From assembly GCA_021778115.1 (NCBI GenBank), contig JAJYCS010000022.1, positions 1-32,472 of the forward strand: a DNA stretch of 32,472 bases. The letters run 5' to 3'. The position numbers were made by a program, and so were the translations under genes. The notes beneath the pieces are model-generated. The model was not told the origin of the DNA, ran no database searches, and saw only the letters and a list, made by a program, of their open reading frames with translations. Positions 1-32,472 of the stretch are shown one piece after another. Each line of letters opens with the position of its first letter. Position 1 is the first letter of the stretch. Source of the stretch: Deltaproteobacteria bacterium. GTDB taxonomy: Bacteria; Desulfobacterota; Desulfuromonadia; Geobacterales; Pseudopelobacteraceae.

Positions 1-287
1 GTGACCAAGACCAGGATACACTCTGGCAACGGGCCTTTGCGCAGCTGGAAGACCCGCTCCACAAGGAGTTGGGAGTGCGGGTACAGCTGGCGGATCAACA
101 TCTTGCCGGCATGGAAGATTGGCGACCGGCCTTTGCCGATTGCCAGCACCGTCTGCAGCAGTCCGGTATCAAAGAGTTAAAGCAGCTGGCCAGCCGCCTG
201 GCCACCCTGACGAGCGACCACCCCGACTACCGTCAGCTGCTAGAGCGGGCCAATGAGTTGCGAAAACAGAAATCAACACTCCAGTAA
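1..287 (+). CDS. dnaG: DNA primase, C-terminal fragment (partial at 5' end)
   Basis: The open frame runs from position 3 without a start codon in the window and stops with TAA at 285-287, so this is only the 3' end of a gene. About 94 residues are visible. They are helical and charged, ending in LLERANELRKQKSTLQ, as expected for the helicase-binding C-terminal domain of DnaG, which synthesises RNA primers at the replication fork. The identification leans on context: rpoD starts 33 nt downstream, the conserved dnaG-rpoD order of the bacterial macromolecular-synthesis operon. No catalytic (TOPRIM) or zinc-binding part is inside the window, so the sequence alone would not prove the call. Confidence 0.75.
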   Translation, partial: DQDQDTLWQRAFAQLEDPLHKELGVRVQLADQHLAGMEDWRPAFADCQHRLQQSGIKELKQLASRLATLTSDHPDYRQLLERANELRKQKSTLQ

Positions 288-320
288 ACGGATGCTCACA
301 TCCTCTAAAGGTTGGTAGCT

Positions 321-2081
321 ATGGCGAAAAAAAACATGGATGAAGTCAAACAGCTGATCGATCTCGGCAAGGAGAAAGGTTTTCTCACCTTTGACGAGGT
401 AAACGACATACTCCCGCCCGACATCGCCACCGATCAGATTGACGATGTGATGGGGATGTTCGGCGAGATGGATATCGAGATCGTTGAGACGACCCAGAAG
501 GTCAAGATCCCCAAGGTCAAGATCGACCTTGAAGAGGGTGAAGAAGAGGGCGATGGTGAGGCGGAAGAGGTTGAATTCGAGCCCGGCTCCATCGGGCGCA
601 CCAGTGACCCGGTCAGGATGTACCTGCGTGAGATGGGGTCGGTCTCCCTCCTGACCCGTGAAGGGGAGGTGGAGATCGCCAAACGGATTGAGGACGGCGA
701 CCGCGAGGTGGCGGGCATCATCCTCAACACGCCGATCACCATCAAGGAGGTCCTGGTCCTGGGGGAAAAACTGCGCAAGTTTCAGATCACCCCATCGGAG
801 ATCAGCAAGGATATTGAGGAAGATGCCGAGGTTGATGTCGAGGAGGGGGAGGAGGATCTCCAGAAGCTACGGCTGCTCGAAACTATTGAGTCCATAGCCG
901 CCAGCGATATCCGGATAGGGGAACTGACAACAGCCCTGGAGACCGCCAAGGGGGCGACCAAAAAGAAGGAACTGGAACGGCAGTTCAAGGAGGCCAAGGA
1001 TCTGCAGGCCGAGCTCTTGCTCTCTCTGCGTCTCAAAGACCGCCATATCACCCGGGTTGCCGACCGCCTGAAGGAGCTTTCCAGCAAGGTGACTCGGGTC
1101 AAACATGAGCTGGCCGAGGTCCAACAGATTGTCCCCCTGGACAAGTTGAACGAGCTGCTGGAAAAATGCAGAAGGGACGAGGCCAAGGGGCTCGCCGCCC
1201 TCAAGCCGCTCAAGCTCAACGAAGAGGACTTCCAAAAGGTCGAAAAACGTCTGCGCAACGGGGCCCGCAAGCTGATAAAAGTAGAGCAGGAGTCGGGCTT
1301 TAAATCAAGCGAGCTCTCCAAGGCGATCAGGGCCATCCGTGAGGGTGAACAGAAGGCCCGCATCGCCAAATCGGAGCTGATCGAGGCAAACTTACGCCTG
1401 GTAGTTTCCATTGCCAAGAAGTACACCAACCGCGGCCTGCAGTTCCTGGACCTGATCCAGGAGGGGAACATCGGCCTGATGAAGGCGGTGGACAAGTTCG
1501 AGTACCAGCGCGGCTACAAGTTCTCGACCTACGCCACCTGGTGGATCCGGCAGGCCATCACCCGCGCCATTGCCGACCAGGCCCGCACCATCCGTATCCC
1601 GGTCCATATGATCGAGACCATCAACAAACTGATCCGCACCAGCCGTCAGCTGGTGCAGGAAAACGGCCGCGAGCCCGCTCCGGAAGAGATCGCCGAGCGG
1701 ATGCAACTGCCGCTGGACAAGGTGCGCAAGGTCTTAAAAATCGCCAAGGAGCCGATCTCGCTGGAGACCCCGATCGGTGAGGAAGAGGATTCGCACCTGG
1801 GTGACTTCATCGAGGACAAAGGGGTGGTCTCACCCCTGGAGGCGGTGATCAAGGCCAATCTCTCGGAACAGACCTCCCGGGTGCTCTCCACCCTGACCCC
1901 CCGCGAGGAAAAGGTGCTGCGGATGCGGTTCGGCATCGGCGAGAAGAGCGACCATACCCTGGAGGAGGTCGGCCAGGACTTTGAGGTCACCCGCGAGCGG
2001 ATCCGCCAGATCGAGGCCAAGGCGCTGCGGAAACTGCGGCATCCCAGCCGCAGCAAAAAACTAAAGAGTTTCGTGGAGTAG
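321..2081 (+). CDS. rpoD: RNA polymerase primary sigma factor (sigma-70, RpoD)
   Basis: This 586-aa protein is the housekeeping sigma factor that directs RNA polymerase to -10/-35 promoters. The N-terminal ~80 residues fit region 1.1 and are followed by a very acidic Glu/Asp stretch. Region 1.2 follows ([22 protein letters not shown]), then a long charged non-conserved insert. The core region 2 is unmistakable ([35 protein letters not shown]), and region 4 ends with the helix-turn-helix [19 protein letters not shown] chose ATG 321 because AAAGG at 307-311 lies 9 nt upstream; the in-frame TTG at 312 abuts that site and is unlikely. It probably shares a transcript with dnaG upstream and the secreted protein 5 nt downstream. 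Confidence 0.97.
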
Positions 2082-2086
2082 CAACT

Positions 2087-3367
2087 ATGTCCCGATTGCT
2101 GGCGCTGTTTTTGTGCGGCACTCTCCTCTCCCTCACCGTGGCCCGCCCCGCTCTGGCCGAACTGGACGACTCATCCCTTTTTATGGAGGCGTTTACCGCC
2201 TTTCAACACAAGGATTACCTGCTCAGCATCGAGAAGCTAGGCCAGCTGAACCAGCAGTTTCCCGATTCCCCCCTGCGGGATGTCTCGCTGCTGATGCAGG
2301 CCCGCTCCGAACAACGGGCCGGAGACAACGAGGCGGCCGGCCGCGCCGTCAACCAGTTCCTGACCGAATTCGGCAGCAGCACCCTGGCTCAGTCGGTTGA
2401 AGACGAATTACTGACCTTGGGTAAACGGCAGAAGGCCGGTGAACGGTTGATGCCGAACCGGCACCTGCAACTGGCGGCACAGCAGGTGCGTACTGAACGG
2501 CTTGCCCTCGAACGTGCGGCGACCGAACGGGCCGAACGGGAACGGTTGGCCAGGGAAAAGGCCGAACAGGTGCGATTGGCACGGGAAAAGGCAGAGGGAG
2601 AACGCCGAGAGCGGGAACGGCGGGCGGCCATCAAGGCGGCCCGCGCGGCGATCCGTTGTACCATCGAACTACCTGCAGGCCCTCTCGCCGCAGATGCGGG
2701 TAGTGCGGTTACCGTTCCCTTCGGGCTGACAAACCGAAGCCCCGCTGCAGAGCCGTTTACCGTTACCGGGATATTCCCCAAAGATCTGGATGGGACGATA
2801 ACCGCTGCCGATCACCCGCAACAGGGCCTCCCCCCCAAGATACTGCTGCAACCCGGCGAACGGTTCAAGGGCGAACTCCACTACACCATACCGGGCAATC
2901 TCGTTGACGGTTCCCGACAGAGCGTTGGCGTTACGGCCGCTTCCGCAACCTTTACCGATCTGGTACAGACCAGGATTGTACCGATAGCCGCACAGGCGCC
3001 CCTACTCCGCGCAGTGGCCAAGCTGCAGCAGCCCATCGCCGCCGCCGGGGACAAACTGGGCTATCGGGTAACCATCTTGAACGTCGGTTCGCGGCCGGCA
3101 CGCGAGGTCGATCTGCGGATCACCCTCCCCCCCCAGCTCAAACTGCTTGATGCAGGCGCCGGCGGCTGTTGGATTGAGACCGAGCAACTGGCCGCCTGCC
3201 GCATCAGCACTATCGGCAGCGGCACACTCAGCGAACGCCTCCTGACGGTTGCCGTACGCCACACGGCCAAAGGTCAGAACCTGCGGGGCACGGTAGAAGT
3301 GCTGCAGACCGTGCTGCAGACAAAGGATACCTTTCCAGGGGTCGGATTCAGCATCAAGGCTCCGTGA
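2087..3367 (+). CDS. secreted protein with TPR-like, coiled-coil and DUF11-like regions
   Basis: I do not recognise a named family for this 426-aa protein. It has a clear Sec signal peptide (residues 1-24, ending ARPALA). A helical TPR/YbgF-like stretch follows (about 28-115, with [20 protein letters not shown]). Next is a highly charged coiled coil (about 130-185) built on near-repeats of RLAREKAE. The C-terminal half is beta-rich, and [19 protein letters not shown] followed by [10 protein letters not shown] resembles the DUF11/CARDB type of extracellular beta-sandwich. It is therefore probably periplasmic or surface-exposed, perhaps an envelope scaffold (inference). ATG 2087 is 5 nt after the rpoD stop, with GGAG at 2075-2078, so it is likely co-transcribed with rpoD, an unusual partner for a secreted protein. 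Confidence 0.8.
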
Positions 3368-3374
3368 ACCGCAC

Positions 3375-3393
3375 TATGACATACTCTGTCATA
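3375..3393. terminator. inverted repeat between convergent genes
   Basis: TATGACA (3375-3381) and TGTCATA (3387-3393) form a perfect 7-bp hairpin with a 5-nt loop in the 92-nt gap between the rpoD-linked secreted gene (+) and proB (-). A weaker dyad, GCTGT/ACAGC, lies at 3429-3442. There is no U-run, so a factor-independent terminator is uncertain. A bidirectional 3'-end structure is the simplest reading. Confidence 0.35.
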
Positions 3394-3459
3394 ATCACAC
3401 CGCCTATTGCAGTATCAGTATAGCAGCGGCTGTCTGTACAGCAGCCATACGCGCCGGCA

Positions 3460-4581
3460 TCAGGTAAGCACCAGGTTATCCCGGTGGATCACCTCGTCGC
3501 CGTAGCGATAACCAAGCAACACTTCGATATCACCACTTTTATGCCCCGCCAACAGGGCGATCTCCCGGCTGCCGTAATCAGCCAGACCGCGGCCAATCTC
3601 CTGACCATCGGGACCGCAGATTCGCAGACAGGCCCCCCGGTCGAAGCGTCCCTCCACCGCAGTCACCCCGGACGGCAACAGGCTGGTCCCCTTTTCCACG
3701 AGCGCCGTACGGGCGCCGGCATCCACCAGCAGACGACCGGTGGGACGCAGGGTATAGGCGATCCAGTGTTTCCGGAGATTCATGCCGGCGGCGGCCGGCA
3801 GAAAAAGGGTGCCGACCTCCTCGCCGGCCATGGCGGCCGCAATGACCCCAGGGCGCTTACCACAGACCATAATCGTCGGAACCCCGTGTTTGCCGGCCTT
3901 TTTGGCAGCCGCCACCTTGGTGGCCATGCCGCCGGTACCCACACTTGAGCCGCTGCCGCCGGCGGCCCGTTCCACCTCACGGGTGATCCCCCGCACCACC
4001 GGGATCAGACGGGCATCGGGGTTGGCACGCGGGTCGGCGCTGTAGAAACCCTCGATATCGGTAAGGATCAGCAACAGCCCAGCCTCGGCCACGTTGGTAA
4101 CCAGGGCCGACAGGTTGTCGTTGTCGCCAAACTTGATCTCATCCACCGCCACGGTGTCGTTTTCGTTGATCACCGGCACCGCACCGGCGGCCAGGAGTTC
4201 GTCCAGGGTAGCGCGGGCATTTAGAAACCGCTGGCGGCTGCCCAGATCATCGGCGGTCAAAAGAATCTGCCCCACCGCCAGCCCGAACGGCGCAAAGGCC
4301 TCTTCATAGGCCCGCATCAGGCAGGTCTGGCCCACAGCGGCGGCCGCCTGTTTCTGGGGGATGGTACGGGGCCGTTCGGTCATCCCCAAGGCGCTGCGAC
4401 CGGCCGCCACCGCGCCGGAAGAGACCAGCACCACCTGGATACCGTTGGCCACCAGCCCGGCAATATCGGCACTGATCTGGCCCACCACACGGTAATCGAG
4501 ATCGCCATGTTCGTCGGTCAACACCCGGCTGCCCACCTTGACCACAATCCGACGGGTCTGCGGCACCAGCTCCCTGCGCAT
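3460..4581 (-). CDS. proB: glutamate 5-kinase
   Basis: ProB phosphorylates L-glutamate to glutamyl-5-phosphate, the first committed step of proline synthesis. The 373-aa protein has the amino-acid-kinase fold: [13 protein letters not shown] (about 10-22), [17 protein letters not shown] (about 50-66), [20 protein letters not shown] (about 137-156), then [12 protein letters not shown]. The last ~80 residues form a PUA domain (from [17 protein letters not shown]), as in full-length bacterial enzymes. The start is ATG 4581. It overlaps the obgE stop as TGATG and is preceded by AGGAGGAG, so it is translationally coupled to obgE. A longer frame from 4608 lies inside obgE and is unlikely. proA is not in the window. 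Confidence 0.96.
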
Positions 4582-5597
4582 CACCACTCCTCCTGCGGCG
4601 GGCCCCAAAGCCGCTGTGCAATAGCATCCAGCAACGCTTCCACCCCTTCGCCGGTGGCCGATGAGATCGGATAGACCGCGATCCCCCGTTTTTTAAACCA
4701 AGCCGCGGCCTGCTCCAGCTGTTCCCGTGCCGTGGGCAGGTCCATCTTGGTCAGGGCCACGATCTGGGCCTTACCTCCCAACTCGTTACTGAACAGGGCC
4801 AATTCGCGGTTCACCGCCTCAAAGGCGCCGAACGGGTCGCTGTCCGGCAGGCCGGAGATATCCACCAGATGCACCAAGATGCCGGAGCGTTCCAGGTGTT
4901 TGAGAAAACGATGCCCCAGACCGGCGCCGGCATGGGCGCCCTCGATGATGCCGGGGATATCGGCCATCACGAAGGAACGATAATCCTTGTACGCGACGAC
5001 GCCCAACGAGGGGGCCAGGGTGGTAAAGGGGTAATCGGCCACCTTGGGGCGGGCCGCCGATACCTTGCTGATCAGCGACGACTTACCGGCATTGGGCAGC
5101 CCCAGAAGCCCCACGTCGGCCATCAGCTTCAGTTCCAGGCGCAGCTTGCGCTCCTCCCCCTCTTCACCCGGCTGGGCGAACTTGGGGGCCTTGTTGGTGG
5201 CGGTGGCAAAACGGGCATTACCCTGACCGCCCCGCCCCCCTTTCAGCAATACCACCCGCTGGCCGCTTTCGGTCAGGTCGGCTAACTCCTCCCCACTCTC
5301 GGCATCGTGGACCACCGTCCCCACCGGCACCTTGATGGTCAGGTCTTCCCCGGCCGCCCCATGGCGGTCCTTCCCCATGCCATGCCGCCCCCGTTCCGCC
5401 TTCTGATGAGGCTTGTGGCGTAGTTCCAGCAGGGTCGACTGGGCAGACGTCGCTTCGAAGATGATATCGCCGCCACGACCGCCATCGCCACCGTCCGGGC
5501 CACCGAAGGGAATGAACTTCTCCCGGCGGAACGACACACAGCCGGCACCGCCGTGCCCCGAGGCGCAGTGCAGGGTGACTTCATCGATAAACTTCAT
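4581..5597 (-). CDS. obgE: Obg family GTPase
   Basis: This 338-aa ribosome-associated GTPase acts in 50S subunit maturation and stress/growth control. The N-terminal Obg fold is glycine-rich ([20 protein letters not shown], then [14 protein letters not shown]). The G domain starts near residue 160 with the P-loop GLPNAGKSS, followed by [12 protein letters not shown] (switch I), [10 protein letters not shown] (G3) and TKMD (G4). It lacks the long C-terminal OCT extension of some homologues. The start at 5597 overlaps the upstream rdgC-like stop by ATGA, and its own stop overlaps proB, so three genes form a tight coupled unit. rplU-rpmA, common upstream neighbours of obg, are absent here. Confidence 0.97.
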
Positions 5598-6763
5598 GCC
5601 CCATACCCTTCCAGCCAGGCGCTGATCTGCTGTTGCCGCTCGGCCCAACCTGCGCCGATACGCTCCGTGAGAAAGGCCAGATACAACGAATCGAACATCT
5701 GCAGCCCTGCCTCCAAGAGGTACATCCGTTCGTAAAAGGCCGACTCGCGCTCGGAGAGCTCCTCCACCCCTTCCCGCTCCAACTTGACCGGCGGGCACTT
5801 AAAGGCGCCGAAGGTGAACAGCTCGGCGTTCAGCACAAAACGCCACTGCAGCTCGTCCTTCTCCAGGTAGATGGCGGCGTTGCTGATCGTCTTGCCGCTT
5901 TTGAGGGCCGACCGGGCCTCCAGATAACTGTCCTGTGAGCCGCTGACCGCCACCTTCTGCGGGCCGGTCTCACCGCCCCCCTGCAGTTGGATCCGGTCAT
6001 CGATCCAGGCGCTGAACGGGGTGCCCTGGTCATACGTACCTGCAACCTGTACCCGGAAATTCCCCCCCTCCAGGCCCGCCTGCAACAGCCAGAGCAGGAA
6101 CTCCTCCCCCAGCCAGCGGTTGCTCTGGATCTCGTCCAGGGCCGCTTCGGAGGCGGCCAGGTTAAGGGTGGCAAGCCGTTCCTGGCCTTCCGCGTCCAAG
6201 AGCCCCACGGCCCGCCGGTAGGGGTAGATCAGTTGGGGGCGCAGGTTCTCAAAGCTCTTGCAGAACAGCTCCTCGAAACGCTCCATGGCCGTGGAAGATG
6301 CGGAAAAGAGGGTCAGAAGGGCGGTCTCCGGCTGCCATACCAGATCAACCGTCGCGGGAGTTGGCAGCACGCGGGTCAGCAGGCCGAGCTTCACCCGCTC
6401 GGCAATCTCTTCGCGCTCCCGCTTGGGTGGGCGTTTCAGCTCAGGGCGCTTGGCGAGATACTCCCCCTCTGCCCGGCCGATGTGGGACTTGAAGAGGGCG
6501 GCCGGGATCCGCCGCTGATCACGGCGGCAGCTGAAGAAGAGGTAGCGGTCGCGCCAGAAACGGGAGGGAAGATCAAAGGCCGGATCATCAGGGGTGTCGG
6601 TACAGGTCCATCCTTCCGATTGTTCCTCGGCAGACTCCTCTATGGAGTTGAAACGCCGCCCTGAAAGTGCTGCTGAGAATACGGCAAAACGCTCCTGCCG
6701 AGAGGGGAGCTCGCCGATGACACGGTACTGCGCAAAACTGACGCTGTTTGCATAAACGCCCAT
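5594..6763 (-). CDS. rdgC: RdgC-like recombination-associated protein
   Basis: This 389-aa protein resembles RdgC, a DNA-binding ring protein that modulates RecA-dependent recombination. The supporting segment is residues ~95-175: a conserved-looking helix with [20 protein letters not shown], then [20 protein letters not shown] and [16 protein letters not shown]. This mirrors the RdgC pattern of basic helix, LLPRAF-like turn and strand. It is clearly longer than the ~300-aa enterobacterial protein and is divergent, so the family call is moderate. ATG 6763 ([10 protein letters not shown]) is preceded by AAAGG about 11 nt away; upstream in-frame ATGs have no ribosome site. The stop overlaps the obgE start (ATGA, 5594-5597), tying it to obgE-proB. 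Confidence 0.7.
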
Positions 6764-6814
6764 AACGATAACTGCCTTTCCGTAACGATGTGAGGGTGGC
6801 ATGATACGGCGATC

Positions 6815-6840
6815 AGGGGCTGAATGCAATCATTGCCCCT
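6815..6840. terminator. hairpin downstream of the 4Fe-4S gene
   Basis: AGGGGC (6815-6820) and AATG (6823-6826) pair with CATT (6831-6834) and GCCCCT (6835-6840), giving a 10-bp stem with a 2-nt bulge. It lies 13 nt past the end of the 4Fe-4S gene and before rdgC on the minus strand. There is no U-tract, so it may stabilise a 3' end rather than terminate transcription. Confidence 0.35.
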
Positions 6841-6852
6841 GCAGCAGAGAGA

Positions 6853-7818
6853 TTACTTCGCCAGCAGTTCACGATAATCGGCCGGCGTTACGCTGGAATC
6901 CCAATGACCGCACACCTTCCCCAGGGATATCCCCAGCCAGAAAAACCCCACCAGCAGCAGGGTAAAGACGATCCCCGGCACCGCCAGCCGGCCGGCGACG
7001 CGCATGCTGAGGGCGCTCTGCACCCGACAGTGGCTGATGCAGCGCCAGCAGCCCAGACATTCAGGCGTATTGACCCGCCCTGCCTGCATCACGTCGATCC
7101 GTGACGGGCAGACCTGATTGCAGACCCCGCAGGAGACACACCGTTGCCGGTCACGCTGCACCGCCAGGGGCGAGACTAACGCCACCAGCCCCAGCAGGGC
7201 GCCGTAAGGACAGAGATAGCGACAGAGCGGATTACGCAGCAACAGCGACAACGCCACCAGCGCTCCGGCAACCGCCACGGTGACGCTTGACGGGGAACGG
7301 AAAAACTGCAGTAACCGGGCATCGGCGACCGCATGGTAGCCGCTGCCCAGGAATCCCTGCAGGGCGGGCAGGGACCAGAAAAACGCAGAAGAGATGAAGA
7401 AGGCCAGCAGCAGGTATTTGATGCCGCGCAACGCCAGATCCAGACGGCGGGGCAGCCGCAGATTACGCTGCAGGCGGTTGAAGCCCAGTTTCCAGAGCCA
7501 TTCCGACAGGGTACCCACCGGACAGATCCAGGAGCAGAAGGCCCGCCGCAGCAGCAGCGACACCAGCACGATCGTGACGAGGAACACCACCGCCGCTGGA
7601 TGGACCGGATTGATACCGCCCCCTTTGAGCCAGGCCGCCGTACCGAACAGTCCCGAGATCGGCAGGAACGCCTCAACGCCCACCGGCCTCGGCGGTACGA
7701 CACCGCCAAGCTGGATAGCGGCGACAAAGCGGGCGAACTGGACCCCGGTAGCCAGACTCAGCAGCAAAAAGGCCACCTGGATCAGACTGCGCAACGGCTG
7801 CACATAACGCTGGGACAT
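6853..7818 (-). CDS. membrane 4Fe-4S ferredoxin-type protein (NapH/CcoG-like)
   Basis: This 321-aa polytopic protein probably moves electrons across or along the inner membrane. It has about five or six hydrophobic segments and two CxxxCP motifs at cytoplasmic ends: FCSWICPVGTLSEW (C95, C99) and LCRYLCPYGALLG (near 200). Two ferredoxin-type clusters follow, CVSCGVCNQVC (about 227-237) and CLGCWRCISHC (about 254-264), then a final transmembrane helix. This layout matches the NapH/NosR-C-terminal/YccM type. No reductase partner is adjacent, so the electron donor and acceptor are unknown. ATG 7818 has GGAG 5 nt upstream and lies 66 nt after htrA on the same strand, which suggests co-transcription. 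Confidence 0.85.
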   Translation of the reverse strand: MSQRYVQPLRSLIQVAFLLLSLATGVQFARFVAAIQLGGVVPPRPVGVEAFLPISGLFGTAAWLKGGGINPVHPAAVVFLVTIVLVSLLLRRAFCSWICPVGTLSEWLWKLGFNRLQRNLRLPRRLDLALRGIKYLLLAFFISSAFFWSLPALQGFLGSGYHAVADARLLQFFRSPSSVTVAVAGALVALSLLLRNPLCRYLCPYGALLGLVALVSPLAVQRDRQRCVSCGVCNQVCPSRIDVMQAGRVNTPECLGCWRCISHCRVQSALSMRVAGRLAVPGIVFTLLLVGFFWLGISLGKVCGHWDSSVTPADYRELLAK

Positions 7819-7884
7819 AGGGGCTCCAACGACAGAGGGCGACCCATGGGCCGCCCCTGCCGACCGAAGATCGGTAAACGGCGA

Positions 7885-9291
7885 TTAGTCGGCAGTCACG
7901 GCGACATAGCCGAAGGAGCCGTCAGGACGGCGCAGCAGCAATCTGACCACATCCCCCTTCTTCACCGCGGCTGCGAGACGACTAAAGGCCGCCAGGTTCT
8001 CCAGCGGCTGGCCGTTAAACTCCAGCACCAGATCACCGCGGACCAGACCGACATCTTCAGCGGGTGACCCGGGCTTCACCTCGGAGACCACCACCCCTTT
8101 CTCGTCCTTGAGTCCCAGCTGACGGGCAAGGATTGGGGTAAGCTCCCGCACGCTGATGCCGATACTGGCGTTTTCCGGCGTTGTACCGGGTTTGGCAGCG
8201 ACGGCCGGTGTCCCTTTGCCTACCACCACGGTTAGCACCTGTTTCTTGGCCTTGCGATAGATGACCACCTGCACCGCCTTGCCCACCGGGGTGGCGGCAA
8301 CCAGACGCGGCAGGTCGATCTCGGCGTTTACCGGATGGCCATCGAAGGCGACAATGACGTCCTCAAGCGTCAGTCCTGCCTTGTCTGCCGGCGATCCCTT
8401 TTCAATATGGCTTATGATCACCCCCTTATCCGAAGACAAGCCGAGTGATTTTGCAAGCTTGGGGGTAAGCATATCAAAATTGACCCCCAGGTAGCCACGG
8501 GTGACATGACCGGTGGTCTTGAGCTGGGTCACGACGGTCTTCACCATGTTGCTGGGGATGGCAAACCCGATCCCCTGGCCGCCGGCAACGATGGCGGTGT
8601 TGATGCCGATCACCTTGCCTGCGCTGTTAAAAAGCGGCCCCCCGGAATTTCCAGGATTGATGGAGGCATCGGTCTGGATGAAATCATCGTACGGGCCGCT
8701 GCCGATCACCCGCCCCTTGGCGCTCACGATACCGGCGGTGACGGTCTGACCGAGGCCAAACGGGTTACCGATGGCCATCACCCATTCCCCTACCTCCAAG
8801 GCGTCGCTGTCCCCCAGCTCGGCAGCCGGCAGCGGCTTTTTATCGTCAATCTTCAGGAGGGCGATATCCAGCTTGTCATCCTGTCCTTTTAGCTGGGCCT
8901 TGATCTCCCGACCGCCGTCCAGTTTGACCATGATCTCATCGGCGCCTTTCACCACGTGGTTGTTGGTGAGGATGTAACCATCGGGACTTATGATGAAACC
9001 GGTCCCCATCCCCTGTTGCCTGCGTGGTTGTTGTGGGAGCTGGTGGCCAAAAAACTGGCCGAAAAACTCGTTAAACGGGTCGTTGCCCGGAAAGGGTGTG
9101 ACCATCCGCCCTCCACCCATCGCCTGAAGATGCTTGATCGTGCGGATATTGACCACCGTTGGACGCAACCGCTTGGCAAGCTCAACAAAATCAGGGCTTA
9201 TGGTCTTTGCCGGTGCAACGGCCGGCACGGTCAACACCAGGCCGGCCACCACCGCCATACTGCAGCAGAACCATCGGAATAACCGTTGCAT
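7885..9291 (-). CDS. htrA: periplasmic serine protease, HtrA/DegQ family (Do-type)
   Basis: This 468-aa envelope quality-control protease/chaperone degrades misfolded periplasmic proteins. It has a signal peptide (1-28, ending VAPAK). The trypsin-like domain shows the catalytic triad His112 (TNNHVV), Asp142 (LDIALLKID) and Ser216 (NPGNSGGPL). Two PDZ domains follow: about 262-350 (GYLGVNFDMLTPKLAKSLGL) and about 375-465 (IGISVRELTPILARQLGL). A Q/R-rich loop near residues 85-94 is the regulatory LA-loop region. The gene sits 21 nt after a response-regulator gene, recalling stress control of HtrA proteases by two-component systems such as CpxAR; that link is inference. Confidence 0.95.
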   Translation of the reverse strand: MQRLFRWFCCSMAVVAGLVLTVPAVAPAKTISPDFVELAKRLRPTVVNIRTIKHLQAMGGGRMVTPFPGNDPFNEFFGQFFGHQLPQQPRRQQGMGTGFIISPDGYILTNNHVVKGADEIMVKLDGGREIKAQLKGQDDKLDIALLKIDDKKPLPAAELGDSDALEVGEWVMAIGNPFGLGQTVTAGIVSAKGRVIGSGPYDDFIQTDASINPGNSGGPLFNSAGKVIGINTAIVAGGQGIGFAIPSNMVKTVVTQLKTTGHVTRGYLGVNFDMLTPKLAKSLGLSSDKGVIISHIEKGSPADKAGLTLEDVIVAFDGHPVNAEIDLPRLVAATPVGKAVQVVIYRKAKKQVLTVVVGKGTPAVAAKPGTTPENASIGISVRELTPILARQLGLKDEKGVVVSEVKPGSPAEDVGLVRGDLVLEFNGQPLENLAAFSRLAAAVKKGDVVRLLLRRPDGSFGYVAVTAD

Positions 9292-9312
9292 ATCGCGTAG
9301 CCTCCTTCTGGA

Positions 9313-9984
9313 CTAGACGTCGCGCAGAACGTACCCCTGGCCGCGGACCGTATGGATCAACTTGCATGCTTGATCCTTATCGACCTTCTTGCGGAGGTAG
9401 TTGACATAGACGTCGATGATGTTGGTAAAGGTATCGAAGGTATGTTCCCATACCTGTTCGGCGATCACGGTTCGGGAGAGGACGGTATTGGGGTTGCGCA
9501 TCAGGAGTTCCAGCAGGCCGTACTCCTTGGCGGTCAGATCGATCTCCCGCTCACCACGCCAGACCTGGTGGCTTACCGGGTCCATTCGCAGATCGGCAAA
9601 ACAGAGCTCGGCCCCCCGCTCCATAACACTGCGCCGCGTCAGGGCCCGCACCCGGGCCGAAAGTTCGGCAAAGGCAAACGGTTTGGTCAGGTAGTCGTCG
9701 GACCCGGCATCGAGGCCGGCCACGATATCGTCGGTGGTATCGCGGGCGGTCAGCATCAACACCGGGGTACGCCGATCGGCCTGGCGCAGCTCCCTGACCA
9801 CGGCGAGACCGTCTTTTCTGGGCAGCATCACATCCATGATCAGGAGTTCGTACTGCCCCTCGCCGGCCATGGCGATCCCTTCGGCGCCATCGGAGGCGAT
9901 ATCCACCTGATAGCCTTCCTCTTCCAAGCCCCGTTTGATGAAGGCAGCCACCTTCTTTTCATCCTCAACCACCAGGATTCGCAC
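9313..9984 (-). CDS. OmpR/PhoB-family response regulator, no adjacent kinase
   Basis: This 223-aa transcription factor has an N-terminal receiver domain: acidic pocket VVEDE (E7, D8), phosphoacceptor Asp51 (LLIMDVMLPRKDG), MLTARD, and YLTKPF with the conserved Lys. A C-terminal winged helix covers about 127-223 (DLTAKEYGLLELLMRNPNTV, IIDVYVNYLRKKVD, and the ending HTVRGQGYVLRD). The start is GTG 9984 with a very strong AAAGGAGGGGG 1-2 nt upstream of the spacer. It lies 30 nt after ppsR and 21 nt before htrA on the same strand. No sensor kinase is next to it, so its signal is unknown; the neighbouring htrA is a plausible target (inference). Confidence 0.93.
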   Translation of the reverse strand: MRILVVEDEKKVAAFIKRGLEEEGYQVDIASDGAEGIAMAGEGQYELLIMDVMLPRKDGLAVVRELRQADRRTPVLMLTARDTTDDIVAGLDAGSDDYLTKPFAFAELSARVRALTRRSVMERGAELCFADLRMDPVSHQVWRGEREIDLTAKEYGLLELLMRNPNTVLSRTVIAEQVWEHTFDTFTNIIDVYVNYLRKKVDKDQACKLIHTVRGQGYVLRDV

Positions 9985-10014
9985 GCCCCCTCCTTTGACG
10001 GCGCCGGCCGTCCC

Positions 10015-10827
10015 TTACACAGCACTTTGCAGCGAGCCAAGACGCCGCAGAATCTCCGAGGCCGATTCCTCGACCGATTTATTGGTGACATCGATCATCA
10101 ACCACGCAGGATGCCGACGGTAATACTGACGGCAAAAGAGAATTTCCTCCTCCACCCGCTCGTAGTCGGCGTAGCTGCTCTTCATGCTCTGCCCCATGGT
10201 GACCAGCCGGGAGGTGCGGATCTCCACCAGACGCTTGGGACTGATAACCAGGCCAACCACCTTTTTCGGATCGATCCGGTCAAGCTCCACTGGTGGCTCA
10301 ATCCCCTTCACCAGTGGCACGTTGGCCACCTTGTACCCCTTATGGGCAAGATACATGGAGAGCGGCGTCTTGGAGGAGCGGGAGACCCCCACCAGCACCA
10401 GATCGGCCTTATGCAGCCCCCGAGTCTCCTGACCGTCATCATGCTTGACGGTAAAGTTGACCGCCTCCATCCGCCGGAAGTAATCGGTATCGATCTGGTG
10501 CAGCAGGCCCGGCGTCGCCTGAGCCGCAGCACCCAGAAAGACCGACAGGCTGTGCAGCAGCGGCGACAGCAGGTCGAAGGCCATCAGTCCGTGTTCTTCG
10601 GCTATGGTATGCACGGCAATGGCCAACGTGGTATCCACGAGGGTATAGACCAGCAGCCCGCCGTCGGCGGAGACCGTGGCAATGGCCTGTTGCACCTCCT
10701 GCTGGTTGGTCACCTTGCCCAGGCGCACGATCCGGACATCGCTGCCGCCAAACTGCGACAGGGCCGCCTTGACAACCCGTTCGGCGGTTTCGCCCGTTGA
10801 ATCCGAAAGGACATAGATTGTTTTCAT
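10015..10827 (-). CDS. ppsR: PpsR-type kinase/pyrophosphorylase (PEP synthase or PPDK regulatory protein)
   Basis: This family (DUF299) switches PEP synthetase or pyruvate phosphate dikinase off by ADP-dependent phosphorylation and on by phosphate-dependent dephosphorylation, so it gates gluconeogenic PEP formation. The 270-aa protein has the family N-terminus MKTIYVLSDSTGETAERVVK and the P-loop GVSRSSKTPLSMYLA (about 153-167), followed by KVANVPLVKGIEPP and later PAWLMIDVTNKSVEESA. Family knowledge gives the function; which enzyme is the substrate cannot be seen. ATG 10827 was chosen over an upstream in-frame start because the family begins here. It has a strong promoter upstream and heads a likely ppsR-regulator-htrA-ferredoxin transcript. 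Confidence 0.93.
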   Translation of the reverse strand: MKTIYVLSDSTGETAERVVKAALSQFGGSDVRIVRLGKVTNQQEVQQAIATVSADGGLLVYTLVDTTLAIAVHTIAEEHGLMAFDLLSPLLHSLSVFLGAAAQATPGLLHQIDTDYFRRMEAVNFTVKHDDGQETRGLHKADLVLVGVSRSSKTPLSMYLAHKGYKVANVPLVKGIEPPVELDRIDPKKVVGLVISPKRLVEIRTSRLVTMGQSMKSSYADYERVEEEILFCRQYYRRHPAWLMIDVTNKSVEESASEILRRLGSLQSAV

Positions 10828-10850
10828 GGCAGGCCCATTGCGATCACCAC

Positions 10851-10864
10851 TACCCGGACGGGTA
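10851..10864. promoter_or_regulatory. palindrome in the ppsR 5' leader
   Basis: TACCCG and CGGGTA form an inverted repeat with a 2-nt spacer. It lies between the predicted ppsR transcription start (about 10877) and its ATG (10827), where an operator would be effective. The binding protein is unknown. Confidence 0.35.
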
Positions 10865-10883
10865 GATGCCAAATTTCTAATGA

Positions 10884-10912
10884 AAATTAGTCAGCTCCAC
10901 CGCCTTTGTCAA
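10884..10912 (-). promoter_or_regulatory. sigma-70 promoter for ppsR
   Basis: Read on the minus strand, TTGACA (10912-10907) is separated by exactly 17 nt from TAATTT (10889-10884). The -35 is a perfect consensus match. Transcription would start near 10877, giving a leader of about 50 nt. A CTAAT/ATTAG inverted repeat (10877-10890) covers the -10 element and could be a repressor site. Confidence 0.7.
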
Positions 10913-10921
10913 GGTTTTTTG

Positions 10922-10950
10922 TTGTCATGCCCCAGCCATTCTGCTACGTT
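10922..10950 (+). promoter_or_regulatory. candidate sigma-70 promoter for prmA
   Basis: TTGTCA (10922-10927), a 17-nt spacer and TACGTT (10945-10950) lie just upstream of prmA. Transcription would start near 10957, about 20 nt before the ATG. It is back-to-back with the ppsR promoter, so the 151-nt gap drives both directions. Confidence 0.5.
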
Positions 10951-10978
10951 GCGCCCCATCCAAGACCCCGGAGGGATG

Positions 10979-11899
10979 ATGGCTTCAGCATGGTATCAGG
11001 TCAGTTGCGACGTTCCGGCCCCCCTGGCGGAGACCGTTGCCGACTACCTGACGGAACAGTCCGGCTGCGGGGTCTGCACCGACAACCGCACGGTTGACAC
11101 CTTTTCAACGGATGATATCCCCGCCACTGCCACCGTCACCGTCAGCGCCTATTTTGCTCTTCCCTGCCCGATCGAGGGCCATCTGGCCGCAATCAATGCC
11201 TTTCTGAACCGCCTGTCACCCTCCCTTCCCGGATACCGTCCCGCTCCGCCGATTGTCAAGATGATCGCCGAGGAGGATTGGGCCAGCTCTTGGAAAACCC
11301 ATTTCAAGCCGCTCCCCATCGGCGCCCGCCTGCTGATCCTCCCCACCTGGGAGCTCCCTGCTCCCGACGAAAAACGGCAGATCATCACCCTGGACCCCGG
11401 TATGGCCTTCGGCACCGGTAGCCACGAGACCACGCGGCTCTGCCTAGAATGCCTTGAACAACTGGTGGCCGATCACCCCGGTGCCGCAACCCCGGCGCTG
11501 GACCTGGGGACCGGTTCCGGCATCCTGGCCATTGCCGCGGCAAAACTGGGGATACCCCGGGTCGATGCCGTGGACATCGATCCCCAGGCGGTGCTGGTGG
11601 CGGCGGAGAACTGCCGCCTTAACCGGGTGGCGGATCTGGTCAGCTGTAGCGCCACCCCCCTCGACCAGCTCCCCGCAGACTACCGGCTGATACTGGCCAA
11701 TATCCTGGCAGAGGAACTGGTACGGATGGCGTCAGATCTTTCAGAACGGCTCATGCCGGGCGGATACCTCGTGCTCTCCGGCATACTGGCGGAACGTGAA
11801 CAGTTTGTACGCGACGGCTTCGCCTCCCAGCCGCTCTGCCTGGAACAGGCGCTGTCAGCGGGTGAGTGGCGCTGCCTCTGCTACCGGAAACAGCCATGA
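10979..11899 (+). CDS. prmA: ribosomal protein L11 methyltransferase
   Basis: PrmA trimethylates ribosomal protein L11 using S-adenosylmethionine. The ~306-aa protein has the small N-terminal L11-binding domain (MASAWYQVSCDVPAPLAETV onward). A family-typical linker and AdoMet pocket follow: DWASSWKTHFKPLPIG, then LDPGMAFGTGSHETTRLCLE and the Rossmann motif ALDLGTGSGILAIAAAKLG, with VDIDPQAV binding the ribose. ILANILAEELV is the conserved post-motif. GGAGG at 10970-10974 fits either ATG 10976 or 10979; I took 10979 for the better spacing. The stop overlaps the rsmE start (ATGA). Both products modify the ribosome, so coupling makes functional sense. Confidence 0.95.
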   Translation: MASAWYQVSCDVPAPLAETVADYLTEQSGCGVCTDNRTVDTFSTDDIPATATVTVSAYFALPCPIEGHLAAINAFLNRLSPSLPGYRPAPPIVKMIAEEDWASSWKTHFKPLPIGARLLILPTWELPAPDEKRQIITLDPGMAFGTGSHETTRLCLECLEQLVADHPGAATPALDLGTGSGILAIAAAKLGIPRVDAVDIDPQAVLVAAENCRLNRVADLVSCSATPLDQLPADYRLILANILAEELVRMASDLSERLMPGGYLVLSGILAEREQFVRDGFASQPLCLEQALSAGEWRCLCYRKQP

Positions 11900-12645
11900 G
11901 CACCCGCCGCCGTTTTGTGGTCAGCTCGCGCAGTATTCGCGATGGCTACGGTTCCTACGATGGCCAGCTCCATCACCACATGGTCAGGGTACTGCGGCTG
12001 CGCCCCGGGGATGAGGTGCTGCTGGTGGACGAACAAGGCCGCCGCCACGAAGGGAACATCGACCAGGTGACCCAGGAATGGACGGCAATCAGGATCACCG
12101 CCACCCTGGAGGCTGCCCGCTTTCCCGACGGACCGGCCATCACGGTGCTCCAGGGGGTGCCCCGGGGAGAAAAGATCGAACTGGTGCTGCAGAAGGGGAC
12201 CGAATTAGGCGTCAGCGAGTTTGGCATCTTCCGGGCCGATCGCTCAGTGCCGAGACTGGCCGGTGAGAAGCTGCAGGGACGTCTGGACCGTTGGGGACGC
12301 ATTGTGGCGGAGGCCGCACGTCAGTCGGAACGCTTTGACCAGCCTGCCGTGGCCTGGCACCCGACCGCCGCCGCTGCCGCCGCCAGCGCCGCCAATGCCG
12401 ACCTGAAACTGCTGCTCTGGGAGCGGGGCACCCCCTCGCCACTGCGGGAACTGTTGGAAGGGCAGCCGCGACCTGCCAGGGTCGCCATTGCCATCGGCCC
12501 TGAAGGGGGCTTTGAACCGGGGGAGGCCGAGGCGTTCTCCCTCTGGGGGTTCACGCCAGTGACCCTGGGGGAACGGATCCTGCGCACCGAGACCGCCGCC
12601 CTTGCCATCACCGCTATTCTGCAGTATAAATGGGGTGATATCTGA
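11896..12645 (+). CDS. rsmE: 16S rRNA (uracil-1498-N3)-methyltransferase
   Basis: RsmE makes m3U1498 in the decoding region of 16S rRNA. The 249-aa protein has an N-terminal PUA-like domain (STRRRFVVSSRSIRD to about residue 70, with HHHMVRVLRLRPGDEV). The C-terminal SPOUT knot fold follows: QGVPRGEKIELVLQKGTELG, AIGPEGGFEPGEAEAF and LGERILRTETAALAI, which are signature segments of the family's AdoMet site. ATG 11896 overlaps the prmA stop by 4 nt. An Ala-rich run near 155-165 (PTAAAAAASAANAD) lies between conserved segments and is probably a linker. Confidence 0.95.
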   Translation: MSTRRRFVVSSRSIRDGYGSYDGQLHHHMVRVLRLRPGDEVLLVDEQGRRHEGNIDQVTQEWTAIRITATLEAARFPDGPAITVLQGVPRGEKIELVLQKGTELGVSEFGIFRADRSVPRLAGEKLQGRLDRWGRIVAEAARQSERFDQPAVAWHPTAAAAAASAANADLKLLLWERGTPSPLRELLEGQPRPARVAIAIGPEGGFEPGEAEAFSLWGFTPVTLGERILRTETAALAITAILQYKWGDI

Positions 12646-12657
12646 AGGAGGCCGGCC

Positions 12658-13233
12658 ATGAAGTGCCCAAAGTGCGGCTACACCAGCTTTGAGACCAATG
12701 ACAGCTGTCGGAAATGCGCCAATGACCTGAGCGCCTTCCGGGCAGCCTACGGCCTCACCCCGATTGTGCTGCCGGCAACCGTCCGGACGGAGATGGTGGC
12801 AGCCCTTGGTGGCGCGATGTCTGAGCAGCATCCGGCTCAGGACGCTGGAGGGGATCTCTTCTCCTTCGATCTGCCACAGCATGAGGAACCGGCAGCAACG
12901 GCCGTTGCAGGGGCGGCTCCCTTCGCCTTTGGCGCCTTACCCTCCGCCGGAAATGGGGGAGCCCTCTCTGCGCCCTCTGCTACGGCATCCAACGACCCCT
13001 TTGCCGACCTTCTCGAGACCAGCTCCACGGCATCGAACGCCGCGCCCTCCCCCCTCCCAACCGCCTCGCCCTCCGCTACTGGGCAGGGCTTCGAGCTGAA
13101 CAGCTTCTCCTGGGATGACACCCCCGAACCGCCTTCTCCTGGCGCTGAACCGTCCAAGCCAGCCCCTGCGAAGGTGGATGACGATTTCAGCAGCCTCTTC
13201 GGCGACCTGGGCAGCCCGGACAAAAAACCGTAA
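12658..13233 (+). CDS. zinc-ribbon protein with disordered Ala/Pro/Ser tail
   Basis: This 191-aa protein begins with a four-cysteine ribbon, MKCPKCGYTSFETNDSCRKC (C3, C6, C17, C20), followed by a short helix. The remaining ~150 residues are low complexity, rich in Ala, Pro, Ser and acidic residues. They contain recurring short hydrophobic motifs such as GGDLFSFDL, NDPFADLL, ELNSFSWDD and DDDFSSLFGDLG, which look like linear binding motifs. No transmembrane segment is seen. AAGGAGG lies 6 nt before the ATG, and the gene is 12 nt after rsmE. The function is unknown. It could be a regulatory adaptor that docks partners through its F-rich motifs (inference). Confidence 0.8.
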   Translation: MKCPKCGYTSFETNDSCRKCANDLSAFRAAYGLTPIVLPATVRTEMVAALGGAMSEQHPAQDAGGDLFSFDLPQHEEPAATAVAGAAPFAFGALPSAGNGGALSAPSATASNDPFADLLETSSTASNAAPSPLPTASPSATGQGFELNSFSWDDTPEPPSPGAEPSKPAPAKVDDDFSSLFGDLGSPDKKP

Positions 13234-13262
13234 CCGTCCAGCATTCTCATTCTCAGTACCCC

Positions 13263-13292
13263 TGAAAAGAGCGGGCCGTCCCGCTCTTTTCA
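13263..13292 (+). terminator. intrinsic terminator just upstream of mutL
   Basis: TGAAAAGAGCGGG (13263-13275) and CCCGCTCTTTTCA (13280-13292) form a perfect 13-bp stem with a CCGT loop. The GC core followed by TTTT (and preceded by AAAA) is the classic bidirectional intrinsic terminator. It ends the prmA-rsmE-zinc-ribbon unit only 13 nt before the mutL start, leaving no room for a separate mutL promoter downstream. Confidence 0.8.
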
Positions 13293-13305
13293 ACAGGGAG
13301 TCGTC

Positions 13306-15075
13306 GTGTCGCCACCGATCAGAATACTTTCCGAACAACTGGCCAACAAGATCGCCGCCGGTGAGGTCGTGGAACGCCCGGCCTCGGTGGTGAAGGAGCT
13401 GGTGGAGAACGCCCTGGATGCCGGCGCCGATGAAATCCGTCTGGAGATAACCAACGGCGGCCGGCGCCTGATACGAGTCGGAGACAACGGCCACGGCATG
13501 TCCCGGGAAGAATGCCTGCTGGCCCTGGAACGCCACGCCACCAGCAAGCTAAGCAGCGAGGAGGATCTGGACTGCATTGCCACCCTTGGGTTCCGAGGTG
13601 AGGCACTGCCGGCCATCGCCTCGGTCTCGCGATTGCGCCTCCGGAGTCGCCAAAGCCAGCGGATCGAGGGGACCGAGATCGAGGTTGAGGGTGGACGGAT
13701 CCGGCAGGTGCGGAGCTGTGGCATGGCCCCCGGCACTGACATCACGGTGGAGCAGCTCTTCTTCAACACCCCGGCGCGACTGAAGTTTCTCCGCAGCACC
13801 GAGACCGAGGCGGCCCACGTGGGTGATCTGATCGTCCGCCTAGCCATCTCCCGGCCGGACGTCGCATTCTGCTATCTCCATGACGGACGGGAACTCTTCA
13901 GGGTGCCGGCTGAGGAGCGACTACCGCGTTTACAACGCCTCATGCCCGGTGATCTCCGTCTCTTTCCCTTTGTCGGGGAGACCGCCGTGGCCTCGGTGAG
14001 CGGTTACCTGGCCCCACCGGAGGCCAGCCGTTCCTCGGCCGGCGGCATCTTCACCTTCGTCAACGGTCGTTTTATCCGGGACAAGGTGGTCCAGCACGCC
14101 ATCTTGCAGGCCTGGCGTCCGGTACTGGAAAAGGGGCGCTACCCCCTGGTGGCACTCTTCCTTGAGCTCCCCCCCGGCGATCTGGATGTCAACGTACACC
14201 CCACCAAACACGAGGTGCGGTTCCGCCGTCAAAGTCAGGTCCACGACACCATTCAGACCGTACTTGCCCAGGCCATCGCCGCTTCCCCCTGGCTGCAGCG
14301 ACCTGACCAGACGCCGCCCGTCATCTCAACCACGGCCGCCCCGCCCTATCCCCCGATGGCAGAGCGGAGGGAAGCGGTGCAACAGGCGCTGCACCGTTTT
14401 CTCGCCGGACCACCTCACCATCCCGAACCACCAGCGGTCTGCGAGCCACCACCGGGCTATACGACCGACCCCACGGCCGGCCAGACCGGCGACTACTTCA
14501 GCTCCCTACAGGTAATCGGTCAATTCCAGGCCGCCTATATCCTCTGTCAGGGGGTCGATGAGCTGGTGATCATCGACCAGCATGCCGCCTACGAACGGAT
14601 CCGTTTCGAACAGCTAAAAGCCAGTTTTGAGGCCCATCAGGTGGAATCACAACGGTTGCTGCTGCCGGAATCTCTGGAACTCTCCTTTCTTGAGGCTGCC
14701 ACCGCCCGTCATCACCTGCAGCAGCTGCATCGTCTCGGGTTCGAGCTGGAGGAGTTCGGTGGCCAGACCTTCCGCCTGACCGCAGCCCCTCGATTGGTTG
14801 CCGCCGCCGATCAACCACGCCTGTTACGGGACCTGCTGGCCGACCTTGCCGCCATCGGCGCCAGTGATTCCTTCGACCGGGCGCGTGACGACCTGCTGGC
14901 GAGAGTGGCCTGCCACAGTGTGGTACGGGGGGCCCATCCGCTGGAACACCGTCAGATTGAGGCACTGCTCGCGGCAATGGACCGCACCGATTTTTCAGCC
15001 CATTGCCCCCACGGTCGCCCGGTCTCCCACCGTATACCCCTGCGTGACCTGGAAAAGCTGTTCAAACGGCTATGA
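13306..15075 (+). CDS. mutL: DNA mismatch repair protein MutL
   Basis: MutL couples mismatch recognition by MutS to strand incision. The 589-aa protein has the GHKL ATPase domain: IAAGEVVERPASVVKELVEN, NALDAGA, GDNGHGM, TLGFRGEALPAI and NTPARLKFL. A Pro-rich linker (about 330-390) leads to the C-terminal dimerisation domain. That domain carries the latent-endonuclease metal motif DQHAAYERIRFE (DQHA-x2-E-x4-E) plus ACHSVVRG and CPHGRP. It is therefore the nicking type of MutL found in bacteria without MutH. The start is GTG 13306 with AGGGAG 5 nt upstream. The stop overlaps miaA (ATGA). Confidence 0.97.
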   Translation: MSPPIRILSEQLANKIAAGEVVERPASVVKELVENALDAGADEIRLEITNGGRRLIRVGDNGHGMSREECLLALERHATSKLSSEEDLDCIATLGFRGEALPAIASVSRLRLRSRQSQRIEGTEIEVEGGRIRQVRSCGMAPGTDITVEQLFFNTPARLKFLRSTETEAAHVGDLIVRLAISRPDVAFCYLHDGRELFRVPAEERLPRLQRLMPGDLRLFPFVGETAVASVSGYLAPPEASRSSAGGIFTFVNGRFIRDKVVQHAILQAWRPVLEKGRYPLVALFLELPPGDLDVNVHPTKHEVRFRRQSQVHDTIQTVLAQAIAASPWLQRPDQTPPVISTTAAPPYPPMAERREAVQQALHRFLAGPPHHPEPPAVCEPPPGYTTDPTAGQTGDYFSSLQVIGQFQAAYILCQGVDELVIIDQHAAYERIRFEQLKASFEAHQVESQRLLLPESLELSFLEAATARHHLQQLHRLGFELEEFGGQTFRLTAAPRLVAAADQPRLLRDLLADLAAIGASDSFDRARDDLLARVACHSVVRGAHPLEHRQIEALLAAMDRTDFSAHCPHGRPVSHRIPLRDLEKLFKRL

Positions 15076-16022
15076 AGCCACGCATTCTCGTCATTGCGGG
15101 CCCGACAGCCTCCGGCAAGTCAGACCTTGCCATCGACCTCGCCTTGCAGCTGGCTGGCGAGATCGTCTGCGCCGACTCGCTGACCGTCTACCGGGGCCTG
15201 GATATCGGCAGCGCCAAGCCGACAGCCGAACAGCGCCGCCGGGTTCCCCACCACCTGCTGGATATCCGCGAGCCGACACGCCCCTTTACCGCCGCCGCCT
15301 TTCGCCACGAAGCCGCTCGAGCCATCAGCGATATCCTGCAGCGTGGCAAGCGACCGATCGTGGCAGGAGGCAGCGGCCTCTACCTGCGGGTGTTGCTGCG
15401 GGGTCTTACCGATGCGCCGGGCGAGGACCCGGCACTGCGACAGAAGCTGAAGCGATGGGCCGACCAGGAAGGGTCCGCCGCCTTGCTCGAAGAGCTGCGC
15501 AGGGTTGATCCGCAGACCGCCTCACGATGTCACCCGAATAACCTGCCACGGCTCCTGCGCGCCCTTGAGGTCTGGCACACCGCCGGCATACCGCTATCCC
15601 GGTTCCATGAACGGCACGGTTTCAACGAGACGCCCTACGATCCCCTGTTTCTCGCGCTTGACGTGCCTCGCGAGACCCTGTACCGGCGTATCGACCAGCG
15701 AGTGACCACCATGTTGGAGGCCGGTCTGTTGACCGAGGTGGAAGGGCTGCTGCGCGCAGGGGTTCCCGCCGATGCCAAACCTCTGCAGGCCATCGGCTAT
15801 AAGGAGGTTACGGCCCATCTGCGCGGCGAGCTGACGTTTGAGGCCATGACCGAATTGATCCGCCTCAACACCCGCCACCTGGCAAAACGCCAGATCACCT
15901 GGTTACGCCGCGAGCCGGACGTGCACTGGGTTGCATATCCGGAAAACTCTGCTACTATCGCTCCATCTGCTGCCATGTACTTTCAAAAAGGAGAGAGACC
16001 CCATGTCCAAGGCCCCCTTTAA
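15072..16022 (+). CDS. miaA: tRNA dimethylallyltransferase
   Basis: MiaA adds the dimethylallyl group to A37 of tRNAs that read UNN codons. The 316-aa protein has the P-loop IAGPTASGKSDLA (G10-S17), ADSLTVYRGLDIGSAKPT, VPHHLLDI, the pocket motif IVAGGSGLYLR, and late tRNA-contact segments PLQAIGYKEV and NTRHLAKRQITWLRRE. Family members often have DSxQVYxxxDIGTAK; here Leu replaces Gln in ADSLTVYRGLDIG, which is worth noting. It is coupled to mutL by a 4-nt overlap, and its last 20 nt run into hfq. The mutL-miaA-hfq order is also seen in gammaproteobacteria. Confidence 0.96.
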   Translation: MKPRILVIAGPTASGKSDLAIDLALQLAGEIVCADSLTVYRGLDIGSAKPTAEQRRRVPHHLLDIREPTRPFTAAAFRHEAARAISDILQRGKRPIVAGGSGLYLRVLLRGLTDAPGEDPALRQKLKRWADQEGSAALLEELRRVDPQTASRCHPNNLPRLLRALEVWHTAGIPLSRFHERHGFNETPYDPLFLALDVPRETLYRRIDQRVTTMLEAGLLTEVEGLLRAGVPADAKPLQAIGYKEVTAHLRGELTFEAMTELIRLNTRHLAKRQITWLRREPDVHWVAYPENSATIAPSAAMYFQKGERPHVQGPL

Positions 16023-16230
16023 CATTCAGGACCAATATCTGAACCAGGCCCGCAAGGAGCACGTCCGGGTAAGCGTCCGGATGATGTCCGGTGACGCCAT
16101 CGAAGGCTTTATCAAATCGTTTGACAACTTTTCACTGCTGGTGGATGCAGGTGGCGATATCCTGCTCTACAAACATGCCATCGCCACCATAACCTCGGTG
16201 GACGGCACCTTCCGCCTCCATCACCAATAA
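16003..16230 (+). CDS. hfq: RNA chaperone Hfq
   Basis: This 75-aa Sm-like protein forms hexameric rings that pair small RNAs with mRNAs. It shows the Sm1 strand set (VSVRMMSGDAIEGFIKSFDNFSLLV) and the Sm2 motif YKHAIATI, close to the classic YKHAIST. The rim patch RRER of E. coli corresponds to ARKEHV here, so basic residues are partly kept. The C-terminal tail is very short (SVDGTFRLHHQ). AAGGAG at 15988-15993 lies 9 nt before ATG 16003. The start is inside the 3' end of miaA (20-nt overlap, different frame), so translation is probably coupled. Confidence 0.96.
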   Translation: MSKAPFNIQDQYLNQARKEHVRVSVRMMSGDAIEGFIKSFDNFSLLVDAGGDILLYKHAIATITSVDGTFRLHHQ

Positions 16231-16273
16231 CCGGGCAGCGGGGTAACCCATCCCGCCCCCCTCCTGACCTGCT

Positions 16274-17347
16274 ATGCCCCGAAGCTCAAAGATACTGCTG
16301 CTCCTCGCCTGCCTGCTGATCGCCGCCATCGTCTCGGTCTGGATCAAGGCCGGCGCCGTCCTGCTGCAGCTGTTCATCGCCCTGGCGTTGGCCTATCTGC
16401 TGAATCCGGTGGTGCGCCGCCAGGAACAACGCGGCCTGAACCGGCTTGCGAGTGTGCTGCTGGTATTCGTGCTGGCCATCGTGGGATTCAGCGGGATACT
16501 GCTACTGTTCACCCTGGCGATCAAATCCGAGCTGGCCAACGTGCAGTTAAACATACCGGCCTATGTCCAGCGACTCTACGACCTGATCCCCCAGCAGGTG
16601 AAGGCCTACCTGCAGATCGACACCCCGGAGCGCCTCACCCAGCAGGTTAACAACCTGGCCGCCACCCTAAGAGCCTCGGCATTCGACATTGCACGCCCTC
16701 TTTTAAGCTGGCTGCAACAGGCCGTAACCTCCACCGTCGGCTTTATCCTCAACCTGCTGGGCTATCTCATCATCCCGGTCTACCTCTTCTACCTGCTGAC
16801 CGATATGCCGCTCTTGACGGCCTGGCTGAAGGAACTGCCGCCACCCCGTTTTCGCAAACAACTGGGGCAGCTCTGCGGCGAGATCGACCGGGTGCTCTCC
16901 GGTTTTATCCGGGGCCAGCTGCTGGTCTGCGCCATCCTGGCGCTGCTCTACTCAGTGGGGCTCTGGCTGATCGACATCGATCTGGCCGTGGCGATCGGCA
17001 CCCTGGCCGGCGCCGCCTTCATCATCCCGTATCTGGGGACGATCCTGGGGATCGTCCTCTCCATGCTCATGGCGCTCCTCAAATTCCACGATCTGTTGCA
17101 CCCCCTGCTCTGCCTGGGCTGGTTCGGCTTGGTACAGGCCCTGGAAGGGACTGTCATCACCCCCAAGGTGGTGGGCGACACCGTCGGCCTGCACCCCTTG
17201 ATCGCCATTGTGGCGCTCCTGATCGGCGGTCAACTGCTGGGCATCGGCGGCATGCTGCTGGCGATCCCGACGGCGGCCATCCTCAGGGTGCTGGCAAGCC
17301 ACCTGCTCACCTACTACCGCGCCTCTGCATTCTACCAGGGAGCCTGA
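16274..17347 (+). CDS. AI-2E family (PerM/UPF0118) membrane transporter
   Basis: This 357-aa polytopic protein has about eight transmembrane helices in the PF01594 layout: two N-terminal helices (ILLLLACLLIAAIVSVWIKA; VLLQLFIALALAYLLNPVV), a third, a soluble amphipathic segment (about 90-150), then the C-terminal bundle. Family-typical segments are FIRGQLLVCAILALLY, AAFIIPYLGTILGIV and PKVVGDTVGLHPLIAIVALL. The family has been linked to autoinducer-2 export, Na+/H+ antiport and other small-solute transport, so the substrate here cannot be assigned. ATG 16274 follows hfq by 43 nt. It lies 1 nt before the next gene and is probably co-transcribed with it. Confidence 0.93.
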   Translation: MPRSSKILLLLACLLIAAIVSVWIKAGAVLLQLFIALALAYLLNPVVRRQEQRGLNRLASVLLVFVLAIVGFSGILLLFTLAIKSELANVQLNIPAYVQRLYDLIPQQVKAYLQIDTPERLTQQVNNLAATLRASAFDIARPLLSWLQQAVTSTVGFILNLLGYLIIPVYLFYLLTDMPLLTAWLKELPPPRFRKQLGQLCGEIDRVLSGFIRGQLLVCAILALLYSVGLWLIDIDLAVAIGTLAGAAFIIPYLGTILGIVLSMLMALLKFHDLLHPLLCLGWFGLVQALEGTVITPKVVGDTVGLHPLIAIVALLIGGQLLGIGGMLLAIPTAAILRVLASHLLTYYRASAFYQGA

Positions 17348-17348
17348 A

Positions 17349-18668
17349 ATGACCGGCCTCCCGATTGAAACCGTCCAGCCCGGCTCCCCGGCGGACCGGG
17401 CAGGCCTTACGCCTGGCGAACGGCTGTTGGCCATTGACGGCCACCGGCTGCGGGACCTAATCGACTACAGCTGGCTGGCCAGTGACGACGAGGCCGAACT
17501 GACCGTGGCAGACAGGAATGGTGAGCGCCGGATCGTCCTTATGGAACCGGCGCCCGGTGAACCGACCGGGCTCACCTTCGCCCCACCGGAACCGAAACGG
17601 TGCGGCAACAACTGCGTCTTCTGCTTTGTGCACCAGCTGCCCAAAGGGCTGCGCCGGCCGCTCTACGTCAAGGACGAGGACTATCGGCTCTCCTTCCTGC
17701 AGGGGACCTACGTCACCCTGACCAACCTGAAGGAGTCCGAACTGCGAAGGATCATCAGGCAGCGTCTTTCCCCGCTCTACATCTCGGTGCATGCCACCGG
17801 ACCGCTGCTTCGAGAACAGCTGCTGGGCAGGTCCGGCATCCCACCCATCCTGGAGCAACTGACCCGACTGGCCGCGGCACGTATTCAGATGCACACCCAG
17901 GTAGTGCTCTGTCCCGGCCTGAATGACGGCCCCCACCTGGAACAGACGGTCAGCGACCTGGCCGCCCTGTACCCGGCGGTACAATCCCTGGCCGTGGTGC
18001 CGGTGGGGCTCACAAGCCATCGCCAACGCCTGCCCCTGCTCACACCGGTGGACCGCGCCTATGCCGGAGCATTTCTCGACCAATGGCTGCCCCGGATGCG
18101 GGCACTGAACAAACATCTGGGCGAACCGTTCCTGCAACTGGCCGACGAATTCTTTCTCAAGGCGGACAGGTCATTCCCAACACTCAAGGAATACGGCGAC
18201 CTGCCCCAGTGGGAGAACGGGGTCGGCATGGTCCCCTGGTTCCAGCACCAGGCGGATCGTGTTATCAAACGCGCCAGGCCACTGGCGAGACGCCTCACGG
18301 CAACGGTCGTCACCGGCTGTTCGTCGGCTGGAGTTGTGGGAGAATTTCTGCAGGGACTGGCGGCAAAGACCGGTTCCGTCCTGACCCTCCATGCCGTTCC
18401 CAACCGGCTATTCGGCGAGAGCGTCACCGTTACCGGCCTGCTCAGCGGCGGTGATATTCAGATGGCGCTCCATAGGCAGGACCTAGGCGAGGTAATCCTG
18501 CTCCCCGCCGTGATGATCAAGGAAGGAGAATGCTGTTTTCTGGATGGTCAGACGCCGGCTGATCTGGGGCGGGCCCTTGGCACGCCGGTCGTACCCTTTG
18601 CGGCGACCCCCGGCGGAATCTACAGTACGCTGCGTAAACTGGCAGCCCGAAAGGAGAAGAACAGATGA
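17349..18668 (+). CDS. DUF512 PDZ/radical-SAM-like FeS protein
   Basis: This 439-aa protein matches the family described as putative radical SAM enzymes with DUF512. It starts with a PDZ-like domain (VQPGSPADRAGLTPGERLLAIDG, about 9-31). A CxxxCxxC motif follows in KRCGNNCVFCFVHQ (C85, C89, C92), then the barrel segment YVTLTNLKESELRRI and SPLYISVHAT. The DUF512 C-terminal half includes VVLCPGLNDG, LADEFFLKAD, VVTGCSSAGV, GGDIQMAL, and the ending PVVPFAATPGGIYSTLR. The reaction is not established for the family. ATG 17349 is 1 nt after the permease stop, and the stop overlaps the next gene by ATGA. The pairing with an outer-membrane-type protein is notable. Confidence 0.9.
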   Translation: MTGLPIETVQPGSPADRAGLTPGERLLAIDGHRLRDLIDYSWLASDDEAELTVADRNGERRIVLMEPAPGEPTGLTFAPPEPKRCGNNCVFCFVHQLPKGLRRPLYVKDEDYRLSFLQGTYVTLTNLKESELRRIIRQRLSPLYISVHATGPLLREQLLGRSGIPPILEQLTRLAAARIQMHTQVVLCPGLNDGPHLEQTVSDLAALYPAVQSLAVVPVGLTSHRQRLPLLTPVDRAYAGAFLDQWLPRMRALNKHLGEPFLQLADEFFLKADRSFPTLKEYGDLPQWENGVGMVPWFQHQADRVIKRARPLARRLTATVVTGCSSAGVVGEFLQGLAAKTGSVLTLHAVPNRLFGESVTVTGLLSGGDIQMALHRQDLGEVILLPAVMIKEGECCFLDGQTPADLGRALGTPVVPFAATPGGIYSTLRKLAARKEKNR

Positions 18669-19168
18669 AGCTTACACCCGTTATCATCTTGTGCGCCACG
18701 GTCCTCTGCCTGAGCAGTGTCGCCATGGCCGGAAGCCTTGATGTCGGCGCCCGTTACGGCCGTCCCCTGGAGCAAGACGGCAACAGCCTGGAGGTTGCGG
18801 CCCGCTGGTTCCCGATCCCCATCGTCAGCCTGGGGGCCTCGCTGGGCTACGCCAACCTGCGGTATGACAAAGGCTGGTACTACAAAAAGGCCGATACCAT
18901 GCCGCTGGGCGGCTACATCAACGCCCACCTGCCGTTCCTGCCGCTGATAAAGCCCTACGCCGGCGTCGGGGTCCTCTACTATAGCGTGAACGACATCTCC
19001 TCGCCAAATCGGCTGGATCAGGGCCGGGAACATTCCGGCACCATGACGGTACAGGGGGGGACCGACATCTCCCTGCCGTTACCGAAGCTGAGCCTCAACC
19101 TCGAAGTACGCCGCCTGATCAATGACCGCCAGACCATGTTCCTGGGCGGGGTTTGGTTCCGGTTTTGA
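18665..19168 (+). CDS. small outer-membrane beta-barrel protein
   Basis: This 167-aa protein has a signal peptide (MKLTPVIILCATVLCLSSVAMA, cut near residue 22). Alternating polar/hydrophobic strands follow (SLDVGARYGRPL, SLGASLGYANLRYD, PYAGVGVLYYSV, LNLEVRRLIND), and it ends in aromatic WFRF. A terminal Phe is the typical BAM recognition signal of outer-membrane barrels. Its size suggests an 8-stranded OmpA/OmpW-like barrel. No exact family is recognised and the function is unknown. ATG 18665 overlaps the DUF512 stop (ATGA), with AAGGAG about 8 nt upstream. The gene is last in the hfq-side run and is followed by a terminator. Confidence 0.82.
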   Translation: MKLTPVIILCATVLCLSSVAMAGSLDVGARYGRPLEQDGNSLEVAARWFPIPIVSLGASLGYANLRYDKGWYYKKADTMPLGGYINAHLPFLPLIKPYAGVGVLYYSVNDISSPNRLDQGREHSGTMTVQGGTDISLPLPKLSLNLEVRRLINDRQTMFLGGVWFRF

Positions 19169-19170
19169 AC

Positions 19171-19203
19171 AAAACGAGGGCCGGCGGTACTGGCCGGCCC
19201 TCG
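19171..19203 (-). terminator. intrinsic terminator for ppiB, shared 3' hairpin
   Basis: CGAGGGCCGGC (19175-19185) and GCCGGCCCTCG (19193-19203) form an 11-bp GC-rich stem with a 7-nt loop between convergent genes. On the minus strand the stem is followed by TTTTG (19174-19170), a U-tract, so it is a good terminator for ppiB. On the plus strand no U-run follows, although the hairpin may still protect the 3' end of the barrel mRNA. Confidence 0.75.
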
Positions 19204-19240
19204 TCGCTGCAGCAGCGTGATACGCAACTAACCAACTAAC

Positions 19241-19756
19241 CTATTCGACCACCTTTGCCGAGATGATGGTGATCGGCTCCAGCGGCACGTCGCCGTGGCC
19301 GGCCTTGTTGCCGGTCTTGACCTGCCGGATCTCATCCACCACCTCCAGGCCGTCTACCACCTGCCCGAAGACGCAGTAACCGAAATCTTCCTGACGCTTG
19401 CCCCGGTTGTCCAGAAAGGCGTTATCCACGGTATTGATAAAAAACTGCGAGGTGGCCGAGTCCACCAGGGCGGTGCGGGCCATGGCCACGCTGCCCCGCA
19501 GGTTTTTCAGGCCGTTTTGGGCCTCATTCTTGATGGCGAACTTGGTCTTTTTTGGCTGCATCTCGGCATCCAAACCACCACCCTGGATCATGAAATCCTT
19601 GATCACCCGGTGAAAGATCAGGCCGTCGTAGTAACCGTCCTTGACATAGCCCAGAAAGTTTTTGACCGTGATCGGCGCCTTTTCCTTGTTCAACTCCAGG
19701 GTGATGCTGCCCTTACTGGTTTCAAGCACCACCTGCGGCTTGTTTTCGTCTGCCAT
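19241..19756 (-). CDS. ppiB: peptidyl-prolyl cis-trans isomerase, cyclophilin type
   Basis: This 171-aa cytoplasmic cyclophilin speeds proline isomerisation in folding proteins. It has no signal peptide ([20 protein letters not shown]). The active-site signature is [20 protein letters not shown] (Arg and Phe-Met-Gln), then [25 protein letters not shown] and [17 protein letters not shown]. In human cyclophilin the Trp at the cyclosporin site lies near ALVDSATSQ; no Trp is present, as is usual in bacteria. Two ATGs are available. The second (19756) sits 8 nt from AGGAGG, whereas the first (19762) is only 2 nt away, so 19756 is preferred. It is transcribed alone and ends at a shared hairpin. Confidence 0.95.
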
Positions 19757-19850
19757 CTGCATCTCCTCCTGCCGAAACCGGCTGATTCTACTGAAATCTA
19801 TACAAAGCTATAGCACAGTCCCCGGCGACACGCCACCTGATTTTGCCACT

Positions 19851-19879
19851 TTGACAGCCCGGCGGCTTTCAGTTACCCT
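19851..19879 (+). promoter_or_regulatory. sigma-70 promoter placing the start at the VWA gene ATG
   Basis: TTGACA (19851-19856, perfect -35), a 17-nt spacer and TACCCT (19874-19879) lie upstream of the VWA gene. The usual 6-7 nt from the -10 puts the first transcribed base at the A of ATG 19886. No Shine-Dalgarno precedes that ATG (only GCCCCC), so the mRNA is predicted to be leaderless. Confidence 0.5.
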
Positions 19880-19885
19880 GCCCCC

Positions 19886-21064
19886 ATGTCCATACGCTCC
19901 CTTGAAAACGCCATCATTCGCCTCCTGAAAAACCGGCCCTTTTACGGCCACCTGCTCTTACACCTGCGCCGTGAACCGCTCGAAGGGAGCGCCAAGGCGG
20001 CGGGGATAACCATCAGGGGCGGAATCCCGGTGCTCAGTATGGCTGCCGATGCCTTCGGCTCGCTGCAGATGGGCCAGCAAGAGGCGCTGCTGGAACACCT
20101 GCTCAAACATCTGCTGCACCTGCACCCGCTGCGACGGCGGGAACGGAACCCCCACGACTGGGACGTGGCCTGCGACCTGGCCATCAACCACGGCATCGAC
20201 AACCTGCCGCCCGGGGCACTCTATCCGGAAAACTACCAGCTTGAACCGGGTCTAGCCGCCGAGGAGTACTATGCCCTGCTCGTCCCGCCATTCGACACCG
20301 GCAACCTGGAGGGGAGCGGCGTCGGCTCGGCCGAGGAGGAGAGCAGCGGCGCGGCGGGCAGCGGAGCAGGAGATGCACTACAGGAAGCCACAACCATCGA
20401 CAGCCACGAGGCCTGGCAGGAGGCGGACGGCACACCGCTGACCCTGGCGGAGGAGATGGTGCGCAGCCTGGTGCGGGACGCCCTGCGGGGCAGCGACGGC
20501 GAGACCCCATCCGATATACGAGCACTCGTAGGAAACCTGCTACAACCGGCGCCGATCCCCTGGCGCCAGATCCTGCGTCAATTTGTGGCAACCGCCGGCC
20601 GGACCGGCCGCAACACGACCTGGATGCGGGAGCACCGCCGCTTTGAGCATGGCACCCCCGGCATCCGCAAACGGCGCAAGCTGAACCTGCTGGTGGGAAT
20701 TGATGTCAGCGACTCCACCAATATCGTGGCGTTGCGCGAGGCGTTTGCCGCCGAACTGGTCAACCTGGCCCGGGGGCGCGACTGCCAGCTGACCGTGGTC
20801 TACGCCAACAGTCGTATCCAGCGGGTGGAAAACTTCAGCAGCAGCTCCGTCGTTACCCAACGGTACGATGGCGGCGGCTTCACCGACCTGCGGACGGTGT
20901 TCGACTATGCCCAAACCCTGCATCCGCTGCCGGCCGCGGTGATCTACCTGACCGACGGCATCGGCCCGGTGCCTGAGCGGATGGCGTTCCCCACCCTGTG
21001 GGTGCTGACCAGCGAGGGTGAACGGCCGGCCCCGTGGGGGGTGGAACTCAGGTTGGCGGTATGA
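19886..21064 (+). CDS. DUF2201-type VWA/metallopeptidase-like protein, Glu of HExxH missing
   Basis: This 392-aa protein has an N-terminal putative metallopeptidase region and a C-terminal VWA-like domain, normally encoded beside a MoxR-type AAA ATPase. Residues 71-83 read HLLKHLLHLHPLR. The His ligands of an HExxH...H site are kept, but the catalytic Glu is Leu. WDVACDLAINHGIDNL (about 92-107) is the usual next motif. A disordered acidic/Gly-Ser linker spans about 138-180. The VWA MIDAS motif DVSDS is at 273-277, with GGGFTDLR and IYLTDGIG after it. No ATPase is adjacent. The start has no ribosome site and is probably leaderless. The 3' end overlaps the convergent glycosylase gene by 17 nt. 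Confidence 0.85.
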   Translation: MSIRSLENAIIRLLKNRPFYGHLLLHLRREPLEGSAKAAGITIRGGIPVLSMAADAFGSLQMGQQEALLEHLLKHLLHLHPLRRRERNPHDWDVACDLAINHGIDNLPPGALYPENYQLEPGLAAEEYYALLVPPFDTGNLEGSGVGSAEEESSGAAGSGAGDALQEATTIDSHEAWQEADGTPLTLAEEMVRSLVRDALRGSDGETPSDIRALVGNLLQPAPIPWRQILRQFVATAGRTGRNTTWMREHRRFEHGTPGIRKRRKLNLLVGIDVSDSTNIVALREAFAAELVNLARGRDCQLTVVYANSRIQRVENFSSSSVVTQRYDGGGFTDLRTVFDYAQTLHPLPAAVIYLTDGIGPVPERMAFPTLWVLTSEGERPAPWGVELRLAV

Positions 21065-21986
21065 GATAGCGGCTCCCCCGCCGCTTGAGAAACCCTTCAC
21101 CCACCATCGCCGCTAAAATAGGTTGCAGGCGATCATCCGCAACCGCCAACCGCTGCCGCAGGGCAGCAGCGGTCATGCCGTCCGCCCCCAACAGCAGACG
21201 GACCAACGCCCCGCGAATCTGACGGTCCGATCCCTCAAACCGGCTCTGCACGGTATGGTGCCGGCTCCGGCGGCTGGGGTTGGGAAAGCGCCGTTTCAGG
21301 TCGCTCCCGTAATCCATCAGGGCGTTATACCAGTCGCGGGGCTGCTCCCGGTCCACCACCTGTCCGGCCAGCACCAGCAGTTCCTTGTCCGGCACCGCGC
21401 AGCGGCCGGCACAAAACAGGTGCAGCAGCACGGCGCGGATATTGGTCTCCAGAAAGGACTCAGGCCGGTTAAAGGCAAAGGCGGCTATGGCGCCGGCGGT
21501 GTAGGGACCGATGCCGGGCAGTTGGCAGAGCAGTGACGGGTCATCCGGCAGCACGCCATCCCAACGGGTAACCACCATCTGGGCCGCACGTTGCAGGTTG
21601 AGCGCCCGCCGGTTGTAGCCCAGCCCCTGCCAGGCCGCCAGCAGTTCCGGCAGCGGCGCCGCTGCCAGAGCAACCGGATCGGGAAACCGCTGCAGGAAGG
21701 CACAAAACTTAGGAACAACACGGTCTACCTGGGTCTGCTGCAGCATCACTTCCGACACCAGCACCTGCCACGGATCGCAGGTCCGCCGCCACGGCAGATC
21801 ACGATACTGCCCTGCGGCATACCGCCATACCAGCTGCCGGAAATCGCCGATCACACCGGGCGTCATCCCTTCATCAGCATAGCGCGCCTTAAGGGCGGCC
21901 TCAGCTGCGGTATCCTCTCCCACCGGCCACGATACCGCTCCCCGCTTGCAGTCAGGCACGATCTTTTGGTAGGCTGGATTGGACAT
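21048..21986 (-). CDS. MutY-like HhH-GPD DNA glycosylase lacking the FeS cluster
   Basis: This base-excision repair glycosylase resembles MutY (adenine opposite 8-oxoguanine). Evidence is RDLPWRRTCDPWQVLVSEVM with LQQTQVDRV (catalytic Glu79), AAWQGLGYNRRALNLQRAAQ, and the helix-hairpin-helix LPGIGPYTAGAIAAFAF. The Asp of MutY's LDGN motif is Glu here (FLETNIRAV, E180). The four cysteines of the FeS loop are absent; instead there is MDYGSDLKRRFPNPSRRSRH and FEGSDRQIRG, typical of a separate FeS-free subfamily. A winged-helix-like tail follows and no NUDIX-type domain is present. The start is uncertain: ATG 21986 is given, 21866 is where family similarity begins, and 22007 has the best ribosome site but overlaps the divergent gene's start. 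Confidence 0.88.
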   Translation of the reverse strand: MSNPAYQKIVPDCKRGAVSWPVGEDTAAEAALKARYADEGMTPGVIGDFRQLVWRYAAGQYRDLPWRRTCDPWQVLVSEVMLQQTQVDRVVPKFCAFLQRFPDPVALAAAPLPELLAAWQGLGYNRRALNLQRAAQMVVTRWDGVLPDDPSLLCQLPGIGPYTAGAIAAFAFNRPESFLETNIRAVLLHLFCAGRCAVPDKELLVLAGQVVDREQPRDWYNALMDYGSDLKRRFPNPSRRSRHHTVQSRFEGSDRQIRGALVRLLLGADGMTAAALRQRLAVADDRLQPILAAMVGEGFLKRRGSRYLIPPT

Positions 21987-22005
21987 CTTCTTCTGCGAGG
22001 TCCCC

Positions 22006-22413
22006 ATGGACACCCCTCTACACCCGATGACCGCCGATTCGGTCCGGGAACTTCTGGAAACCGCCGGAGCCGAGGTAATGGCACGTTCCGGTCGTTCTGA
22101 CAACTACGGCGCACCCCGCGAATTTTCCTTTGAGGTGAAAGGGATCTTTCCCAATGGCATGGCCCTGCATATCGTGGCCCGCCAGTTCAACTACCGAGAC
22201 CCCTGGGAGGCGGCAGGACGGGTCAACGACCAGGTTGACGTGTCACTTCTCAAGGGTGGCGAACTGACACCTCTTCCCAGAGGCTACCCTTTTTTCCAGG
22301 GGAGCGACGAAGAGACCGGCATTGATGAAGAGACCCTGCGGGAGATCATTACCGCCGTTCAGGCGGTGAATCCAAAACTTTACGCGTTGCAACGGATCAC
22401 CGGTGATCTGTAA
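22006..22413 (+). CDS. hypothetical protein, 135 aa
   Basis: I do not recognise this protein. It is soluble, without signal peptide or membrane segment, and appears alpha/beta: a helix (DSVRELLETAGAEVMARSG), then strands (REFSFEVKGIFPNGMALHIV), a DPWEAAGRVNDQVDVSLLKG segment, and a C-terminal helix (TLREIITAVQAVNPKLYALQ). It could be a small house-keeping fold of unknown role. ATG 22006 has GAGG 6 nt upstream. A weak promoter (TTGCAG, 18 nt, TAGGCT at 21946-21975) lies ahead of it. It is divergent from the MutY-like gene and convergent with the small membrane protein gene. Confidence 0.7.
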   Translation: MDTPLHPMTADSVRELLETAGAEVMARSGRSDNYGAPREFSFEVKGIFPNGMALHIVARQFNYRDPWEAAGRVNDQVDVSLLKGGELTPLPRGYPFFQGSDEETGIDEETLREIITAVQAVNPKLYALQRITGDL

Positions 22414-22464
22414 CAAACGGGGGCGCCGTTGCCGACACCCCCGTCATGATGACACCCCCGTTTG
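22414..22464. terminator. nested inverted/direct repeats between convergent genes
   Basis: CAAACGGGGG (22414-22423) pairs perfectly with CCCCCGTTTG (22455-22464). Inside the loop, GACACCCCCGT occurs twice (22434-22444 and 22451-22461), so the G-run can pair with either C-run. It starts right after the stop of the 135-aa gene and ends 13 nt before the end of the convergent small membrane gene. It is probably a bidirectional 3'-end structure; there is no long U-tract. Confidence 0.5.
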
Positions 22465-22477
22465 ATACCACGAGCAG

Positions 22478-22687
22478 TCAGCGATGTTTCTGGCTGAACC
22501 CTTTGAAACCTGGGGACTGCTGTTGTGTGCTCGACCGGCGTGGCATGGTGATCTCCCACACCATCTTGGAGAGGGATTTTTCCACCGGTAACAACATCAG
22601 CGCCACCAGGAAGATCAGGAGGAAGATCATGAAAAAGCCGAACACCATCCCGATCGAGACCAGAAATGCTTCGACAATCACCGGCAT
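22478..22687 (-). CDS. small single-pass membrane protein, 69 aa
   Basis: The protein has one long hydrophobic segment (residues ~3-33, VIVEAFLVSIGMVFGFFMIF and on to LLP). A short basic, Ser/Gln-rich cytoplasmic tail follows (SKMVWEITMPRRSSTQQQSP). I chose ATG 22687 because AGGGGGGAG precedes it; a longer frame from 22774 adds an unlikely polar N-terminus. The shape recalls small gamma-type subunits of membrane pumps (OadG-like), but the match is too weak to name it. It lies 114 nt after lspA on the same strand, separated by a hairpin. Confidence 0.65.
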   Translation of the reverse strand: MPVIVEAFLVSIGMVFGFFMIFLLIFLVALMLLPVEKSLSKMVWEITMPRRSSTQQQSPGFKGFSQKHR

Positions 22688-22774
22688 GGCTCCCCCCTTC
22701 TGTGACCGGACAGAGGTCTCTTCCCGCACCCCATGGACAGCATAGTACCATACCGCTCTTCCCATTACCAGCAT

Positions 22775-22792
22775 CGCGCAGCAGACTGCGCG
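22775..22792. terminator. hairpin downstream of lspA
   Basis: CGCGCAG (22775-22781) and CTGCGCG (22786-22792) form a 7-bp stem with a 4-nt loop about 10 nt past the lspA stop. There is no U-tract. It may mark the 3' end of ileS-lspA or a processing site ahead of the small membrane gene. Confidence 0.35.
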
Positions 22793-22801
22793 GCCGCAGG
22801 A

Positions 22802-23281
22802 CTAGGAGACGGGGGGTCGCTCCTCCCGAAGCATGTCGACAGCCACTAAGGCCACCCCGATACAGATCAATGAATCTGCCAGATTGAAGGCCGGCCAATG
22901 GTAACTACGCCAGTAAACATCCAGAAAATCGATCACCTCACCCAGCCGCAACCGATCAATCAGGTTCCCCACCGCCCCGGCAAAGATCATCGCCAAAGCG
23001 ATCTGGGCCAACCACTGATCATCGCGCAGCCGGCGTAATGCCACCACGATGACCAGCAGCGCCGCAACGGTCACGGCAACAAAAAAGGGGAGGCGCCAGA
23101 CGGCGTTGGCGAGAAAACTGAAAGCGGCCCCCTTGTTGCGCAGATAGGTGATGTTGAACAGCCCCTGTACCACCGGAATGGATTGATACAGAGACATGGT
23201 GCTGTTGATATACAGCTTGGTAACCTGATCAGCTACGAGTCCAGCCCCAACGATCAGCCCGAAAACCCTCCACCGTCCCAT
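22802..23281 (-). CDS. lspA: lipoprotein signal peptidase (signal peptidase II)
   Basis: LspA cleaves the signal peptide of lipoproteins after the Cys is lipidated. The 159-aa inner-membrane protein has four transmembrane helices. Family motifs are present: VADQVTKLYI (D18 region), FNITYLRNKGAAFSFL, GAVGNLIDRLRLGEVIDFLD and PAFNLADSLICIG. The catalytic aspartates are D118 and D136; their spacing of 18 matches D123/D141 of E. coli. It follows ileS by 1 nt, the classic ileS-lspA pair, so translation is probably coupled. Confidence 0.97.
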   Translation of the reverse strand: MGRWRVFGLIVGAGLVADQVTKLYINSTMSLYQSIPVVQGLFNITYLRNKGAAFSFLANAVWRLPFFVAVTVAALLVIVVALRRLRDDQWLAQIALAMIFAGAVGNLIDRLRLGEVIDFLDVYWRSYHWPAFNLADSLICIGVALVAVDMLREERPPVS

Positions 23282-23282
23282 C

Positions 23283-27267
<3,985 letters not shown>

Positions 27268-27282
27268 ACCGGTCCCCCACTG

Positions 27283-27302
27283 CACCTGTTCTTGCACAGG
27301 TG
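27283..27302 (+). other. hairpin upstream of the mreB terminator
   Basis: CACCTGT (27283-27289) and ACAGGTG (27296-27302) form a 7-bp stem with a 6-nt loop. It sits directly before the main intrinsic terminator and may act with it as a tandem 3'-end structure. Confidence 0.4.
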
Positions 27303-27303
27303 A

Positions 27304-27330
27304 GGGTGGGCGCACAGCCCACCCTTTTCT
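27304..27330 (+). terminator. intrinsic terminator after mreB
   Basis: GGGTGGGC (27304-27311), loop GCACA, GCCCACCC (27317-27324), then TTTTCT. The 8-bp GC stem plus U-tract is a textbook intrinsic terminator. The glycosyltransferase ATG lies only 21 nt beyond it. Confidence 0.8.
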
Positions 27331-27351
27331 GTAACCATACCATCGCACGCT

Positions 27352-28395
27352 ATGACCACGCCCACTCTAGATATCATCGTACCGGTCTGGAATCAGCCCT
27401 TCGAGACCCGGGCCTGCCTGGTGTCGATCCTCGCCGCCACCGACAGTGCCCGGCTGATCATCGTCAACAACGGCTGCAACCGCGACACCGAACTGCTCCT
27501 TGAGGAGTTCTGCGATCCCTTGGGGGACCGGGTGCTGTATATGTCCATGGAACGCAACATCGGCTTTGTGCCGGCGATAAACCGCGCCCTTGCCCGTTCA
27601 ACCGCCGACTGGGCCATGGTGATACGCCCCAACGGCATCGTCGCTGATACCTGCCTCCAGACCCTGCTCCCCCTGACCGGCCATGATCGGGCCGGGATCG
27701 TATCCCCCCTCTGCACCACGGAGACCCCCCTCTCCCCCTACGTGGCACGCGCCTCGTGCAGTCACTTGGAGACCGACGTCATCTCCTTTGCCGGGCTGTT
27801 GCTCTCCAGGGTCATGCGGGAGGAGATCGGCCTCTTTGACGAGGAGTTGGACGGAGGCCAGTGGTGCCTGCGGGACTACCAGCAGCGGGCGGCGGCCCAC
27901 CACTACCGCACCCTCTACGCCCCCGCCGCGATCATCCAGAGTGGGCCGTCCCTTCGCCTTGGATCCGAGGAGCGGCGCAGAGAACGGGAAGCCGCCTCCC
28001 GGGAACTCTGCAGGCAACGCTGGGGCCTTCCACGCTCCTATGCCGTCTACTTTCCCAAGCAGACCGAGATCACCCACCTGGACGAGGCGCTCAACACCAT
28101 CCTCGCTGCAGCCCGTCTGGGCGACCGTTTCACCCTGTTCCTGCACCACCTGCAGTACCGGCAGGCAGCAGCCCTCGGCTACCGCTGCCTGCATACCGCC
28201 ATCGAACTGGTAAGTCTGGCCCGCCTGACTCCCCATCGGGACCTGCGCATCCGCCTGCGTTCTCTGCCGGCCGGCGACCTGGGGCTCACCGTCATCAAAG
28301 GGGTTGACGGCATACCGGTGCCGGGTCATGACCAGGCCCAGCCGTTCACTGCAGTTCATCAACGGATCACGGAGGTTTCAACATGCAGGACCTGA
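27352..28395 (+). CDS. family-2-like glycosyltransferase, DxD-poor
   Basis: This 347-aa protein has a GT-A-type N-terminus (PTLDIIVPVWNQPFETRACL; LIIVNNGCNRDTELLL; ERNIGFVPAINRALARS), as in GT2 enzymes that act on nucleotide sugars at the cytoplasmic face. The usual DDD/DxD metal motif would follow, but here it reads WAMVIRPNGIVAD, without the acidic pair. A later DEELDGGQWCLRDYQQRA recalls the GT2 ED-type catalytic segment. The ~120-residue C-terminal tail has no clear match. Its overlap with gmhA (13 nt) and position before hldE suggest a role in LPS core assembly (inference). No Shine-Dalgarno precedes ATG 27352. Confidence 0.78.
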   Translation: MTTPTLDIIVPVWNQPFETRACLVSILAATDSARLIIVNNGCNRDTELLLEEFCDPLGDRVLYMSMERNIGFVPAINRALARSTADWAMVIRPNGIVADTCLQTLLPLTGHDRAGIVSPLCTTETPLSPYVARASCSHLETDVISFAGLLLSRVMREEIGLFDEELDGGQWCLRDYQQRAAAHHYRTLYAPAAIIQSGPSLRLGSEERRREREAASRELCRQRWGLPRSYAVYFPKQTEITHLDEALNTILAAARLGDRFTLFLHHLQYRQAAALGYRCLHTAIELVSLARLTPHRDLRIRLRSLPAGDLGLTVIKGVDGIPVPGHDQAQPFTAVHQRITEVSTCRT

Positions 28396-28961
28396 TTTGC
28401 CGTCAATTGCAGGAGCATTGCACCCTGATGGCCAGGGTCGAGCAGGAACTGACGCCAACCATCGTTATTCTGGCCCAACGCCTGATCGAGACATTCCAGA
28501 TCGGCAATAAGCTCCTGATCATGGGCAACGGCGGCTCCGCCGCCGATGCCCAGCACTTCGCCGGCGAGATCGTCAGCCGCTTCCGGATGGAGCGTCCCGG
28601 TCTGCCGGCCATTGCGCTCTCCACCGACAGCTCGATCATGACCGCCATCGGCAACGACTACGGCTTCGACCGCGTTTTCAGCCGTCAGGTGGAGGCGTTG
28701 GCCGCGCCAGGTGACGCCGTCATCGGCATCTCCACCAGCGGCAATTCTCCTAACGTCCACAAGGCCCTAGAAGTTGCCCGCCAGGCAGGCTGCAGCACCG
28801 TCGGACTCCTCGGCAGAGATGGCGGCAGCATACGGGAGCTGTGCGACATCCCGTTGGTCATCCCCTCCAACGACACCCCGCGGATTCAGGAGGGACACAT
28901 CACGGTGATCCATATCCTGTGCGACCTGATCGAGCAGGGGCTCTTCGGGACCGGGAGGTAA
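28383..28961 (+). CDS. gmhA: phosphoheptose isomerase
   Basis: GmhA converts sedoheptulose-7-phosphate to D-glycero-D-manno-heptose-7-phosphate, the first step to ADP-heptose for LPS inner core. The 192-aa SIS-domain protein has LLIMGNGGSAADAQHFAGEI (His and Glu zinc ligands), STDSSIMTAIGNDYGFD, IGISTSGNSPNVHKALE, and the ending RIQEGHITVIHILCDLIE with the further Gln/His ligands. GGAGG lies 7 nt before ATG 28383, within the 3' end of the glycosyltransferase gene. hldE follows by 3 nt. Confidence 0.97.
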   Translation: MQDLICRQLQEHCTLMARVEQELTPTIVILAQRLIETFQIGNKLLIMGNGGSAADAQHFAGEIVSRFRMERPGLPAIALSTDSSIMTAIGNDYGFDRVFSRQVEALAAPGDAVIGISTSGNSPNVHKALEVARQAGCSTVGLLGRDGGSIRELCDIPLVIPSNDTPRIQEGHITVIHILCDLIEQGLFGTGR

Positions 28962-28964
28962 GCC

Positions 28965-30440
28965 ATGGACCGGATGACCGTCGAATCACTCTTCGCCCGT
29001 ACGCAGACCTTCCGCTGTCTGGTGGTGGGGGACCTGATGCTGGATGAATACCTCTGGGGCAAGGCGGAACGGATCTCCCCGGAGGCGCCGGTGCAGGTGG
29101 TGGACGTGTTGCGAGAGGACCTGCGCCTGGGGGGAGCCGGTAACGTGGCCAACAACCTGCTGGCCCTGGGCTGCCGGGTGACCATCGCGTCGGTCATCGG
29201 CGAGGATGAAAACGGCTGGGCCCTGCTGAAGGCCTTCAACCGGCAGGGGATCGATACCGCCGGTATCCTGCAGGAACCGGGCCGCCGTACCGGCCGGAAG
29301 ACCCGCGTGGTGGCGGCCAACCAGCAGATCGTCCGGATTGACCGGGAGTCACGGGAGCCGCTCAGCGCCACTGTCGAACAACAGCTCTGCTCCTGGCTGC
29401 AGCAGCAGCTGCCTGGGTTCGACGTGCTCCTGATCTCGGACTACCTGAAGGGGGTGTTGACACCGGCCGTCCTGGCCACGATGATGACCACCGCTGCAGA
29501 ACGCCGGATACCGGTACTGGTGGACCCCAAAGGGACTGACTACCTCAGGTACCGCGGCGCGACCCTCCTCACCCCGAACCGCAAGGAGGCCGAGGCCGCC
29601 TCCGGTATCGCCATCCGCGATCCGGAGAGCCTGAACAGGGCCGCTGAGGCGCTGATGTCCCAGGTAAAACTCGACAACCTGCTGATTACCCGCAGTGAGG
29701 AAGGGATGTCCCTCTTCTCCGGCAGCGGCGAGACCGTCCATATCCCCACCGTTGCCCGCGAGGTCTTTGATGTGACCGGGGCTGGCGATACGGTGCTGGC
29801 GCTCCTGGCCTGCGGGATCGCCGGTGGCCTTCCACTGCCGGAGGCGGCACGAATCGCCAATCTTGCCGCCGGGATCGCGGTGGCGAAACTGGGCACCTCC
29901 GTCGTTACCCCGGCCGAGATCATAGCTGCCGTCTCCAGCGTCCATCGGGACAGCGACAGCAAGATCAAGGACCGCGTGGTGCTGACGCCCCTCATCGAAC
30001 AGGAACGGACTAACGGGCGGCTGGTAGTCTTCACCAACGGCTGCTTCGACCTGCTGCATGCCGGTCATGTCAAATACCTGCAGGCGGCTCGGCAGCTGGG
30101 GGACCTGCTGGTGCTGGGACTGAACAGCGACGCCTCGGTACGACGCCTGAAAGGGCCGAAGCGCCCCCTTATCAACGAAGAAGAACGGGCCCATATCCTG
30201 GCCGCCCTGGACTGCATCGACTACGTCTGCCTGTTTGACGAGGATACCCCCCTGGAACTGATAGCGGCCCTGCGACCCCAGATCCTCGTGAAGGGGGGCG
30301 ATTACACGACGGATGCTGTTGTGGGCAGAGATATTGTGGAGTCCTATGGGGGACGGGTGGAACTGATCCCGTTTGTAGACGGCAAATCCACTACCAACAT
30401 CATTGAAAAGGTGCTGGAGCGGTACACCACTGCCAGCTGA
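28965..30440 (+). CDS. hldE: bifunctional heptose kinase/adenylyltransferase
   Basis: HldE phosphorylates heptose-7-phosphate at O-1 and later adenylylates heptose-1-phosphate, making ADP-heptose. The 491-aa fusion has an N-terminal PfkB kinase ([35 protein letters not shown]; catalytic [10 protein letters not shown] near residues 267-276). The C-terminal cytidylyltransferase-fold domain (about 340-491) carries the nucleotide motif [19 protein letters not shown] (HxGH), [18 protein letters not shown] and [16 protein letters not shown]. Both domains are intact. It is 3 nt after gmhA, giving a compact heptose operon; gmhB is not in the window. Confidence 0.97.
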
Positions 30441-30488
30441 CGACAGGGCGCCGCAGCCAAATCTGTAGCTGCTTTCGACAAAACAACG

Positions 30489-30494
30489 TATACT
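30489..30494 (+). promoter_or_regulatory. candidate -10 element for the kinase gene
   Basis: TATACT in the 118-nt gap is a strong -10 hexamer in an AT-rich patch. The region 17 nt upstream has no good -35. Transcription would start near 30501. This suggests that the kinase has its own promoter apart from hldE. Confidence 0.3.
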
Positions 30495-30558
30495 TTATTT
30501 GCAAACATCGGTTTGACCTGTATGGTTCTCACCATCTGCTGGACGGGGAAACGATCCC

Positions 30559-32472
30559 ATGGAACTGGAACCCTTTTTCAAGCGGCACAGCCTCAGCATC
30601 GTTGCCAAGATATTCGGCCTGGGGCTGGTCTGCGTACTCACCTTCACCCTATTCATCACCGGCTACCTGCTGCCCAGACAACGGGAAGCCCTGCTTGCCG
30701 AGCGCAAGGAAGAGAGCCGCCTGCTGGTCAGCTTTGCAGAGTCGGTACTTGAGTACTATGCAACAGAAGTGGCGAAGGGGCTGATACCCGTCGATACGGC
30801 GCAAAGAGAGGCGAAGGATGAACTGGAGCAGTTCCGTTCGAAGAAGGGTAACTACGTCTGGCTCCATGACCTGCAGTTGAAGATGGTGATGCACCCCACC
30901 CAGCCGGCCTTAAACGGCAAGGACCTCTCAACCTACCGTGACCCTGCAGGCAAACCCCTGTTTGTGGATATGAACCGCCTGGTCGAGGCCAGGGGCGAGG
31001 GGTTTGTCAGCTACCAGTGGCCCCGCCCCGGAGGGACGGAGGCGATCCCCAAACTCTCCTACGTCCGGCTCTTCAGGCCCTGGGGCTGGGTGATCGGCAC
31101 CGGTATCTATATGGATGACCTGGATGCCGACAGCGCTGCCGCCCAACAGACCGTCCTCATCATCAGCGCCCTCCTGGCAGGACTCCTGTTGATCCTCAGC
31201 TTTGCCGCCGCCCGCTGCATCAACCGCCCCCTGCAGGCCACCCTGCAGATGCTGGACTCCATCATCCGTAATGACCCCACCCATGAACTGCCCCCCTCCT
31301 GCTATGATGAGACCAGGCGTCTGTTCGCCATGATGCAGACCATGATCGACAACCTGCGGCAGGCGAGGCTGGATGCGGAGGCGGCCAACCAGGCCAAGAG
31401 CAATTTCCTCGCCACCATGAGTCATGAGCTGCGGACCCCTATGAACGGAGTGATCGGCATGACTGGTCTGCTGCTGGATACCGATCTTACCCCGCAACAG
31501 CGGGAGCTGGCTGAGCTTGCCCGTACCAGCGGGAGCAATCTGCTCACTCTGATCGACAACATCCTTGATTTTTCAAAGATAGAGGCCGGCAAACTTGAGC
31601 TGGGCCATCAGCCGTTCTCTCTCCCCAGGGTGGTGACCGAGGCGACACAGTTGCTGCAGGTGCTGGCTCGGGAAAAGGGGCTGCTCCTCAGAACTGCCAT
31701 CACGTCGGACAAGCTGCCGACGCTTGTAGGAGATGCCGGGCGTTTGCGGCAGATCCTCTACAACCTCCTGGGGAATGCCGTCAAATTTACCGACCAGGGA
31801 GAGATCAGCCTCCAGGTTGATCTTATTGAAGAGGACCCTGCCGGGGTCACCCTGCATTTCGCCGTTTCAGACACCGGTATCGGTATCCCGCCGGAAAAAC
31901 AGGGTCTCCTCTTCCACCCCTTCACCCAGGTGAACGGCGCCTCAACCCGGGCTTTTGCGGGGACCGGCCTGGGGTTGTCCATCTCACGCCAACTGGCCGT
32001 CCTGATGGGGGGGGAGATCGGGGTGCAGAGCGAGGAGGGGAGAGGGTCAACGTTCTGGTTTACTGCCCGGTTTGCAAAGGGGGCGGCACAAGCCGGACAC
32101 GACGCGGAACTGCCCGAGTCCGAGCAGCCCTGCAGTCAACGGGGTGCTATCACCTGCCACATATTGCTTGCCGAGGACAACCCGATCAACCGGCGTCTTG
32201 CCGAGCATCTGATAAAAAGCTACGGCTGTGCCGTCGATACGGTGGAAAACGGCCGGGAAGCGATCGAGGCCCTGCGGAACAACGAATACGAACTGGTCCT
32301 GATGGACCTGCAGATGCCGGAGCTGGGAGGGCTTGAAGCAACAACTATCATCCGTTCGCCCGATGCCCCGGTGCGGAACCATTACATACCGATCATCGCC
32401 CTGACCGCAAACGTCAGCGCCGGTGCGAGGGATGCCTGTCTGGCGGTGGGGATGAACGACTATCTCCCCAAA
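30559..32472 (+). CDS. Cache-domain hybrid histidine kinase (partial at 3' end)
   Basis: The frame stays open to the window end (638 codons seen). TM1 is at about 14-37 and is followed by a periplasmic single Cache domain (about 45-190; [34 protein letters not shown]), the type that binds small ligands. TM2 (about 197-218) and a linker lead to the dimerisation helix with phospho-His289 ([18 protein letters not shown]). The ATPase domain has [19 protein letters not shown] and [13 protein letters not shown] receiver follows ([11 protein letters not shown], phosphoacceptor Asp583 in LMDLQMPE), and the window stops at its conserved Lys (YLPK). Further receiver or Hpt domains may lie beyond. The signal is unknown. 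ATG 30559 has GGGGA upstream. Confidence 0.93.

Follow-up and report, generated by a model that had tools for sequence, protein, structure and literature searches.

The DUF2201 protein encoded in the window, by which we mean the whole stretch of 32,472 nucleotides that was analysed, represents a form of a known family that is clade-wide, apparently evolved twice and has lost the Glu of its HExxH motif. Within a remodelling complex of the MoxR-type AAA+ kind, the protein probably acts as the VWA adaptor, and its zincin-like domain would now be a non-hydrolytic binding module. In Pfam, DUF2201_N is a putative metallopeptidase domain, yet at least two clades without the Glu keep the remaining site and the ATPase partner, which argues that the lasting role of the domain in those clades is binding or remodelling and not cutting. 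Together these proteins provide a natural experiment on the function of MoxR/VWA pairs, in which Glu-plus clades can be set against Glu-minus clades and linked partners against unlinked ones. The features of the locus are collected in Table 1.

Table 1 Features of the DUF2201 locus, in window positions
Feature	Position	Strand	Evidence
Gene for DUF2201_N (pseudo-metallopeptidase) + DUF2201 VWA-like protein	19886..21064	+	ORF, Pfam, orthologues, omega
Zincin-type motif H71-L72-L-K74-H75-L-L-H78-L-H80, Leu at the Glu position, extra His at +7	20096..20125	+	Alignments
Invariant D97 in the CDLAIN helix	20174..20176	+	12/12 diverse homologues
MIDAS DxSxS (D273, S275, S277), completed by T333 and D357	20702..20716	+	Alignments, VWA fold
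135-aa protein without a family, third member of the gene set	22006..22413	+	Neighbourhood, co-occurrence

The DUF2201 protein and its degenerate zincin motif

The gene encodes 392 amino acids with no internal stop, and its product belongs to the family by both of its Pfam domains: PF13203 (DUF2201_N) matches residues 5-253 with 84 bits against a cut-off of 23.2, and PF09967 (DUF2201, VWA-like) matches residues 269-390 with 55.5 bits against a cut-off of 26.4. Orthologues are present in relatives, where the gene order is partly kept, and an omega of 0.18 against the locus L059 indicates purifying selection. In PHROGs, the protein matches phrog_1314 with 161 bits. The label of this phage family, to which DUF2201/VWA proteins match, is ‘HNH endonuclease’. 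Various phage records (H34, H36, H38, H40 and others) give the same name to DUF2201 proteins, and it looks like a propagated mislabel. No functional study of any DUF2201 protein was found in the literature searched, a body of work to which subscription journals contributed little, and the passages of PMC4193335 consulted give no function. The genus of the window is probably Trichlorobacter, as the protein of a related genome (G003, L135) equals the T. thiogenes protein (L078) in the tree.

A preliminary description of this DNA reported that the protein keeps three histidines with Leu in place of Glu, and alignment of 12 diverse proteins (the window protein and 11 plasmid and phage homologues) bears this out, with H71, H75 and H80 in place and L72 at the Glu position. 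The register is correct because the Glu column aligns as E in 11 of the 12 proteins, the window protein with its Leu being the sole exception. All 12 proteins of this alignment agree at H71, H75, H80, D97, N101 and the residues of the MIDAS, and in a larger alignment the same His/Asp/Asn and MIDAS positions are invariant in every row that has a letter there. Replacing a Glu codon (GAG) by the Leu codon (CTG) takes two base changes and, since the loss is also common to the clade, L72 is no sequencing slip. With its preceding residue the motif reads E70-H71-L-L-K74-H75-L-L-H78-L-H80, which brings out an extra histidine, H78, that was absent from the earlier description. H71, H75, H80 and D97 are putative metal ligands, with D97 a likely addition to the three His. 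Measured against an active zincin-type metallopeptidase (HExxH), the protein has the His and the further putative ligand residues and lacks the Glu after the first His (L72 here, and 0/112 readable members of its clade with Glu). Loss of the Glu alone is no proof that all catalysis is lost.

Structure prediction can add detail to this picture. The model used was based on 71 sequences (pLDDT 80.7; an earlier model from 19 close sequences, with a pLDDT of 53.8, was set aside) and has a pLDDT of 86-98 over residues 1-130. A predicted helix at residues 62-77 takes in H71 and H75 and stops just short of H78; positions i, i+4 and i+7 (H71, H75 and H78) would share one helix face. Profile matches of the N-terminal part to M48-type entries are weak (E 0.03-0.38), and no zincin entry stands among the PDB structure-search matches shown, which VWA matches fill and which are uninformative on the N-terminal fold. 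In the case of the C-terminal part, residues 264-392 of the predicted model match a VWA fold (best Z 12.6 over 129 residues, rmsd 2.5). The MIDAS had been described as intact (DVSDS), as it proves to be: D273, S275 and S277 are present together with T333 and D357, so both the DxSxS...T...D pattern and the fold of a VWA domain with MIDAS were found.

Distribution of the Glu-less form

The base sample comprised 147 related genomes, of which 120 have PF13203 matches. The motif region was read in 119 of these, leaving out G008, in which a contig end leaves only the C-terminal part of the match. Six of the 119 form a second Glu-less clade, and G041 is unreadable, being a false match that scores under the cut-off, has an internal stop and looks like a different sequence. 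Among the 114 readable rows left, the paralogues L035 (from G090, with Glu) and L425 (from G079, degenerate) were set apart, which gives 112 clade members. Loci of two genome collections overlap in part, and the clade count is therefore taken from the 119-genome reading; the motif search in some loci used H or N at +7, where a miss would register as unreadable, and none did.

Glu is absent in 112/112 readable clade members, where its place is taken by L or by another small or hydrophobic residue (C, M, A, V or G), and His at +7 (H78) is present in all 112. The residue before the first His (E70) is E in 108/112 and Q or R in the other four, and K is found at +3 in 97/112. The Glu-less form is thus clade-wide and not an oddity of the window's genome. 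The motif as first described stands in its His and Leu, and the idea that it is peculiar to this locus falls, since most close homologues also lack the Glu. By comparison, Glu is kept in 104/104 outgroup proteins counted, none of which has His at +7; this set (22 outgroup proteins, L035 and 81 viral proteins) was gathered with related queries and is no census. A distant DUF2201_N protein, L141 (G427), keeps the Glu (HEVGH) and has Thr at the position of the third His, and the third His is therefore not universal outside the counted set. In the larger alignment, L035 (a paralogue with Glu) and two truncated sequences are counted among the 46 ‘main’ rows, and L135-L140, six rows labelled ‘out’, are members of the main clade; L144, which is under the Pfam cut-off, and L141 were left out beforehand.

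Other departures from the full motif were also seen. In a further viral set, Glu is present in 73/76 proteins, a count that includes near-duplicates, omits a fragment (L337) from the 77 loci and comes from queries that favour like sequences, so that it is no census either. The other three (L271, L272 and L273, from IMG/VR) lack both the first His and the Glu, which are replaced by QN in another, deeper loss of the site. The paralogue L425 (G079:C18:80285-80656) is a second, degenerate DUF2201-like copy with no Glu, no His at +7 and a damaged AIN helix. At G028:C1:339543-340176 the DUF2201 gene was matched as two pieces and contains an in-frame TAG, which represents either a broken gene or an assembly error.

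Phylogeny and the second Glu-less clade

The tree was built from 90 rows; truncated and over-extended sequences were dropped beforehand, as were three of the four viral ones. The main Glu-less clade is monophyletic with 100/100 support and has a long stem; its placement close to Glu-plus proteins from Bacillota and from a Moorella phage is weakly supported (92/70). The second Glu-less clade (L029-L034) comes from six genomes of one genus within the same order, is likewise monophyletic (100/100) and is nested among Glu-plus proteins. Joining both Glu-less clades costs 78 log-likelihood units (AU p = 0.0008, from 60 rows with the motif columns removed), though the tested group was defined by the trait after the first tree had been seen and long branches are in play. 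The tree has two changes, and the Glu was apparently lost separately in the second clade, a case that is strong but not final.

The motif of the second clade is HLxxHxxHLH, with Leu for Glu and with His at +7 in five of the six proteins and Asn in the sixth. The residue at -1 is Ala in 6/6, the residue at +3 is Met, and the MIDAS is present. This parallel loss of Glu and presence of His at +7 in two clades is the most unusual feature described here. In the one second-clade locus that was opened (L083, from G133), an ATPase ORF (4689-5780) lies directly upstream of the DUF2201 gene and, at 42.5 bits, is over the AAA_5 cut-off. Profile searches of the six second-clade genomes found neither the window-type ATPase nor the 135-aa protein. 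The L083 locus also contains an encapsulin-like gene (3196-4029; Linocin_M18, 229.7 bits), some 0.65 kb upstream of the paired ATPase and DUF2201 genes.

The partner ATPase

No AAA+ ATPase was seen on reading the ORFs of the window, and the preliminary description had concluded that the protein has no partner ATPase. Own-genome scans with Pfam AAA_3 and AAA_5 seemed to agree with this. The AAA matches that were opened are presumably an ExeA-like protein (L080) and RuvB together with a DnaA/Hda-like protein (L081); the remaining ones, many in frames of 460-570 aa, are tentatively taken to be NtrC-type regulators and the like. The partner-absent reading was rejected when a profile from relatives found the ATPase. 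In these relatives, a gene for a 352-aa AAA+ protein immediately precedes the DUF2201 gene, and a profile built from eight such upstream genes matches 115/147 genomes. In the window's own genome it gives a single match of 655 bits, an intact 357-aa ORF on another contig (G000:C82:12746-13801, minus strand), with what we take to be Walker A (GHRGVGKT) and Walker B (VHCDEL) motifs. The claim is therefore wrong at the level of the genome: the partner is unlinked and not lost, because the ATPase is found elsewhere in it. The first scans overlooked it because its AAA_5 score (19.9 bits) falls under the cut-off of 22.

Since the Pfam AAA profile is not reached, calling this ATPase ‘MoxR’ rests on likeness, a PHROG match and gene context. 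It matches phrog_1297 (‘ATPase’) with 152.6 bits, and so each of the two proteins has a counterpart among the phage families, the window protein in PHROG 1314 and the ATPase in PHROG 1297. A PDB search with the ATPase profile found no entry.

Linkage and co-occurrence both tie the two genes together. The ATPase gene lies on the same strand and at most 600 bp upstream of the DUF2201 gene in 77 of the 111 genomes that have both, an adjacency in relatives that also speaks against a peculiarity of this locus. It is not adjacent in the other 34, including each of the 13 genomes in the window's genus that carry the two genes, although in some draft genomes among the 34 (G008 and G099) one gene runs into the end of a contig and adjacency is possible. 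Across the 147 genomes, 111 have both genes, three DUF2201 only, four the ATPase only and 29 neither; these are raw counts within one class that ignore shared descent and treat the six second-clade genomes as lacking the window-type pair. Among the three DUF2201-only genomes, one is the false match of G041 and the two others are 85% and 53% complete. The partner AAA+ protein expected of a MoxR/VWA pair is present in the genome and linked in relatives. Following the unlinked ATPase gene on contig C82 is a rubrerythrin-family gene (L121 4214-4681, 49.3 bits). This neighbour was dropped as a hint to the client, as it recurs only at G006 among seven other unlinked ATPase loci opened, of which the G007 locus is cut off on the rubrerythrin side.

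The third gene and its neighbourhood

The third member of the gene set lies in a longer ORF (21979-22413), within which the start in Table 1 was chosen. It adjoins the DUF2201 gene in 12/21 loci of a first neighbourhood set and in 18/20 loci picked for adjacency of the ATPase and DUF2201 genes (for a few loci of the 20-locus set, ORF picking preferred an antisense ORF to the gene for the ATPase or DUF2201). The protein is present in 110/147 genomes; all three genes are found in 107 of the 147 and none in 22. It has an omega of 0.11 against L059. No match was obtained in Pfam, NCBIfam, PHROGs or PADLOC, nor in the plasmid and phage collections searched. Among 297 sampled genomes of the phylum, 11 have the 135-aa protein and exactly these have the ATPase; all belong to one class, which we take to be Desulfuromonadia.

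In the window the mutY gene, on the opposite strand, separates the DUF2201 gene from the 135-aa gene. This arrangement is that of the window's genus and is found likewise in 7/21 loci. The longest mutY ORF (21048-22103, minus strand) shares 17 bases with the 3' end of the DUF2201 gene, and its other end lies inside the 135-aa gene. Beyond the three genes, none is common to more than three of the loci compared (the window and 20 loci, each from a different genome), and conserved neighbours were rejected as hints to the client.

Proposed function and alternatives

The mechanism proposed is that a hexamer of the ATPase binds the VWA protein in the manner of NorQ/NorD, that the MIDAS grips the client and that no peptide bond is cut. 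By analogy, the former peptidase domain may serve as a binding module in a client-remodelling machine. In the genomes, the ATPase is a fixed partner, adjacent in most and in trans in the window's genus, and the 135-aa protein is a further one. An adaptor role is the likeliest because of the analogy with NorQ/NorD, in which a finger enters the pore and the client depends on the MIDAS. The suggestion of a non-proteolytic adaptor in the preliminary description gains indirect support from sequence: the Glu is absent in every readable clade member, yet H71, H75, H80, D97, N101 and the MIDAS are kept, at an omega of 0.18. The His site may bind a metal, as the same description suggested for zinc.

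A more specific and considerably more tentative proposal is that the His-rich helix (H71, H75 and H78, with H80, D97 and E70) is a rebuilt site that carries metal into a client while the ATPase opens the client, as NorQD does with iron in NO reductase. In this form, the catalytic Glu would have given way to a third His of the helix in two lineages, giving the metal-holding site of an ATP-driven machine for metal insertion or client opening in Geobacter-type bacteria, with a lineage-specific 135-aa subunit and a client other than an oxidase; this, too, we regard as a speculative possibility. Loss of Glu is coupled to gain of a His, presumably on the same helix face, in two separate clades (112/112 and 5/6), and simple decay would not predict such a coupled change. 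The ATPase also matches phrog_249, ‘porphyrin biosynthesis’, with 30.2 bits, and MoxR/VWA pairs are known as metal-insertion machines (PMC13036017 and PMC9976466). However, H78 lies just beyond the end of the predicted helix, and the Glu-less L425 and viral L271-L273 gained no His, the latter three having also lost the first His. The best-known type of client is excluded for the window's genome as well: PF00115 (heme-copper oxidase/NO reductase) has no match at E <= 1e-30 in this genome (G000) and 11 more of the 15 genus genomes, the gene set being present in several of them. A client of this type was therefore rejected for the window's genus.

It is improbable that the protein is still a peptidase in which E70, or an incoming residue (for example from the 135-aa protein), takes over the role of the Glu. 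Such a substitution could draw on the retained putative ligand residues and on E70 itself, which adjoins H71 in 108/112 clade sequences; however, the position is Q or R in the other four and Ala in all six proteins of the second Glu-less clade, and a helical E70 would face away from H71 and H75. Finally, a pseudogene or a vestigial locus following loss of the ATPase, for which the window without an ATPase and the splitting of the DUF2201 gene from the third gene by mutY in this genus might speak, is very unlikely, as the ATPase is present in trans, 14 of the 15 genus genomes have the motif region read with no stop in the match (the other, G008, has just the C-terminal part, next to the end of a contig), and decay is disfavoured because of purifying selection on both the DUF2201 gene (omega 0.18) and the 135-aa gene (0.11).

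Comparison with known systems

The proteins described here share with the wider DUF2201 family (PF13203 + PF09967, COG3864; HExxHxxxxH) the order of domains, the three His, the Asp/Asn helix and the MIDAS. In 9/13 annotated outgroup loci of this family, the surrounding 4 kb hold a gene annotated as an ATPase, NTPase or ATP-binding protein, which is named AAA or MoxR in six. The main clade differs in having Leu, Cys, Met, Ala, Val or Gly for the Glu, the extra His at +7 and mostly Asp, not Asn, after Trp92. The second Glu-less clade resembles the main one in its His motif, its MIDAS and, in the locus opened, an upstream ATPase ORF, whereas it is separate in the tree, has an ATPase over the AAA_5 cut-off, Ala at -1 and Met at +3, and had no 135-aa protein detected in its six genomes.

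NorQ/NorD is like the gene set here in joining a MoxR-type ATPase to a VWA protein with a MIDAS and an N-terminal domain, and CbbQ/CbbO and RavA/ViaA likewise pair a MoxR-type ATPase with such a VWA protein. To our knowledge, the N-terminal domain of NorD is not a zincin relative. Unlike the setting of NorQ/NorD, the window's genome has no PF00115 match at E <= 1e-30. According to PMC13036017 and PMC9976466, the finger of the VWA protein enters the ATPase pore in NorQ/NorD, and the client needs the MIDAS.

The MoxR-vWA ternary conflict systems offer a second comparison. The three proteins have no match among PADLOC defence models at E <= 0.01 and, unlike those systems, the 135-aa protein has no family match and the gene set has no sign of VMAP, iSTAND, FtsH or beta-propeller components. 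A further point of difference from these systems (PMC7159879) is that the gene set here lies within one class in the phylum sample. According to the same source, the conflict systems consist of MoxR, vWA and a third conserved protein, and this three-part make-up is shared by the gene set described here.
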